NCBI GenBank assembly: GCA_003223245.1
Contig: QHYI01000130.1
Location: 103,168 to 167,167, forward strand
Source: Acidobacteriota bacterium
GTDB lineage: Bacteria; Acidobacteriota; Terriglobia; Acidiferrales; UBA7541
Length of the DNA stretch: 64,000 nt
Reading direction: 5' to 3'
A program made the position numbers and the translations under genes. Below the pieces are notes generated by a model. It did no database searches, was not told the DNA's origin, and saw only the letters and a program-made list of their open reading frames with translations. Of this stretch, positions 1 to 64,000 are shown piece by piece. Each line of letters opens with the position of its first letter. Within the stretch, counting starts at the first letter, position 1.

Positions 1-1712
1 TGGCCGAGACTCAACGGCGCGCCAACATCCCCTTGCTTCAAGTTGAAGGCCGCGCTGAGCTGTTTGCCGCTGGCCGCGCCGGAAATCGAGCCGTCACGCG
101 CGAAGAAATCGCTCGTTTTCGGGTCCAATCCGAGGGCTTTGGCGGCAGCATCGAATTTCTCGCCGGCCTTCACGCGTTTAACCAACTCTTCCGCCTTGCT
201 CTTCGCCTGCTGTAGGGACTCTTCTTTCTTCAACTCGCTAATCACTCGCTCGCGCACTTCCTCGAGCGTACCCTGGTGCGCCGGGAAAGAATCCTTCAGC
301 GCAAGCACCACATAGCCACGGTCGGTGCGAATCGGCCTGCTCAGCTCGCCACTGCGCAGACGAAAGATTTCATCCTTGACTTCCTGGGAGTTGCCCAGCT
401 CGAGAAGCGCGTCCGCGGCGCTGACAGGCCTCGTCTCGCCTAAAGTCAAGTGATATTGCTTGGCGAGGTCGTCCAAGGAAACCTTGCTGGAGCGGCGGAT
501 CGCGGCCGAAAGCTGGTCCGCGGTATTGCTGGCATCCTTGTCCGCTTCTGACAGCAAAAGCGGTGTGCGCATGGACTCCCTCACCTCATCGAAGGGTTTG
601 GTGTGCGCCGTCTGTTTTTCCAGGACTTTGATGATGTGAAAGCCGTATGGCGTTCTCACCAAATCGGAAATTTGTCCCGGCGCGAGCGAAAACGCCGCCT
701 TTTCGAATTCCGGGACCGTCTGCCCCTGCCGAATCCAGCCCAGGTCCCCGCCTTTCTCCCTGGAACCGGGGTCTTCGGAATACTTTTTGGCCAACTCGTC
801 GAATTTCGCGCCTTTCTTAGCCTGCTTGAGAACCTCCTCGGCTTTCTTCTTGATCTCCTCTACTTCGGCATCCGTTTTTCCAATGGTCTTAAAAAGAATG
901 TGCTCGACATGCACCTGGTTGGGCACCTCATATTGCTTGATATTGTCCTGATACTGTTTCTTGAGCACGTCGTCGGGAATTTGGATCGCCTGACGAAGCT
1001 GGTTCATGTCCAAAAGCGCGTAACGCACCGATCGCCGTTCCGGCACCTGATACTTATCTTTGTTTTTCTCGTATTCCGCTTTGATTTCCGCTTCCGTCGG
1101 CGTGATCTTGGCTTCCAGATCCTCCGGCTTAACCAGTGCGTAATCCAGCTTTATCTTTTCGTTTTTGTAGCGATACTCGTCCTCGAGCTCTCCCGGACCA
1201 ACGCTAATCCCATCGGTTACGAGCTTCCGGAATTTCTCCTCGAGCAGGCCCTGCCGGATGAGTTCTTCGAAGGCCGGAACGGTAAGCTGGAAGCGCTGCT
1301 GCACTAGCTCCGCATATTGGTCCTTGCCGATAAAAGAGCCACCACTGACAGCCATTGGGAGATACAAGCGGATGCGGTCGGCTATCTCTTCATCCGATAC
1401 AGTGATTCCCAGGCGCTTAGCTTCGAATTCCAACTCTCTTTGAAAAACCAGGTTCTGCAGAATCTGCTGCGCGTAAAAACTTTCCAGCTGCCTGGGGACC
1501 TGATTGTTGCGCTCAATTTGGTCAAGCTGCTGGCGGATGTCCTTCACCGTGACGGACTGATCCCCAATCTTCGCGACCGTGTCTGTCGAGACTTCGCCCG
1601 TGGCGGGCCCCTGTGGAACCAGGTACAGCAGCATGCTGCCGCCAAGAACCAGACCCGCTGCGCCAAACAGGATGCGCTTCGTCAGGGTACTCTTATCTTT
1701 CGTTCCAGCCAT
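1..1712 (-). CDS. PpiD/SurA-like peptidyl-prolyl isomerase (3' end outside window)
   Basis: Periplasmic folding factor of the SurA/PpiD class, which isomerises prolyl bonds in exported proteins. About 570 codons are visible and the C-terminus runs off the window. The N-terminus has a short basic cytoplasmic stretch and one membrane anchor (about residues 13-32), as in PpiD, followed by a SurA_N-like helical region starting near a VAKIGDQSVTVKDI stretch. A parvulin (PpiC) domain lies around residues 265-375, with the typical GGDLGWI and TPYGFHIIKV motifs. The ATG at 1712 is chosen because a GGGGGAG ribosome site lies just upstream. E. coli PpiD is about 620 residues, so little is probably missing. 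The domain calls are from motif recognition; the exact subfamily is inferred. Confidence 0.88.
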   Translation of the reverse strand, partial: MAGTKDKSTLTKRILFGAAGLVLGGSMLLYLVPQGPATGEVSTDTVAKIGDQSVTVKDIRQQLDQIERNNQVPRQLESFYAQQILQNLVFQRELEFEAKRLGITVSDEEIADRIRLYLPMAVSGGSFIGKDQYAELVQQRFQLTVPAFEELIRQGLLEEKFRKLVTDGISVGPGELEDEYRYKNEKIKLDYALVKPEDLEAKITPTEAEIKAEYEKNKDKYQVPERRSVRYALLDMNQLRQAIQIPDDVLKKQYQDNIKQYEVPNQVHVEHILFKTIGKTDAEVEEIKKKAEEVLKQAKKGAKFDELAKKYSEDPGSREKGGDLGWIRQGQTVPEFEKAAFSLAPGQISDLVRTPYGFHIIKVLEKQTAHTKPFDEVRESMRTPLLLSEADKDASNTADQLSAAIRRSSKVSLDDLAKQYHLTLGETRPVSAADALLELGNSQEVKDEIFRLRSGELSRPIRTDRGYVVLALKDSFPAHQGTLEEVRERVISELKKEESLQQAKSKAEELVKRVKAGEKFDAAAKALGLDPKTSDFFARDGSISGAASGKQLSAAFNLKQGDVGAPLSLG

Positions 1713-1746
1713 TCCTATGACTCCCCCGGTCCCTAAACAAACTTAA

Positions 1747-1944
1747 CATTATAAAAGATCACGGCATAGGCCTCAAATGGAATCGTGGTACGACAATTCC
1801 GCAAGGAATCCGCACAATCCGGATCCCAACGAAGCCCTGCGTTGGGGCGAGCAAACGTACGAGGAGATAATGGTCGGCTTTTTCGATGTCGCCGTTCCCG
1901 CCGCGATGGACAAATGGCGCTTTTTCATCCGCCCCCAAAATTAG
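1747..1944 (+). pseudogene. C-terminal remnant of a redoxin/copper monooxygenase-like protein
   Basis: An open frame without a convincing start ends at TAG 1942-1944. From about 1780 it reads WYDNSARNPHNPDP, then RWGEQTYEEIMVGFFD. This pattern (YDNS..NP.NPDP...WG.QT.EEM..G) is the C-terminal signature I associate with acidobacterial secreted ascorbate-dependent monooxygenase/cytochrome-type proteins. Only about 60 codons survive and the frame has a stop at 1744-1746, so it is a gene tail without its body. It directly abuts the permease remnant that follows. The family name is from memory and less certain than the fact that this is a gene fragment. Confidence 0.5.
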
Positions 1945-1945
1945 A

Positions 1946-2979
1946 CGCGTCAGAGGAATTCGCGGGGCAAGTCCGGATCGGGACTGTCTTCCAAACCGCA
2001 TTGCGCGGCGTGTCTTCCCTTCCCGGGGTCTCCGGAGCGGCTTTGACCTCAAACTTTCCTGCGAGCAGCGTCGACAATGAAAAGACCTTGTTCACTATCC
2101 AAGGCCGGTCGGCTCTTCAAGCCAGCGAAGCGCCCGCGGCGGACTTGCAAATCATTAGCGGAGATTATTTCTCCGTTCTGAAAATCCCTCTTGTCGCGGG
2201 GCGGTCCTTCACCGAAGCAGACACCGCGGAGCGCACCGCGCGTCGCCCTCATAAGCCGGACAATGGCGGACCGCTTCTGGCACAAGAGCGATCCCTTGGG
2301 GCAAAGATTCAAGCTGGGCGCAGCAAACTCGGGCGGGCCTTGGATGACTGTAGTTGGCGTGGTGGGCGACGTCCGGCAGAACTGGTGGGACCCCGCAACC
2401 TTCCCCGTCGTCTATCAGCCTTATCTTCAGTCTTCGAGAAGCTCGTTTCGGTTCCTCCTGCGTGTCACCTCGAATCCGGCCGGTCACAGTTCGGCGGCGC
2501 GTGCGGCGATCTCACAACGCGATCCGCAAATCGCTATAACCGAGATCAATACTCTCCAGACAGAGATTCAGGATTCCATCGCCATGGTGCACATCATGGG
2601 AATTTTGATGACCGTCTTCGGAATCGTGGCGCTCCTGCTTTCTTCCCTAGGCGTCTACGGAATTTTGTCTGAAAACGTCGCGCATCGAACTCACGAATTC
2701 GGCATCCGTTTTGCCCTCGGCGCCAATCCACGCGATGTGCTCCAGCTCGTCTTGCGCCATGCGCTTCTTGTTTGTGGCATTGGGTTGGCCATTGGCTTGC
2801 CGATTTCGTTCGCTGTCAGCCAGGCGATGGCCGCGTTTGTTTTTGGAATTGTTTCGGTGAGCCTGCCTGTTCTGGCATCGCTCGCCGGGCTGCTCATCGT
2901 CGTCGCGCTCATCGCGGCCTATTTTCCTGCGCGCCGCGCGCTTCATGTCGATCCGATGGTTGCTTTGCGCTACGAGTAA
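1946..2979 (+). pseudogene. Broken MacB/FtsX-type orphan permease, C-terminal part
   Basis: Remnant of an acidobacterial MacB-like permease. One frame covers the second periplasmic MacB_PCD-like segment (from about 1946: LDASEEFAGQVRIG, then GRSFTEADTA). Between about 2223 and 2240 the match jumps to the +1 frame and continues as APRVALISRTMADRFW through the final FtsX domain, ending in the family signature DPMVALRYE at 2979. A one-base insertion or two-base deletion explains the jump. The N-terminal half (about 450 residues of an intact copy) is absent. Intact relatives elsewhere in the window are 850-880 residues. Confidence 0.85.
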
Positions 2980-3254
2980 ATGGACTTGAGAACCTCTTGC
3001 GCGGCTCTCCGAGCCTCACCGCTGTAGCCGTTCAAAGCATGGACTGATTTCTCCGTCGAGGCAGAGAATCGAAGTCCTGGCGCGCGCGACCTGGCCGCGT
3101 GGGCAGGTGCGGTACAGCGGTACAGCGAAAGGTCTAATGGTGCGAACCTGCCACGTGCTATTTGCAACTTGACTACGCAACTGCCTCGCCGTTCTAGAGT
3201 CCGCTGCCCGCTGTGCTAGATTGAAAATTTGGAGCCCGGTGATCGAAGCGACCC

Positions 3255-4550
3255 GTGACCATACATTCTCCTACTGACCCGAGACACACTCAACCCTACC
3301 AAAAGGTTCCGCGAGTGGAAGTGTACTGGACCACCGTTACCTACAAGACGGTTTTCCTGTACTGCCTGCTGGCATTGTCCGTCGTCTTCGGAGCAATCTA
3401 CATCGCCAAGCCGGACCTGTTCACCGCAGTCATCAACAAGATCGACAAATCGGTGGGCAACCCGGATGCCGACGCCGTCAATGCGGACCAAAAGCGCGCG
3501 AAATTCGTGAATCTCGAGGGCCGCGTCCAGATAAAGAAACTCAACTCCGTACAATGGGTGGATGCTACCCTAAGCACGTCCCTGGATAAGGGGGACTTGG
3601 TGCAAACCGGTTCCGACAGCGACGCGCGCATCAGCTTCGCAGACGGTACCGACTACACCATCAAGCCGGATACGCTGATCACCGTGGAAGAAAACTCCAC
3701 GGAAAGCAACCGGCCCACGAGCGTGACGGTGAGCATTCAAACGGGCGCAGTGGATTTGGCCACGCCCTTTTTGAGGTCTGCGGATTCCAAAGCTGCGGTA
3801 AAATCCGAAGACGCCACCACGCAATTGCATTCCAACAGCCGAGCGGCTGTAAAGTTTGATCCGGAGAAGAAGGAAAGCGAGGTTGTGGTTTCGAGCGGTA
3901 CTGCGCAGGTGCAACGGGGCCAAGAGAAAATTGATCTCGTGCAATACGAAAAGGCCACCATTCCCAGCAGCGGGGCGATCCAGAAATCCATGGTACTGGC
4001 TCCCCCGGATCTGGTTGAGCCGTTGAACCTGGCGCCCATTATCGCGGAAAATCCCAAGAAGGCGGTCGTGCATTTCGAATGGAAGCCCGTGCAGGAGGCG
4101 GTTTCTTATACTCTGCGAGTGAGCGCCACCTCCCTGTTCACCAGAACCGTGGTGGACAAATCGAACATTAAAGGAACGAGCGTGGACGTTTCCGGTTTGG
4201 ATTCCGGAGACTACTTCTGGAACGTGACCGCCACGGACGCCAAGAAACAGTCCAGCGAGTTGGGCGTGATTTACAAGTTCACGCTGGTAGCGCAGGGCAA
4301 ATCTCAGGACATGATCCTGGAAATTACCGGCTACCAGCTTCATGGGCGAGTGGCGGAGATTATCGGCAAGACTGAACCGGGCGCGGCCTTGATCGTAAAC
4401 GGCCAGCCGGTTCCCAATATTGCGCCTGACGGCACGTTCCGGCATTTCACCGAGACGCTTGAGCCAGGACATCATACTATCGTAGTGGTGGGGCAGAATC
4501 GCCGTGGCGGTACGGGACATGCGCAGGTTTCTATCGTCGTGCCAAAATAA
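3255..4550 (+). CDS. FecR-domain membrane-anchored protein
   Basis: 431-residue protein with an N-terminal cytoplasmic tail, one membrane span (about residues 32-52), then an extracytoplasmic FecR-like domain (about 85-200: FVNLEGRVQIKK, SLDKGDLVQTGSDSDARISFADGTDY). A fibronectin-like section (about 275-350) and a small Ig-like C-terminal domain (355-431) follow. FecR-like domains often bind surface polymers or signal across the membrane; no TonB/sigma partner is adjacent. It lies 136 bp upstream of mreB on the same strand, so a cell-envelope role is plausible but inferred. The start used is GTG 3255, with no close Shine-Dalgarno site; an internal start is possible. Confidence 0.8.
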   Translation: MTIHSPTDPRHTQPYQKVPRVEVYWTTVTYKTVFLYCLLALSVVFGAIYIAKPDLFTAVINKIDKSVGNPDADAVNADQKRAKFVNLEGRVQIKKLNSVQWVDATLSTSLDKGDLVQTGSDSDARISFADGTDYTIKPDTLITVEENSTESNRPTSVTVSIQTGAVDLATPFLRSADSKAAVKSEDATTQLHSNSRAAVKFDPEKKESEVVVSSGTAQVQRGQEKIDLVQYEKATIPSSGAIQKSMVLAPPDLVEPLNLAPIIAENPKKAVVHFEWKPVQEAVSYTLRVSATSLFTRTVVDKSNIKGTSVDVSGLDSGDYFWNVTATDAKKQSSELGVIYKFTLVAQGKSQDMILEITGYQLHGRVAEIIGKTEPGAALIVNGQPVPNIAPDGTFRHFTETLEPGHHTIVVVGQNRRGGTGHAQVSIVVPK

Positions 4551-4686
4551 GAATTCCGAACGACAGGCCATCGCGCGTTGCATAGGTCGGGGTGCCCGGA
4601 GACAATAGCAGGAAGGCTGATCGCACAGCCCTCAGTGCTTTGCCGGCCGGACGGCGGAGAGCCTCTCTCCGCGGGGGGAAGTAGGG

Positions 4687-5727
4687 ATGAACAAGAACGG
4701 TTACAACATGAGGTCGGTGTTCAGTCTGTTTTCTTCCGACCTGGCCATCGATCTCGGCACGGCAAACACCCTGGTGTTCTCGCACGGCAAAGGAATTGTG
4801 GTGAATGAACCTTCCATCGTTGCGATCAACAAAGCCAGCGGCGACGTCGTAGCCGTGGGGCGCGAAGCCAAGGAAATGCTCGGGCGCACGCCGGGCAACG
4901 TGGTGGCCATCAAACCGATGAAAGACGGGGTCATCGCGGATTTCAAAGTCACGGAAAAAATGCTGACGTATTTCATTCAGAAAGCGCATAACCGCCGCGT
5001 GCTCGTGCATCCGCGCATTGTTATTGGCGTGCCCAGCGAAATCACGCCGGTGGAAAAACGCGCGGTGCAGGACTCGGCGTACCGCGCGCGCGCCAGCGAA
5101 GTCTATTTGGTGGAACAAGCCATGGCCGCGGCCATCGGTGCGGGTCTGCCCATCGAAGAGCCTTCCGGGAACATGGTCGTGGATATCGGCGGCGGCACCA
5201 CCGACATCGCGGTCATTTCCATGAGCGGCATCGTATATTCGCGTTCCGTGCGCGTGGCGGGCAATGAGATGGATGAAGCCGTCATGCAATATCTCAAGCG
5301 CAAGTACAACCTGCTGGTCGGCGAGCGCACCGCAGAACAGATCAAGATGGAAATCGGCTCGGCCTATCCGCTCGAGAAGCCACTGACCATGGAAGTCAAA
5401 GGCCGCAACCTCATCGAGGGCGTGCCGCGCACCGTGACGATTGACGACAGCGAAATCCGCGAAGCCCTCAGCGAGTGCGTAGCCACTATTTTGAACGCCG
5501 TGCGCGTGGCGCTTGAGCGCACGCCGCCAGAGCTTTCAGCGGACATCAGCGACCGCGGCATCGTGCTGACCGGGGGCGGCGCGCTGCTAAAGAATCTCGA
5601 CAAGCGCATCCGCGAAGAGACGGGCTTGCCGGTTTCCATCGCCGATGATCCACTGGCGTCGGTCGTGCTCGGCACGGGGAAAATGCTAAGCGACTTCAAG
5701 CTCCTGCGCATGGTTTGCATCGACTGA
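4687..5727 (+). CDS. mreB: Rod shape-determining actin homologue MreB
   Basis: 346 residues, the usual MreB length. MreB polymerises under the inner membrane and positions the elongasome. The phosphate-1 motif [15 protein letters not shown], the phosphate-2 motif [15 protein letters not shown] and the adenosine motif [15 protein letters not shown] are all present. A strong site (GGGGGAAG) precedes the ATG at 4687. It is first of the mreB-mreC-mreD cluster on the plus strand. Confidence 0.98.
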
Positions 5728-5867
5728 ATGGTTGGCGGCAATTGGTGCCGAGACACCGGTTTGTTGGAGGACACTGCAGGATATTCGAGAGCTTTTCTTC
5801 CCGGCGTCGCTCTCCCGGAAGCGGCATGTTTTGCTTTTGAACTGCCAACTGTGAACTGTTAACAACT

Positions 5868-6699
5868 ATGACTGCGATTCCCTCGCGCCACAAATCGCTG
5901 GTTCTGCTCGCGGGCGTCATTCTCCTGCAAGTGCTCCTGCTCGCCGTGCAGATCAAGCGCGATTCCCAGGGGCGCCTGATTCGTAGCTGGACGGTGGGAG
6001 CGGTTTCGCCTTTTGAGCGCGCCGGCTCCTACGGGTTTGGCTGGTTTCGCGACGCCTGGCGCAACTATTTTGCCCTGCGAAGCACCCGGAAAGATAACGA
6101 GGATCTGCGCCGCGAGAATGACGCGTTGAAATTGCGCCTTGCCCAACTCGAAGGCAAAGCTGCTGAAGCCGATCGCCTTGCCACATTGCTTCATTTCCGT
6201 CAATCGCAAGAGGACGTTCCCATGGTGGCTGCGCGTGTGATCGGCGGCAGTGCGGATGGGAGTCATCACTCCCGACGGCGTCGTGGGAAAAGTGATTGAA
6301 GCCTTCCCGAACACTTCTCAAGTGCTGCTTCTCACCGACAGAGAGAGCGGCGTCGGAGCCATGCTCGCGGACTCGCGCATCCAAAGCCCCGTCGGCGGCG
6401 TGGGCGAGCCTCTCATCACCATGAAATATGTTCCGAACGACGATGATGTAAATATCGGCGAGCGGGTCATCACGAGCGGCATGGACCGCATTTTCCCGCG
6501 CGACCTGCCCGTCGGAACGATCACAGAAATCAAACCCGGCAGTACCTTCAAGCAGATTCGCATCAAGCCTGCGGCGAATCTCGAAAAACTGGAACAAGTG
6601 CTGGTCCTGTTAACGCTGCATCCTCTGAAGGAAAGTGCTGCCCCGGCAGCCGCGCCCGCCGCTTCGAATGCTGCGCCCCCCCAGGCGGCCAATCCATGA
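5868..6699 (+). pseudogene. mreC: mreC, split by a frameshift and small deletion
   Basis: MreC links MreB filaments to the periplasmic wall-synthesis machinery. The first half (5868 to about 6250) encodes the N-terminal membrane anchor, the coiled coil (RKDNEDLRRENDALKLRLAQLEGKAAE is cut here as NEDLRRENDALKLRLAQL) and the start of the beta domain (MVAARVIGG). The match then moves to the +1 frame: MGVITPDGVVGKVIEAFPNT continues to 6699. Family members carry about 14-20 residues between VIGR and the ITPDG motif (the SWF...DKG strand); these are missing here. The event is therefore an out-of-frame deletion near 6240-6260. mreC is normally needed in rod-shaped cells, so an assembly or sequencing error is as likely as a true mutation. 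mreD overlaps its end (ATGA). Confidence 0.85.
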
Positions 6700-7229
6700 A
6701 CAGCGCCTTCGATTTGCGCATTGGCGAATCGCACATCGAGGTACACAAGTTTCGTTCCGGCGCAATCGTCTTCAGTGCGCTGCTGGCGCTGGTGATCCAG
6801 GCCTGGCTCCCTCTGCATTTCACCCGGGCGTCTCTGCTCGATTTACCTTTGCTGGTAACGATTTATTTCGGGCTCAGCCGCCGCAATCCGTCCACAGGAC
6901 TCATCTTAGGGGCCCTCATTGGGCTGTCGCAGGACAGTCTCAGCGGCCCCACGGTTCCACTAGGCCTGTTTGGGATCGCAAAAACCGTCATCGGTTATCT
7001 GGCCTCTTCCATTGGCGCGCGTCTGGACACCGAGCATCCCGTGGCGCGATTTGCCGTGACCGCAGGATTCTTCATCGTCCATCAGGGTATTGTCGCCATG
7101 ACGCGCCGCATCCTGCTCGCACAACCGGAACCGTGGTTCAACCTGCACCTGTTCGGCGCGGCGTTCCTCAACGCGCTCTTCGCCGTATGCCTTTTTCTCC
7201 TCCTCGACCGCCTCCGCCGACCGTCATAA
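6696..7229 (+). CDS. mreD: Rod shape-determining protein MreD
   Basis: 177-residue integral membrane protein with about five hydrophobic segments and the MreD pattern LLVTIYFGLSRRNPSTGLILGALIGLSQD. It works with MreC in the elongasome. The ATG overlaps the mreC stop in an ATGA arrangement, which indicates translational coupling. It ends 43 bp before the converging thrC gene. Confidence 0.92.
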   Translation: MNSAFDLRIGESHIEVHKFRSGAIVFSALLALVIQAWLPLHFTRASLLDLPLLVTIYFGLSRRNPSTGLILGALIGLSQDSLSGPTVPLGLFGIAKTVIGYLASSIGARLDTEHPVARFAVTAGFFIVHQGIVAMTRRILLAQPEPWFNLHLFGAAFLNALFAVCLFLLLDRLRRPS

Positions 7230-7271
7230 TAAAACTCCCTCAGGGCCCTCGGCCTTACTTCTTGAAGCATT

Positions 7272-8576
7272 TCATAATCCTGATAAAAGGAACTGTTTGA
7301 GGTCCGCGTAGTTGCTCGACATCGGCAGCGACAACTTCTCTCGATTCAGGCATCCTGCCAGCCGTTCCGGCAGCGGCGGCGCCGTGCCAACCGCTTTTCT
7401 CACCACGTCCGCAAATTTTGCCGGATGCGCCGTCGCCAACACCAGTCCCTGCGCGGGCTCCGCGTGTTCGAGCTTGTACGCTTCCCAGCAGAAAACGCCG
7501 ACCGCCGTGTGCGGGTCGGCGAGATACGCAAATCGTTCGAAAATCTTTTTCATCTCGCATAGCGTCTCGTCATCGGTCGCCGCATGGCCCCAAATTTCCT
7601 TTTGCACGTATTCAAGACGGCCCCGGCACAAGTCCAGCAGCCGCGGAAAATTATTCGGATTGCCGACGTCCATGGCGTTCGAATACGTGGCCTTCGCGGG
7701 CCGCGGGCAAAATTGTCCGCTTCTCAAATATTGCGGCACCACGTCGTTGATGTTCGTGCTGGCAATAAACTTCGCCACCGGCAGCCCGATGCGCTTGGCA
7801 AAAATTCCCGCCGTCAAATTGCCGAAGTTTCCGCTTGGCACCGACACAATCAGCGGCACGGACGCCACCGGCAACTGCCGGTACGCCGCCACGTGGTAAA
7901 ACATCTGCGGCAGCAGCCGCCCGATGTTGATGGAATTGGCCGAAGTGAGAAACGCGGTCTTATTGAGTTCCACGTCCGAGAATGCCTGCTTCACCAGTCT
8001 CTGGCAATCGTCAAATGTGCCCGATACTTCGAGCGCGGTGATGTTTTCTCCGAGCGTGGTGAACTGCTTTTCCTGCGCCTCGCTGATGCGCTTCGAGGGA
8101 TACAGAATCACGACGCGTATTCCCGGCACGCCCAGGAATCCGTGCGCCACCGCGCTCCCGGTATCGCCCGAGGTCGCCACCAGCACGGTGAGCGGCCGCG
8201 ATTCTCCGCGCACGAAATAACCCATGAGCCGCGCCATGAACCGCGCGCCAAAATCCTTGAACGCCAGCGTGGGCCCGTGAAACAGCTCCAGGATGTGCAG
8301 CCCCGGAGACAGCGACACGAGTTTCACTGGAAAATTGATCGCTTCGCTCACGATTTGCCACAGGACTTCTTCCGGCACGTCGGGTGTAGCAAACGGCTTC
8401 ACCACTCGGAAGCAAACTTCGGTAAACGGCAGCTTGCGGAACTCTTCCAGTTCTTCCGGCGAGTGCCGCGCAATCTCCGCCGGCATGTACAGCCCGCCAT
8501 CGGGCGCTAGCCCGCGCAGCACCGCTCCCCGCAACGAGGTAAGCGGTGCCTGGAGCGATGTGCTTCTATACCTCAT
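7272..8576 (-). CDS. thrC: Threonine synthase
   Basis: 434-residue PLP enzyme that converts O-phosphohomoserine to threonine. The PLP lysine is K107 in LAFKDFGA; the phosphate-binding ATSGDTGSA and the SGNFGN motifs are present, as are the N-terminal APDGGLYMP and the NSINIGRLLPQ segment. Length fits the family's longer (E. coli-type) class. It follows the P-loop kinase gene on the minus strand by 73 bp, probably as one operon. The pair sits in inverted orientation between mreD and mrdA. Confidence 0.96.
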   Translation of the reverse strand: MRYRSTSLQAPLTSLRGAVLRGLAPDGGLYMPAEIARHSPEELEEFRKLPFTEVCFRVVKPFATPDVPEEVLWQIVSEAINFPVKLVSLSPGLHILELFHGPTLAFKDFGARFMARLMGYFVRGESRPLTVLVATSGDTGSAVAHGFLGVPGIRVVILYPSKRISEAQEKQFTTLGENITALEVSGTFDDCQRLVKQAFSDVELNKTAFLTSANSINIGRLLPQMFYHVAAYRQLPVASVPLIVSVPSGNFGNLTAGIFAKRIGLPVAKFIASTNINDVVPQYLRSGQFCPRPAKATYSNAMDVGNPNNFPRLLDLCRGRLEYVQKEIWGHAATDDETLCEMKKIFERFAYLADPHTAVGVFCWEAYKLEHAEPAQGLVLATAHPAKFADVVRKAVGTAPPLPERLAGCLNREKLSLPMSSNYADLKQFLLSGL

Positions 8577-8649
8577 TTCCGTGTGCCCTCAGGGCCTGCT
8601 GAAAGAGCTCGCAGACCAGCGATCGGAGATCAGGAATCTCACGTTCATT

Positions 8650-9315
8650 CTACTTTCCGCTCTCCGCTCTCTGCCCGCTCTTCTCCGCTCTCCGAATCCG
8701 CTCCAAGAACTGCTTCGCATCGAACAGTGCCCGCAATTCGCCAACGTCCACGGTGCAATGCGCCAGCGCCTCGTAACTTCGCCGCCGCGCCTCGATCAGC
8801 GCCGGATAACATCGCGCCACGGTTTCCCGGGGCGTTTCTCCGCTTCTCGGTTGAAACGCGCCGCGCCACAGCACCGGTTTCGGATCCTTCAAATATCGTT
8901 CAATCAGCAGTTGACGCTGCTGGGCGCTCGCCGCCAGATACACCAGGGTCATCTGCCGGCGTAAGCGCTTGAGCAAATGACTCCCTGCATAAATCACGCT
9001 CCCCGTAGTATCCAAAACCAGGGAAGCGTCGGGCTTCTGCTCGAGCTCCCGTAAGACTTCATCCAAGGTGTGAATCTCTTCCGCCAGGTATTCCGCTTCG
9101 CGCTCGGCGTAGGTCGCGCTGTCCGGCCAGCCCATCCACGCGGCTACGCCGTTAATTCCCGAATACCCGCTCGGAACCAGCCTTGGCGCTAGCCTCTGCT
9201 CGATCCGCTCGTCGCAAAAGACGGCCGGCGCCCCCTTCTCCGCTAACTTCTTTGCCCAGAAGGTCTTCCCGGCGCCGGACATGCCAATCAGCGCCAGTCG
9301 CATCGGTTTTTCCAT
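8650..9315 (-). CDS. Shikimate-kinase-like P-loop kinase
   Basis: 221-residue P-loop protein. Walker A is GMSGAGKT at residues 11-18, followed by a CDERIEQRLA segment in the place of the shikimate kinase DTD..I substrate motif, and LVLDTTGSVI as the Walker-B-like strand. The ATG at 9315 is chosen because the P-loop starts ten residues later; reading upstream gives no family-like sequence. True shikimate kinases are about 170 residues and carry a cleaner substrate motif, so the substrate is uncertain. Its position just before thrC suggests a link to threonine supply, but that is inference only. Confidence 0.8.
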   Translation of the reverse strand: MEKPMRLALIGMSGAGKTFWAKKLAEKGAPAVFCDERIEQRLAPRLVPSGYSGINGVAAWMGWPDSATYAEREAEYLAEEIHTLDEVLRELEQKPDASLVLDTTGSVIYAGSHLLKRLRRQMTLVYLAASAQQRQLLIERYLKDPKPVLWRGAFQPRSGETPRETVARCYPALIEARRRSYEALAHCTVDVGELRALFDAKQFLERIRRAEKSGQRAESGK

Positions 9316-9716
9316 GTTGGTTTCTCGGCGCACAAGAGAATTTTCTACAATAGCGTGTGCCCGCCGCCGGAGCAACCGGCCTTTCCCCGGCTCCCCCCGA
9401 GAGATCTGTGTACAAATCTGGAACCTGTCCCTGCGGACGGCTTGCAGCCCCCCTGCGCAAGTGATAGGTTTTAGAATGACTCGGCTGCCCTGGCGCAGTT
9501 CTAGTCCAGCGGCTTTTACGGGAGCTCCCGAAGATTTTTTCGCAGCCCAGACCTGCCTTTCGCAGGCAGATTCGAGGAAATTTTCGACGGACAATTTGAG
9601 GCTGACTTCGGTTCTAACGGAGCCAACTCGAAACCCACGCTGTAGATTTTTTCCGTGACGCGAGTTACGTCCGGCGTATTGGGACGAAATCGGAAGTCCT
9701 ACGAGACTCCTCGCGC
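9316..9716. other. Intergenic region between divergent kinase and mrdA genes
   Basis: No gene seen. Both flanking genes point away, so promoters for the kinase-thrC pair and for mrdA-rodA should lie here, though I see no convincing -35/-10 pair. A small inverted repeat CTGCC-TTTCGCA-GGCAG occurs near 9555-9572. Confidence 0.5.
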
Positions 9717-11690
9717 GTGGGGTTTTGCGTGTCTTACTGGTTTGGGAACGACAATCGTTTGCCGCAGGCGCGGCTCGCTATCGCGTCCTACGTCATCGTG
9801 GGCATGATCGGCGTGCTCTTGCTGGGCTTCTGGAAACTCCAGGTCATCGACTCCGATAAGTACGCCACGCTCGCCGAGCGCAACCGCGTCCGCGAAATTC
9901 CCATCATCGCTCCCCGTGGCCGGATGCTCGACCGCGACGGCCGCGTGCTCGTGGACAATCGCCCCTCCTTCAGCGTCCTGCTGTTGCGCGACGACATGGC
10001 CGAAGTGGAAAAGCATCTTGCCGCCATCTCGGATGGCCTGGGCATTCCACTCGCGGATCTAGAAGAGCAGCTCAATAACACCAAGGATCTTCCCAAGTTT
10101 CAACCCATCATCATTAAGCCCGAGGCTTCGCAGGCGGACATCGCCTATATCGAATCGCACCGATCCGACATCCCGGTGCTTGAAATGATTTCCGTTTCCC
10201 GCCGCCGCTATCTGCCTGACGGTTTCCTTTCCCATGCCGTCGGATATGTGGGTGAGGTCAGCGAGCAGCAAATCGAGCAAAGCAGCGACAAATTGCGCCC
10301 CGGCGACTTCGCCGGCAAGAGCGGCCTTGAACGCCAGTATAACGATATCTTGATGGGCACCGACGGCAAGCGCCGCGTGGTCGTGAACAGTGTTGGCAAA
10401 GAAATGAAGGACATGCGGCTTCCCGAGCAGGAAGCCATTCCCGGCAAACAGATTCAGCTCAGCGTTGACTATGACTTACAGCTCGTGGCCGAGCAATCGC
10501 TCGGCGCGCGCCCCGGCGCAGTTGTTGCACTCGATCCGCGCAACGGCGAAGTTCTGGCCATGGTGAGCCATCCCGCCGTGGACCCCAACGATTTCGCCGT
10601 TCGTATTTCCGCCGACGAATGGAAAAGACTCAACGAGGATCCCGAGAAGCCTTTGCTGAATCGCGCCATTCAGGCGCAACTCGCTCCCGGCTCCGTCTTC
10701 AAAATTGTGACTGCCACGGCGATGTTGGAAGACCATGTTCCTTCGGAAAGCTTCAAGACTTTCTGCCCCGGCTATGCCAACTTCTTCGGCCGGCAGTATC
10801 ACTGCTGGGTCTACTACTCCAAGAAAGGCAAAAAATCCCATGGCGTCACGAACCTTCACGAAGCCATCTTGCAGTCGTGCGACGTGTTCTTCTACAACGT
10901 GGGCCTGCGCCTGGGAATCGACCGCCTGGCTTACTACGCCAGCCACTTCGGCATCGGGCACAAGACCGGGATTGATCTTCCTGCTGAAGAGTCCGGCTTG
11001 ATGCCCTCCCCGCAGTGGGTTGAGCGTGTTCTGCACCGTAAGTGGTATCAAGGCGAAGTGATTTCCGTGGCTACGGGGCAGGGCGCCGTCACTACCACCC
11101 CTTTACAGCTCGCGCGCATGATCGGGGGCATCGCTTCCGGCGGCGTCTTCATGCAGCCGCACATGCTGAAGGACGCGCCTAACGTCCAGGTGGAACGCTT
11201 CCCCATCTCGGAACCGACCGTCGAAAAGATTACCGACGCCATGTATGGTGTGGTCAACGAACCGGGAGGGACCGGGGGTCAATTGCGGCTCGCGGGGATC
11301 GAACTCAGCGGCAAGTCCGGCACGGCCCAGGTGATCGGTTACGATACGCTCGCGCGCATACATAAGCAGAAGAAGTTCGATGACAACGCGTGGTTTGTCG
11401 GCTATGCCCCGCGCCGCAATCCGGAGATTGTCGTCTCCGTCCTAGTTCAGGAAAGCGGAAAACATGGCGGCGAGGCCGCCGGACCCGTGGTGCGGGATGT
11501 CATTAAGGCGTACTACGACAAGAAGAATAAGAAGCAGGGGCAGTACACCGCAGAAACCAAGCCGCCTGCGCCTCGGACGAAACCCCTCTCGACAGCGGTT
11601 AGGGTACCCCGCGCGCCCGGCGTGGCCCTTAAAAAACAAGAAACCGTCTCCACCGCAACCGTGCGTCCGGTCGCCGAAAGGGAACCGTGA
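9717..11690 (+). CDS. mrdA: Penicillin-binding protein 2
   Basis: 657-residue class B PBP, the elongasome transpeptidase that cross-links peptidoglycan during lateral growth. One N-terminal membrane segment (about residues 18-40) is followed by the dimerisation/pedestal domain (PRGRMLDRDGRVLVDNRPSF) and the transpeptidase domain. The catalytic serine is S326 in SVFK; SCD is the SxN-type motif and KSGTAQ is the KTG-type motif. A proline- and lysine-rich tail of about 60 residues follows the enzyme domain. The GTG at 9717 is used; a second GTG four codons later is also possible. rodA follows, the standard PBP2-RodA pair. Confidence 0.96.
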   Translation: MGFCVSYWFGNDNRLPQARLAIASYVIVGMIGVLLLGFWKLQVIDSDKYATLAERNRVREIPIIAPRGRMLDRDGRVLVDNRPSFSVLLLRDDMAEVEKHLAAISDGLGIPLADLEEQLNNTKDLPKFQPIIIKPEASQADIAYIESHRSDIPVLEMISVSRRRYLPDGFLSHAVGYVGEVSEQQIEQSSDKLRPGDFAGKSGLERQYNDILMGTDGKRRVVVNSVGKEMKDMRLPEQEAIPGKQIQLSVDYDLQLVAEQSLGARPGAVVALDPRNGEVLAMVSHPAVDPNDFAVRISADEWKRLNEDPEKPLLNRAIQAQLAPGSVFKIVTATAMLEDHVPSESFKTFCPGYANFFGRQYHCWVYYSKKGKKSHGVTNLHEAILQSCDVFFYNVGLRLGIDRLAYYASHFGIGHKTGIDLPAEESGLMPSPQWVERVLHRKWYQGEVISVATGQGAVTTTPLQLARMIGGIASGGVFMQPHMLKDAPNVQVERFPISEPTVEKITDAMYGVVNEPGGTGGQLRLAGIELSGKSGTAQVIGYDTLARIHKQKKFDDNAWFVGYAPRRNPEIVVSVLVQESGKHGGEAAGPVVRDVIKAYYDKKNKKQGQYTAETKPPAPRTKPLSTAVRVPRAPGVALKKQETVSTATVRPVAEREP

Positions 11691-11811
11691 GCCCAGCTAT
11701 GCCGCAAGTCGTCTGCACAATACCGAAAGCCATGGCGCAATCGGCTACTCCGCTATTCAACTTTTCTTCTTCTGCCTGTGGACGGCGAGCTATTGATTGT
11801 GGACTTTCTTC

Positions 11812-12924
11812 ATGAAAGACGCACCGGGAACCCGCGATTACGACTGGTGGCTTCTGGCCATCCTCACCACTATCTGTGCGCTTGGCGTGATTGAAATTTA
11901 CTCCGCCACCCACGGCAGTTCGCTCGCAGGTATGCACTGGAAGCAGGTACGCTGGCTCGCTGTCGGCTTCATCTTGATGTTGGCGCTCTCGCGCCTCGAC
12001 TATCACCTCATTCTGGATCAGGCTCCCATTTTGTACCTGCTAAGCATTGCCGCCCTGATCGCCGTACTCGTCGTGGGCCACACCCGCTTTGGGGCCAAGC
12101 GCTGGATTAACGTCCCAGGCATCGGCGAGCTTCTGCAGGTGTCGGAATTGGTCAAATTGGTTATAATCATTGTGTTGGCGCGCTTCTTCGCGGAAGTGCG
12201 CACGGATGAGCTTGATCTCCGGGACCTCATCAGGGCAGGATTGATCGTGGGGGTTCCGCTGGTGTTGATCCTGAAGCAGCCTGACCTCGGCACCGCCCTG
12301 GTACTGATGCCCTTATTGGCGGTCGGCGCTTTTTTGGCGGGTCTGAAGTGGCAGCACGCAGCCGTTTTCTCCTTAGCGGGGATTCTCTTTGTTGGGGCGG
12401 TTTTTTACCCCCCCGTCAGCAGGCGAATCCTGAAGCCGTACCAGCGGGAGAGAATCACTTCTTTCCTGCACCCGGAAGAAGACGCTAAGGGCGCCGGATA
12501 TCAGCTCTTGCAGTCCAAGATTGCCGTGGGTTCCGGCGGGTTCTGGGGCAAAGGATTCGGCAATGGCACGCAGAACCAACTGGGCTACATCCCGGTCCGC
12601 TATTCGGATTTCATCATGTCGGCCTGGGCTGAGGAACAGGGATTCAAAGGCGTGCTTCTTGCTCTCGGGTTGTATATGGCGCTATTGCTGCGCTTAGTGC
12701 AGAATGCTCAACACGCGAAGGATCGCGCGGGAATGTTTCTGGTCATGGGCGTTGCCGCAGCGCTGGGGTTCCATGTGTTGGTTAACGTGGCGATGGTGAT
12801 TGGCGCGATGCCCGTCACCGGCATTCCGTTGCCGTTGATGAGCTACGGAGGCTCCGCCACGCTGTTTGTTTTCTTGGCGATTGGTCTGGTGATGAACGTT
12901 CGGCTTCGCCGCTTTGTCAACTGA
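11812..12924 (+). CDS. rodA: Rod shape-determining glycosyltransferase RodA
   Basis: About 370 residues, SEDS family, about ten membrane spans. RodA polymerises glycan strands from lipid II and partners with PBP2, encoded just upstream. SEDS motifs seen are GAKRWINVPG, KQPDLGTALVL and the C-terminal AMPVTGIPLPLMSYGGSA. Start choice: ATG 11812, with an in-frame TTG at 11797 as the alternative; neither has a strong ribosome site. The family is certain; the exact start is not. Confidence 0.96.
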   Translation: MKDAPGTRDYDWWLLAILTTICALGVIEIYSATHGSSLAGMHWKQVRWLAVGFILMLALSRLDYHLILDQAPILYLLSIAALIAVLVVGHTRFGAKRWINVPGIGELLQVSELVKLVIIIVLARFFAEVRTDELDLRDLIRAGLIVGVPLVLILKQPDLGTALVLMPLLAVGAFLAGLKWQHAAVFSLAGILFVGAVFYPPVSRRILKPYQRERITSFLHPEEDAKGAGYQLLQSKIAVGSGGFWGKGFGNGTQNQLGYIPVRYSDFIMSAWAEEQGFKGVLLALGLYMALLLRLVQNAQHAKDRAGMFLVMGVAAALGFHVLVNVAMVIGAMPVTGIPLPLMSYGGSATLFVFLAIGLVMNVRLRRFVN

Positions 12925-13332
12925 TCGGCCGCCGCCCCCGGCGGCATTCCTACTCCGTCGGAATGCCCTGGAGAAATCGGAAGTAAGCAAGTCTCTGGTA
13001 GTCAAGACGTATTTGAAAGTTAGGAAGAAATTGGAATTGTTTGGCTCCGGCTTGGCCGGTGTCAACGCCCCAAAAAGGATTTTTAGAGTGAGGACAACAT
13101 CGTCCGCCGTTCGCCCAGCCAGTTTTTGGCAACGGATTAACCTCGATAGGCTGAGGATATCTTTTCCCTCTGGCTTCGAACACCAAGCTATTTTGCTACT
13201 AGTGCACCCAGCGTCCTTCCCGGAAGTGCCGGGAAGCGCTTTCGTTTGTTGGGCCCACGATGGGCAGAAGCTTGCGGCGGTGCGTCCTGCCGTGGACTCC
13301 GGCCATGCCGGAGCCACTTTGAAGGAGTTTTC
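12925..13332. promoter_or_regulatory. Leader region of RNase E/G with two hairpins
   Basis: No gene in this 400-base gap. Two perfect inverted repeats precede the RNase gene: CTTCCCGG-AAGTG-CCGGGAAG at about 13216-13236 and CTCCGGC-CAT-GCCGGAG at 13297-13313. The second ends nine bases before the GGAG ribosome site at 13324-13327. E. coli rne is autoregulated through hairpins in its 5' untranslated region, so a similar leader role is plausible here. The hairpins are seen; the role is inferred. Confidence 0.45.
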
Positions 13333-16300
13333 ATGTCAAAAGAATTGGTTATCTCCGCGTCCTCCCACGAGCGGCGGGTCGCGATTTTGGAAGAAGGCCA
13401 GCTAGTCGAAATTTACATCGAGCGGGAAAAAGAGTTCGCTCTCGTCGGCAGCATCTACAAAGGGAAAGTCACACGCGTCCTCCCGGGCATGCAGTCTGCT
13501 TTCGTGGACATCGGCCTGGATGGTGATGCCTTTCTCTACGTTAGCGATGTTTTCGAAAACCTCGAGGACTACGATCACCAGCCCTACGAGCAGCATGAAC
13601 ATCTGTCGGCTCCGGCAATCCCTCAGAGCAACGGCGCAACGGTTGAAGTGCTTCCCGGGGAATCTCTCGCTCGTGCCGCCGAGCGGCGTAAGCACGAGGA
13701 AGCGCATGCCGAGGAGTTCCCTTCTCAGCCTCTCCTAGAGCCCGTGACAGCAGAAGAGGGCTCGCCCCTAAGCAGCCAGGAAGGCCCGCAATCCGAGGAG
13801 CAACCTGCTGGCGAGCCAGTGGGCTCTGCCGCAGGCTCTCCTCGAGAGTCAGGCGAAGAGCGTCAGCCCGATTCCAACGCTTCGGCCCCGCAGAATTTCT
13901 CCCCGCGTTTTAATCCGACACAGAATTATTCGCGTCGCCCGGGGAACGACCGCCAGGGCCAGAATTATGGCCAGGGCGATCGCGGCCGCGGACGCTTTGG
14001 ACGCCGGGGCGGGCGTCATCGGGGCGGCGGCGGCCGCCAGCAGGGCGGTCCAGGCGGGCGGAATCTTCCACCGTCGAAATATGCTTCGCCGCAGAGCGAA
14101 TACCGCGGCTACGACAATCGCGGCCAGCAACGCGGCCATGACAATCGCCGCCAGGAAGGCCCGCGCAGTTCCGGCCCTTCGCCAGCCGATCTCTCGGAGG
14201 AAACGATTCTTCTTCCCGGCGAGTCTCTCGCAAAATACCGCGCCAGAGCCGTAGCCTCTCCATCCTCTGCCCCGACAACCGAGCAGGAATCTGGTAGCGA
14301 CCCCACCTCGAGCGAAGCTCAGACTCCGCGCCCGGCGTCGAATCTGCCCGCTGCTGGTTCGGGCGCGGCTGGCGTTCCTCGCCGCTTTTCCGGAGGTCTG
14401 CCGAGTTGGCTCTTGGCGGAGGGCGGCCTAGCGGCGGCGCCCGAAACGGCTCCAGCAGAAACGGAAACGACCGAGACCCACGCTGCTCGTGAAACTGAGG
14501 CGGCGGCCAACGGCGCAGATCTAAATGATGATCAGGTCGCCGCGTTGGCCGCTGACCTCGTGGAAGCCAAGCGCGAGGAAGCCACCGCCGAGGCAGAAGC
14601 CGACGCCGTCGTTGGAGGCGCCGTCTTCGAGGAAGAAGAAGAAACGGAGGAAGAGGAAGCTTCAGGGGAAACTTCTGCTCAAACCGCTTCCGGGCTTAGC
14701 GCCGAAGATGTTGCCGAGGTGGAAGCCAGCCGCGCCGCCGAGCGCGCGGAGTTTGCCGCGGACGTCGCGCAGGAAACTGCCGAACATGTCGCAGCTCTGG
14801 GGGGGGCTCACGAACTGGCGGAAGAAGAACCAGAAGAGCCGGAAGCCGAAGTGGGTCCCGCTGAGTCGGAAGACGAGGAAGAGCTTTCGCCGGCGGCACG
14901 ATCCACGGAAGAGCCCGGCGAAGTGGAACAAGTTCACACCGAAGCCGAAGCAATGACCGCATCGTCTGGCGCCCTCGCGGCCGAAGCTGCGGCCTCCGAA
15001 GACCATGAAATTCTGCTCCCCGGCGAGACGCGCGCTCCTCGAACTGCTTCCAGCCGCGAGGATTATCCGCGTGATTCCGCGCGCATCGGCGGAAACGCCC
15101 GCTCGCGCTTTCAGCGGCCTTTCCGCCGCGATCGGGGAGGGCGCCCCGACCGTCGTGGTGGCGACCGTGGCCGTCAGCGATTCGAACACCGGGGCCGTCA
15201 TGATCGCGGCCATTCCGCGCCGCGCCGTCCGCAGCTTATCTCGGAGATGCTCAAGCCCGGCGAGGAAATCGTTATCCAGATTGCCAAAGAGCCTCTCGGT
15301 AAAAAAGGCGCGCGTATTACCAGTCACGTCGCCTTGCCCGGCCGCTTTTTGGTCTACATGCCCACGGTTCATCACACCGGCGTGTCGCGCAAGATTGTCT
15401 CTGCGGAAAACCGCGCGCGTCTCCGTCGCCTGGTGAGCGAAGCCAGCGCCAATTACCCCGGCGGCTTCATCGTTCGCACGGCTGCGGGCGCCGCTTCCGA
15501 CGACGAAATCCGCGCCGACATCGATTTCCTCGGAAAAACCTGGGAGGAAATCAAGAAGCGCAGCGAGGAGCGCAAAGCGCCCGCCCTGCTGCACCGCGAT
15601 CTCGACCTCGTCGAGCGCATGCTGCGCGATTACGTCAGCGACGATTTCACCGCCATCTGGATTGACAGCGAAGAGGAGTACGGCAAGGTCATCGAATTCG
15701 TCAACCGCTTCCAGCCCAAACTCGTCAGCAAGGTCAAGCTCTACACCAAGCAAACCCCTATCTTCGAGGAGTTTGGCATTCAGCACGAGCTCGACAAGGC
15801 TCTGCGCGCCAAAGTGTGGCTGAAATCCGGCGGTTACATCGTCATCAATCACACCGAAGCGCTTGTGGCCATCGACGTTAATACCGGCAAGTTTGTCGGC
15901 AAGGGTTCCACGCGCCTTGAAGATACTATCGTCAAGACCAACCTCGAAGCGGTGAAGGAAATCGTTCGCCAGATTCGCCTGCGCGACCTGGGCGGCATCA
16001 TCGTCGTGGACTTCATCGACATGGAAGAGCGGCGCAACCGCGAAAAGGTTCTCCAGGCGCTGCAACAGGCGCTGGAGCAGGACAAGGCTCCGTCAAAAGC
16101 GCTTTCCTTCAACGAATTCGGTCTCGTCTGCATCACCCGCAAGCGCACCAAGCAGGCTCTCGAGCGCGTGCTCTGCCAGCCCTGCCCGTACTGCACCGGC
16201 TCTGGCATGGTGAAGTCCACCCCGACGCTTTGCTACGAGATTCAATCCGAAGCGCGCAAAATGGCCGCGGCCGACCCCGAGAACCCCAGCATCACGCTGC

Positions 16301-16437
16301 GCGTGCACCCGGAAATTGCCAAGGCGCTTAAGACGCGCGAATCCATGCTCATCGACGAGCTCGAGCAGAACTCGCACAAACACGTCATCATCCAGTCCGA
16401 CGCCACCCTCCACTGGGAGCAATACGACATCTATTAG
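13333..16437 (+). CDS. rng: Ribonuclease E/G with a very long insertion in the S1 domain
   Basis: 1034-residue endoribonuclease. Start ATG 13333 is fixed by GAAGGAG six bases upstream. Residues 1-85 are the N-terminal part of the RNase E/G S1 domain (VGSIYKGKVTRVLPGMQSAFVDIG). The S1 domain resumes near residue 634 (EMLKPGEEIVIQIAKEPLGKKG), followed by the catalytic core with the metal-binding aspartates in VAIDVNTGKFVG and VVDFIDMEERRN, and the zinc link CQPCPYC. Between them lie about 550 residues of low complexity: two Arg/Gly-rich blocks, a long Glu/Ala-rich acidic block, and three copies of an LPGES/T motif (about residues 104, 290 and 558). Typical RNase G is about 490 residues. rng near mre genes is a familiar arrangement. 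Confidence 0.95.
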   Translation: MSKELVISASSHERRVAILEEGQLVEIYIEREKEFALVGSIYKGKVTRVLPGMQSAFVDIGLDGDAFLYVSDVFENLEDYDHQPYEQHEHLSAPAIPQSNGATVEVLPGESLARAAERRKHEEAHAEEFPSQPLLEPVTAEEGSPLSSQEGPQSEEQPAGEPVGSAAGSPRESGEERQPDSNASAPQNFSPRFNPTQNYSRRPGNDRQGQNYGQGDRGRGRFGRRGGRHRGGGGRQQGGPGGRNLPPSKYASPQSEYRGYDNRGQQRGHDNRRQEGPRSSGPSPADLSEETILLPGESLAKYRARAVASPSSAPTTEQESGSDPTSSEAQTPRPASNLPAAGSGAAGVPRRFSGGLPSWLLAEGGLAAAPETAPAETETTETHAARETEAAANGADLNDDQVAALAADLVEAKREEATAEAEADAVVGGAVFEEEEETEEEEASGETSAQTASGLSAEDVAEVEASRAAERAEFAADVAQETAEHVAALGGAHELAEEEPEEPEAEVGPAESEDEEELSPAARSTEEPGEVEQVHTEAEAMTASSGALAAEAAASEDHEILLPGETRAPRTASSREDYPRDSARIGGNARSRFQRPFRRDRGGRPDRRGGDRGRQRFEHRGRHDRGHSAPRRPQLISEMLKPGEEIVIQIAKEPLGKKGARITSHVALPGRFLVYMPTVHHTGVSRKIVSAENRARLRRLVSEASANYPGGFIVRTAAGAASDDEIRADIDFLGKTWEEIKKRSEERKAPALLHRDLDLVERMLRDYVSDDFTAIWIDSEEEYGKVIEFVNRFQPKLVSKVKLYTKQTPIFEEFGIQHELDKALRAKVWLKSGGYIVINHTEALVAIDVNTGKFVGKGSTRLEDTIVKTNLEAVKEIVRQIRLRDLGGIIVVDFIDMEERRNREKVLQALQQALEQDKAPSKALSFNEFGLVCITRKRTKQALERVLCQPCPYCTGSGMVKSTPTLCYEIQSEARKMAAADPENPSITLRVHPEIAKALKTRESMLIDELEQNSHKHVIIQSDATLHWEQYDIY

Positions 16438-16735
16438 GTCTTTAGCTTGTATAGTGCTGAAAAATAAAGAGATAGATAAAACGAACTTCCTTATGGCATA
16501 AATTTGGCATAACGTTTCTGGGTCATGGGGACGCCTCGACCATGACCAAAATCACCGACGAGATCACGCGCACGGTCAAACGCACTGCTCAATGCGTTCT
16601 TCGCTCGTTCGCTCGCTTTCGCAAGCCGCGCGAGATGCCCATCCGTACTGCCCGCTTGCTTTAGGCGAACTCAAATTAGCCCCACAATTGTAACCAGCGG
16701 TAGTCATCTCTAGTAATACAAAGAGAGAGTAGTGC
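16438..16735. other. Intergenic region before the sigma factor gene
   Basis: Contains a 40-codon frame, ATG 16542 to TAG 16664, with no ribosome site and no recognised similarity; I do not call it a gene. Two near-identical words, TATGGCATAAA and TTTGGCATAAC, occur at about 16493-16513. No terminator or clear promoter was seen. Confidence 0.4.
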
Positions 16736-17278
16736 ATGGAGCTGCTCGAACGATTCGCGGCGGGCGACCTCGAAGCCTTTGAGGCTCTCTTTCGCGAGCA
16801 CCAGAAGGAAGTCTATCGCTGGGCCGTCCGCATCGTTCGTGATACCGGCATCGCCGAGGATTTAACTGTGGAGACGTTTTGGCGCATTTACCGGGCTCGC
16901 CAGCGTTTCGACCCCGTCGCGGGAAACTTCCGCGCCTGGGCCCGCCGCATTGCCACCAACGCGGCCCTGGACCATCTTCGGCACGCGCGCGTGGAAACCG
17001 AGCTTGGCGAGGACTACCCAGCTGCAGTTCATGGGGACTCCGCAGTCCGCGACGAACTGCGCGGCCATCTTCGGCGGGCTTTTCTCGAGCTCCCTGCCAA
17101 ATATCGCGTTGTTGCGACTTTGGCGCTCATCGAAGAGGAGCCGTACAAGGAAATCGCCGACGCCGTTGGCATTTCCGTGGCCCTCGTCAAAGTGCGCGTC
17201 TTTCGCGCTGTGCGCCTGCTGCGCAAAAAACTCAACTCTCTCGGCGTGGAGGTTCCCGCAAAATGTCCGACAAAATGA
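16736..17278 (+). CDS. ECF-type RNA polymerase sigma factor
   Basis: 180 residues, sigma-70 family with region 2 (about residues 10-85: LFREHQKEVYRWAVRIV, RARQRFDPVAGNFRAW, ATNAALDHLR) and region 4 (about 110-165: LELPAKYRVVATLALIEEEP, EIADAVGISVALVKVRVFRA). It directs RNA polymerase to a small regulon, often with an anti-sigma partner. The next gene overlaps its end by 16 bases and encodes a small membrane protein that may be that partner. Target promoters cannot be told from the window. Confidence 0.93.
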   Translation: MELLERFAAGDLEAFEALFREHQKEVYRWAVRIVRDTGIAEDLTVETFWRIYRARQRFDPVAGNFRAWARRIATNAALDHLRHARVETELGEDYPAAVHGDSAVRDELRGHLRRAFLELPAKYRVVATLALIEEEPYKEIADAVGISVALVKVRVFRAVRLLRKKLNSLGVEVPAKCPTK

Positions 17279-17505
17279 CCCATCCGGAAAACGAAAAGGA
17301 ACTCCAGGCGCTTCTCCAGCGCGCGTTCCCTCCCCCGCAAAACGCAGAGTTGCAGCGCGATCTCTGGCCCCAGATGCTGCGCCGCCTCGACGCGCAGCCG
17401 CAGCCGCTTCGCGTCCCCTGGTTTGAGTGGGCTCTGGCCGCGGTTGTCGCCGCTATGCTGGTGCTTTTTCCGAATGCCATTCCGGCACTGCTCTATCAAT
17501 TGTGA
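17263..17505 (+). CDS. Small membrane protein, possible anti-sigma factor
   Basis: 80-residue protein with an acidic N-terminal cytoplasmic part (EKELQALLQRAFPP, DLWPQMLRRL) and one C-terminal membrane span (about residues 55-76). The ATG at 17263 lies inside the sigma gene's last codons, an overlap typical of sigma/anti-sigma pairs. It lacks the HxxxCxxC zinc motif of ZAS-type anti-sigma factors, so its role rests on position and topology only. Confidence 0.65.
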   Translation: MSDKMTHPENEKELQALLQRAFPPPQNAELQRDLWPQMLRRLDAQPQPLRVPWFEWALAAVVAAMLVLFPNAIPALLYQL

Positions 17506-17518
17506 GCGGGAGGCTTCT

Positions 17519-17932
17519 ATGAATAAGCATCCTTATCTTCGGGCCTACATGGCGGGTATCGCCGTGCCCACCGTCTTTCTACTCTTTATCATGACCGGCT
17601 ACACGCTTTTGCGCCTGGTCTACCATTTCCCGGTTCCCGTGGAACGCGTCATCGTTTTTCCCATGGCCGTAGTGCCCAACCTCTGGGGTCTCTGGAACGT
17701 TCTCTTCATCGCCTGGCGCCGCCGCGTGCCTCTTTCTCTCGGCCTGCATGGCGCAATCCTGCCAATTCTGCTCGGGCCCCTGGGGCTGGCGGTCTCCGCT
17801 CTTCTGAAGTTTTCCATTCCCGGCTTCGCCGCGCACGCATTTCCTGTGCTCGCCCCCCTGGCGCTGATCGTCTATTATTTCGCTTGGAAATATTTCGTGG
17901 GCTTTCTGAACAGCGTTCTCGAACTCGCCTGA
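17519..17932 (+). CDS. Four-span membrane protein of unknown function
   Basis: 137 residues with about four membrane spans, no motif I recognise. The start ATG 17519 has a good GGGAGG site. It begins 13 bases after the presumed anti-sigma gene, so the three genes form one transcription unit. It may be the sensor or effector of the sigma system, but nothing in the sequence shows which. Confidence 0.75.
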   Translation: MNKHPYLRAYMAGIAVPTVFLLFIMTGYTLLRLVYHFPVPVERVIVFPMAVVPNLWGLWNVLFIAWRRRVPLSLGLHGAILPILLGPLGLAVSALLKFSIPGFAAHAFPVLAPLALIVYYFAWKYFVGFLNSVLELA

Positions 17933-17990
17933 GCCCAGCGGGGCAGGTTGGTTATCGCAATCCAAAGGAAGCACTCGGAAACACGTGGCC

Positions 17991-20621
17991 TCATTTATAC
18001 TCCTGATTTTCCGTTTCTGTCTTCGGCTCGGAGATCTTCTGCTTCTCATCTACCGCAAAGAGCAGATAGTTGCTGTAAGTGAGGCGGCGGTGCATCCGCT
18101 TTCCTCTCCAGTCGCTATACAATTCCGCGCTCTGCGGCAGCCACATTTCCACATTGCGCTTTTTGAAGCGAACCGGGCCGTAGTCAACTACCGTGTGGTC
18201 GGCAAAAAGACGGATCTCAGGCAGAGGAGCCACCAAGTCGGTTTCCATGCGCAGGATTTGATAGCTCTCCGTCGCAATCCACGCGCGCCCTCTTAGCGCA
18301 ACGGGATGGGCAGGACCATTCTCTCCGAATTTGTATGCTCGGATGGTGTTTGGTTTGTCCGCTCGTTGCCGGAAACGCACCTGCCACGCCAAATGTCCAT
18401 TCCATTTGCTCAAACCCTCGCAACTCATTTCAAAGTTTTCAGCGTTGTTCGGATGAAAGATCAGCGCCAGAGCCGACAATCCCCTTGTCTCGACACCGTC
18501 GGGAAATTCCGAAGGTGACGGTATGCCAGTTCGGTACTCCGCCACGCTGAAGTACCCTGGCTTGTACTGATCAATGCTCGCCACATATTCGAACTTGCGC
18601 GTCTGTTCGGACTGGGCAAATCCTCCCTTGTCAATCGACTCATGTTCGAGCAATTCATTGGCCGTGAAACGGTCGACATTCTTGACAAACTCCTCCACGC
18701 GCTTCCCCGCCCTCCGAACCAGGTCGTCCAATGCACATGCCGCTTCTGCCTCCACAGGAGGAACGTTTTCATCTATGTCGGGCGGAAACCATCTGGTGGC
18801 AGTCAGAGGCACAAGCGTGACGGCAGCGATTGCACTCGACTGCAATAGCTCCTCGGCCGATGCTTTGGCAGTGTCCTGCCCATTCTGCCCGCTAATCCCA
18901 CGCAGTTTGTCCAGCTGCTTTTTCGCGCCAAGGTCTGCGCGGTGGTTGCGCACGTAGCCTTCCAAAACGCTGACAGCTTGGCCCTCTTCTCCAAGCTCCG
19001 CCAGGGCCGCCGACAGGTACCTTTGCGCGATCGAGCTTTCTTCGCGGCCCAGGTCGATTGCGCGTTGCGCCTCTTTAGCTGCTTGGTCCGCAGAACCTTG
19101 ACACAAGTACACATGCGCCTCCAGCGCATGCGCACGCCAGGAAAACGGTTCTGCTTGGGCCGCCCGTTCCAGATAAGGCAAGGTTTCATCGGGTTTGTTT
19201 TCCTCCACCAGGGCCTGACTGAGAGACAGAAGCGCGCGAAAATGCTTCGGGTTGAAAGCAACCGCTTTTTTCCAATAGGACACGGCCTGTGCGCGGTCAT
19301 TCCTCTGCCAAGAATAAACGCCGAAAAGGTAATTCACATCCGCGCTAGCCGGTTCAATCCTGTACGCCGTTTCCAGATGCTTCCTTGCCCACTCCTTTTC
19401 CTCTGGCGACGAGCCGGACTCAAGAAGTTTAAACGCTTTATCCAGCATCTCTTGTGCTTTCTGCCGGGAGTTTCGACCCCTGGGCGAGAATTCCGCTTCA
19501 CTGCTGGCACTCTCTTCTTCCGGGTGCCCCTTTGAGGGGAGCGGAAGCGAGATGGCCCTTTCGGCCTCGGTCTTCGTTGGCGGCTTGGCCTCGAGGGCGG
19601 CCTTACTAGCAGAGAGCAAGCTCTCGAGTTGCTTGCCCGCCGCGCCATCGTTCGGATGCTCCTGAACGTATTCTTGAAGAACGTTTATCGCGCGTTCCTT
19701 GTTCCCGCTTTCTGCCAACGCCCGCGCTAACATAGGCTCCACAATGGCAGCCTGTCCGTGCCCCAATTCCAGCGCGCGGTCCGCTTCCTTGGTGGCCTCT
19801 GGCGCCGAGCCTTCCTTAAAATAAACATCCGCGAGGATTGCGTGCGCCCGCCACGAGTTGGGATCGGCGTCCACGGCGCGCTTCACATACGATTCTGCCT
19901 CCGGAAGTTTTTGCTCTCGCATCATGGTCTCGCTCAACGAAAGCAGTGCGGAAACATGCTTGGGAGCGAATTCAATGGTCTTCTCCCAACAAAACTTGGC
20001 TCTTTCCTGATCTTTCATCTGAAAGAAATAGACGCCGTAAAGGTAAGTCACCGCCGGATGATTCGGCGCTCGCCGATAAGCCTCCTCGAGATGGCTCCGC
20101 GCTGCTTCTGGTTTGTTCGAGCGCAACGCCTCCAGGGCCTTGGCCAGCTCTTTCTGAGCTTTCGGCGCAAGCAGCATCTGGAGCGGTCCAGCCCCTTTTT
20201 CTCCGCTCGAGGCTGGCCGCATGTCAATGACAACTCTTGACGCCGCCGCGTTGTACCCGTCGAATTCCTTCGCTGCATTTTCATAGCCAGGCGCGGTCAC
20301 TTGGATGGTGTATTCGGTCGCCGCAATCCCGTTGAACTGTATGTTTCCCCCCAGGGTGGTTCCTTGCGCGACAACTTGGCCCGTTGCGGCAACCAAAGTG
20401 ACCACGGCCGTCACTTCAATCGGCCCTCCATCTGCTCCCCTGACGTAAACATCCATGCCCACCGTGGCATCGCCGCCCTCGAGGGGGGACAACCCCGGCT
20501 TGCTGCCGGGTCCGCGATTCGGTGGTGGCGCGGGTCGCTGCGCTAAGACGGCGTTACAGAAAAACGTCGCCGCGAGAAAAAACATGACAAAGGGAAGGCG
20601 CTTCGTGACACGGAAACCCAC
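17991..20621 (-). CDS. Secreted TPR protein with N-terminal carboxypeptidase-like domain and internal duplication
   Basis: 876 residues. A signal peptide (about 1-27, ending NAVLAQ) needs the GTG start at 20621, which has GGTGGAG upstream; the later Met would remove the basic residues. Residues about 55-130 look like a carboxypeptidase regulatory-like beta domain. TPR blocks at about 155-340 and 395-590 are similar to each other (compare YLYGVYFFQMKDQERA and YLFGVYSWQRNDRAQA), so one arose by internal duplication; a charged, Glu/Ser-rich linker separates them. The last 270 residues form a beta-rich domain of unknown function. It converges on the four-span membrane gene, 58 bp apart. Confidence 0.88.
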   Translation of the reverse strand: MGFRVTKRLPFVMFFLAATFFCNAVLAQRPAPPPNRGPGSKPGLSPLEGGDATVGMDVYVRGADGGPIEVTAVVTLVAATGQVVAQGTTLGGNIQFNGIAATEYTIQVTAPGYENAAKEFDGYNAAASRVVIDMRPASSGEKGAGPLQMLLAPKAQKELAKALEALRSNKPEAARSHLEEAYRRAPNHPAVTYLYGVYFFQMKDQERAKFCWEKTIEFAPKHVSALLSLSETMMREQKLPEAESYVKRAVDADPNSWRAHAILADVYFKEGSAPEATKEADRALELGHGQAAIVEPMLARALAESGNKERAINVLQEYVQEHPNDGAAGKQLESLLSASKAALEAKPPTKTEAERAISLPLPSKGHPEEESASSEAEFSPRGRNSRQKAQEMLDKAFKLLESGSSPEEKEWARKHLETAYRIEPASADVNYLFGVYSWQRNDRAQAVSYWKKAVAFNPKHFRALLSLSQALVEENKPDETLPYLERAAQAEPFSWRAHALEAHVYLCQGSADQAAKEAQRAIDLGREESSIAQRYLSAALAELGEEGQAVSVLEGYVRNHRADLGAKKQLDKLRGISGQNGQDTAKASAEELLQSSAIAAVTLVPLTATRWFPPDIDENVPPVEAEAACALDDLVRRAGKRVEEFVKNVDRFTANELLEHESIDKGGFAQSEQTRKFEYVASIDQYKPGYFSVAEYRTGIPSPSEFPDGVETRGLSALALIFHPNNAENFEMSCEGLSKWNGHLAWQVRFRQRADKPNTIRAYKFGENGPAHPVALRGRAWIATESYQILRMETDLVAPLPEIRLFADHTVVDYGPVRFKKRNVEMWLPQSAELYSDWRGKRMHRRLTYSNYLLFAVDEKQKISEPKTETENQEYK

Positions 20622-21008
20622 GGCCTAAACTCCACCGCCCAGCGCAAACTGAGCGCCGCTGTATCATACACCTGCCATCGGATATCGGGGGCCAGCGGGC
20701 AAATACTCGAGACTGCTGGCTTTCTCCCTTTTTCCTCCTCGCCATTCGCCCGAGCCGCGCGTTTCAGCCCTCGCTGATTGGCAGGAAAGGAACCCTAACG
20801 TACATTTCCCCTTGGGTGAGGCGAAGGCAACTTCATTCTCCGATCCCATCTCACCTCGCCTGTCCCTACGGTCAGTTTTCCAACTGCGCAAATGTGCTGC
20901 GTTTCTCGGTTGCCGCGCCGCGCCGCGCGGAACAACATGGTTTCCATACTGCTCCTTCGCCCGGAGCAAATTTTATTTTCAGGATTCCAATAAGGGAGGT
21001 ACCAAATA
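20622..21008. promoter_or_regulatory. Divergent intergenic region upstream of the bactofilin gene
   Basis: No gene seen. It separates two divergent genes and should hold both promoters. A hairpin TGCTCC-TTCGCCC-GGAGCA at 20950-20968 is followed by an AT-rich tract and then the GGGAGGT ribosome site of the bactofilin gene. The effect of the hairpin is unknown. Confidence 0.35.
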
Positions 21009-21467
21009 ATGTGGTCCAAGCAGCAAGCAGCGGCGGCGGAGCCATCTGCGGTTTCACTATCGCCCTCGACTCCCGTTGTTCCGTTTAACCAGCCTTCGTC
21101 AGGAAAACCGAGCGGCGCCCCGTCTCGTGGTGGCGCGCGTCTGGGCGCCAGCATGCAGATCAAAGGCGAAGTCACCGGCACCGAAGATTTGCACATTGAC
21201 GGCATCGTGGAAGGGCCCATCCGGCTCAAGGGGCATGAACTCACGGTCGGCCCCGGTGCCCAGCTCACTTCCGAAATTCATGCCGGCGACGTGGTGGCTT
21301 TCGGCAAAATCATGGGCAACGTTCATGCGCGCGGCCGCGTCGACATCAAGAAGGATGGTTCGATCACCGGCGACATCGCTTCCGCCCGCATCAGCATCGA
21401 AGAGGGCGCTTATTTCAAGGGCCGCATCGAAATCGACCCGACCAAAGCTCCCTCCGCCGCTGATTAA
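21009..21467 (+). CDS. Bactofilin (polymer-forming cytoskeletal protein)
   Basis: 152 residues. The central part (about 45-140) shows the bactofilin beta-helix repeat pattern with alternating glycine and valine/isoleucine: EVTGTEDLHIDGIVEG, VTVGPGAQLTSEI cut here as LTVGPGAQLTSEIHAGDV, GNVHARGRVDIKKDG and GDIASARISIEEGA. The first 45 residues are disordered and proline-rich. Bactofilins form nucleotide-free filaments linked to cell shape and envelope organisation, in keeping with the mre genes nearby. The ATG at 21009 follows GGGAGG. Confidence 0.93.
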   Translation: MWSKQQAAAAEPSAVSLSPSTPVVPFNQPSSGKPSGAPSRGGARLGASMQIKGEVTGTEDLHIDGIVEGPIRLKGHELTVGPGAQLTSEIHAGDVVAFGKIMGNVHARGRVDIKKDGSITGDIASARISIEEGAYFKGRIEIDPTKAPSAAD

Positions 21468-21600
21468 AAACGGCTGGCGTCTTGCGTTGCAACTTCATAG
21501 AATCAAGCCGTCCGTACCCTTTGGAGCGTGATGGCCTTGGTGCATTTCACCTGCAAGTCCCTTCGTCGGACAAACTTTTGCAAAACGGGGAGCACAATCC

Positions 21601-21942
21601 ATGCAAGCAACCGGATGGGCTCGAAACGAACCTACATGGTCCCCTGAAGAGAAAAAGCTGGCTCGAAAGGCTTTTGAGCAAGCCTACAACCGGCAGTGCG
21701 CGGCGCTGCTCGCGAAAATCAAGGAGATGATCGCGAGCAGCGCCGACCCTAACGTGATTTGGCAGGTCCACGATTATCTTTCCGAGCAACGAAAGGAAGT
21801 CGATCGCACATTTGATTACAGGTATTCCGTTCTCCAACAGGTCTTCGGAAAGCTCCTTTGTGAAGGCTGGTTAACCGAGGCGGACTTGGCTGGTCTTGGT
21901 GAAGACAAACTCAAAAAAATCAAGCTCTGGGCCACCCTCTGA
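21601..21942 (+). CDS. Fluorescence Recovery Protein (FRP)-like protein
   Basis: 113 residues, helical. Residues 54-64 (WQVHDYLSEQR) match the helix of cyanobacterial FRP that contacts Orange Carotenoid Protein, including W54, H57, D58 and R64 at the same spacing as W50, H53, D54 and R60 of Synechocystis FRP. The C-terminal part (DYRYSVL, EGWL, GLGEDKLKKI) also follows the family pattern. In cyanobacteria FRP switches off OCP photoprotection. No carotenoid-binding protein is encoded in this window, and the organism is not expected to be photosynthetic, so the partner is unknown. ATG 21601 follows GGGGAG. The family call is from memory of the FRP sequence. Confidence 0.8.
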   Translation: MQATGWARNEPTWSPEEKKLARKAFEQAYNRQCAALLAKIKEMIASSADPNVIWQVHDYLSEQRKEVDRTFDYRYSVLQQVFGKLLCEGWLTEADLAGLGEDKLKKIKLWATL

Positions 21943-22049
21943 CCTCTCTTCGTTGGCCCGCAAGCCTTCTTCCCCTCATTTTTTGAACTTTCCCGCCGGG
22001 ATGCAAATCTTACTGTTCCTTGCTTGCTGATCTCTCGGCTCATCCCCAA

Positions 22050-24608
22050 TCACTCATACCGCAACGCCTTCATCGGATCCAGCCGGCTCGCGCGCAGCGC
22101 GGGAATGTACCCTGCCGCGCACGCCACCACCGTCAACCCCACGGTCGCAATCGCCAGCGTTCGCGGATCGTGTCCCGTCAACCCGAACAGTTGGCTCTGC
22201 ACCACGCGCGTGAGCACCAGCGCCGCGGGGATGCCCGCCACGATGCCAAGGCCAATCAACCGCAGCACGTCGCGCATCACCATCCACACCACCTTCCCCT
22301 GCTCCGCGCCCAGAGCCATGCGGATTCCGATCTCTCGCGTTCGCTGTGCCACCGCATACGACATCACGCCGTAAAGACCGATCACCGCAAGCAGCGTTGC
22401 CAGAAACCCAAACACCGTCGATAAGCTCGCAATCATGCGTTCGGTAACCAGCGAATTGCTGATTTGCGTTTCCGTGGTTCTCAGCCCGTAAATCGGCAGG
22501 TTGGGATCGAGCTCTCTCACTTTTTCGCGCACCGTCGGCATCAGCAATCCCGGATCGACCGCCGTACGGATATACACCGTCATGCTCCCGAGAAAATGGC
22601 TCCCCAGGTACGGGATGTACGCCTGTTCCGGGATCTCATCCCGCAAATTCGTGTACTTGACGTCCTTTACGATGCCGATAATTTCCATATCCGTGGGCGT
22701 TCCCGGGTCGTTTCCGAAACCGAGACGCAGGCCAAGCGGATTCCTGCCGGGGAAATACTTCTTCGCGAACTTCTCATTGATGATCACCGTCGTGGGCGTC
22801 CAGTCATCCGGGTCGGGTCCATGCTTGGCCTCGTGATCATCCGTCATTCGGAAGTCCCGTCCCGCGACAATCGGTACGCCCAGCGTGGCAAAATACCCCG
22901 GACTGATCTGATTCATGTACGGTTGGGCGCGGTCCTCGGGCTTGGCGGCGGTGCACCCTTCTACCGTCATGCTGCTGTCCCACTCATTGTTTTCCAGAAT
23001 CCGCATGCTCGCCAGGCCCACGAACTTCACTCCGGGAATGGCGCTGAGCGTATTCGTCAACTGCTGGTAGTAAATTTTCGATCTTTCGGGAGTGTAACCG
23101 CCGAGCGACGGATCAATATTAAAGGCCTCCAGCCGCTCCACAGGGAATCCCGGGCCGAGATTGCTCAAATTTGTCAAACTGCGCAGAAACAGCCCCGCGC
23201 CGATGAGTAATAAGAGCGAAAGCGCGACCTGCGCTACCACCAGCGTTTTCCTAAGCCCCGCGTGGCCGCCGCCCACCACCGCCCCCGCCTCATCCTTCAG
23301 CACGCGACCTACGTCCGGCCGCGTGGTTTGCAACGCCGGCACCAGCCCGAACAAAATTCCCGTCAGAATGGTTACGCTCAATGTGAAAACGAGAATCCGA
23401 AAATCCGGCAGCGTGGAAATATTCAGGTTCGTCGAATCCGCCGGCAAATAAATCCTCATCAGCGCGTTGTCCGCCCAAAACGCAATCGCCAGCCCCAGCA
23501 GCCCGCCTAATGCGGCGAGCGAAAGTGTCTCCGTCAGAAGCTGCGAGACGATGCGCCCCCGGCTCGCCCCAATCGCCAGCCGCACCGCAATCTCTTTCTG
23601 CCTCCCGGTCGCTCGCGCCAGCAGGAGATTTGCTAGGTTCGCGCACGCAATCAGCAGCACCATTCCCGTTGTGGCCATCAGCACCCACAGCGGTGTTGAA
23701 AGCTCCCGCCGCGTGTACGACCGCCCCTGCGATCCCGGCAAAACGTCCATCCAGCACTTCAGAAATTGCTCGCGGTCGTAGGCCGAAGCGTGGGCGAACG
23801 CCGCTTCCTTCACTTCCATTTCGAGCATCGAATGCATGAACGGTTGTAGCGACGCTTTGGCCTGCGCCAGGGACACGCCCGGCTTCAAGCGCCCGAATGC
23901 ATTCACCCAACGCGACCGGCGGTCGGTCAGCATTTTGGGATTCCCTACCACGATCCACTCTTGCTCCATGATGGGGATGAAGATTTTCGTGGAATAGCCG
24001 AGCTCCACGCCGTCAAATCCCGGTTGCACCACCCCGACCACCGTCATATTGTGTCCGTTCACAATCAGGTTCTTCCCCACAATCCCGGGATCTCCTCCGA
24101 ACCTTTGCCTCCAATAGGCATAAGTCAGCATCACCAGCGGATGCCCCAGCGGCACGCGATCGTCTTCCGGCGTAAACGCGCGCCCCAAAATGGCGTTCAA
24201 CCCAAGAACACTGAAGTACGTCCCCGAAACCAGTTCGGCATTCACGTGTTCCGACTGCCCGCCAAACGTGAGGCTCACCGGGACCGGAAAGCGGCAAAAC
24301 ATTCCGGAAAACACTTCGTTGTGCGCCTGGAAGTCACGGAACATAGGATGCGAAATCGCGTTTCCGCCCCAATTGTTCCCGTAATGGTGCCCCCGCATCG
24401 TCAGCAGAACCAATTGCTGCGGATTTTTTACCGGCAGCAACCGCAGGAGGATTTGATCCAGAAGCGAAAAAATCGCCGTGTTTGCCCCGATTCCGAGCGC
24501 CAGCGTCATCACCGCTACGGCCACATAGCCCGGGCTTCGCCGAAACGTGCGCCAGGCAAACTTGAGATCGCCGATCGCCGTACTTGCCCACTGATTGAAG
24601 CTCATCAA
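22050..24608 (-). CDS. MacB/FtsX-type orphan permease
   Basis: 852 residues, complete. Two MacB_PCD-FtsX halves: N-terminal segment with first membrane span ([21 protein letters not shown]), periplasmic domain, three spans around residue 300-420, second periplasmic domain, and final FtsX block ending DPMKALRYE. These duplicated permeases without an ATPase are expanded in Acidobacteriota and are thought to be unusual ABC-type subunits of unknown cargo. This copy lacks the 60-residue acidic/Arg N-terminal extension present in the two copies at 58-63 kb, and has no adjacent PadR gene. Confidence 0.93.
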   Translation of the reverse strand: MMSFNQWASTAIGDLKFAWRTFRRSPGYVAVAVMTLALGIGANTAIFSLLDQILLRLLPVKNPQQLVLLTMRGHHYGNNWGGNAISHPMFRDFQAHNEVFSGMFCRFPVPVSLTFGGQSEHVNAELVSGTYFSVLGLNAILGRAFTPEDDRVPLGHPLVMLTYAYWRQRFGGDPGIVGKNLIVNGHNMTVVGVVQPGFDGVELGYSTKIFIPIMEQEWIVVGNPKMLTDRRSRWVNAFGRLKPGVSLAQAKASLQPFMHSMLEMEVKEAAFAHASAYDREQFLKCWMDVLPGSQGRSYTRRELSTPLWVLMATTGMVLLIACANLANLLLARATGRQKEIAVRLAIGASRGRIVSQLLTETLSLAALGGLLGLAIAFWADNALMRIYLPADSTNLNISTLPDFRILVFTLSVTILTGILFGLVPALQTTRPDVGRVLKDEAGAVVGGGHAGLRKTLVVAQVALSLLLLIGAGLFLRSLTNLSNLGPGFPVERLEAFNIDPSLGGYTPERSKIYYQQLTNTLSAIPGVKFVGLASMRILENNEWDSSMTVEGCTAAKPEDRAQPYMNQISPGYFATLGVPIVAGRDFRMTDDHEAKHGPDPDDWTPTTVIINEKFAKKYFPGRNPLGLRLGFGNDPGTPTDMEIIGIVKDVKYTNLRDEIPEQAYIPYLGSHFLGSMTVYIRTAVDPGLLMPTVREKVRELDPNLPIYGLRTTETQISNSLVTERMIASLSTVFGFLATLLAVIGLYGVMSYAVAQRTREIGIRMALGAEQGKVVWMVMRDVLRLIGLGIVAGIPAALVLTRVVQSQLFGLTGHDPRTLAIATVGLTVVACAAGYIPALRASRLDPMKALRYE

Positions 24609-24838
24609 AAGCCCTCCGCCCGGATTTGCCGGTCGCTCTGCTCTAGGGCCTTGCCGTCGAGAGCATTCCGCCGCCTTCTTTGGTCCCTACGCGATTTTCG
24701 GGCATAGGTTCCGCAACCGATCTAGGCTGGCTAACAACTAGGACGTTCGACAACCGAAACAGTCACGTCAAACGACACTGTCCTGAGGCTAAGTCAAGCA
24801 GGCACACTCAATTACAGGTTCTATGAGAGTCTCCCGAT

Positions 24839-25948
24839 CTACGTTCTGGCGCCTTGCAGAAGATAGCGGTCGATCCACTCCAGAATCAGCTTTCGCATCT
24901 CCGGCAGCTCCACGTGCGCGCACTCGTACAATTCAATCCGGCAGTCGGCTTCCTTTCCATACTTCCGGTACAGCGGCATCAAATAGTCGCGAATCTTCTC
25001 GACCCCTGAAGGCGGCGTCAGCTTGTCGAGCCGGCCATTCACGCTCAGATGCGCCCGCGGCACGATCAATTCATTAATCTCCGCGGTCTGGAAATGTTTC
25101 AGCAACGACGGCACGTAGTAATAGATCCCATGCCCGCTCAGTCCATTCGCTTTGATCAGCTCTTCATAATCGGTCAGACAGCAAACATCCATACAAACGC
25201 GTACCCGCGGCTCGAGCGCCGCCAGCCACCACGCCTTCGTCGAACCCATGGACATCCCTAAAACTCCCAGCCGCTCGGGATCCACTTCCGGCCGATGCGC
25301 CAAATAATCAAACGCCCGAAACTCGTCGAACATCATCATTCCGAACAGAACTCTGCCGTTCCAGAGCATCAGCTTGAAAGCGTCTTCTTCTCCTGTTCGC
25401 CCATTCTTCTCGTGCTTGCGCTCCCCGAAGCACCAGCTATCGATCGCCAGCGTCACCAGCCCTTTTTCGGCGCACACCGGAGCGTAGGCCGGCTGCGCTT
25501 CGACTCCCTTCCATAGCTGTTCTTTCCCAAGGTCGTACATTCCGCCATGCCAATGAATGTAGAGCAGCCCGGGCGCGCGCTCCGGTCGCTTGTCCGGAAT
25601 CAGCAGCAGCGCCGGAACCGGCTCCACGCCATTCAGGTCCAGAAGCAGTCGCTCAAGCGTATACCCTTCATGCTTTTCGCTACTCACGACCTTCGGCGGC
25701 CCAGGCATATCTAGCGTCGGAAGATCTCCCAGCAGACTCCACAGTTCCTTGCGCCGCTCGTCCTGTTTCGCCGCGAAGACCTCCTCTCCCTTCCCGGCGC
25801 GTGCCGCAGTCTGCTTCGCGTCAACCGCCGCCTCTTCCCCGCCGGCAAACCTCACGCGATGTGTGCCCGCAATTCCGCTTAACGCCAAGCCCGCCCCCGA
25901 CCGCTGCAGAAATTCCCGTCTATTCGATAATTGCTTTTGGTCACTCAT
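24839..25948 (-). CDS. TAT-exported alpha/beta hydrolase (dienelactone/acetylxylan esterase-like)
   Basis: 369 residues. A twin-arginine signal (NRREFLQRSGAGLALSGIAG, residues about 9-28) predicts folded export. The alpha/beta fold shows the oxyanion region IHWHGGMYD, nucleophile elbow GMSMGS, acid in NGRLDKLTP and histidine in ECAHVELP. Substrate class (ester of a sugar or a xenobiotic) is not readable. ATG 25948 has GGGGAGG upstream. Confidence 0.88.
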   Translation of the reverse strand: MSDQKQLSNRREFLQRSGAGLALSGIAGTHRVRFAGGEEAAVDAKQTAARAGKGEEVFAAKQDERRKELWSLLGDLPTLDMPGPPKVVSSEKHEGYTLERLLLDLNGVEPVPALLLIPDKRPERAPGLLYIHWHGGMYDLGKEQLWKGVEAQPAYAPVCAEKGLVTLAIDSWCFGERKHEKNGRTGEEDAFKLMLWNGRVLFGMMMFDEFRAFDYLAHRPEVDPERLGVLGMSMGSTKAWWLAALEPRVRVCMDVCCLTDYEELIKANGLSGHGIYYYVPSLLKHFQTAEINELIVPRAHLSVNGRLDKLTPPSGVEKIRDYLMPLYRKYGKEADCRIELYECAHVELPEMRKLILEWIDRYLLQGART

Positions 25949-26146
25949 GCCGTCCTCCCCGGGTTACTCTCCCCGCAAAAACCCGTTGTCCGCCTCCCGC
26001 TCTCAGCCCTCTGGTTTCTTTCAACTCTTCCATCTTGTACGCCCTCCGCCTTTTCGTGCAAAATGAACCGAACTAGCCCGCCGCTCCAGGCGCAAGCGAT
26101 TCGCTCGACTCTTTCGTTCCTGTCATGCGCGTCTAGGGGATAAGCC

Positions 26147-26962
26147 ATGGTGGGTGACTGGAAAAAATTCGAGGGCCAGTTTTTCCAAGACAATTTTCCT
26201 CTTCAAAAGTTTTTGGGCAGCACGAGCTACAGCGCGGTCTTCCTAACGCAAACCCCCCCGCCGGAGCCAAAAACTCTCGCCATCAAATTTATAAGTTCTG
26301 GCGCGAAGGCAGATTTCCACGCCTCTCTTTTGCGCCGCGCTTCAAAGCTTGTTCATCCAAATCTCCTTCGCCTGCTGCCTGGCGGCCCCTGCCGCCTTGC
26401 GGGTATGGATTTGGTTTTCGGGATGATGGAATACGCGAACCAAAACCTTGGACAAGTTATCCGCCGTCGTCCACTCACCAAAAAGGAAGCGCACGAATTG
26501 CTCGAATCGCTCCTCGACGCGCTTGGCTATATCCACAGCGAAGGCTTTGCCCACTCTCACATCAAACCTTCGAACATCATGGCCGTGGGCAATCAACTCA
26601 AGCTCTCAAACGACGCGGTTCTCCCCCTCGGCGAACCTCGCCCGGCCTACCGCCCGCTTGACGCTTACGACCCGCCCGAGGCAGGCTCCGCGCCGGTTGC
26701 GCCTTCGAACGACGTTTGGTCTCTGGCGGTAACGCTGCTCGAAGTACTTACGCAGCAAGCTCCTGTATCATCTCTCGAGAGCCGAGACGATCCCGCCGTT
26801 CCTTCCACGATTCCTCAGCCCTTTTTCGACATCGCGCGAAACTGTTTGCGTCGAGATCCTCGGCTCCGCTGGACCACCGCTCAAATCAAGGATGCTCTCA
26901 AGTCTCTCCCGTCCAACTCCCCGCACCTGCCCCAGCGCTCGCCGCCACTGAATAAACAATAG
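26147..26962 (+). CDS. Ser/Thr protein-kinase-like pseudokinase, first of a tandem pair
   Basis: 271 residues covering one kinase fold. The glycine loop (LGSTSYSAVF, residues 23-32), the VAIK-type lysine K47, a lysine K140 and N143 of the catalytic loop, a PPE in place of APE (176-178) and the DVWSLAVTLLE segment are present. The HRD catalytic aspartate is replaced (HSH at 136-138) and DFG is replaced by DAV. The fold is therefore kept but phosphotransfer is unlikely. It is a close tandem duplicate of the next gene, with long stretches nearly identical at DNA level and a similar upstream sequence. No membrane span follows the kinase domain. Confidence 0.82.
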   Translation: MVGDWKKFEGQFFQDNFPLQKFLGSTSYSAVFLTQTPPPEPKTLAIKFISSGAKADFHASLLRRASKLVHPNLLRLLPGGPCRLAGMDLVFGMMEYANQNLGQVIRRRPLTKKEAHELLESLLDALGYIHSEGFAHSHIKPSNIMAVGNQLKLSNDAVLPLGEPRPAYRPLDAYDPPEAGSAPVAPSNDVWSLAVTLLEVLTQQAPVSSLESRDDPAVPSTIPQPFFDIARNCLRRDPRLRWTTAQIKDALKSLPSNSPHLPQRSPPLNKQ

Positions 26963-27081
26963 TCTGTATTTGCCCTGTTGTGCGAGAATTGGTCACGCCC
27001 ATGCTCCAGGTTTAGGCGATTTCAGGGTCCTCATCGCCTTTAATCCGCAGCCTTGCCCAACCGCGCTTGTGGGGTGTGCCA

Positions 27082-28866
27082 ATGAGAGATGACTGGAAAA
27101 AGTTTGAAGGCCAGGTTTTCCAGAACAGGTTTCCGCTTCAGAGGCTTTTAGGCGGTACGAGCTACGGCGCGGTCTTCTTGACGCAATCCCCTCCCCCGGA
27201 GCCCAAAAATCTGGCCATCAAATTTATAAGTTGTGGGGTAAAGGCAGACTTCCAAGCCTCTCTGTTTCAACGCGCTTCGAAGCTGAGTCATCCAAATCTG
27301 CTCCGCCTGTTGCCTGGCGGCCCCTGCCGGTTTCTGGATATGGATTTGGCCTTCGCGTTGATGGAATACGCGGAGGAAGACCTCGGACGAGGTCTTTCCG
27401 GCCGGGTCCTCAGCGAAAAAGAAATTCGCGAAATGCTCGAACCGCTCCTCGACGCACTGACCTATATCCACAGCAATGGCTTTGCCCATTCTCACATCAA
27501 ACCTTCGAACATTTTGGCCATCGGCAATCAACGCAAGCTCTCAAGCGACATGCTTCTCCCCCTCGGCGAACCTCGCCCGGCCTACCGCCCGCTTGACGCT
27601 TACGACCCGCCCGAGGCAGGCTCCGCGCCGGTTGCTCCTTCATGGGACATTTGGTCTCTGGGTGTGACGCTGCTCGAAGTCCTCACGCCCGAAACTCCTG
27701 TTTCATCTCCCGAAAGGCAAGACGATCCCGCCGTTCCATCCACGATTCCTCAGCCCTTCTTCGACATCGCACGGAACTGTTTGCGTCGAGAGCCTTCGCT
27801 GCGCTTTACCGCCGCTCAAATCAGAGATTGTCTCAACCCCGCTTCCGTTCAGGTGGCCGTCGCCGCTGGAGCGGCAGGGGTCATTGAACAGAAAATTGAA
27901 CAGAAAATTGAGCAGAAAAGTGAACAGAAGAGTGAACAGAAAATAGACCCCGCGAAGGAGAATCCCGCTCCCGTCGAAGTTGCCGCACCGGCAGAGACTG
28001 CGGGCGAGGAAAAGAAGATAGAGCCTCCGAAGGAAATGTGGGTAAACAGCAATTATTGCTGGGTGGTTGTATGTAAGAACCACTGGTTTCACGGGCGGGG
28101 CAATTTCTTTACCGTGCACCGGATTCCATTGGGGGAGACCGACGCGGTGTGGCCTCGACCGAAGGTCGATAAACCATTTGGGGTCCGCTGCGATGAATGC
28201 GGCAAGGAATACATCTATCAGCCCTCCGATGTATTGAAATACGAAATGGAAGCGCCTGCGTCTTTTGTACCCCATCCGCTGTTCGAGAAAAACCCCGAGA
28301 CCGACGACGAGTCCGAGTCCGCAGTGCCCCCACCTGCAAATATGCAAGACCTGCAGTTCGCGCGAAGAAAACGGTTAGTGCGAGCCTTGCAACAGGTTGG
28401 GGTGGCGGCTTGCTTAACCCTGATCGTTGCTGAATTTGTCCTAACCAATATGCCCAAGCTATCCGCGGATGTTTCTGGTCCATTACGTCCTGACGACCTC
28501 ATGGGAGCCAAGTTCAATCTGTCCAATAACGGCTTGTTGTCTGTTTACGATGTGAAAGCCGGATGCAAAGTGATGCGCGTTGACACACCTCTTTCTACAA
28601 ACAGAGATTTTGCGGAACCCACAACCGTCTATTTCCCTGAATCCTATGCTGAAATCTTGTCTCCTGGGCATGACATGGCGGTTCCGTGTGGACGAGCAAT
28701 CTCGATCAAGCCCGCCAATATCCAAGCGTCGGAAATCCACGCAGAAATGTTCTTTGTTGTCAGCTACAGGCCGAAAGGCGTCTGGTGGCACAAATCCGAA
28801 AATTTCCCGATGGAAACGCAGAAAACAGAAAATGGAAAGTGGGTATGGAAAAGCATCCCACGATGA
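27082..28866 (+). CDS. Membrane-anchored pseudokinase with C-terminal zinc-ribbon-like and extracytoplasmic domain
   Basis: 594 residues from ATG 27082, chosen by alignment with its neighbour (MRDDWKKFEG against MVGDWKKFEG). Residues 1-255 repeat the neighbour's kinase domain with the same losses: HSH for HRD and DML for DFG. A linker of repeated EQK units (about 268-293) follows, then a small domain with CDECGK near residue 369 that may bind zinc together with an upstream C..H pair. One membrane span lies at about 437-457, and about 135 residues outside the cell end the protein. The outside domain is not recognised. Upstream region similarity shows the duplication included the promoter. Confidence 0.82.
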   Translation: MRDDWKKFEGQVFQNRFPLQRLLGGTSYGAVFLTQSPPPEPKNLAIKFISCGVKADFQASLFQRASKLSHPNLLRLLPGGPCRFLDMDLAFALMEYAEEDLGRGLSGRVLSEKEIREMLEPLLDALTYIHSNGFAHSHIKPSNILAIGNQRKLSSDMLLPLGEPRPAYRPLDAYDPPEAGSAPVAPSWDIWSLGVTLLEVLTPETPVSSPERQDDPAVPSTIPQPFFDIARNCLRREPSLRFTAAQIRDCLNPASVQVAVAAGAAGVIEQKIEQKIEQKSEQKSEQKIDPAKENPAPVEVAAPAETAGEEKKIEPPKEMWVNSNYCWVVVCKNHWFHGRGNFFTVHRIPLGETDAVWPRPKVDKPFGVRCDECGKEYIYQPSDVLKYEMEAPASFVPHPLFEKNPETDDESESAVPPPANMQDLQFARRKRLVRALQQVGVAACLTLIVAEFVLTNMPKLSADVSGPLRPDDLMGAKFNLSNNGLLSVYDVKAGCKVMRVDTPLSTNRDFAEPTTVYFPESYAEILSPGHDMAVPCGRAISIKPANIQASEIHAEMFFVVSYRPKGVWWHKSENFPMETQKTENGKWVWKSIPR

Positions 28867-28912
28867 GCTACACCTGCTATGGAGTCCCGCAAAATATTGC
28901 AACGCCACTGTA

Positions 28913-28939
28913 GCCGAGGGCGCTAGCCCTGCGGCTTTT
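28913..28939 (+). terminator. Likely Rho-independent terminator after the pseudokinase gene
   Basis: Stem GCCGAGGGC, loop GCTA, stem GCCCT-G-CGGC with one bulged base, then TTTT. It lies 46 bases after the stop codon of the second pseudokinase. Its core also resembles the scattered palindromes seen elsewhere in the window, so it may be a repeat acting as a terminator. Confidence 0.55.
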
Positions 28940-29186
28940 CCTTTCGAGCGGAAGCGTAACTATATTTGGCGGGCCTAAATAAGTCCTCCTGCACCCGGAA
29001 CGAATTGCCAGAGTTCGGCTAAGCGCGGTTACCGAAAAAACGCTGCGAAGGGAGGGATAGTCTGTTACCAGCCCCCACCAAAACCAGCCTGAGGTCACTG
29101 AGTTTTAGGGAACTCCCGGCGGCTTTCTTCGTATTCCTCGTATTCTGTCTGTTTTTCTGATTGAATCTGCCGATCGAGGTGTGGAC
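28940..29186. other. Intergenic region upstream of the acetamidase-like gene
   Basis: No gene or clear regulatory element seen. The ribosome site GAGG at 29175-29178 belongs to the next gene. Confidence 0.4.
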
Positions 29187-30551
29187 ATGCTCAAGCTTTC
29201 GTCACTTTTTGCTTCACTCTTCTTCCTACTTTCTTCTGGAATCGTGTCTGCAAAGGGCTCTCACGCGGAGGAACCGCAGGAGGCCGCACATCCATCTAAC
29301 ACGAGCGTCTCAGGCCGATGGATCATCACTGTGGACGTTTACGGGACCCCGCTTTTCTACCAGATGCATTTGAAGGAGGAGGCGGGAAAACTTACAGGAG
29401 ATTTTGGCGGCGACAAGCTTGAGGGAACCGTCACGGGCAATTCCATCCATTTTGTTGCCAAAGACGAGCAGGGCGGGACGGAGGAGTGCACGGCCACTTT
29501 GAAAGAGGGAACCATGTCCGGGACATTCGTGTTTACGGATGCAGGCGACCCGACTCGTCCGGAAACACATGCGTTCACAGCGGCTCTTGCGCCAGAGCGG
29601 CGCACGGGGCCAGCGAGACGGCACGAGTTCGTCCCCACAACGTTTTACCGCCAATTTTCCTCGGCGAACAAGCCGGTGCTGACCATCTCGCCGGGAGACA
29701 CCGTTCACACAACAACTGTGGACGCTGGCGGAACCGACGAAAAAGGTGTGACCCGCGTCCTGGGAGGAAATCCAGAGACTGGGCCTTTCTACGTGGAGAC
29801 GGCGATGCCGGGCGACACCCTGGTGGTGCATCTGACGCGCGTGCGCCTCAACCGCGATTGGGCCATCAGCGACGATGGGATCGTCCCCCGCGGCCTGGAC
29901 ACCGGCCTCGCCGTGAAAATGAAGGACGGCGGAAAATCCGTGCGCTGGCATTTGGACACGGCTCTCGGCGTGGCAACACCCGGGAAACCATCGGAACATT
30001 TGGCACATTATTCCGTGCCGCTGCGGCCGATGCTGGGATGCGTAGCGACCGCTCCGCCTCCTGCGGCGGCGCCTCCAGGTACGGGCGACTCGGGAGGTTA
30101 TGGCGGGAACATGGATTTTAATGAAGTGGCCGAGGGCGCCACGATCTATTTGCCGGTGCGGACGCCTGGCGCTCTGCTTTATCTAGGGGACGGTCACGCG
30201 GCCCAAGGCGACGGCGAATTGAACGGCAACGCGCTTGAAACTTCCATGGACGTCGAATTCACCGCGGACGTAATCCCCGGAAAACGCGTGCCGGGTCCGC
30301 GAGTCGAGTCTCCTACGCACATCATGGCCGTAGGACTGGCTGGGTCGATTGACGACGCCTTCCGCGACGCTACCGCAAATATGGCTGCATGGCTTGAGGA
30401 GAAATATGCATTGACCCCGCCGGAAGTGGCGGAAGTGTTGGGCACCGCGGCGGAGTATAAAGTGAGCGAGGTTGCTGACCGCAACGCCGGCGTCGTGCTG
30501 AAAATTAACAAAGAACGCCTGCTCGCGCTTCCCGCCGCACCTGCTAAGTAA
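29187..30551 (+). CDS. Secreted acetamidase/formamidase family protein
   Basis: 454 residues from ATG 29187, which has GAGG eight bases upstream; a GTG six bases earlier is less well placed. A signal peptide covers about residues 1-24. Residues about 40-130 form a separate beta-rich domain (GTPLFYQMHLKEEAGKLTG). The acetamidase/formamidase fold follows (FVPTTFYRQF, TVDAGGTDEKG, GDTLVVHL, LGDGHAAQGDGE). Formamidases hydrolyse small amides to ammonia; the GDGHAAQGDGE metal-site region is intact. The extra N-terminal domain and export set it apart from cytoplasmic formamidases. Confidence 0.9.
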   Translation: MLKLSSLFASLFFLLSSGIVSAKGSHAEEPQEAAHPSNTSVSGRWIITVDVYGTPLFYQMHLKEEAGKLTGDFGGDKLEGTVTGNSIHFVAKDEQGGTEECTATLKEGTMSGTFVFTDAGDPTRPETHAFTAALAPERRTGPARRHEFVPTTFYRQFSSANKPVLTISPGDTVHTTTVDAGGTDEKGVTRVLGGNPETGPFYVETAMPGDTLVVHLTRVRLNRDWAISDDGIVPRGLDTGLAVKMKDGGKSVRWHLDTALGVATPGKPSEHLAHYSVPLRPMLGCVATAPPPAAAPPGTGDSGGYGGNMDFNEVAEGATIYLPVRTPGALLYLGDGHAAQGDGELNGNALETSMDVEFTADVIPGKRVPGPRVESPTHIMAVGLAGSIDDAFRDATANMAAWLEEKYALTPPEVAEVLGTAAEYKVSEVADRNAGVVLKINKERLLALPAAPAK

Positions 30552-30620
30552 GCCAGGGCCGCCGCAACTCCGCGATGTGGAGGGCCCCAGCGGTCAAACA
30601 GACGCAGCCGAGCGGCCCGC

Positions 30621-31154
30621 CTAAACGCCCAAGTCCGGTATCGCCCGCAAGGCATCGTTGAAGCGGTTGGTGAAATTCGCGAGACAGACGACCATGGTGA
30701 GTTCCACGATTTGTGCTTCGTCAAAAAACTTCCGCAATTCCTCGAGCGTGCCCGTGCGCATCGCGGCCGCTCCGCGCGTTACGCGCTCGGCGTACAAAAG
30801 CGTGGCTTTGTCCTTCTCATCAAAGAGCGGGCTGCGCTCATAAAACTCGAGTGCCTGGATCTGTTCGTCGGTAATGCCGATTCGCTTCGACGAAGCGATA
30901 TGCGCGCGCGTTCAATATTCGCACCCGTTGAGCAGCGACGTTTTTAGGTAGGCCAGCTCTTTGTAGCGCGCTTCGACCGCGCCTTCGTTCATGATGGCCC
31001 CGAACAAAGGCAGGAAATTCTTCAGCACGTTCGGCCGGTGGGCCATCAGCCCGAAAATCGCGGGCATTTTGCCGAATTTTTTGGGCAACTCTTCGTAGAC
31101 AGCGCGCAGCTCTGGCGCAGCTTTTTCTTTTGTCAAAGGACTGACAACGGCCAT
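30621..31154 (-). CDS. AhpD/carboxymuconolactone decarboxylase-like selenoprotein with in-frame TGA
   Basis: 177 codons, ATG 31154 with a GGAGG site six bases upstream, stop TAG at 30623-30621. Codon 81 (30914-30912) is TGA. The surrounding residues, LNGCEY-TGA-TRAH, fit the AhpD catalytic motif C-x-x-C-x-x-x-H with TGA at the second cysteine (C78, U81, H85; E66 upstream). Reading on gives 96 more codons of family-like sequence (GITDEQIQAL, FDEKDKATLLYAERVTRG, IVELTMVVCLANFTNRFND). AhpD proteins reduce peroxides or disulfides through this CxxC; CxxU versions are a known selenoprotein family. A SECIS-like hairpin and a nearby selA support selenocysteine over a pseudogene. Proof needs mass spectrometry or homologue comparison. 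Confidence 0.85.
30882..30898 (-). promoter_or_regulatory. SECIS-like hairpin of the AhpD selenoprotein
   Basis: On the minus strand a perfect 7-bp stem (UCGCUUC / GAAGCGA) with loop GUC begins 13 bases after the TGA. Bacterial SECIS elements sit directly after the UGA with a G in the apical loop; in E. coli fdhF the minimal element is also 17 nt and starts 11 nt after UGA. The loop G is 21 nt from the UGA, within the usual bacterial range. Hairpin is seen; SelB binding is inferred. Confidence 0.65.
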
Positions 31155-31798
31155 AAGCAACCTCCATAGGCAAGCAAATGAACATAGAAATTTTACCGGA
31201 GTTGATCCCGCTGAGGCTAGTAATTCGGGACCCAAGGAACCGCTTGAGCCGGATCAAACCCAGCAGCAAGGGTCTCCTTTGGGATGGAGCCAAAATTCAT
31301 AACGATCCGCTAACGCTCGATCGGCATCTTCCCCCGGCCAGCCCTGCGGCGCAAAACAGCAACCAGGGACTCGGGAGTGATGCGGCGCGCCTGACGGAGA
31401 TTTGCTCGGCACAAGCACCCAGCGCTGAACCGCTGGCACGGTCGAAATCGCACATGGAGAAGGGCTTAAGCGGGAGAAACTTTGCGCTACTTTTGGGGTT
31501 TGTGATCACTCTGTCGCCTGAAAGGCGACGGCTTCTCGCGGCACGCATGAGCATGAGACGACATCCTCTACGTTATGCCGCGAACGCCCGATCCGGGCGC
31601 GTTGCAGTATGCTGTCCACGGCAACGGATTTGCGCAGATTGATCAAAAGACTTTCGCGCGGAAGATTGGCTGGCCCGGTCCACGACGCCGGATGGAACGC
31701 TTTCTTTGCCATCTATACGCTTTGGCGACAGAGATGTTCGTTGTGTAGGTGAGAGGGCCACTCATTTGAAGCCATTAGGGCCAAGCACGCGCGGAGGT
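31155..31798. other. Gene-poor region upstream of the selenoprotein
   Basis: No gene is supported. The best candidate is a 57-codon plus-strand frame at 31575-31748 with no ribosome site and no known similarity. Composition looks non-coding or decayed. The promoter of the minus-strand selenoprotein gene should lie near 31155-31250. Confidence 0.4.
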
Positions 31799-32026
31799 TT
31801 ACCGAACGGTTGCGGCAGGCCGGGATACGCGACGGTTCCCCCGAGTGGAAGAGCGCTTGGAAGGTTTTCCACTCGGCTTAGAGTCAACGTTCATCGCCAT
31901 TCTGTGGATTTCCTTCATACGGCGGTCCTGTTCTTCTTTTGAAAACTGTTGCAAGGAGACATACAAAGTTTCTGCTATTTTTCTTGCGGCTTTTTTCTGC
32001 CTCGCGAGTTTGCTCTCGGTTCTCAT
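31799..32026 (-). CDS. Small basic protein of unknown function
   Basis: 75 residues from ATG 32026, with GGAG ten bases upstream. Highly charged, with a predicted helical first half (KLARQKKAARKIAETL, FSKEEQDRRMKEIHRMA) and a basic, Ser/Arg-rich tail. No family recognised. Even charge spacing and a plausible ribosome site make it more likely real than the other frames of this region, but support is weak. Confidence 0.42.
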   Translation of the reverse strand: MRTESKLARQKKAARKIAETLYVSLQQFSKEEQDRRMKEIHRMAMNVDSKPSGKPSKRSSTRGNRRVSRPAATVR

Positions 32027-32133
32027 CGGCCGATTTCTCCAAGTACCTACACCCTGAGTATGCACCGCGAATTGTTTTGTGACCACACAAGTTGGCACAA
32101 GGTTTCTTAAGATGCAAGCCCCGGCCCTATTTT

Positions 32134-33705
32134 TCAGTGCAGAAAATGGCGCATGCCGGTCGACACCATCGCGAGGCCCAGGCGGTCCGCGGCGGCGATG
32201 ACTTCCGGATCGCGCACCGAGCCGCCCGGCTGAATGACTGCGGTCGCGCCGGCCTTGGCCGCTTCCTCAACGCCATCGGGGAACGGGAAAAAGGCGTCGG
32301 AAGCTACGACGCTCCCTGCCAGCGGCACTTGCGCTTTCATCACCGCGATTTTCACGGAGTCGACGCGGCTCATTTGTCCGGCGCCCACGCCGACGGTCGC
32401 GCCGTCTTTCGCGAAAACGATGGCGTTGGACTTCACGTGCTTCGCGACCTTCCAGGCAAAGCGCATAGTGTGCATTTCTTCCTGGGAAGGCACGCGCTTG
32501 GTCACGATGCGCAGTTCGTTGTCATGGAGTTCACCGGTGTCCGGATGCTGCACCAGCATTCCGCCGAGAATGCGCTTGAGTTGCAGCTCTCGCTCAGGGG
32601 CAAGTCCGCCGGGGGGCAACTCCAACAGCCGCAAATTTTTCTTCGCGGAAAAAATTTCTTTGGCACGTGGCGCGAATCCCGGTGCGGCGATGCATTCCAC
32701 GAAGAGCTTGGCCACTTCTTCCGCGGTGGCCGCGTCCACTTCGCGATTGAAAGCCAGGACGCCGCCAAACGCCGAGACCGGATCGCAGGCCAGCGCCTTC
32801 CAATACGCGTCACGCAGGGAAGCTTGTTCCGCCGTGCCGCAAGGATTGTTGTGCTTGATGATGACCGCCGCGGGATTCTGGAATTCCGCGGCGAGGCTGC
32901 GCGCGGCTTCGAGGTCGACGAAATTATTGTAGGAGAGCTCTTTGCCCTGAACCTGCTTCGCGGCGGCCAGCCCTTCGGGCGCGTGACCGGCGGGCACATA
33001 CAGCGCGGCGGCTTGATGCGGATTTTCGCCGTAGCGCAATTCCTGCTGCTTTCGCAGCGCGAGATGCACGCGCGCGGGCAGCGCCGGCTTTGTTCCTAGC
33101 TCGACCTGCACCCGGGCCGCGCTCAGCCGTTCCAATTCCATGGTAATCATGCCGTCGTAGCGCGAGGTAGTCGCAAAGACCTTTTTTGCCAGCTCCAGCC
33201 GAGTTTCGAGCGTAGTGTCGCCGAGGCTGTCGATTTCTTTGGCCACGCGCTCAAAATCCGCGGGATCACATACCACGGTCACACTTTCGAAATTTTTCGC
33301 CGCCGAACGCAGCATCGTGGGACCGCCGATGTCGATCTGCTCGATAAGTTCCTCGCCGGTGATTCCGGCCTTCGCGGCGGTGGCCTCGAAGGGATACAGA
33401 TTCACCACCACTAGGTCGATGGACGAGATGCCGTGTTCGGTCGCTTGCTTGCGGTCGTCTGCATGCTTCCGGCGAAAGAGCAGGCCGCCGTGGACTTTGG
33501 GATGCAGCGTCTTCACGCGCCCGCCGAGCATTTCGGGCCAGCCGGTGAAGTCGGAAACGTCACGAACGCCGACTCCGTTCTCGCGCAGGAGTTTCGCGGT
33601 TCCCCCAGTCGAGAGAATTTCGATTTTCCGAGTTGCCAGACGCTTCGCGAAAGCCACAATTCCTGTTTTGTCAAAGACGCTGAGGAGCGCGCGCTCTACG
33701 GGCAT
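32134..33705 (-). CDS. purH: Bifunctional AICAR formyltransferase / IMP cyclohydrolase
   Basis: 523 residues, the usual length. It catalyses the last two steps of purine synthesis. The IMP cyclohydrolase (MGS-like) domain covers about residues 1-200 ([46 protein letters not shown]). The formyltransferase domain follows, with [13 protein letters not shown], the KHNNPCG catalytic segment and the C-terminal [15 protein letters not shown]. The purB gene for the preceding and later purine steps is at 56-57.5 kb, not linked. Confidence 0.97.
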
Positions 33706-33920
33706 GCATCCCTCCGTGAAGGAAACAGAACAGTGTAAGCGCCTGGTGCGGTTTACGAAAGTCGAGCGATGTAGAAATCTGGGGAATAACGGTGAAGTTT
33801 GCAGGGGAGTTGCAAGTCAAAAGTTGCAAGGCCAAGCGAAACGAACAGGGAAGAGTCGCAAGGGCAAAAACCCACCATCCATCCGAGGCTTTTAACCTTT
33901 GACTTTGAACTTTTAGTTTC

Positions 33921-34532
33921 CTAGGCCTTCACCAAGGCCTTGAGCTTGACTTGGCCTTCCACGGTTTCGACGACGTATTCTACGTCTTTGCAGTTTTTTT
34001 GCTTTTGTAGTTCTTTGGTCTTCTTCAGGACAAACTGATTGAAGCTAAAGCGTGAAAGGTTTCCCGTGTATTCGCCGGCGAGTTGCTTGGCCTGGAGAAA
34101 TGCCTCGTACAACTGCTCGACTTTTTCCGGCTCGCTTTCGGGCTCGGAACAGGTCATGCGAAACGTTTTGGATGTCGCCCCTCCCGCAGCTGCCGCTTCC
34201 TCTTTGGCATGTTCTTTGGCGCGTAACGCTTCGATGGCTTTCGCGGCGGCGCCGAAATGGCGCTGCACGGTGCCCTCTTCTTTCTGCTTCGTTCTTTTGC
34301 GGAAGATGTCTTTGTATTTCGCGTAGGTCTGCGTAAGGTTGTTGAAGCGGAAGCGCTGGTGAGACTTCATATCCCCGCCACGCTCGTTGTAGCGCTTAAC
34401 CAAAAGATCGATCCGCCATTCAATATCGGTGGGCGGCTTCTTCCGGCCGCCGCCGAAAAACTGGTCGTATTCGATTTTGAGCTGGCGGATGTCCTTTTCG
34501 ATCTGGGCCAAATCTTCGTCAATCGTCGACAT
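33921..34532 (-). CDS. MXAN_5187-like domain protein
   Basis: 203 residues from ATG 34532. The N-terminal half is a coiled coil followed by GGGRKKPPTDIEWRIDLLVKR and QRFRFNNLTQTYAKYKDIF, which match my memory of the MXAN_5187 C-terminal domain of myxobacterial and acidobacterial proteins. A Lys/Ala/Glu-rich linker leads to a C-terminal region (about residues 125-203). Reading upstream of 34532 gives atypical sequence, so the shorter start is used. Function is unknown. Confidence 0.72.
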   Translation of the reverse strand: MSTIDEDLAQIEKDIRQLKIEYDQFFGGGRKKPPTDIEWRIDLLVKRYNERGGDMKSHQRFRFNNLTQTYAKYKDIFRKRTKQKEEGTVQRHFGAAAKAIEALRAKEHAKEEAAAAGGATSKTFRMTCSEPESEPEKVEQLYEAFLQAKQLAGEYTGNLSRFSFNQFVLKKTKELQKQKNCKDVEYVVETVEGQVKLKALVKA

Positions 34533-34660
34533 TCTTGCCAAGGCTCCCGAGAGCTCCATGCTAGGGTGACGAGAGGAAAGCGTCAACCACGGAGCGAAAA
34601 GGTGCTTCGAATGCGACATGGAGAGGAACCTAACGGCTTCGACCGGGCCGGAGTAACCTG

Positions 34661-34679
34661 CCCGGGGGCGGCAGGCTAA
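34661..34679. repeat. GC-rich palindrome between MXAN_5187-like gene and selA
   Basis: Inverted repeat CCTGCC-CGGGGGC-GGCAGG followed by CTAAAGG. Similar in design to the palindrome at 41015-41036 (both carry GGCTAAAG-like words). Such short palindromes are scattered in acidobacterial genomes. Confidence 0.4.
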
Positions 34680-34823
34680 AGGTATGGCCATCTTGTGGCT
34701 TGCGGCATGGCTGCCGTTCGCGGGAGGGTAAAAAGCCGTGCCCTCTACAAACATTCCTCTTGGGGGTGGGATGCGCATCCGACAGGATTGCCCGGGTGGG
34801 CGGCTCTGTGCTGAAATGTGCGC

Positions 34824-36272
34824 ATGGCGTCGCACACCAAACGAGGGATTTCGGCCGAACAGTCAGAACTGCTGCGGCAGATTCCGTCGGTCGACGAGCT
34901 GCTCGCCGAGCCGCGCCTGGCAGAGCTTGCGAAGCGCGTGGACCGCAATCTGGTCGTCGAAGTTGCGCGCGCCGTGCTGGAGGACCTGCGAGGACGCATC
35001 ACCGGGCAGGCGGCCACCGCCCTTCTCGCGGAAATTTCTCCTGTGGCGTGCGATCCGGCATCGCTCGAAGAGCGCATCACTAGGATGGTAGAGCGGATTC
35101 TGGCGCGGTCGCTGCTGCCGGTGATTAACGCGACAGGCGTGATTTTGCACACGAATCTGGGACGCGCGCCGCTGCCGGAAGGCGTAGTGGAAGAATTTCG
35201 CCGCACGGCGACGCGATATTCGAATCTCGAATATGACCTGGAAGCGGGATCGCGAGGGAAACGCGACGTGCATACGGCGGAACTGCTGAAGAGGCTCACG
35301 GGAGCGGAAGCCGCGATGGTGGTGAACAATTGCGCGGCAGCGGTGCTGGTCACGCTAGCGGCGTTTGCGCGCGGCGGCGAGGTGATTGTTTCGCGCGGCG
35401 AACTGATTGAGATTGGCGACGGGTTTCGCATCCCGGAAATCATGGAGCAGAGCGGGGCACAGTTGCGCGAGGTGGGAACGACGAATCGCACACGGCTCGC
35501 GGATTATGAGAAGGCGATCAACGAAAAAACGCGGTTGTTGCTGCGCGTGCATCCATCGAATTTCAAAGTAACCGGATTCACGGACAAACCGTCGCTTGAA
35601 GAACTTGTCTCGTTGAGCGAGCGCACGGGAATTGCTCTAGTGGAGGATCTTGGGTCCGGCTGCCTCACCGACTTGGCCGAGCACGGGATCAGCGAGCCGA
35701 CGGTGCGGCAGAGCGTGGAGGCGGGCGTTGGGATTGTGACCTTTAGCGGAGATAAGTTACTCGGCGGGCCGCAGGCGGGAATCCTTGCTGGGAAAAAAGA
35801 TTTGATTGCACGCGTGCGGCGGCATCCGATGTTCCGCGCACTGCGGGTGGACAAACTGACGACTGCAGCGCTGGAAGTCACGCTCGGCGCGTATCTGCGC
35901 GCGGCGTGGGACGAAATTCCGGTGATGCGGATGATTCGCGTGACGCCACAGGAATTGCAGCGCCGCGCGGAGAATTTCATCCGCGAGCTGCGCCCGGAGC
36001 TACCGCGAGACGAAGTGGAGATCGAGGTGGTAGACGGAGCTTCGCTGGCCGGAGGCGGCTCGACTCCAACACAATCGCTGCCCAGCAAAGTGGTTCGCAT
36101 TGCCAGCGCTCGCTATTCCGCCGCAAAGCTCGGGCAGCGTCTGCGCCGCGCGCCGGCGGGGATTTCCGTCATTGCGCGCGTGGAAGAAGATCGCCTGGTC
36201 CTCGATTTGCGGACTGTATTTCCCCACGAGGAACCTTTACTTCTCAAGACACTCGCCGCCGCGCTGCGCTAG
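34824..36272 (+). CDS. selA: L-seryl-tRNA(Sec) selenium transferase
   Basis: 482 residues from ATG 34824 (a GTG two codons earlier is possible). SelA converts seryl-tRNA(Sec) to selenocysteyl-tRNA(Sec) using selenophosphate. The family pattern runs throughout: LPVINATGVILHTNLGRAP is cut here as INATGVILHTNLGRAPL, YSNLEYDLEAGSRGKRD, VVNNCAAAVLV, EVGTTNRT, and the PLP lysine K311 in FSGDKLLGGPQAG. Length fits bacterial SelA (460-480). Its presence means the cell uses selenocysteine; selB, selC (tRNA) and selD are not in the window. Confidence 0.97.
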   Translation: MASHTKRGISAEQSELLRQIPSVDELLAEPRLAELAKRVDRNLVVEVARAVLEDLRGRITGQAATALLAEISPVACDPASLEERITRMVERILARSLLPVINATGVILHTNLGRAPLPEGVVEEFRRTATRYSNLEYDLEAGSRGKRDVHTAELLKRLTGAEAAMVVNNCAAAVLVTLAAFARGGEVIVSRGELIEIGDGFRIPEIMEQSGAQLREVGTTNRTRLADYEKAINEKTRLLLRVHPSNFKVTGFTDKPSLEELVSLSERTGIALVEDLGSGCLTDLAEHGISEPTVRQSVEAGVGIVTFSGDKLLGGPQAGILAGKKDLIARVRRHPMFRALRVDKLTTAALEVTLGAYLRAAWDEIPVMRMIRVTPQELQRRAENFIRELRPELPRDEVEIEVVDGASLAGGGSTPTQSLPSKVVRIASARYSAAKLGQRLRRAPAGISVIARVEEDRLVLDLRTVFPHEEPLLLKTLAAALR

Positions 36273-36306
36273 CGGAAACCGGCGCGTACGGCTAGAGTAA
36301 TCCAAG

Positions 36307-38722
36307 GTGGGAAGGGGTCATCCAATAGAAAACCTAGGCCAAGATATCCGATACTCCGTCCGCACGCTGAGCAAGAACCCGGGCTTTGCCGCAGTCGCGA
36401 TGTTGACGCTGGCACTGGGCATTGGAGCCAATACCGCGATATTCAGCGTAGTGGAGAACGTGCTGTTGCGGCCCCTGCCTTACCCGCAGCCGGAAAACCT
36501 GGTGCAAATCTGGAATACCTATCAGCCGCAAGTACCGCGTGCCGGATTGTCGCCGGGAGATTATGCCGACTGGAAGCGGCAAAACTCGAGCTTTTCGGAA
36601 ATGGGAGCTTACGTCCAACTCACCCAGGGATTCAATCTGACCGGCGAAGGCGAGCCGCAGCGGGTGCTGGGGAGCTACGCAAGTGTGGGCCTGTTCCCCT
36701 TGCTTGGGTCGGGCGGGAAGCGCTCCGGCAGTGATTTTGAGTCATCGGCTGTGGGAGAGCCGGTTTGGAGGCGATCCCGGCGTGGTAGGGCGAGTGATCA
36801 CGCTCGACAACCAGCGTTATGCGGTAGAGGGCGTGCTGCCGGCGGATTTTCGCCTGCTGCGCTGGCCGGACCTTTGGATGCCCATTGGGCAGTATGCGGA
36901 TGACTTGAGCGAGCACGTCCATCACGCCTTCATCGGCGTCGCGCGGCTCAAGCCCGGGGTTACGCTGGCCGAAGCCCAAGATGAAATGAACCGCCTGAAC
37001 CAACAGGAAACCGTCGAGTACCCGGATTCGCACAAATTTTTCGGCGTGCTCGTCGAGCGCATGGAGGACCTATCGGCTGAGAAATTACGAAGCATCCTCC
37101 TGGTCCTTTCGGGCGCTGTGGGACTGGTGTTGCTGATTGCGTGCGCGAACATCGTGAATCTGCTGCTGGTGCGGAACGCCGGGAGGGAGCGAGAAGTAGC
37201 CTTGCGCACGGCATTGGGCGCAAGCGCGTGGCGGTTGTCGCGGCAATTGCTGACCGAAAGCATGTTGCTGTCGCTCGGTGGCGGGGCGCTCGGATTACTG
37301 CTGGCGGTTGGCGGCCTGCGGGTCTTGATGGCGTTGGCGCCCGCAGATCTTGGCGTATTGCGAGAAAGTGGCGTGAACGGGCAGGTGCTGGCGTTTACGG
37401 CCCTGGTTTGCGTGGCCGCGGGAATCATTTGCGGGCTGCTTCCGGCGCTGCGCGCGCTTCGCGCAAACCTCGCGGGAGTTCTCAAGCAAGGAAGCAAAGC
37501 GACGAGCGGCTCAGGCGCTCGCCGGACGCACAATCTCCTGGTCATCTCCGAGATTGCCATGGCGCTTGTGCCGCTCGTCGGAGCAGGACTGCTGCTGCGG
37601 AGTTTCCAGCACTTGCTGGACGTGCAACCGGGTTTCCGCGTGGACCACATCCTGACGATGGAAGTACAGCAAGCGGCGATACCCTTTACGGAGGCCAGCA
37701 AGCTTTCGCAACAAGATTGGATCCAAATTCAGGAGAAGCAATCCCTGCAATTCGAGCAAATCGCGGAGAAGATCCGCGCGCTCCCGGGGGTGAAGGATGC
37801 CGCGGGCACTGACGATCTGCCCTTGAGCAATGAATTTGGCCAGGCATCACGGTTTGTAATCGAGGGCCAGCCGATCCCTAATGCTGGTGCGCGGCCGCTT
37901 GTGCAGTTTCGAACCGTGAGCCTCAACTATTTTTCGACCGCGGGCATTCCCTTGCGGGAGGGCCGCTTGTTTACCGAAGACGACTGGAAAGTGCCGAGAG
38001 GTGTGATCAACGAGACCATGGCGAAGCGCTTTTGGCCCAAAGGCGATGCCATCGGGAAACGCATCAATCTGTGCTCGCTCGATCCCAAACCGTGCTGGAG
38101 CACAATCATTGGAATCGTTGGAAATGTGCACCAGTTCGGCCTGGATGGCGCACCGACCTTTGACGTGTACTTCGTGGGCGGTTGGACTCCTTATGTAGTG
38201 GTGCGGACCGCGACCGATCCTTTGACGCTGGCCGCTGCGGTCACGGAGGTGATTCACAAGGCAGCTCCGGACCTGCCGGTAACCCATGTGATGACCATGG
38301 AAGAGCTGCTCCGAGGCTCCGTCTCGCCGCGGCGATTCTCCGCGATGCTGGTTGGGATTTTTGCCATCCTGGGGGCGGTGCTCGCCGCGGTGGGCATCTA
38401 TGGAGTAATGAGTTACGCGGTGAGCCAGAGGACGCAGGAAATTGGCGTGCGCATGGCGCTCGGAGCGCAGGCGGGAAATGTGCGCAGCATGATTCTGATG
38501 CAGACCTTCAAGCTGACGGCGGCGGGCGTGGTGATTGGGCTGGCAGGAGCGTTTGTGGTGGCGCGCTTTTTGACCAGCTTGCTGTTTGGCGTTGGGACGC
38601 ACGATCCGATTACGTTTCTGGGCGTGGCGTTACTGCTGATTCTGGTGGCGTTGGTGGCGGCGTACGTGCCGGCGCACCGCGCCATGCGAGTGGATCCCAT
38701 CGTGGCGCTGCGGTACGAGTAG
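36307..38722 (+). pseudogene. MacB/FtsX-type orphan permease, split by frameshift
   Basis: The N-terminal part reads in one frame from GTG 36307 ([21 protein letters not shown], then [13 protein letters not shown]) and stops matching near 36705. The match resumes in the next frame at about 36712 as [21 protein letters not shown] and continues to the signature DPIVALRYE at 38722. About 15 residues expected between LLG and GSAPA (the LLGR.F.P stretch of intact copies) are missing, so this is an out-of-frame deletion. The rest has full permease architecture. Confidence 0.88.
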
Positions 38723-38733
38723 AGCGATGAAAG

Positions 38734-39036
38734 ATGTTCGCCGCTTCGCCGCATGTAGATGCGTTGCGGGAGCATGACTTGGCCACGGCACTGATTCATC
38801 TGAAACCGGAGCAAAAAAAGCGGCTTGCCCGCCGCGCAAGGCTCCGAGGGAAATCCTTTTCGCAGGAAGTCCGTGACGCCATCGACGTGTACCTCGATAT
38901 CCCGGTCGAGAGTGAAGAGGAGCTGAGCGTGCTCGCTAAACAGGCCAGCCGCGCGGCCGGCAGGATGATTAGAAGACTCGACGAAACTATCGCTCATGTA
39001 GATCGGGTCCTCCGCCAGATGAGGAGAAAGAGGTGA
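38734..39036 (+). CDS. Ribbon-helix-helix-like small protein
   Basis: 100 residues. Residues about 22-55 (LKPEQKKRLARRARLRGKSFSQEVRDAIDVYL) fit a ribbon-helix-helix DNA-binding unit: a short strand, then two helices; quoted parts are LKPEQKKRLARRA and SFSQEVRDAIDVYL. The C-terminal half is a charged helix. Such proteins often act as antitoxins or small repressors. No toxin-like gene follows; the next frame is a 49-residue coiled coil. Confidence 0.68.
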   Translation: MFAASPHVDALREHDLATALIHLKPEQKKRLARRARLRGKSFSQEVRDAIDVYLDIPVESEEELSVLAKQASRAAGRMIRRLDETIAHVDRVLRQMRRKR

Positions 39037-39092
39037 GCTGGGCCCGTGAGGCTGTGGGTGCCATTCGCAGGATCGTCTTGATTTAGGATCGC

Positions 39093-39242
39093 GTGGACCG
39101 AGTATCAAGCCAGGTGGACCATCTAGCCGAGACCTGCCAGGAACTTGACCGCCGATTGCTCCGACTGGAAGCGAAATTTGAACTTTTCGAGAAAGTTGCT
39201 GTCACGCGCCGCCGCTCAATTCGCGGAAAATCTGAAACCTAG
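39093..39242 (+). CDS. Possible 49-residue coiled-coil protein
   Basis: GTG 39093 to TAG 39242, with AGGA five bases upstream. The sequence is a regular heptad helix (VDHLAETCQELDRRLLRLE, KFELFEKVAV) with a basic end. It starts 56 bases after the ribbon-helix-helix gene. Similar helix-only products next to small DNA-binding genes occur in toxin-antitoxin-like pairs, but here the assignment is weak. Confidence 0.35.
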   Translation: MDRVSSQVDHLAETCQELDRRLLRLEAKFELFEKVAVTRRRSIRGKSET

Positions 39243-39371
39243 CGCGAAGTGAAACTGCAGGAAGTTTTCATCCGTCCATATCAGAGGTTTCGCGGAGTCG
39301 GCGGAGCCTTCAATCTGCCAGATCCCTGATTTTGATCGAGAATTTCTGAAAGGAAGACCGAGAGGTGGGAG

Positions 39372-40979
39372 ATGAGACGAAACGTGTGCGCCCTGGTTGG
39401 AGTTTGCGCGCTGCTGGTTGCACCCGCGGCGAGGAGCCAAAGCGATCCGCAGCGGCCTGGTGAATCGCCATCGCAGCAAATGACCGTTCCTCCTGCGCAG
39501 CAACCCCCGCAACAACGCCAGCGGACAGAGAGGCCGCCGGAACCGACGCCCACGCCACCGGAAAACGCGCAAGGGAAGCAGGCGCAGCATCCCCCGATCG
39601 CGGAAGAAAAATCTTCAATGACGCATCACTCTGCGCGCATTGCCGGGCAAGAAATCAAGTACACGGCAACCGCGGCAACCTACATCATCAAAGCGGATGA
39701 CGGCACGCCGAAAGCCACGATGTTTTACGTGGCGTACATCAAAGAGGGGGTAACGGACATCGCGAAACGGCCGATCAGCTTTGTTTACAACGGCGGGCCG
39801 GGTTCGGCGTCGCTGTTCACGCACATGGCCTTGGGGCCGAAGCGCGTGGTTTTGACGCCGGACGGCCACGGCGTGCCCGCGCCGTACACGGTGACCGACA
39901 ATGAAGATTCGTTTCTCGACGCCACGGACCTCGTCTTTATCGATGCGATCTCAACGGGATTCAGCCGGCCCGCACCCGGCGAAGCCGCGAACCAATTTCA
40001 CGGGATTATCGCGGACGCCAACTGGTTTGCGGATTTCATCTACGAGTACATTACCCGGAGCGAGCGCTGGGCCTCGCCCAAGTTTCTGATTGGCGAAAGC
40101 TATGGGACGACGCGGTCGGCAGAGCTTGCTGGTGTTTTGCAGGAGCGCCATCAGATTTATTTGAGCGGGATTGTGCTGCTTTCTTCGGTAGCGTTCTCGA
40201 ACTGGGGCGCCGACAACCGATTCGAATTTTTTCTGCCGACGTATGTGACAACCGCTTGGTACCACCAGCTGCTGCAACCAGACTTGCAGAAACTCACGAT
40301 CGAAGAGGTTGCGCAGCAAGCGCGGGAATTCGCGCATACCGAATATGCCCAAGCGCTCGAAAAAGGCGATGCGCTTTCCGCGGCGGAGCGTCAGAAGGTG
40401 GTTGCGGACCTGGCGCGCTTTACCGGGCTTACCCCCAAGTACATCGAAGAGACCAACCTGCGCATCAGCCCGTTCCGTTGGTTCAAGGAACTGGAACGTG
40501 ACAAACGGCGCACCGTCGGGAGGCTCGACTCGCGCTTCGAGGGTATGGATGTGGACGCGGCCGGAGAGCGGCCGGAATACGATCCGAGCGAAGCGTCCTA
40601 TGAAGGCGCTTTTGTTGCCACGTTTCATGATTATGTGCGCCGCGAACTCAAGTGGGACAGCGACGCTTATTACACGGTGACAGCCAACGTGCGGCCGTGG
40701 GACCAGACGGGCAACACGGAAGTGGCGGAAGTTCTGCGCGCGGCGATGACGCAGCAGACGTACCTGAAAGTGCTGGTGCTTTGTGGCTACTACGACGTGG
40801 CCACGCCGTTCAATGGGATCGAGAACACGGTTGCGCATATGAACCTGGAGCCATCGGTGCGGAAGAATGTGAGTTTCGCTTACTACGAAGCGGGGCACAT
40901 GATGTACATCGACGAGAAAGAGCATCACAAGCTGCACAAGGACGTGGATGAGTTCATCAATGCGGGGTATGGGCGGTAA
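39372..40979 (+). CDS. Secreted serine carboxypeptidase (peptidase S10)
   Basis: 535 residues. A signal peptide (about 1-22) and a proline/glutamine-rich spacer (to about 78) precede the S10 domain. Catalytic features: oxyanion motif YNGGPGSAS, nucleophile GESYGT, aspartate in CGYYDVATPF and histidine in EAGHMMY. S10 enzymes remove C-terminal residues from peptides, usually in acidic surroundings, which suits acid-soil acidobacteria (an inference). Confidence 0.94.
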   Translation: MRRNVCALVGVCALLVAPAARSQSDPQRPGESPSQQMTVPPAQQPPQQRQRTERPPEPTPTPPENAQGKQAQHPPIAEEKSSMTHHSARIAGQEIKYTATAATYIIKADDGTPKATMFYVAYIKEGVTDIAKRPISFVYNGGPGSASLFTHMALGPKRVVLTPDGHGVPAPYTVTDNEDSFLDATDLVFIDAISTGFSRPAPGEAANQFHGIIADANWFADFIYEYITRSERWASPKFLIGESYGTTRSAELAGVLQERHQIYLSGIVLLSSVAFSNWGADNRFEFFLPTYVTTAWYHQLLQPDLQKLTIEEVAQQAREFAHTEYAQALEKGDALSAAERQKVVADLARFTGLTPKYIEETNLRISPFRWFKELERDKRRTVGRLDSRFEGMDVDAAGERPEYDPSEASYEGAFVATFHDYVRRELKWDSDAYYTVTANVRPWDQTGNTEVAEVLRAAMTQQTYLKVLVLCGYYDVATPFNGIENTVAHMNLEPSVRKNVSFAYYEAGHMMYIDEKEHHKLHKDVDEFINAGYGR

Positions 40980-41014
40980 CCCCAGGGGTTGCCACCCCGC
41001 TATGGGGCACCTTT

Positions 41015-41036
41015 CGGCACGGCTAAAGTCGTGCCG
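41015..41036. repeat. Palindrome with GCTAAAGT loop
   Basis: CGGCACG-GCTAAAGT-CGTGCCG. It lies 35 bases after the S10 peptidase stop and just before the decayed dehydrogenase. It may act as a terminator, though no T-run follows. Confidence 0.5.
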
Positions 41037-41039
41037 TGA

Positions 41040-41790
41040 CGAATTTCGCTTTATTCTGCTTAAGGCCTTGTAGAGTAGGGGACGGGAAGGGTGCGTCGCG
41101 ATTGGAAGGTTGCGGACGGTTGAAAGGTCCGTACCGAAGTTGCGCCCGCGGGTGGGCGTTGGTGCGCGTGCGGCTGGCGGGAATTTGCAACACCGACGTG
41201 GAGATCTTGCGCGGATACCATGATTTTCGAGGGACGCCGGGGCATGAGTTTGTGGGAGAGGTCGCGGAAGTTGCGAGCGTTTCCTCTAACGAGCGCAAGA
41301 AATGGATGGGGAGGCGGGTTTGCGGGGAGATCAACGTCACATGCTCTTCCTATGGTTTCAAACCGCGGTGCGAGTTTTGCAAGCGCGGTTTGAAGACGCA
41401 TTGCGCGCGGCGGACCGTGCTGAGGATTGTAGCGCATGATGGAGCGTTTGCGGAGTATCTGGCGCTTCCGCTGGAAAATCTGCACGCGGTGCCGGATTCG
41501 GTGAGCGATGAACAAGCGGTGTTCGTGGAGCCGCTGGCAGCAGCGTGCGAAATACTGGAGCAGGTGAATGCGCCGGCATTTCGTTCAGCAGCGGTGCTCG
41601 GCGATGGAAAACTTTTACAATTGATTGCCCGCGTGCTGCGGACGAGGATTCCGCGTGTCGCAATGTATGGAAAGCATGACAAAAAATTGGCGCTCGGGCG
41701 GCGGGCGCGAATCGAGACGAAGAAAGTTCGAGGGGATGCCGGCGATGACCGAGAGGCACCGAGGACGCAAAGGTTCGCCGAGGGTTTCCG
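41040..41790 (+). pseudogene. Truncated zinc-type alcohol dehydrogenase (MDR) remnant
   Basis: GroES-like half of a medium-chain dehydrogenase: WALVRVRLAGICNTDVEIL, GTPGHEFVGEV, a four-cysteine zinc region around RCEFCKRGLKTHC, then VFVEPLAAACEIL and AVLGDGKLLQL. The first strand is out of frame (VAIGRLRTVERSVPKLRP reads in another frame before about 41140). The match stops near 41780, after about 25 residues of the Rossmann fold, where the convergent larB gene begins. About 100-120 C-terminal residues are gone. The frame stays open into larB antisense, which would mislead automatic calling. Confidence 0.75.
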
Positions 41791-41797
41791 CATTCCG

Positions 41798-42568
41798 CTA
41801 GAAGCGGTTGATGCAGGAAGCGACGCAGGCGGCGCCGAAACCGTTGTCGATGTTGACGACGGTGACGTTGGAGGCGCAGGAGTTGAGCATGCCGAGGAGT
41901 GCGGCGATGCCGCCAAAGCTGGCGCCGTAACCGACGCTCGTAGGCACAGCAATGACCGGCGCGGCGACGAGACCGCCGACGACACTGGGAAGCGCGCCTT
42001 CCATTCCGGCAACGCAAATGATGACGCGGGCTTGTGCCAGCTTGCTTTCGCGATGCTCGAGGAGGCGGTGAATGCCGGCGACGCCGACGTCGTAGAGCTC
42101 GTCGACGCGGTTGCCCAGCATGCGCGCGGTAAGCAGGGCTTCTTCGGCGACGGGAATATCGCTCGTGCCTGCGGAGACCACCAGGATCCGCCCCTTGCCG
42201 GGGATTTCGTTGCTCCGCTCGATGGTAATGACGCCGGAGAGCGGATGAAATTTGGCGGCGCGCGCGGCTTTGCCGTTGGCTTTTTTGACCGCGGCGAAGA
42301 CTTTGGCGTCGGCGCGGGTGACGAGAACGTTGTGGTGCGAAGCTTTCTTCCCAAGCATCGCGCGGACGATTCCGGCGACTTGCTGCGGCGTCTTCCCTTT
42401 GGCAAAGACGACTTCGGCAAAGCCCTGGCGCAGGGCGCGGTGATGGTCCACTTTGGCGAAGCCGAGATCTTCGAAGGGCAGGTGCTTGAGCCGCTCGAGG
42501 GCCGCGCTGGGGGAAAGTTTGCCGCCGCGCACCGATTCCAGGATTTTCAGTAAGTCCGTTTGATTCAT
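41798..42568 (-). CDS. larB: Nickel-pincer cofactor biosynthesis protein LarB
   Basis: 256 residues from ATG 42568 (TTG 42577 is the alternative). LarB carboxylates and hydrolyses nicotinic acid adenine dinucleotide at the start of nickel-pincer nucleotide synthesis, used by lactate racemase and related enzymes. Seen: N-terminal LSPSAALERLKHLPFEDLGF, and the PurE-like C-terminal half with VVSAGTSDIPVAEEA, GVAGIHRLLEH, VAGMEGALPSVVGGLV and VPTSVGYGASFGG. larC, larE and larA are not in the window. Confidence 0.93.
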   Translation of the reverse strand: MNQTDLLKILESVRGGKLSPSAALERLKHLPFEDLGFAKVDHHRALRQGFAEVVFAKGKTPQQVAGIVRAMLGKKASHHNVLVTRADAKVFAAVKKANGKAARAAKFHPLSGVITIERSNEIPGKGRILVVSAGTSDIPVAEEALLTARMLGNRVDELYDVGVAGIHRLLEHRESKLAQARVIICVAGMEGALPSVVGGLVAAPVIAVPTSVGYGASFGGIAALLGMLNSCASNVTVVNIDNGFGAACVASCINRF

Positions 42569-42807
42569 GCAATTCAACCGCTCGAAATTCTATCATTGGC
42601 GAACCGCGTTACTGCGGCTTGACTTGCTAGAAGGCGGCTGTAAGACTCAATTTAGCCACGAAAAAAGAAAGAAAAGAAAAAGATTTACGACCAGAGAGCA
42701 CAGGGAACAGCAGACAGTAGAGTTCAGGGAGAAGAGGGGAAGGGTTCCGCATTTTTGACGGAATTTAGAAGGTTAGATTCAGACCGAATGGAGCACAGTA
42801 CGCCGCC

Positions 42808-43683
42808 ATGAGCAGAAGCCGCATACGCACGGTGCTGGAGATGATCAAGTTCGAGCACTCCGTGTTTGCGCTGCCCTTTGCGTTGACCGGGGCGCTGCTG
42901 GCGGCGCGCGCGACACGGCGCGGCTGGCCGACGACGGGGCAGATTCTCTGGATTGTGGTGGCCATGGCAGCCGCGCGGTCGGCGGCGATGACCATGAACC
43001 GCATCGTGGACCTCCGTTACGACCGCGAGAATCCGCGGACCAAGCGGCGGGCCCTCGTGACGGGGGCGGTCTCGGTGGGATTTGCGTGGTTTTTCACCGT
43101 GCTCGCCGTAGCGATATTTTTTGTAGCGGCGTGGCAACTGAATCCGCTGGCGCTGAAGCTCGCACCGGTGGCCGTTGCCATTCTGTTTTTTTATTCCTTC
43201 ACCAAGCGATTCACGAATTGGTCGCATCTTTTTCTGGGATTTGCGCTGGGAATTTCTCCGGCGGCGGCGTGGATTGCCATTACCGGCGGCCTCCATTGGC
43301 GGATACTGATTCTTTCTGCCGCGGTAACGCTGTGGGTGGGCGGATTCGATGTGCTGTATGCATGCCAGGACATTGATTACGACAAAGAGGCGGGACTGTT
43401 TTCTGTTCCCAAGAAGTTCGGAATTGCGAATGCGCTCGGGATCGCCAGAGGAATGCACTTTGGGGTGATCGCGCTGCTTGCCTGGCTGGCGCTCGGCTTC
43501 GGATTGCCCTGGCCGGCGTGGGCGGGCATCGCGGTCGTTGCGGCGCTGCTCGCGTATGAACATTCGCTGGTGAAAGCGGATGATTTGAGCAAGCTGGACG
43601 CTGCGTTTTTCACAGTGAACGGCTATATTAGTATGTTGTTTCTGCTGTTCTGGGGCGCGGCCGCGGCATTTTGGCGCGTCTGA
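42808..43683 (+). CDS. mqnP: UbiA-family prenyltransferase, probably MqnP
   Basis: 291 residues with about eight membrane spans. The first aspartate-rich motif is NRIVDLRYDRENPRTKRRA (N..D..D) and the second is DIDYDKEAGLFSVPKKFG. UbiA enzymes attach a prenyl chain to aromatic acids. Its position 19 bases before mqnE points to prenylation in the futalosine menaquinone route, i.e. MqnP; a UbiA-type 4-hydroxybenzoate substrate is the alternative. Confidence 0.88.
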   Translation: MSRSRIRTVLEMIKFEHSVFALPFALTGALLAARATRRGWPTTGQILWIVVAMAAARSAAMTMNRIVDLRYDRENPRTKRRALVTGAVSVGFAWFFTVLAVAIFFVAAWQLNPLALKLAPVAVAILFFYSFTKRFTNWSHLFLGFALGISPAAAWIAITGGLHWRILILSAAVTLWVGGFDVLYACQDIDYDKEAGLFSVPKKFGIANALGIARGMHFGVIALLAWLALGFGLPWPAWAGIAVVAALLAYEHSLVKADDLSKLDAAFFTVNGYISMLFLLFWGAAAAFWRV

Positions 43684-43702
43684 AAATTTCGACGGATTTG
43701 AA

Positions 43703-44860
43703 ATGAGAGAACCGACGATTACCGACGAGGGGTTGAAGCCCATCAGCGAAAAAGTGCTGACCGGGGAGCGGCTGAGCTTCGACGACGGCATTACGCTCTA
43801 CCGCTCGCCGGATTTGCTGGCGGTAGGCTGGCTGGCGAATTATGTGCGCGAGAAAAAGCACGGCAACGTGACGTATTACAACGTCAACCGGCACATCAAT
43901 CCGACCAACATTTGCGTGGCGCACTGCAAGCTCTGCGCGTTTGGCCGCGACCCGGACGCGCCGGGAGCGTACAACTTCGCGCTGGAGGAGATCTACCAGC
44001 GCGCCGAACAGGGGATGCGCGAAGGCGCGCTCGAATTTCACATTGTGGGCGGGCTGCATCCCGACCTGCCGTTCGAATATTTCCTGGAGATGCTGCGCGG
44101 GCTGAAAAAACGCTGCCCGGGCGTGCACTTGAAAGCGTTCACGATGGTGGAAGTGGGCTACTTCGCGCGGATTTCGAAGCTGAGCGTGAGGGAAGTACTC
44201 GTGAAGCTGAAAGAAGCCGGTGTGGATTCCATGCCGGGGGGCGGCGCGGAGATTTTCCATCCGCGCGTGCGCAGGATTATTTGCGACCACAAGGTGAGCG
44301 GGCAGATGTGGCTGAACATCGCGCGGCAGGCGCACGAAGTCGGCCTGAAGTCGAATGCCACGATGCTCTATGGCCACGTGGAAACGGAAGAAGAGCGCGT
44401 GGACCACCTGGTGAAACTGCGCGAGCTGCAGGACGAGACGCACGGCTTCGTGGCGTTCATCCCGCTGGCGTTTCATCCGGACAACACAGCGCTCTCGCAC
44501 ATTGCGAAGCCGACGGGCTATGCGGATTTGCGGAACATCGCGGTGTCGCGGCTGCTGCTGGACAATTTCGAGCACATCAAGGCGTACTGGATCATGTTGA
44601 CGCCAAGCATCGCGCAAATTGCGCTGCGATTTGGCGCGAACGACCTGGACGGCACGGTCGTGGAAGAAAAGATTTATCACGACGCTGGCGCGAAGACTTC
44701 GGAGTTCACGCCTCGCGCTGAGTTGGAACGGCTGATTCGCGCGGCAGGGCGCGTGCCGAAAGAGCGCGATACGCTCTACCATCCCGTGGACCGCTCGAAG
44801 ATGCCGCCGCTTCCTCCCCCGACGCATGCGGACCTGGTTTCGCTCACGCTCGACGTTTGA
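43703..44860 (+). CDS. mqnE: Aminofutalosine synthase
   Basis: 385-residue radical SAM enzyme that joins SAM-derived adenosine to 3-[(1-carboxyvinyl)oxy]benzoate in the futalosine pathway. The iron-sulfur motif CxxxCxxC is C71, C75, C78 (CVAHCKLC). Other family segments: NINPTNICVAHC-type start, FHIVGGLHPDLPFEYF, GVDSMPGGGAEIF and FIPLAFHPDNT. It sits right behind the prenyltransferase gene as an operon. This shows that menaquinone is made by the futalosine route. Confidence 0.96.
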   Translation: MREPTITDEGLKPISEKVLTGERLSFDDGITLYRSPDLLAVGWLANYVREKKHGNVTYYNVNRHINPTNICVAHCKLCAFGRDPDAPGAYNFALEEIYQRAEQGMREGALEFHIVGGLHPDLPFEYFLEMLRGLKKRCPGVHLKAFTMVEVGYFARISKLSVREVLVKLKEAGVDSMPGGGAEIFHPRVRRIICDHKVSGQMWLNIARQAHEVGLKSNATMLYGHVETEEERVDHLVKLRELQDETHGFVAFIPLAFHPDNTALSHIAKPTGYADLRNIAVSRLLLDNFEHIKAYWIMLTPSIAQIALRFGANDLDGTVVEEKIYHDAGAKTSEFTPRAELERLIRAAGRVPKERDTLYHPVDRSKMPPLPPPTHADLVSLTLDV

Positions 44861-44865
44861 AGGCC

Positions 44866-44988
44866 ATGCTTATAGAAGGCTATATTCTTGCGTTGCAAGA
44901 TGATGGCCGCGCGATCCCCCCGGATAACTTTGAGAACTTACACGAACCCATTTCCGTCCAAATTTCGTGCCGTGAGCAACAGACGTAA
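44866..44988 (+). pseudogene. C-terminal fragment of a HicB-like antitoxin
   Basis: 40 codons reading IEGYILALQDDGRAIPPD, which fits the end of the HicB core domain (pattern: EAIEGYL..L...G.PIPP). The N-terminal two thirds are absent, there is no ribosome site and no hicA toxin gene is nearby. It begins five bases after the mqnE stop. Confidence 0.5.
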
Positions 44989-45020
44989 ACAGCATATGAG
45001 GCCAAGGAGCGCCCACCGGA

Positions 45021-45350
45021 ATGCGAACGATTCTTTTGCTGATGATTTCGAATATTTTTATGACCGTAGCGTGGTATGGGCATCTGAGATTCCGCAGCGA
45101 GGCGCTGTGGAAAGTGATTGTGGTGAGCTGGGGCATTGCTTTCTTCGAGTATTGCTTCCAGGTGCCGGCAAACCGCTTCGGATCGTATGAATTCACGCCG
45201 GCGCAATTGAAGACGATTCAGGAGATCATCACCCTTTCGATTTTTCCGGTGTTTTCGATTTTGTATTTGCATGACCGTTTCAAGTGGAACTACGGCGTCG
45301 GTTTCGTCCTCATTGTGGCCGCGGCATTCTTTATTTTCCACAAATGGTAG
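45021..45350 (+). CDS. DUF486 small membrane protein
   Basis: 109 residues, four membrane spans, with WYGHLRF, FEYCFQVPANRFGS, LKTIQEIITL and the end FSILYLHDRFKWNYG, all characteristic of DUF486 (drug/metabolite-transporter-like fold). Function is unknown. It is followed 43 bp later by the lipoprotein gene. Confidence 0.9.
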   Translation: MRTILLLMISNIFMTVAWYGHLRFRSEALWKVIVVSWGIAFFEYCFQVPANRFGSYEFTPAQLKTIQEIITLSIFPVFSILYLHDRFKWNYGVGFVLIVAAAFFIFHKW

Positions 45351-45393
45351 ACTGAACCCTTTCTTCCACCCAGCTGAGGACGAGGAGGCTCCC

Positions 45394-46290
45394 GTGAAAT
45401 TGCGCCTGTTTACGATTCGCGCAAGCTTTGTGGCGCTGCTCAGCGGGGCGGTGCTGGCAGGCTGCCAGTCCGCTGAGGCACAAAACGTTACACCGACGCC
45501 TGAAACCGGGGTGACGCCGAGCACGCTGCTCTTGTACCGGGCTGATCTGCTCCCCGGCAAAGAAACCGCTTACGAGCAGACCGAGGCGGACATCGTGCAG
45601 GGTTACACGGATGCAAAAATCCCGATTTATTGGACGGCGCTAGAAGCCGTGACCGGGGGCCCGCACGTGCTGTACTTCGACGGGTTCGACAACTTCGCGG
45701 ACATCGAACGAGCGGGAGGGGACTTGGCCCAAGGGTTGGACGGGCATCCGGAAATCGTAAAGCTGCAGCAGAAACTGGCGGACTTCGTCTCGGCCACGCG
45801 AACGGTGCTGGCTTTCCGGCGCGATGATCTCGGCTACCGCTTGAACAAAATTGACCTGGCGAAAGCGAATTTCGTGCGAGTTTCCATTTTCCAATTCCGC
45901 GCGGGCTACGAGGACGAGTTTGCGGAGGCCGTGCGCACGCGGGCCCGGATGTATGAAACCAACGACATCGACACGCCGTGGATGTTCTACCAGGCACAGT
46001 CCGGGATTCCGTTGCCCGCTTATATTCAGTTTCAACCCATGAATTCGCTGAGCGAGATTGACGATGCGCTGGATCGCGACGCCAAGGCCCGTCATGCGGG
46101 CCAAGCGCGTCCGCTCACCACTCAGAAATGGATACGAGACGCAGACCTCAGCATCGACATACAAATCTATCGGGTTAGCCAGAGCATGAGTCATCTATCC
46201 GCTGCGGACGCCGCTGCCGCAGGCAGCGCAAAAGGCAAAGGTGCTTCGACCGCGGCGACTGGAAAATATACCGTTCCGCCGCGCCCGTGA
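45394..46290 (+). CDS. Lipoprotein of unknown function
   Basis: 298 residues from GTG 45394, with GAGGAGG seven bases upstream. A lipobox (LAGC, cysteine at about residue 24) ends the signal sequence. Residues about 40-260 are alpha/beta with two similar halves (LLYRADLLPGKETAYE and RVSIFQFRAGYEDEFAE), suggesting a duplicated ferredoxin-like (dimeric barrel) fold. An Ala/Gly/Lys-rich tail ends it. No known function. Confidence 0.8.
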   Translation: MKLRLFTIRASFVALLSGAVLAGCQSAEAQNVTPTPETGVTPSTLLLYRADLLPGKETAYEQTEADIVQGYTDAKIPIYWTALEAVTGGPHVLYFDGFDNFADIERAGGDLAQGLDGHPEIVKLQQKLADFVSATRTVLAFRRDDLGYRLNKIDLAKANFVRVSIFQFRAGYEDEFAEAVRTRARMYETNDIDTPWMFYQAQSGIPLPAYIQFQPMNSLSEIDDALDRDAKARHAGQARPLTTQKWIRDADLSIDIQIYRVSQSMSHLSAADAAAAGSAKGKGASTAATGKYTVPPRP

Positions 46291-46340
46291 ATCGAATTTC
46301 AGGCAAGTCAAGGCCAGGATGACACCAGAGGAGAGACATC

Positions 46341-46766
46341 ATGCAGCGTAAAGGCTCAGCGGTTTGGCAGGGCGGATTAAAAGACGGCAAAGGGACGATT
46401 TCGACCGACAGCGGGGTGCTCCATCAGACGCAGTATTCCTTCAGCACGCGTTTTGAAAATGGCGTCGGGACGAATCCCGAAGAGCTGCTGGCCGCGGCGC
46501 ACGCCGGCTGCTTTACCATGGCGCTTTCCGCGCAACTAGGAAATGCCGGGATGACGGCGAGCAAGCTCGAAACCATGGCGACGATTTCCTTGGAAAAATT
46601 GCCGGACGGATTTGCCATTACCAGGAGTCATTTGGATCTGGTGGCGCACGTTCCGGGTGCGGATCAGGCGAAATTCGATGCGGCGGTGAAGAACGCAGAG
46701 ACGGGCTGTCCGGTTTCGAAGCTGTTCAAGGCGGAGATCAGCGTAAGCGCGCGACTGGTCCCGTAA
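46341..46766 (+). CDS. OsmC-family peroxiredoxin
   Basis: 141 residues, the OsmC subfamily length. OsmC reduces organic hydroperoxides with two cysteines: C57 in AHAGCFTM and C123 in [20 protein letters not shown] is a family hallmark. The ATG has GGAGAG upstream. Together with the AhpD-like selenoprotein it suggests peroxide defence, but the two genes are not linked. Confidence 0.95.
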
Positions 46767-46918
46767 CAAAAGTTGACCGTCAGCAGTTGGCAGTTGGCGG
46801 GAAAAAGAGCCGGGCTCATTGAAAAACTCAGGGGGAAGTCCCAGGTATTTTCGCCGCATCGGGGATGGCGATTTTTCGAATCGTTTTTAGACCACCAAAA
46901 AGTCACGAATCGAGCTAA

Positions 46919-48085
46919 ATGAGTACAATGCCGCACATGATTCCCGCTCCGGGGGCGTTCGCCGCAGGTTCCGCCATTTTTGTGATTGTGCTGTGGGACG
47001 CGTTTGAATCCATCATTCTTCCCCGCCGGGTTACACGAAAGTTCCGGCTCGCGCGCGTGTTCTATAAATTCACCTGGAGGAACTGGAAATTCGTCACACA
47101 GCTGATCCGCTCACGTAAGAGGCGCGAGGCGTTACTCAGCTTCTACGGGCCGCTTTCGCTGCTCGTGCTGGTTGGCGTGTGGGCGGTTGGCTTGGTCCTG
47201 GCTTTTGGCTTGATGCAGTTTGGGGCGGGGTCGGCTGTCAACATGAACGGGGGGCAGCCCGGTTTCGCGACGGATATTTATCTCAGCGGAACAACTTTCT
47301 TTACCTTAGGGCTCGGCGACGTTGTGCCGCAGACAAGCTTGGCTCGTGTTCTGGTGGTCACAGAAGCAGGCTTCGGGTTCGGATTTCTCGCGGCAGTGAT
47401 TGGCTATTTGCCGTTCATCTACGGATCATTCTCGAAGCGCGAGGTGAACATTTCGCTGCTAGACGCACGCGCGGGCACGCCTCCAACGGCTGGAGAGCTT
47501 TTGCGGCGGCATGCCTATCCCGGGGGCGCCGAGGCGCTGCAGTTGCTTTTTAAGGACTGGGAATACTGGGCGGCAGAGCTGATGGAGAGCCATCTCTCTT
47601 ATCCGGTGCTGGCATTCTTCCGCTCGCAGCACGATAATCAATCGTGGATCGCCGCATTGACGGCGATTCTGGATAGCTGCGCGCTGGTGAAAGTGGCAGC
47701 GACGGATACGTGCCGGCGGCAAGCGGAGTTGACCTTTGCCATCGCGCGGCATGCCGCGGTTGATCTTTCGCAAGTTTTCAAGACGCAGCCGCGCGTGCTT
47801 CCCTACGATCGCCTTCCTGCCGAGGACCTGAAGCGGATTGCCAACATGCTCGCGCAATCTGGCCTGAAATCGTGCGACGCCGTGGAAATAGGCAAACGGC
47901 TCACCGAGTTGCGGAATATGTACGAGCCTTATCTTTTCGCGCTGGCAGAATATTTGAGCCTGTCTTTGCCGCCCTGGATGCCTGGCGCGAAAGGAAAAGA
48001 CAATTGGCAGACAACGGCTTGGGGGCGCTCAGCCGGACTGGTGGAAAAAGAAGGGGCCGCGATCGGCGCAGACGACCATTTTTAG
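46919..48085 (+). CDS. Two-span potassium-channel-like protein
   Basis: 388 residues. Spans at about 12-30, 78-98 and 140-165 flank a pore loop with selectivity filter TLGLGD (residues 129-134), a variant of TVGYGD. The last 210 residues form a helical cytoplasmic domain without an RCK nucleotide motif. The start could also be ATG 46928 or 46937. Confidence 0.85.
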   Translation: MSTMPHMIPAPGAFAAGSAIFVIVLWDAFESIILPRRVTRKFRLARVFYKFTWRNWKFVTQLIRSRKRREALLSFYGPLSLLVLVGVWAVGLVLAFGLMQFGAGSAVNMNGGQPGFATDIYLSGTTFFTLGLGDVVPQTSLARVLVVTEAGFGFGFLAAVIGYLPFIYGSFSKREVNISLLDARAGTPPTAGELLRRHAYPGGAEALQLLFKDWEYWAAELMESHLSYPVLAFFRSQHDNQSWIAALTAILDSCALVKVAATDTCRRQAELTFAIARHAAVDLSQVFKTQPRVLPYDRLPAEDLKRIANMLAQSGLKSCDAVEIGKRLTELRNMYEPYLFALAEYLSLSLPPWMPGAKGKDNWQTTAWGRSAGLVEKEGAAIGADDHF

Positions 48086-48180
48086 CCGGTTCTCGGTTCC
48101 CGCTTCTCTCGCCCGTGGTTTCTTCTTAATCTGGCGCCCGGAAGCTTACGCGGCGCCGTTGCATTCGTCGGAGACAAATC

Positions 48181-49143
48181 ATGAAAGCCATTCTCGTTGG
48201 TCAATTCGGGGGGCCCGAAGTTCTCAAACTCGAAGAAGCGCCTACGCCCCAACCGGGCTCCGGACAAGTGCTGGTGCGTATTCACGCGGCGGGCGTGAAT
48301 CCCTACGACACGTACATGCGCACCGGCACCTACGCGCAGAAGCCCCCGCTTCCCTACACGCCAGGATCGGATGGCGCGGGCATGATTGAGGCTGTCGGTG
48401 ACGGGGTCAAGAAGGTAAAGAAAGGCGACCGCGTATACACCGCGAAGACCGTCACGGGCGCTTACGCCGAATATGCGCTGGCGCTCGAAGAGCAGGTGCA
48501 TCCGCTCCCAGCGAACATCAGCTTCAGCCAGGGCGCGGGCGTGTGGGTGCCGTATGGAACCGCGTACCATGCGCTGATTCATTCCTCGAAAGCCCACTCT
48601 TCGGAAACCGTGCTGGTGCATGGAGCGAGCGGCGGTGTGGGCACCGCCAGCGTGCAGATGGCGCGCGCGATGGGGCTCACGGTTTTTGGCACCGCGGGGA
48701 CATCGAAAGGGCTCGACCTGGTGAAGCGCGAAGGTGCACACCAGGTGTTCGATCACCGCAAGGCGGGCTATCAGGACGACATCCTGAAAGCGACGGGCGG
48801 GCGCGGCGTGGACATCATTCTGGAAATGCTCGCGAACGTGAACTTAGCGCACGATTTGAAGCTAATTGCAACTCGGGGACGCGTGATCGTGATCGGCAAC
48901 CGCGGCGAAGTCACCATCAACGCGCGCGAACTAATGGCACGCCGCGGCTCGATTCGCGCATTCACGCTTTGGGGAATCACCTCTGCCGAAGAAGCGGACA
49001 TTCATGCGGGGCTGATTGCAGGCCTGGAGAACGGCACGCTGCGCCCCGTGGTGGCGAAAGAGCTGCCGCTCGGCGAAGCGGCGCGTGCCCACAAAGAAAT
49101 CCTCGAGCCAGGAGCGGCGGGAAAAATCGTCCTCGTGCCGTGA
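48181..49143 (+). CDS. NADPH:quinone reductase (zinc-free MDR)
   Basis: 320 residues, quinone oxidoreductase subfamily. GroES-like half: VLVRIHAAGVNPYDTYMRTG, YTPGSDGAGMIEAVG. Rossmann half: VLVHGASGGVGTASVQMARAMG (NADPH-binding), then the C-terminal substrate region. The zinc cysteines are absent, as expected for this class. It reduces quinones with NADPH. ATG 48181 is preceded by GGAGA. Confidence 0.93.
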   Translation: MKAILVGQFGGPEVLKLEEAPTPQPGSGQVLVRIHAAGVNPYDTYMRTGTYAQKPPLPYTPGSDGAGMIEAVGDGVKKVKKGDRVYTAKTVTGAYAEYALALEEQVHPLPANISFSQGAGVWVPYGTAYHALIHSSKAHSSETVLVHGASGGVGTASVQMARAMGLTVFGTAGTSKGLDLVKREGAHQVFDHRKAGYQDDILKATGGRGVDIILEMLANVNLAHDLKLIATRGRVIVIGNRGEVTINARELMARRGSIRAFTLWGITSAEEADIHAGLIAGLENGTLRPVVAKELPLGEAARAHKEILEPGAAGKIVLVP

Positions 49144-49181
49144 AGCGACCTCCGCGTTCGGCACCGGGCGGGCCTTTGCCG

Positions 49182-49187
49182 TATAAT
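49182..49187 (+). promoter_or_regulatory. Candidate -10 box of the glycosyltransferase gene
   Basis: A perfect TATAAT lies 53 bases upstream of the GTG start at 49240. No clear -35 box is at 17 bp; TTCGGC is at 19 bp. Weak support. Confidence 0.3.
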
Positions 49188-49239
49188 GAAAGGTCGTCGG
49201 AAACGATGAGAAGAAACTTGTAACGACGGACTCTCTATC

Positions 49240-50877
49240 GTGCACGCCGCCCTCACACTCACGACCTTTCTCGCGCACCAGAGTACCATCAGCCGTTACA
49301 TGCATAGGCTGACCGACAGGACCTTCAGCGGCATTTACCACGCCAACGCCTTCGACCTGGCAATGATGATTCCTTACTTTATCGTGCTCGCAGTGCTGGC
49401 GATGTACGGGCTTCACCGCTACTGGCTGGTGTACGAATATTTCCAATACTCGAAGAACGTCCCTGCTCCGCCGCCGCCGGTCACGAATTGGCCGCGCGTC
49501 ACCGTGCAACTGCCGATTTTCAATGAGCGGTATGTGATTGAGAGGCTGGCGGAAGCCGTTGCGCGTTTCAACTATCCCTGGGAGTTGCTCGATATTCAAG
49601 TGCTGGATGACTCCACCGACGAGACGCAGGACATCGCGCGCGCTTGCGTGGAACGCCACGCGTCACAAGGCATGCCCATCACGTATATTCACCGCACCAG
49701 TCGTAAAGGCTACAAAGCCGGTGCGCTCGAAAACGGCTTGAAAACAGCCAAGGGGGAGTTCATCGCGATTTTTGACGCGGACTTCATTCCCCCGCCGGAT
49801 TTTCTGCGCCGCACGATTCCGTATTTCCTGAACCCCGATGGCGGCAATCAGATCGGCATGGTGCAAACGCGTTGGACGTATTTGAACAGCGACTATTCCC
49901 TGCTGACCAACGTGGAAACCATCCTGCTCGACGGGCACTTCGTTGTGGAGCACGGCGCGCGTTCACGGCGCGGCACGTTTTTCAATTTCAACGGAACCGC
50001 AGGCGTGTGGCGCCGCAAAGTGATTGACGAAGCGGGCGGCTGGCAACACGATACGCTGACCGAAGACACCGATCTTTCTTATCGCGCGCAGCTCAAAGGC
50101 TGGAAATTCTTGTATCTGCCGCAAATCGAATGTGCGTCGGAATTGCCCGTGGATATGAACGGCTTCAAATCGCAGCAGGCGCGCTGGGCCAAGGGCCTGA
50201 TGCAGACGGCCAAGAAAATTCTTCCGGAAGTTTTCAAGGCCAAGGTGCCCCGGCATATCAAAGCGGAAGCGTTTTTCCACCTCACCGCCAATATCAGCTA
50301 TCCGCTCATGATTCTGCTTTCCACCATGCTCTTACCGGTGATGATCGTGCGCTTCCAGCAAGGCTGGTTCCAGGTGCTGCTCATCGACTTGCCGCTCTTT
50401 CTGGCCTCGACCTGCTCCATTTCGAGTTTTTACCTGGTAGCCCAAAAAGAATTGCGGCCCAAAACGTGGTGGCGCACCTTTCTTTATTTGCCCTTCGTGA
50501 TGGCCACCGGCATCGGCATTTCCGTGCGCAATGCGCAGGCGGTCATTGAAGCGCTTATCGGCAAGCAAACGGAATTTACGCGCACGCCGAAGTTTAGGAT
50601 TGAAGGTAAGCAGGACACCTTCGCGAAAAAATCCTACAGGAACAAAGGGGGGTGGATCCCTTATGCAGAAGTTGCGCTGGGGGTTTATTTTGCGCTGACC
50701 GTCGCCTACGCCATCGCGAACGAAAACTACGGCACGGTGCCGTTCCTGCTGATGTTCGTGTGGGGCTATCTCTACACGGGTCTGATGTCGCTCGGGCAAA
50801 CCTACTTCGCGCATCTCCGGTTTGGCGTGAACGCTCCGGAAATGCGGCCTGCCGCTTCCGGCGCACCGGGGTTCTGA
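49240..50877 (+). CDS. Family 2 glycosyltransferase, cellulose-synthase-like
   Basis: 545 residues. One N-terminal span, a GT-A catalytic domain with D in VLDDSTDET, DAD in IFDADFIPPP, TED in TLTEDTDLSYR and the QQARWAKG (QxxRW) motif, then four C-terminal spans. This is the GT2 type that makes beta-linked polysaccharides (glucan or mannan) or glycolipid heads at the inner face of the membrane. No PilZ domain or bcs partner genes are near. Start GTG 49240; ATG 49300 is the alternative. Confidence 0.93.
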   Translation: MHAALTLTTFLAHQSTISRYMHRLTDRTFSGIYHANAFDLAMMIPYFIVLAVLAMYGLHRYWLVYEYFQYSKNVPAPPPPVTNWPRVTVQLPIFNERYVIERLAEAVARFNYPWELLDIQVLDDSTDETQDIARACVERHASQGMPITYIHRTSRKGYKAGALENGLKTAKGEFIAIFDADFIPPPDFLRRTIPYFLNPDGGNQIGMVQTRWTYLNSDYSLLTNVETILLDGHFVVEHGARSRRGTFFNFNGTAGVWRRKVIDEAGGWQHDTLTEDTDLSYRAQLKGWKFLYLPQIECASELPVDMNGFKSQQARWAKGLMQTAKKILPEVFKAKVPRHIKAEAFFHLTANISYPLMILLSTMLLPVMIVRFQQGWFQVLLIDLPLFLASTCSISSFYLVAQKELRPKTWWRTFLYLPFVMATGIGISVRNAQAVIEALIGKQTEFTRTPKFRIEGKQDTFAKKSYRNKGGWIPYAEVALGVYFALTVAYAIANENYGTVPFLLMFVWGYLYTGLMSLGQTYFAHLRFGVNAPEMRPAASGAPGF

Positions 50878-50899
50878 GCACTTTCCGTTCCGTATTCGT

Positions 50900-51748
50900 A
50901 TGGATCCCGTCTATTTCGAAAATTGCGGTGTGCGTCTCCACGCCGTGGCTGCGGGACCGAAAGATGGACGAGTGGTCGTTCTTCTGCATGGCTTCCCTGA
51001 ATTTTGGTATGGATGGCGCAAGCAAATCGCGCCACTGGCTGCCGCTGGATTTCGCGTGATTGTGCCTGACCAGCGCGGGTACAACCTCAGCAGCAAGCCA
51101 CGCGGTGTGGCGCCGTACGCCCTGAACGAGCTGGTCTCGGATGTCATCGCCATTGCGGATCAACTCGGCCAGCATCAGATCTTTCTCGCCGGTCATGATT
51201 GGGGCGCGGCAGTTGCCTGGGGTACCGCGCTATTGCATCCCGAGCGCGTCGCCAGACTCGTCATAATAAACGTGCCGCATCCCTCCGTCATGCGCCGCTA
51301 TGTTTACACGCGCCTCCAGCAGACCATGCGAAGCTGGTACATTTTCTTCTTTCAGATTCCTTGGTTGCCGGAGGCGCTTTTCTCCTCGTTTCGTTTTCGC
51401 GCGGGAGTTCGAGCGCTCCTTGGCTCCAGCCGACCGGGCACGTTTTCCCCAGAGGACCTTGCAGAGTATCGCGCAGCCTGGTCGCAACCCGGTGCGTTCG
51501 CCGCGATGATCAACTGGTATCGCGCAGCCATACGCTATCGCGTTCCATTCTCTGACCGCACCGTGCGTGTTCCGACGCGCATTCTTTGGGGAGAGCAAGA
51601 CAAATTCCTGATGTTGGAAATGGCTCGCGAGAGCTTGCGCTATTGCACCAACGCAGAGCTTTTCACTTTTGCGAAGGCCAGCCACTGGCTGCAGCACGAG
51701 GAGCCGGAAGAAGTGTTTCAACTTCTGCTGGAGTTTTTTCGAAGTTGA
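50900..51748 (+). CDS. Epoxide-hydrolase-like alpha/beta hydrolase
   Basis: 282 residues. HGFPEFWYGW forms the oxyanion region, the nucleophile aspartate lies in GHDWGAAVA, and the histidine in KASHWLQHEEPEEV. The Asp nucleophile marks the epoxide hydrolase / haloalkane dehalogenase group. Substrate unknown. It begins 22 bases after the glycosyltransferase. Confidence 0.92.
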   Translation: MDPVYFENCGVRLHAVAAGPKDGRVVVLLHGFPEFWYGWRKQIAPLAAAGFRVIVPDQRGYNLSSKPRGVAPYALNELVSDVIAIADQLGQHQIFLAGHDWGAAVAWGTALLHPERVARLVIINVPHPSVMRRYVYTRLQQTMRSWYIFFFQIPWLPEALFSSFRFRAGVRALLGSSRPGTFSPEDLAEYRAAWSQPGAFAAMINWYRAAIRYRVPFSDRTVRVPTRILWGEQDKFLMLEMARESLRYCTNAELFTFAKASHWLQHEEPEEVFQLLLEFFRS

Positions 51749-51820
51749 CCAAAACCTCCAAAACGCCAGGACAGCTCGCCCGCGAGCCGGGCTCTGCTTA
51801 ACAACTAGGATGGAAAGCTG

Positions 51821-53248
51821 CTACCGGTGATCTTCAATTGTCCGCGTCACTAGTGTCGGCGCCGGAGAAGTATGGAACAGCAAACCTTTCACCGAGACGG
51901 TGTTTCCCACGGTGAGCTGGCCCTGGTTAGGAAAGTCCTCAAAGTTCATATTTGGGAGGGTCATGACCGTTATGGTATTCACAGGTGGGGTTGCGCCAGT
52001 GAAAAGCGGTGAGAGGCCCGACAACGTGAACGTACCATTGTTCGAATTGATGCTGGCCACCTGGCCGGTGATTTGCGAAGGCCACAGGCGCACCAGGTCG
52101 GTCGTGACGGTAACGACCCCGTTGGCGGAACTCACCGTTCCGGGACGCACCTGCACATCCTGCCCCACCATCAAGTCCGCCGAACTGGCAAAGCTGAAGC
52201 CCATCATGGGGAAGCCTCCGCCCTCGCCCATCTCTTCCCTGCCGATCTGGAAAGTCGCATTGGGAGCGATGGTCACAACAACCGGGGCGCCTTCTGAGAT
52301 GCCATTGACTGGAGGCTCTTCCCGGAACACAACCATGTGGAACTGCGTGCTGCTATCCACGCTGGTGATGGTTCCTTTGATCGCTTCCTGGCTGGCGTTC
52401 TCGATAAACTCCACGCGGGTAGCCAGCATCGAGCCCATGCCATTTTCGCTCAACTTGACTTCCACGATTTGGTTCGTCTGAAGACAGGTGAAGTCCTGCG
52501 GATTGGCCGCGCATCCCGCGCGGTCGAAATCCTCGAACACGGTGTTGTTATCGACCTTCACAGTAAATGACTGGCCGTTTCTCCGGTTAACCAGGGTGAA
52601 CTGGTTGGTTCCAAGCGCGGTAATCTGGCCATCCAATTCATCGAGCTGCTCCATCTCTTGGCCTTTATCGGAATCCGGCCGCTGCCGGAAGTGCGCAATG
52701 GTTACCGAAGGATCGATGGAAAGATCACTTTCAACCGAAGAGTTCACGTTTAAGTCTAGTTTGATTCCCACTACCGAATTCATATGGATAATGACCGGAA
52801 AGGGCGCACCGGATAGAGTGACCATGGAGGTTGAGAAATTCGGCGTCAACTGACAGACGGAATTGTTCGCGCAAGAGCCGACGGCTGCTCCAGAATGATT
52901 CACGATAGTCATCTCCGCGTTCCCGAAGGTCAGAGTCATGCTGTTGTAAGTGTCCGGCGTGACACGGGCCAAGTTCAGGAAAGCTGTGTCGGTCTGCAGA
53001 TGGCCGAATTCGACTTCTACGGGATTTGCTAACACGGAGATGGCAGGTTTGCTCGAATCCGAGGGCTGCAGCGTCGCTCCGGTAATGGATGCCTCAAAGA
53101 AGAGCACAGCCACACCGTTCCTCGGCGTATCGCCAATCGTAAGGCTCAATGGAGCTCCATTGCTTACCGTGATGGGGTTCATGGAACTGCAGGCAAAAAG
53201 CCCTCCAACAGCAAAAAGGACTGCAACAGGAAAGAGCATCCGCTTCAT
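51821..53248 (-). CDS. DUF4382/DUF5666-type lipoprotein
   Basis: 475 residues. A lipoprotein signal ends in LFACSS. Residues about 25-180 resemble DUF4382 (beta-sandwich with SLTIGDTPRNGVAVLFFEASITG); the rest is a row of DUF5666-like OB-type repeats (LDGQITALGTNQFTLVNRR, IKGTITSVDSSTQFHM, ITGQVASINSNNGTFTL). Surface-exposed and probably binding, with no known ligand. Confidence 0.85.
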   Translation of the reverse strand: MKRMLFPVAVLFAVGGLFACSSMNPITVSNGAPLSLTIGDTPRNGVAVLFFEASITGATLQPSDSSKPAISVLANPVEVEFGHLQTDTAFLNLARVTPDTYNSMTLTFGNAEMTIVNHSGAAVGSCANNSVCQLTPNFSTSMVTLSGAPFPVIIHMNSVVGIKLDLNVNSSVESDLSIDPSVTIAHFRQRPDSDKGQEMEQLDELDGQITALGTNQFTLVNRRNGQSFTVKVDNNTVFEDFDRAGCAANPQDFTCLQTNQIVEVKLSENGMGSMLATRVEFIENASQEAIKGTITSVDSSTQFHMVVFREEPPVNGISEGAPVVVTIAPNATFQIGREEMGEGGGFPMMGFSFASSADLMVGQDVQVRPGTVSSANGVVTVTTDLVRLWPSQITGQVASINSNNGTFTLSGLSPLFTGATPPVNTITVMTLPNMNFEDFPNQGQLTVGNTVSVKGLLFHTSPAPTLVTRTIEDHR

Positions 53249-53549
53249 CGAAAAGCCTCCATGGACAAAACCTATTGGGAATCAGGCGGGACTCGGGGCA
53301 GGGTCAAGCGTCCAACCATTCCACTTTTTTAGTAATTTCTGGGCGAAAAATGGTTGCCTGGGACCGGCGTCAATTCCGCTGCCGCATCGACCATTCGTTG
53401 TTTTTCGTTGTTCGTATCGCTATTTCATTTTGCTCACTTCGGATAAACTTGCGAAGGGCACGCAGCTCGCCATCGCTGGGGTAAACGAAGCCGCAATCCT
53501 TTTTGCCTTGTTGAAGCAGCAGAGAACCAGAGAAACGTTGAGGTGATGT
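53249..53549. other. Intergenic region between divergent lipoprotein and M24 genes
   Basis: No gene seen. It must hold promoters for both flanking genes; none is clear. Confidence 0.4.
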
Positions 53550-55391
53550 ATGAGTGGTCGGCCGTCAGTGGTCGCAGCGGTCGTGTTTCTGAGTTTAACG
53601 GCACTGCCGGCGGAAGCGCAGCAGCGTCGCGAGCGCGAACCCAACAGCGTGTATGCCGAGCGCCGCGCGAAACTCGCTTCCCAGGTTGACGGGCCCATCG
53701 TTCTTTGGGGCTTCACCGGGCGCGAAGAGATCTCGCAGGATTACGTCTTCGCGCAAGAAGAGAATTTCTATTATTTGACGGGGCACAACGAAGAGGGCGC
53801 GGGGATGATTCTGCTTCCGGCCGCCGGTAGCGAGCGGGAGCCGTCGGCGGGCGCGCGCTGGAACGGGGCGCGCGAAATTCTTTTTCTCCCGGCAAAAGAT
53901 CAGGTCAAGGAAAAATGGAACGGCGTTCGCATGTCGCCCTCGGATCCCGGCATCGAACAACGCACAGGATTCTCGACTGTGAAACCCTTCACCGAAATGC
54001 GCTCTACCGTCGAGAATCTCGCCAAGCTTTATCCCACGTTCTACGCGATTCTTCCTTACGACAAGGAACTCGGCGGCTACCCGCATGAAAAGTCGGTCGT
54101 CGATTGGCTCGAGCTTGCCGCACCGAAGGCAACACTGAAAGACATTCGCGCGCAGATTGCGGCGATGCGCCCGATCAAATCTCCTGGTGAAATTGCCTTT
54201 CTGGAGAAGGCCATCGATTTATCTCTGGATGCGCAGTTGGAAGCGATGAAAATGATGCATCCAGGGCTCTACGAATATCAGGTCGCTGCGAAAATGGTCG
54301 AAGTGCACGCTATGGGCGGATCGGAGAGAGAAGGTTATGCGCCAATTGTCGGCGCGGGGCCAAATTCGACCGCGCTGCACTACGACAAGCTCTCGCGCAA
54401 GATCGAAGATGGCGACATCGTAGTCATGGATGTTGGTGCACAATACTCCGGCTACTCGGCGGACATCACACGCACCATTCCCGCCAACAGCAAGTTCACC
54501 GCGCGCCAGCGTGAAATCTACGAAATCGTTCTTGGCGCGCAAAATGCCGCTCTCTCCGCCATCAAACCGGGCGCGCATTTTTCTTGTAGAGGCAAGAAAG
54601 ACGGGCTGATGAATATCGCGTACGAATACATCAACTCGCACGGCAAGGACCGCGAGGGCCGGTCACTTGGCCAATATTTCATTCATGGGCTCGGCCACAA
54701 TATCGGGCTTAATGTTCACGATCCGGGCGACTATTGCCGCCCCCTGGAGCCGGGCATGCTAGTCACTGTCGAGCCGGGCATCTACATCCCGGAAGAAAAT
54801 CTGGGTGTGCGCATTGAAGACGACGTGCTGATCACCGACTCCGGTTACAAACTGCTGAGCGAACGGCTGCCACGCGATCCTGATCAAATTGAAAAAATCA
54901 TGGCCGAAGCCGCGAAGGCGCGCGTCGCTGAGGACAATCGTTCGAACGGTGCCAATGCAAATCTGTCTGTGAGTAGCGACGCAACCGAGCACATCAAAAG
55001 CCTCATTGCCAAATATGCGAAATCGGTCAGCGACGCAGACACTGATCTCGCCTCCCGGATTTGGTGGAATTCCCCCGAGGCTTCGTTCATTCACCCGCTT
55101 GGCCATGAACACGGTTTCGAACAAATCAAAGAAAATGTGTACCAGCGGCTGATGGGCGGGATGTTCTCCGAGCGGAAGCTGAGTGTCCACGACGTTGCCG
55201 TGCAAGTGCTCGGTGACGCAGCGGTAGCGGAATTCTACTGGGATTTCATGGCCAAGCGCCGAAAAGACGGCTCGCCGGTCACGATGCACGGCCGAGAAAC
55301 GCAGGTTTATCGCAAGATGCAGGACGGCTGGCGTCTGGTCCATGTGCACTATTCTGGGATGCCCGTGACGGCAGAGCGCCCGGGATGCTGA
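53550..55391 (+). CDS. Secreted Xaa-Pro aminopeptidase (M24) fused to a SnoaL-like domain
   Basis: 613 residues. A signal peptide (about 1-24) precedes an aminopeptidase P N-terminal domain and the M24 pita-bread domain (to about 460). Metal ligands: two Asp in VMDVGAQYSGYSADITR, His in HGLGHNIGLNVHD, Glu in VEPGIYIPEE and in RIEDDVLIT. These enzymes release the first residue before proline. A linker leads to a second domain of about 125 residues (LIAKYAKSVSDADTDLAS, FIHPLGHEHGFEQIK, HGRETQVYRKMQDGWRLVHVH) that fits the SnoaL/DUF4440 cone fold. This fusion is unusual for the family. Confidence 0.93.
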   Translation: MSGRPSVVAAVVFLSLTALPAEAQQRREREPNSVYAERRAKLASQVDGPIVLWGFTGREEISQDYVFAQEENFYYLTGHNEEGAGMILLPAAGSEREPSAGARWNGAREILFLPAKDQVKEKWNGVRMSPSDPGIEQRTGFSTVKPFTEMRSTVENLAKLYPTFYAILPYDKELGGYPHEKSVVDWLELAAPKATLKDIRAQIAAMRPIKSPGEIAFLEKAIDLSLDAQLEAMKMMHPGLYEYQVAAKMVEVHAMGGSEREGYAPIVGAGPNSTALHYDKLSRKIEDGDIVVMDVGAQYSGYSADITRTIPANSKFTARQREIYEIVLGAQNAALSAIKPGAHFSCRGKKDGLMNIAYEYINSHGKDREGRSLGQYFIHGLGHNIGLNVHDPGDYCRPLEPGMLVTVEPGIYIPEENLGVRIEDDVLITDSGYKLLSERLPRDPDQIEKIMAEAAKARVAEDNRSNGANANLSVSSDATEHIKSLIAKYAKSVSDADTDLASRIWWNSPEASFIHPLGHEHGFEQIKENVYQRLMGGMFSERKLSVHDVAVQVLGDAAVAEFYWDFMAKRRKDGSPVTMHGRETQVYRKMQDGWRLVHVHYSGMPVTAERPGC

Positions 55392-55567
55392 CCCAACTGA
55401 AGAATGCTATGGAAGAATGCTATGGATTGACCGCGCGGAAGCAGCGCCTTTATACTGTCTCTTCGCGCTCGGTTTGAGAATTGCGCCGGTGCACCTCGAG
55501 TCATTCCGGATGAGGCCACAATCCTGGCCCGCCTGAATTTCCGAAATCGAAACTTCTCAGGGAGCAT

Positions 55568-56134
55568 ATGAGCAGCCTCAAAGCCACACAACTTCGCCCC
55601 GGCATGGTCATCCAGCATGAGGGCCAGCTTTTCACCGTGCACAGCACGGAGCACCGCACGCCCGGCAACAAGCGCGGCGCCATGCAAACGCGCATGAAAA
55701 ACCTCAAAACCGGTGCGATCATCGACTACAAGTTTCGCGCCGAAGAATTCGTGGAGCGCGCCATTCTCGACGAAGTGGAATTTGAATACCTCTACAACGA
55801 AGGGGACGACTTTCACTTCATGAACACGCAAACCTACGAGCAGATGCACCTTACGCGCGAGCAGCTCGGCGAAGCGGTTTACTATCTGATTCCCAATACG
55901 GTTGTCAGCGTGGAATTCTTTGAGAACAAACCTATCGGCGTGGCCTTGCCGGATACCATGGATTTGAAAGTCACGCAGACCGAGCCGACGCTGCAAAAGG
56001 CCACGGCGAGCGCGGTGATGAAGCCAGCGACCCTGGAAACCGGGTTGGTGGTGCAAGTGCCGCCGTTCGTGAATGAAGGCGACAAGATTAAAGTGGATAC
56101 TTCGGAAGCGCGCTACGTGCAGCGCGTGGAATAG
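55568..56134 (+). CDS. efp: Translation elongation factor P
   Basis: 188 residues, three beta-barrel domains as normal. EF-P relieves ribosome stalling at proline runs. The loop that carries modified lysine 34 in E. coli reads PGNKRGA here: position 34 is Asn and the lysine is at 35. The domain II-III signature YNEGDDFHFMN and the C-terminal KVDTSEARYVQRV are normal. ATG 55568 has AGGGAG upstream. Confidence 0.96.
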   Translation: MSSLKATQLRPGMVIQHEGQLFTVHSTEHRTPGNKRGAMQTRMKNLKTGAIIDYKFRAEEFVERAILDEVEFEYLYNEGDDFHFMNTQTYEQMHLTREQLGEAVYYLIPNTVVSVEFFENKPIGVALPDTMDLKVTQTEPTLQKATASAVMKPATLETGLVVQVPPFVNEGDKIKVDTSEARYVQRVE

Positions 56135-56202
56135 TTCTCAGCAGTCCAAACCTGGTGTTGGCCTTTGAGAAGAAAGTGCTTATGCGGCCGCGAAGGTCCA
56201 TC

Positions 56203-57543
56203 TCACCGAGCCGAGCCGGCAGCTGATTTTTCTCCGGGAGGGTGCGGGCCGAACACGCGGTCGAAGATAGCGTCCACATAACGAAGTTGGCGCTGAAGAT
56301 CGAACGTGTGCGCGAGGGCTTTCGCGCCGAGATACTTCGAGATCCGCTTATCTGCGGCTACCCGCTCGCGAAAGCTCGTGTCTGACTCCCAAGCCGCCAT
56401 GGCATTTTCCTGCACCGCTTTGTAGGCGTCGTCGCGCGGCATGCCGCTTTCCACAAGGTCCTGGAGCAACTGGCCTGAGAAGACCAGGCCGTGCGTGGAT
56501 TCGAGGTTGCGCAACATGCGCTCGGGAAACACGCGCATCTGACCGACGATGGTGATCATTTTCGAAAGCATGTAATCCACGAGAATCGTGGAATCGGGAA
56601 GAATCACGCGTTCGACGGAGCTGTGCGAAATGTCCCGTTCGTGCCACAGCGCGACGTTTTCGAACGCCGCCAGCATGTTTGAGCGGACCAAACGAGCAAG
56701 GCCGCAGATTTGCTCGCAAGTCACGGGATTGCGCTTGTGCGGCATTGCGGAGCTGCCGCGCTGCCCTTCGCTGAAGGGTTCTTCGGCTTCGCGAACTTCG
56801 GTGCGCTGCAAGTGCCGGATTTCGAGCGCAATACGCTCGAGTGTCGCACCGATATGCGCCAGCGCGCTCAGATACTGCGCGTGGCGGTCACGCTGAATCA
56901 CTTGGGAGGTGATGGGAGCAACACCGAGGCCCAGCCGCTTGCAGATTTGTTCTTCAATTCCCGGGCCCAGGTGCGAAGCCGTACCCACGGCACCGGAAAT
57001 TTTCCCCACGGCCATTTGCGCTGCGGCATCGCGAAAACGTTGGATGTTGCGCTGGTTTTCGGAGAACCAGTTGGCGATTTTCAGGCCAAAAGTAATAGGC
57101 TCCGCGTGGATTCCGTGCGTGCGTCCGATTTGCGGCGTGTGGCGGAATTCGTGCGCGCGGAGATCCAGAATTTCTCCAAACATCACCAGGTTGCGCTCAA
57201 TCAACTTCGAAACATCACGAACCTGCAACGCCTGCGCGGTGTCCACCACATCGTTCGAAGTCATGCCATAGTGCAGCCAGCGAGCGGCGGCAGGATCGCC
57301 GATGGATTCGCCAACGGCCATGGTGAACGCGATGACGTCATGCTTCACGCGCGCTTCAAGTTCGTGAATGCGCGCCACGTCCACTTTGGCGCGCGTGCGA
57401 ATTGCCACAGCCGCTTCTTTCGGGACCTGGCCTGCCTCCGCGAGAGTTTCTGCAGCGGCAATTTCCACTTCCAGCCACTTGGCGAAGCGGTTCGCGTCGC
57501 TCCAGACATGGCCCATCTCCGGGCGCGTATAGCGTGGAATCAA
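56203..57543 (-). CDS. purB: Adenylosuccinate lyase
   Basis: 446 residues. It cleaves SAICAR and adenylosuccinate in purine synthesis. Fumarase-superfamily signature GSSAMPHKRNPV is present, with THGIHAEPITFG and HYGMTSNDVVDT. The start is TTG 57543: AGGAG lies seven bases upstream and the first residues (IPRYTRPEM) match the family N-terminus. Earlier in-frame starts give sequence unlike the family. Confidence 0.95.
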   Translation of the reverse strand: MIPRYTRPEMGHVWSDANRFAKWLEVEIAAAETLAEAGQVPKEAAVAIRTRAKVDVARIHELEARVKHDVIAFTMAVGESIGDPAAARWLHYGMTSNDVVDTAQALQVRDVSKLIERNLVMFGEILDLRAHEFRHTPQIGRTHGIHAEPITFGLKIANWFSENQRNIQRFRDAAAQMAVGKISGAVGTASHLGPGIEEQICKRLGLGVAPITSQVIQRDRHAQYLSALAHIGATLERIALEIRHLQRTEVREAEEPFSEGQRGSSAMPHKRNPVTCEQICGLARLVRSNMLAAFENVALWHERDISHSSVERVILPDSTILVDYMLSKMITIVGQMRVFPERMLRNLESTHGLVFSGQLLQDLVESGMPRDDAYKAVQENAMAAWESDTSFRERVAADKRISKYLGAKALAHTFDLQRQLRYVDAIFDRVFGPHPPGEKSAAGSAR

Positions 57544-57643
57544 ATGAGATCTCCTAAAACGGAAAAACAAGCAACGTGGATGCCGGATAAAATCCCAATA
57601 TCCCATGATACCGCAGTTGGCCTGGAGAACAGCCGAAGAGGGC

Positions 57644-57756
57644 TCGACAGTCGACAGGGCCTGTCCAAATTTGGGATGAGGAGTCTCGCAAGCGGGCATC
57701 TCCGGAGCCGCCATCGGTAGGATGTCTACAGCCATGGGAGTAGAATGTCGACAGCC
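57644..57756. repeat. TCGACAG-type direct repeats upstream of padR
   Basis: TCGACAG occurs twice in tandem at 57644-57657 and again at 57748-57754. A 12-base word recurs with one mismatch: ATGTCTACAGCC at 57722 and ATGTCGACAGCC at 57745, offset 23 bases (about two helix turns). The spacing suits a regulator-binding site, perhaps for PadR. Binding is inferred. Confidence 0.4.
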
Positions 57757-57850
57757 TGCGGCTGACGAACCGAAGTTCGCCGCGTCTTAGCAATCATAAC
57801 CATGGGCAACTACACAGAACGGGACGAAAGGAACACCGGGGGGAAGCGGG

Positions 57851-58207
57851 ATGCTCGAAAAGAAGGAACGCTACCAAAACCGCATTGAATTGCTGCAAGG
57901 AACGCTGGACCTGCTGATTTTGCAGACTTTGCAATGGGGGCCGCAGCACGGGTACGGCATTAGCGTGGCCATCCGCAGCCGCTCGGGCGAGATTCTGCAA
58001 GTGGACACGGGCTCGCTCTATCCCGCCTTGCACCGCCTGGAGAAGCAGAAGTGGATCCGAGCGGAGTGGAAGGTTTCGGAGAACAAGCAGCGGGCAAAAT
58101 ATTACCAGCTCACGGCGGCGGGAAAGAAGCAGTTGAGCCGGGAACTCTCAAAGTGGTCGCAGTTCTCGGACGCGATGGCGGGCGTGTTGAACCCGGAGCA
58201 GACGTAA
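57851..58207 (+). CDS. PadR-family transcriptional regulator
   Basis: 118 residues. Winged helix with the PadR hallmarks LLQGTLDLLILQTLQWGPQHGYGI, here LDLLILQTLQWGPQHGYGI, and SLYPALHRLEKQKWI, plus KYYQLTAAGKKQL. It lies 42 bases before a permease gene. PadR-permease pairs are a recurrent acidobacterial arrangement, and PadR proteins are usually repressors of their neighbours. Confidence 0.95.
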   Translation: MLEKKERYQNRIELLQGTLDLLILQTLQWGPQHGYGISVAIRSRSGEILQVDTGSLYPALHRLEKQKWIRAEWKVSENKQRAKYYQLTAAGKKQLSRELSKWSQFSDAMAGVLNPEQT

Positions 58208-58249
58208 GGCCAAGCGCGAATGACGAAGCGCAGTGTGGGGTGAAACTCA

Positions 58250-60904
58250 ATGAACTTCTGGCGGCGGAAAACAAGTGGCGCGGAACTCGACGAGGAAGTG
58301 CGCGCGCATTTGGAGATGGCCGCGCAAGCACGCGTGGAGCGAGGCGTAGACCAGAAAGAAGCGCAACGCGCGGCGCGGCGCGAGTTTGGAAATGTCGGCT
58401 TGGTGAAAGACGTGACGCGTGACGCATGGGGAGGGAGATGGCTGAGAGACCTGCTCGACGACACGCGTTACGGCTTGCGCATGCTCGCGAAGAATACCGG
58501 CTTTACTGCTGTGGCGGTGCTGACCGTGGCATTGGGGATTGGCTCCAACACAGCTGTTTTTTCTTTGATTGACGCTCTGCTGCTGCGCAGCCTCGATGTT
58601 CCGGCGCCTCGGGAGCTTGTCCGCATTTCCTTTGGGCCACCGGGAGATCCCGAGCCGATGTCCGGTCCGATGTTCGACCGCCTCCGGGAGCAGCAGAGCG
58701 CATTCACGGACCTTTTTGCTTGGAAAAATGCTCCGATGGTCTTAACGGAAAAAGGCGGGGCGCGCCCCATCACCGGCGCATACGCAACCGGTTCGGCGTT
58801 TCCCACCTTGAAGCTCAAGCCGCGGCTTGGCCGCTTGCTAACCTGGCAGGACGATGAGCCGAGCGCCCTCTCGAATGGAATTGCCGCGGTAATCAGCGAA
58901 GCGTTCTGGCTCGAACATTTTGGCGGAGACCCGCGGATCCTCGGACAGCCCATCATCGTGGACGGCCAAACGGCAACCATTGTTGGCGTTGTGCCGCGCT
59001 CGTTCAACGGCATCACCGTGGATTACGCGCCTCAAGTGGTGCTGCCTTTCATCTTTGATGTGGCGGTCCGCGGAAAATCTTCGGGTCGCTTTCGGCCCGA
59101 CTGGACGTGGTTTTCCCCAATGGGACGCCTCAAGCCCGGAGTCAGCTTGGCGCAAGCCAAAGCCAACCTCTCGACGATTGCCCCGGAAGTTCTGAAGGAA
59201 TCGCTCCCATCGGACGATCAGAGAATCGATTATTTGCGCAACGGAACTTTCTCTCTCTCCCCCGGCCGCAGGGGCAATTCCCCTTTGGGAGAAATTTACG
59301 GCCGAGAGCTCTGGACGCTTCAGGCGCTTGTGGGTTTGCTAATGATTATTTGCTGCGCCAATTTGGCGAGCCTGCAACTTTCACGCACGTTCAACCGGCA
59401 GCAAGAACTGGTGGTGCGCAGCGCGCTCGGCGCCGGGCGGGTGCGGTTGCTGCGGCAGCTCGTGGCCGAGAGCGCCATCCTCTCTTGTACCGGTGCGGCC
59501 GCCGGTATCGTGCTGTCGCAGTGGATGGGCGCGGGGCTCGTGCGCTATATCGAGCAATCGGACTTCCCGGTCTTCCTCGATTTGCGTCCCAATGCGGCGA
59601 TTTATGCCGCCACCATCGCTCTTGCCATGCTCACCGTTCTTTTTACCGGAGCATTGCCAGCCCTTGGCCTGACCCACGTGCACACCGAGGAGATGTTGCG
59701 CTCGGGAACGCAGCGAACGGTTATCCACAAAAAGCATCCTCTTGCGGCAAGCCTTCTGCCCGTTCAAGTTGCGTTATCGCTCCTGCTCGCGTCGCTTGCT
59801 CTGCTTTTTGCTGTAAGCACCGGAAAGCTTCTTCGAACCGACCCCGGTTTTCGAGTGAAAGGTATAACGTTTTTTAGGGTCGACTTCGACGAGCGTCCCG
59901 AAAAAGGAGAGGCGCTGCTGGATCTGTATCGCAAGGTGCTTGAGGCAATCCGGCAGGCGCCAGGGATTGCATCCGCCAGTGTGATTAAACATCTTCCGTT
60001 AGAAGAGGGCGGGAGCGATGAAAGCGCCGCCCCGGTGGAAGGAAACGGGCAGGAGACCAAGCACTTGTTTGCGAACGTCGTGGGGCCCGATTACTTCGCA
60101 ACGGCGGGAACTAAGGTTCTTGCAGGAAGAGATTTCTCGAAATTCGACCGAATCGACGCAAATCCTGTTTGCATCTTGAATCAAACCGCTGCGAACTTCT
60201 TCTTCCCGCACGAAAGCGTCCTTGGCAAACATATTCGTTCCACGGAGCCCAAGGCAAATCGAGCTACCTGCGAAGTGGTCGGCATTGTTACGGACGCGAA
60301 ATACAATTCTCTTCGGCAGCCAGCGCCGCCAACGATCTACTACCCGTACGAACAACTCCCCGCCTCTGGTTGGGGAGGATTCATAACGCGAAGCCATGAC
60401 ACTTCCGCCGCAGTCGCTGCCTTCAAGGGGGCCTTGCATCGCATTGCGCCGGATACACCTCTATTGCCACCCATTACGATCGAGCGGCTGCTCGAGGATT
60501 CCATTGGCAAAGAGCGGATGACCGCAACATTGTCCCTGTTCTTCGGCAGTTTAGGCTTGTTGTTGACCGCGATCGGGCTTTACGGCCTGGAAAGCCAGCG
60601 CGTGGCCGAGCGCAGGGCGGAAATTGGCTTGCGCATGGCTTTGGGAGCGCAGAGGAAAGATATGCTCTGGTTCATTCTGCGCGAAGCCGCGTTAATTTTC
60701 GCTATCGGCGTCCCGGTTGGCTTGTCCCTGACCTTTGGAGCGTCACATTTCATTGGGGCGTTGTTATATGACATTTCGCCACTCGACCCGCGAGTTCATT
60801 TTGCCGCCATCTTGACTCTGCTCAGCGCGGGATCGCTCGCTTCGCTTATCCCTGCGCGGCGCGCGACGAATGTCGATCCCATGGTGGCGCTGAGATACGA
60901 GTGA
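58250..60904 (+). CDS. MacB/FtsX-type orphan permease, copy 1 of a tandem array
   Basis: 884 residues, complete. It begins with the acidic/Arg extension (ELDEEVRAHLEMAAQARV, AARREFGNVGLVKD) that marks PadR-associated copies, then two periplasmic/FtsX halves ending DPMVALRYE. No ATPase gene is adjacent. Same strand and operon-like spacing with padR. Confidence 0.94.
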   Translation: MNFWRRKTSGAELDEEVRAHLEMAAQARVERGVDQKEAQRAARREFGNVGLVKDVTRDAWGGRWLRDLLDDTRYGLRMLAKNTGFTAVAVLTVALGIGSNTAVFSLIDALLLRSLDVPAPRELVRISFGPPGDPEPMSGPMFDRLREQQSAFTDLFAWKNAPMVLTEKGGARPITGAYATGSAFPTLKLKPRLGRLLTWQDDEPSALSNGIAAVISEAFWLEHFGGDPRILGQPIIVDGQTATIVGVVPRSFNGITVDYAPQVVLPFIFDVAVRGKSSGRFRPDWTWFSPMGRLKPGVSLAQAKANLSTIAPEVLKESLPSDDQRIDYLRNGTFSLSPGRRGNSPLGEIYGRELWTLQALVGLLMIICCANLASLQLSRTFNRQQELVVRSALGAGRVRLLRQLVAESAILSCTGAAAGIVLSQWMGAGLVRYIEQSDFPVFLDLRPNAAIYAATIALAMLTVLFTGALPALGLTHVHTEEMLRSGTQRTVIHKKHPLAASLLPVQVALSLLLASLALLFAVSTGKLLRTDPGFRVKGITFFRVDFDERPEKGEALLDLYRKVLEAIRQAPGIASASVIKHLPLEEGGSDESAAPVEGNGQETKHLFANVVGPDYFATAGTKVLAGRDFSKFDRIDANPVCILNQTAANFFFPHESVLGKHIRSTEPKANRATCEVVGIVTDAKYNSLRQPAPPTIYYPYEQLPASGWGGFITRSHDTSAAVAAFKGALHRIAPDTPLLPPITIERLLEDSIGKERMTATLSLFFGSLGLLLTAIGLYGLESQRVAERRAEIGLRMALGAQRKDMLWFILREAALIFAIGVPVGLSLTFGASHFIGALLYDISPLDPRVHFAAILTLLSAGSLASLIPARRATNVDPMVALRYE

Positions 60905-60954
60905 GAAAAAGCGCGAGAAACGATACACGGGAGCTGCTCCTCTGAGGTGACCTG

Positions 60955-63567
60955 ATGAGACTTTGGTTCTGGCGGCGGAAAACACGCGAAGCGGAACTCA
61001 ACGAGGAAATGCGCGCGCATTTGGAGATGGCCACGCAAGCACGCCTGGCCCAGGGCGCCAACCCAAAAGAAGCGGAGTCAGCGGCGCGGCGCGAGTTTGG
61101 AAACATCGGCTTGTTGAAAGAAGTGACGCGCGACAGATGGGGAGGGCGATTCCTAGAAAATTTGACGGAGGATGTATGGTACGGCTTGCGGATGCTGCGC
61201 AAGAATCCTGGCTTCGCGGCTACCGCCATTTTGACTCTGGCGCTGGGCATAGGCGCCAACACGGCGATCTTCAGTGTAGTCAACACCGTGCTGTTACGGC
61301 CTCTGCCTTACAAGGACGCGGATCGTCTGGTGACGGTCTGGGGCTACAACCGCGCGCGAGGCTACGACACCGACTTCGTATCGCCGCTCGATTTTGCCGA
61401 TTGGCGGTCGCAGAACCACGTTTTTGAAGGAATGGCGGCATCCACCGACGTGCAATACACGCTTACGGGCGAAGGAGAGCCTCGAGCCATCATCGCCTAC
61501 GCTTTCTCAGCGGACTACTTCCACGTGCTTGGCACCGCTCCCCTACTCGGCCGCACTTTCCTTCCCGAACAGGAGCAGCCGGGGAAAAACCACGTAGCGG
61601 TGCTGAGCTACGCATGCTGGCAGAAGCGCTTTGGCGGAGACCGAGACGCGGTCGGTAAAAACATCCTCCTTGATGGAGCGCCCTACACGGTCATCGGGGT
61701 CATGCCGCCCGGGTTTCAGTATCCATCGTTCACGGAGCTTTGGACCCCGCTTACCGTGAGCCGGGAAGCCGCTCAAGATCGTGAGTACCGCTATCTGCGG
61801 GTGATGGCCCGTCTCAAACCTGGCGTCACCATCCAGCAGGCCCATTCGGAAATGAATAGCATCGCTCGGCGCTTGGCGCAGGAATACCCCAAAACCAACA
61901 AGTACGAAGACACGACCACGCTGGTCAGCTTAAGGGACATGATCAGCGGGGACATACGCCCGGCTTTGCTGGTGCTTTTGTGCGCGGTGGGTTTCGTGCT
62001 GTTTATCGCTTGTGCGAACGTCGCGAACCTGCTTTTGGCGCGGGCAACGGGCCGGCAGAAAGAAGTCGCTGTGCGCTCGGCCCTCGGCGCTGGACGGTGG
62101 CGGCTCGTGCGGCAGTTTCTGACCGAGAGCCTGCTGCTGGGGCTTGCGGGCGGGGCGGTTGGTCTGGCGCTCGCATCGTGGGGTACAAAAGTCCTGCTCC
62201 CTATGTTTCCCCCAACGGTATTCAACGTCGACATTCCGCACATCGACAATATCCCCATGGATGGCTGGGTGCTAGCCTTTGCCCTGGCCGTTTCCTTGGT
62301 AACGAGCGTGTTCTTCGGACTGGCGCCGGCGCTGCACGCCTCCACAAACGCCAGCGAACCGCTGAAGGAATCGGGGCGGGGACTGGCGGGAGGCGCCGAA
62401 GGCAGGCGTTTGCGCAGCGCCCTGGTTGTTGCCGAAGTAGCGATTTCCTTGGTCCTTCTCACCGCGGCGGGGCTCACTCTTCAGAGCTTCGTTCACCTGG
62501 CTGGAAGTAACCTGGGCTTCCACGCGGATCATGTTTTGACCATGCGCGTCTTCGCGCCGAGCTACAAATACAAAACCGACGCACAGCTCATCGCCTTCAG
62601 CAGGCAAGCGCTGAGCGGTATCCGCGCTCTCCCTGGCGTCCAAGCAGCCGGGACGGTGACCTTTCTTCCTTTGAGCGGATGGCAGGGAAACCGCGGGGTT
62701 GCTCTCAAAGGTCAATCCACGCCCGAGAATCAGCTCGCGGTATGGAACTCGGTCACGCCGGACTACTTCCGCGCTATGGAGATTCCTCTGATCGAGGGGC
62801 GCCTTTTTGAGGAGCGCGATGATGAGCACGCGCCGCCAGTAGCGGTTCTTAGCGAAAACCTTGCGCACCGGCTAATGCCAAACGCTGATCTTTTGGGTAA
62901 ATGGGTCGACGTAGAAGGCCTCGAGAAACCGGTCGAGGTCGTGGGAGTCGTTGGCGACGTAAAGCAACTGGGCCCCGCGTCGCAAACGATAGCCGGAATC
63001 TATTTGCCCTTTTCCCAAGTTCCCGCGCCGATTATCTGCTTTGCGATCCGCGCAAACCAAGACCCGTCGAGCGTCGCCAAAGCAGCGCAGCAGGCGATTT
63101 GGGCCGTCGATAAAGACCAAGCTGTCGGCTTCGTGATGAACATGAATCAATTGACCTCGGAGGTCGTTGCTCCCGAGCGCATCCTTATGCTGGTCCTGGG
63201 TCTGTTTGGAGGAATGGCCCTGCTCATGGCCGTCATTGGAGTGTACGGCGTAATTGCAAATTCCGTGGCGCAGCGCACCAATGAGATTGGCGTTCGCATG
63301 GCCCTCGGTGCGCGTTCTGGCGATGTGCTGAAGCTGGTGATGAGTCAGGGGCTTCCGCTGGTGTTGCTGGGTGTGGCCTTCGGGCTCGCGGGGACTTTTG
63401 GTCTGATGCGCTTTGTTTCGAGCCTTCTCTACGGCGTTCGCGCTACGGACCCGGTGACCATGGCCGGCGCCGCTTTTGCATTGGCTGCGTCGGCGCTGCT
63501 AGCGTGCTACCTTCCGGCGCGTCGCGCTTCGCGGATCGATCCGCTGGTGGCATTGAGATATGAATGA
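60955..63567 (+). CDS. MacB/FtsX-type orphan permease, copy 2
   Basis: 870 residues, complete, with the same N-terminal extension (ELNEEMRAHLEMATQARL) and the ending DPLVALRYE. It is 50 bases after copy 1. The spacer resembles the one before the third copy, showing that the array grew by tandem duplication and later diverged. Confidence 0.94.
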   Translation: MRLWFWRRKTREAELNEEMRAHLEMATQARLAQGANPKEAESAARREFGNIGLLKEVTRDRWGGRFLENLTEDVWYGLRMLRKNPGFAATAILTLALGIGANTAIFSVVNTVLLRPLPYKDADRLVTVWGYNRARGYDTDFVSPLDFADWRSQNHVFEGMAASTDVQYTLTGEGEPRAIIAYAFSADYFHVLGTAPLLGRTFLPEQEQPGKNHVAVLSYACWQKRFGGDRDAVGKNILLDGAPYTVIGVMPPGFQYPSFTELWTPLTVSREAAQDREYRYLRVMARLKPGVTIQQAHSEMNSIARRLAQEYPKTNKYEDTTTLVSLRDMISGDIRPALLVLLCAVGFVLFIACANVANLLLARATGRQKEVAVRSALGAGRWRLVRQFLTESLLLGLAGGAVGLALASWGTKVLLPMFPPTVFNVDIPHIDNIPMDGWVLAFALAVSLVTSVFFGLAPALHASTNASEPLKESGRGLAGGAEGRRLRSALVVAEVAISLVLLTAAGLTLQSFVHLAGSNLGFHADHVLTMRVFAPSYKYKTDAQLIAFSRQALSGIRALPGVQAAGTVTFLPLSGWQGNRGVALKGQSTPENQLAVWNSVTPDYFRAMEIPLIEGRLFEERDDEHAPPVAVLSENLAHRLMPNADLLGKWVDVEGLEKPVEVVGVVGDVKQLGPASQTIAGIYLPFSQVPAPIICFAIRANQDPSSVAKAAQQAIWAVDKDQAVGFVMNMNQLTSEVVAPERILMLVLGLFGGMALLMAVIGVYGVIANSVAQRTNEIGVRMALGARSGDVLKLVMSQGLPLVLLGVAFGLAGTFGLMRFVSSLLYGVRATDPVTMAGAAFALAASALLACYLPARRASRIDPLVALRYE

Positions 63568-63610
63568 AAAAAGTTAGACGAGAAAAGATTCGTCTCGGTG
63601 AGGTGAGCTC

Positions 63611-63841
63611 CTGAAACTTTGGTTTTGGCAGCGAAAATCGCGTGAAGCGGAACTCGACGAGGAAGTGCGCACGCATTTGGACATGGCCGCACAAGCCCGC
63701 GTGGAGCGCGGCGCGGACCAGAAAGAGGCAGAACGCGCAGCCCGCCGCGAATTTGGAAACCTCGAACTGGTAAAAGAAACGGCGCGCGACCAATGGGGCC
63801 GGCGCTCGGTGGCAGAGCTAGCCTATCTTCCGCAGTTTTGA
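63611..63841 (+). pseudogene. Orphan permease copy 3, N-terminal fragment
   Basis: 76 codons: WFWQRKSREAELDEEVRTHL, AARREFGNLELVKETARDQWG, then unrelated residues and a stop at 63839-63841. The ATG of its relatives is a CTG here. Only the N-terminal extension survives; the break is near 63800. Confidence 0.8.
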
Positions 63842-64000
63842 ATGAATCGGAAATTTTTTGAGCACCATTGCGTGCACAGCAGCCGTGCAAGTGTTTTTCT
63901 TCGTGTCTGAATGTTGTTGAACAATCTGGTTTGCATGCGAAATGTGCATGTAGTGACGACTCACCCTCTTGATTTTGCGTGTCCGAATCGTAGCATCGCA
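63842..64000. other. AT-richer sequence at the break of permease copy 3
   Basis: No gene seen. Base composition is lower in GC than the rest, with TGCATG occurring twice (about 63934 and 63946). It may be one end of an inserted element that cut copy 3, but the window ends before this can be judged. Confidence 0.3.

Follow-up and report, generated by a model that had tools for sequence, protein, structure and literature searches.

A gene on the minus strand of the window (the whole stretch of 64,000 nucleotides that was analysed) contains a single in-frame UGA codon, which is very likely read as selenocysteine (Sec) to give a 177-residue AhpD-like selenoenzyme with a CxxU motif. Such a reading had been proposed from the letters of the DNA and its open reading frames (hereafter the sequence-only reading), and it is supported by a TGA site conserved among orthologues, by a covarying hairpin 3' of this codon, and by genes for SelA, SelB, SelD and tRNA-Sec in the source genome.

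The gene and its in-frame UGA

The frame runs on the minus strand from 31154 to 30621, opens with ATG, closes with TAG, and comprises 177 codons with one internal stop, the TGA at codon 81. The motif at the site is C78-E-Y-TGA81-T-R-A-H85, and 96 sense codons follow. The two structural statements of the sequence-only reading, that the TGA occupies the place of the second Cys of the AhpD CxxC motif and that 96 sense codons separate it from the TAG, were both confirmed by reading this frame. The plus-strand reading of 30621-31154 was also tried and was rejected, being meaningless sequence.

30621..31154, minus strand: predicted AhpD-like selenoprotein gene (CMD family, PF02627), ATG to TAG; from the frame, the domain match and the TGA orthologues
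30912..30914, minus strand: TGA in frame at codon 81, predicted Sec in the place of the second CxxC Cys; present at this site in 22 of 33 distinct orthologues
31161..31165, minus strand: GGAGG, likely ribosome-binding site 6 nt 5' of the ATG; seen in the sequence

Open reading frame (ORF) calling with table 11 (at least 80 amino acids) returns in this frame only the portion before the TGA, as an ORF of 107 amino acids that starts at an upstream TTG; counted from the ATG of the gene, 80 residues are left. This accords with the truncation at 80 residues that the sequence-only reading expected of standard annotation. A scan of 30500-31900 for promoters and terminators gave no promoter-like site, and two terminator-like sites against 2.2 expected.

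Orthologues at the DNA level

Orthologues were sought in DNA with the protein as query and with stops read through. Among 89 genomes of the family, 22 gave a match at E ≤ 1e-20, and among 95 genomes of the order (the 89 included), 17 gave a match at E ≤ 1e-40; contigs of named genomes were searched as well (36 loci). Of 65 loci examined, 11 duplicates, six partial loci (L022, L025, L026, L072, L073 and L074) and 15 loci under 55% identity were kept out of the counts, leaving 33 distinct full orthologues (at least 55% identity, the window gene included).

The site codon is TGA in 22 of the 33 and a Cys codon (TGC or TGT) in 11. An in-frame UGA aligned with the Cys of homologues is one criterion for a bacterial selenoprotein gene, and this is the pattern found. 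None of the 22 TGA rows has a second in-frame stop across the aligned frame. Where the records carry titles, the orthologues belong to Acidobacteriota and to Candidatus Rokubacteria or Rokuibacteriota. The argument that a chance nonsense mutation would rarely hit this one codon is thus strengthened by the recurrence of TGA at this very position, with no further in-frame stop, in 22 of the 33. A sequencing error was also considered, and an identical TGA is present in 21 other distinct loci. As to the residue at the site, all 33 close full orthologues have a Cys codon or TGA, while the 15 distant loci (30-45% identity) have TGA in ten, Cys in two and Ala in three; the Ala codons indicate that the site is not invariant far out.

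Some of the other loci are of separate interest. Five AhpD-like loci from records of Rokubacteria, NC10 and Methylomirabilota (L066-L069 and L071; 33-37% identity) have the motif C-x-Y-U-ATHN, and visual inspection suggests a hairpin 3' of the UGA whose loop is GGUC-like; L066, the one of them that was tested, passed no cut-off among the NCBIfam models matched. The partial locus L022 (genome G002, contig C97, 1501-1882) keeps the TGA, but its usual sequence past codon 84 is gone together with the hairpin, as in a decayed copy.

Coding selection past the UGA

The pN/pS ratio was calculated on 20 TGA rows, without L053 (partial) and L064 (one-codon gap). It is 0.377 for codons 1-80 and 0.285 for codons 93-175. 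A shift of the reading frame by one or two bases over codons 93-172 raises the ratio to 1.34 and 1.88, respectively; synonymous change is near saturation, which makes the ratios themselves rough, but not the contrast between frames. The sequence past the UGA thus evolves as protein, under purifying selection.

The SECIS-like hairpin

A predicted hairpin that resembles a bacterial SECIS element lies within the coding sequence:

30882..30898, minus strand: SECIS-like hairpin UCGCUUC-GUC-GAAGCGA, 7 bp, 3-nt loop with G first, 20 nt from UGA to loop; from folding, alignment and covariation

In the 22 TGA rows, all 154 base-pair cells hold standard pairs, and three of the seven pairs show two-sided (compensatory) changes. 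In the same columns of the 11 Cys rows, 40 of 77 cells are paired (51.9%), and two-sided changes are absent. The observed covariation score, percentage paired and number of two-sided cells were each reached by none of 500 shuffles, while two weaker measures, the number of pairs with two-sided changes and the pair types, were reached by 6 and 184 of the 500, respectively; in such comparisons related sequences may beat shuffles without any structure. Sliding the partner strand by 1-3 columns lowers pairing to 36-55%; the +1 slide still has seven two-sided cells against nine in register, though its pairing is only 52.6%. RNAalifold recovers the same stem unprompted. Synonymous change in the stem (codons 86-91) is also much lower with TGA (pS 0.140 in 20 TGA rows vs 0.590 in 11 Cys rows), and in codons 93-175 it is 0.617 and 0.634, respectively.

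The bacterial SECIS model, as given in a recent review (PMC13188914), has a loop of 3-9 nt, a stem of 4-16 bp, a distance of 16-37 nt from the UGA, a G in the first two loop positions, and a minimum free energy of -7.5 kcal/mol or lower. The window hairpin (3 nt, 7 bp, 20 nt, G first) lies within all of the structural limits, and at -7.7 kcal/mol in isolation it is also within the energy limit. The isolated hairpins of L011 (-5.6 kcal/mol) and L013 (-7.3 kcal/mol) miss the energy limit, and that limit only; in L011 the hairpin is absent from the 49-nt minimum-energy fold. Hairpin stability does not differ significantly from that of shuffles (z +0.15 to +0.86), and the case for the hairpin therefore rests on the covariation and on the contrast between TGA and Cys rows. 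An Rfam search of 30500-31300 gave no match up to E 1.

Selenocysteine machinery

The source genome (95.8% complete, 237 contigs) has tRNA-Sec with anticodon TCA (contig C156, 64.4 bits), SelB (C180, 356.9 bits) and SelD (C232, 345.5 bits). The remaining gene is located in the window:

34818..36272, plus strand: selA, L-seryl-tRNA(Sec) selenium transferase; TIGR00474, 564 bits

The sequence-only reading had named a genome without selB, selC and selD as a check on itself; selA, selB, selD and tRNA-Sec are all found. selA is near the AhpD-like gene but on the opposite strand, and the two do not form one operon. The selD match itself (L032, on C232 of genome G000) has one internal TGA and may be of the Sec-containing kind of SelD.

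In the family, SelB is over the cut-off in 75 of the 89 genomes and tRNA-Sec is found in 68 of the 89. The comparison between genomes with the full TGA form and those with the full Cys form covers seven TGA rows (out of 22) and five Cys rows (out of 11). SelB is present in 7/7 TGA-form genomes and tRNA-Sec in 6/7, the exception being G052 (a MAG, 92% complete), which has SelB and no tRNA-Sec match. SelB and tRNA-Sec are each present in 1/5 Cys-form genomes, both in G077. The difference between the two groups gives a Fisher p of 0.010 for SelB and 0.072 for tRNA-Sec. On the tree, these observations amount to three independent contrasts, two of which are in the expected direction and one is without difference. 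The hairpin is weakened or lost in all five Cys-form genomes checked (four without SelB over the cut-off, and one with it). The lack of machinery in G079 may be a gap, because the completeness of this genome is only 73% and a further AhpD-like gene in it (L031) contains a TGA.

Family models and active-site residues

With the TGA read as Cys, the product was scored against Pfam and NCBIfam. PF02627 (CMD/AhpD) matches at 58.7 bits against a curated cut-off of 23, which places the product in that family. Of the NCBIfam models, only the short domain model TIGR00778 is passed (32.8 vs a cut-off of 27.8). The top-scoring one, NF053654, matches over near the whole length at 98.5 bits, with a cut-off of 310, and TIGR01926 (peroxid_rel) scores 78.8 bits for the window gene and 66.0-69.7 bits for L011, L033 and L054, all under its cut-off of 81.8. 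The branch of the gene is therefore outside the cut-offs of every full-length NCBIfam model matched.

A protein-database search found 685 homologues, and residue counts are taken from the 120 listed. The predicted active-site residues other than the Sec are as follows:

30957..30959, minus strand: Glu66 codon, predicted proton-relay Glu (equivalent to Glu36 of PA0269); E in 119/120 listed homologues, spacing as in PMC3141380
30921..30923, minus strand: codon for Cys78, the predicted resolving thiol at the first CxxU position; Cys in 119/120 listed homologues
30900..30902, minus strand: His85 codon, predicted proton-relay His (equivalent to His55 of PA0269); H in 120/120 listed homologues

According to PMC3141380, the proton relay of PA0269 consists of Glu36, Cys48, Tyr50, Cys51 and His55. 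All five positions are present in the window gene (E66, C78, Y80, U81 and H85) with identical spacing, and among the 120 homologues listed of the 685, the E is found in 119, the first C in 119, the Y in 120 and the H in 120.

At the position of codon 81, 115 of the 120 listed homologues have Cys and five have Trp (P0002, P0003, P0004, P0040 and P0056). The Trp rows are likely UGA codons that were translated with table 4 in gene calling, which would place a false Trp in the catalytic site. Gene callers end a product at UGA, so that the protein database is expected to lack UGA forms, and the homologue counts are therefore uninformative on the frequency of Sec. A redox enzyme of soil bacteria is in these ways missed or mis-stated, being truncated by ORF calling and possibly given a false catalytic Trp in some databases.

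Alternative readings of the UGA

If the gene were a pseudogene or the product of a sequencing error, the TGA would be either a true stop or a Cys codon that was read wrongly. The division of the genome into 237 contigs, the single base that separates Cys codons from TGA, and the existence of the truncated relative L022 are in keeping with this; however, the TGA is common to 22 distinct orthologues (of Acidobacteriota and Candidatus Rokubacteria, where named) that have no other in-frame stop, the sequence past it is under purifying selection, and the hairpin is fully paired in the TGA rows only, all of which makes such an explanation highly improbable. It is also hardly credible that the UGA is read as tryptophan, or is unspecifically suppressed, under a different genetic code. 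The five Trp rows among the 120 listed homologues would fit this, but they are most simply explained as UGA under table 4, and 115 of the same 120 have Cys. Moreover, UGA serves as the stop of three of nine window genes examined, tRNA-Sec and SelA, SelB and SelD are present, and the hairpin goes with the TGA.

Insertion of Sec is thus the preferred reading of the UGA. SelB would bind the hairpin and bring Sec-tRNA(Sec) to the UGA, where it would outcompete termination.

Exchange of Sec and Cys

A tree of the 33 orthologues has five changes of site state. In each of the five independent pairs, it is the TGA member that has the intact 7-bp hairpin (sign test 0.0625, the minimum for five pairs; the alignment for this tree retained the hairpin codons). 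When 13 Cys rows from the database and one outgroup are added, parsimony gives 10 changes, of which at least five are forced by supported branches, in a tree with many deep branches unresolved. Two Cys forms, L012 and L017, group with TGA forms and keep six of the seven pairs and the G-first loop, a pattern as expected of a recent change from Sec to Cys, the direction being inferred.

It is slightly more probable than not that this uncatalogued AhpD-like branch of Acidobacteriota and Rokubacteria had an ancestral selenoenzyme that reverted several times from Sec to Cys, and that the SECIS hairpins left behind show successive degrees of decay (7, 6, 4, 3 and 2 of 7 pairs). According to PMC1794560 (2006), the main trend is from Cys to Sec, changes from Sec to Cys are mostly those of FdhA and SelD, and remnant SECIS-like structures in Cys forms have already been described. 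Change from Sec to Cys with hairpin remnants is thus a known phenomenon, to which this branch would add a further case. If true, the branch would record, as a natural time series, how a selenoprotein other than formate dehydrogenase or SelD is lost. Because its Sec and Cys orthologues range from intact through weakened to lost hairpins, they would allow the benefit of Sec and the loss of a SECIS element to be tested in one small protein.

Structure and probable function

An AlphaFold2 model made with a 27-row alignment is all helices, with a pLDDT of 90.6. The top solved folds by Foldseek E-value are the Bmp8 debrominase (PDB 6ohi/6ohj), which shares the fold along almost the entire chain (TM 0.83-0.84), followed by PA0269 and AhpD-like proteins. 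Bmp8 differs in being a Cys protein, a debrominase by its depositors' naming, with 21-22% identity to the window gene. PA0269 (PDB 2o4d/2ijc) shows 33-34% identity in structural alignment and the same-spaced relay E-x11-C-x-Y-C-x3-H; it differs in having Cys in place of Sec and in being shorter, without about 30 N-terminal residues. By sequence, PA0269 (2ijc, E 1.5e-21) is matched more strongly than Bmp8 (6ohi, E 1.5e-11).

The favoured role, by analogy, would be reduction of peroxide or a related thiol-dependent reduction, with Sec81 attacking and Cys78 resolving, because of the AhpD relay and of the AhpD-like and CMD-like CxxU selenoproteins reported in PMC13188914, PMC2398784 and PMC1088965. 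As judged from the family, the relay of Glu66, Tyr80 and His85 would activate Sec81, which would attack peroxide or another reducible substrate; Cys78 would then attack Sec81 to form a selenenylsulfide, and a cellular dithiol would re-reduce it. It is possible, though less likely, that the gene encodes a real selenoprotein whose main job is not peroxide reduction but reductive dehalogenation, as in Bmp8 of the same fold, or some other reduction that depends on thiols. The Foldseek ranking of Bmp8 ahead of PA0269 and the AhpD entries points that way, as does the lack of a widely conserved neighbour such as AhpC across 33 stretches (see below). Against it are the stronger sequence match to PA0269, the presence of five out of five proton-relay positions, and the peroxidase activity measured for PA0269, which, according to PMC3141380, is weak and cysteine-dependent.

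The neighbourhood was assessed by clustering the ORFs of 33 stretches, i.e., those of 32 loci (L013 and L040 being on one contig) and window positions 20001-44000, with clusters of at least three stretches retained. The two largest clusters, of 17 and 15 stretches, consist of the gene and of ORFs antisense to it, and across the 33 stretches no other cluster exceeds four; there is thus no widely conserved neighbour, and the neighbourhood gives no basis for an operon function or for tying the gene to selA. The only other cluster with a window gene is that of MacB-like permeases (the window, L060 and L061). In the window this permease (36307-38722) is split between two ORFs, 36307-36903 and 36683-38722, which overlap but are not in the same frame; a frameshift or an assembly error would give this picture. 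Two similar tandem genes with Pkinase domains are located at 26147-28866 of the window.

Relation to known selenoproteins

The statement of the sequence-only reading that AhpD-like CxxU selenoproteins are an established family is borne out by two papers: they were described in 2005 (PMC1088965), and the 2026 review (PMC13188914) lists one, MCB9421940.1, under TIGR01926. This protein has its fold family in common with the window gene and has CxxU with Sec second, but the window gene falls just under the TIGR01926 cut-off (78.8 vs 81.8 bits), the comparison being made via the model. NF053654 (GroundWater_YciW, YciW-related (seleno)protein) is by name a selenoprotein family and matches the window gene over near its whole length, but the score of 98.5 bits is far below 310, which marks the gene as a distinct subfamily. 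A literature search by titles and the starts of abstracts, which took in few subscription papers, found none that names the AhpD-like branch of Acidobacteriota and Rokubacteria. The enzyme class is therefore already known, and what the gene adds is an AhpD-like selenoprotein beyond the full-length NCBIfam cut-offs; in addition, Sec and Cys have been exchanged repeatedly on the tree of the 33 orthologues, and it is the Cys forms whose hairpin has decayed.

Two further AhpD-like genes with an in-frame TGA are found in the same genome (G000). The second, L091 (contig C80, TGA at 1615-1617), has the motif NRC-H-Y-U-IVSH, and 17 nt past its UGA a hairpin of 7 bp is predicted, the loop being GUU; its CMD match of 21.8 is below the Pfam cut-off of 23. 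The third, L090 (contig C101, TGA at 1621-1623), has the motif VGC-P-F-U-IDIH and is likewise predicted to form a hairpin, here with a GUG loop; it may be frameshifted or decayed, because a further stop follows 25 codons after the TGA.
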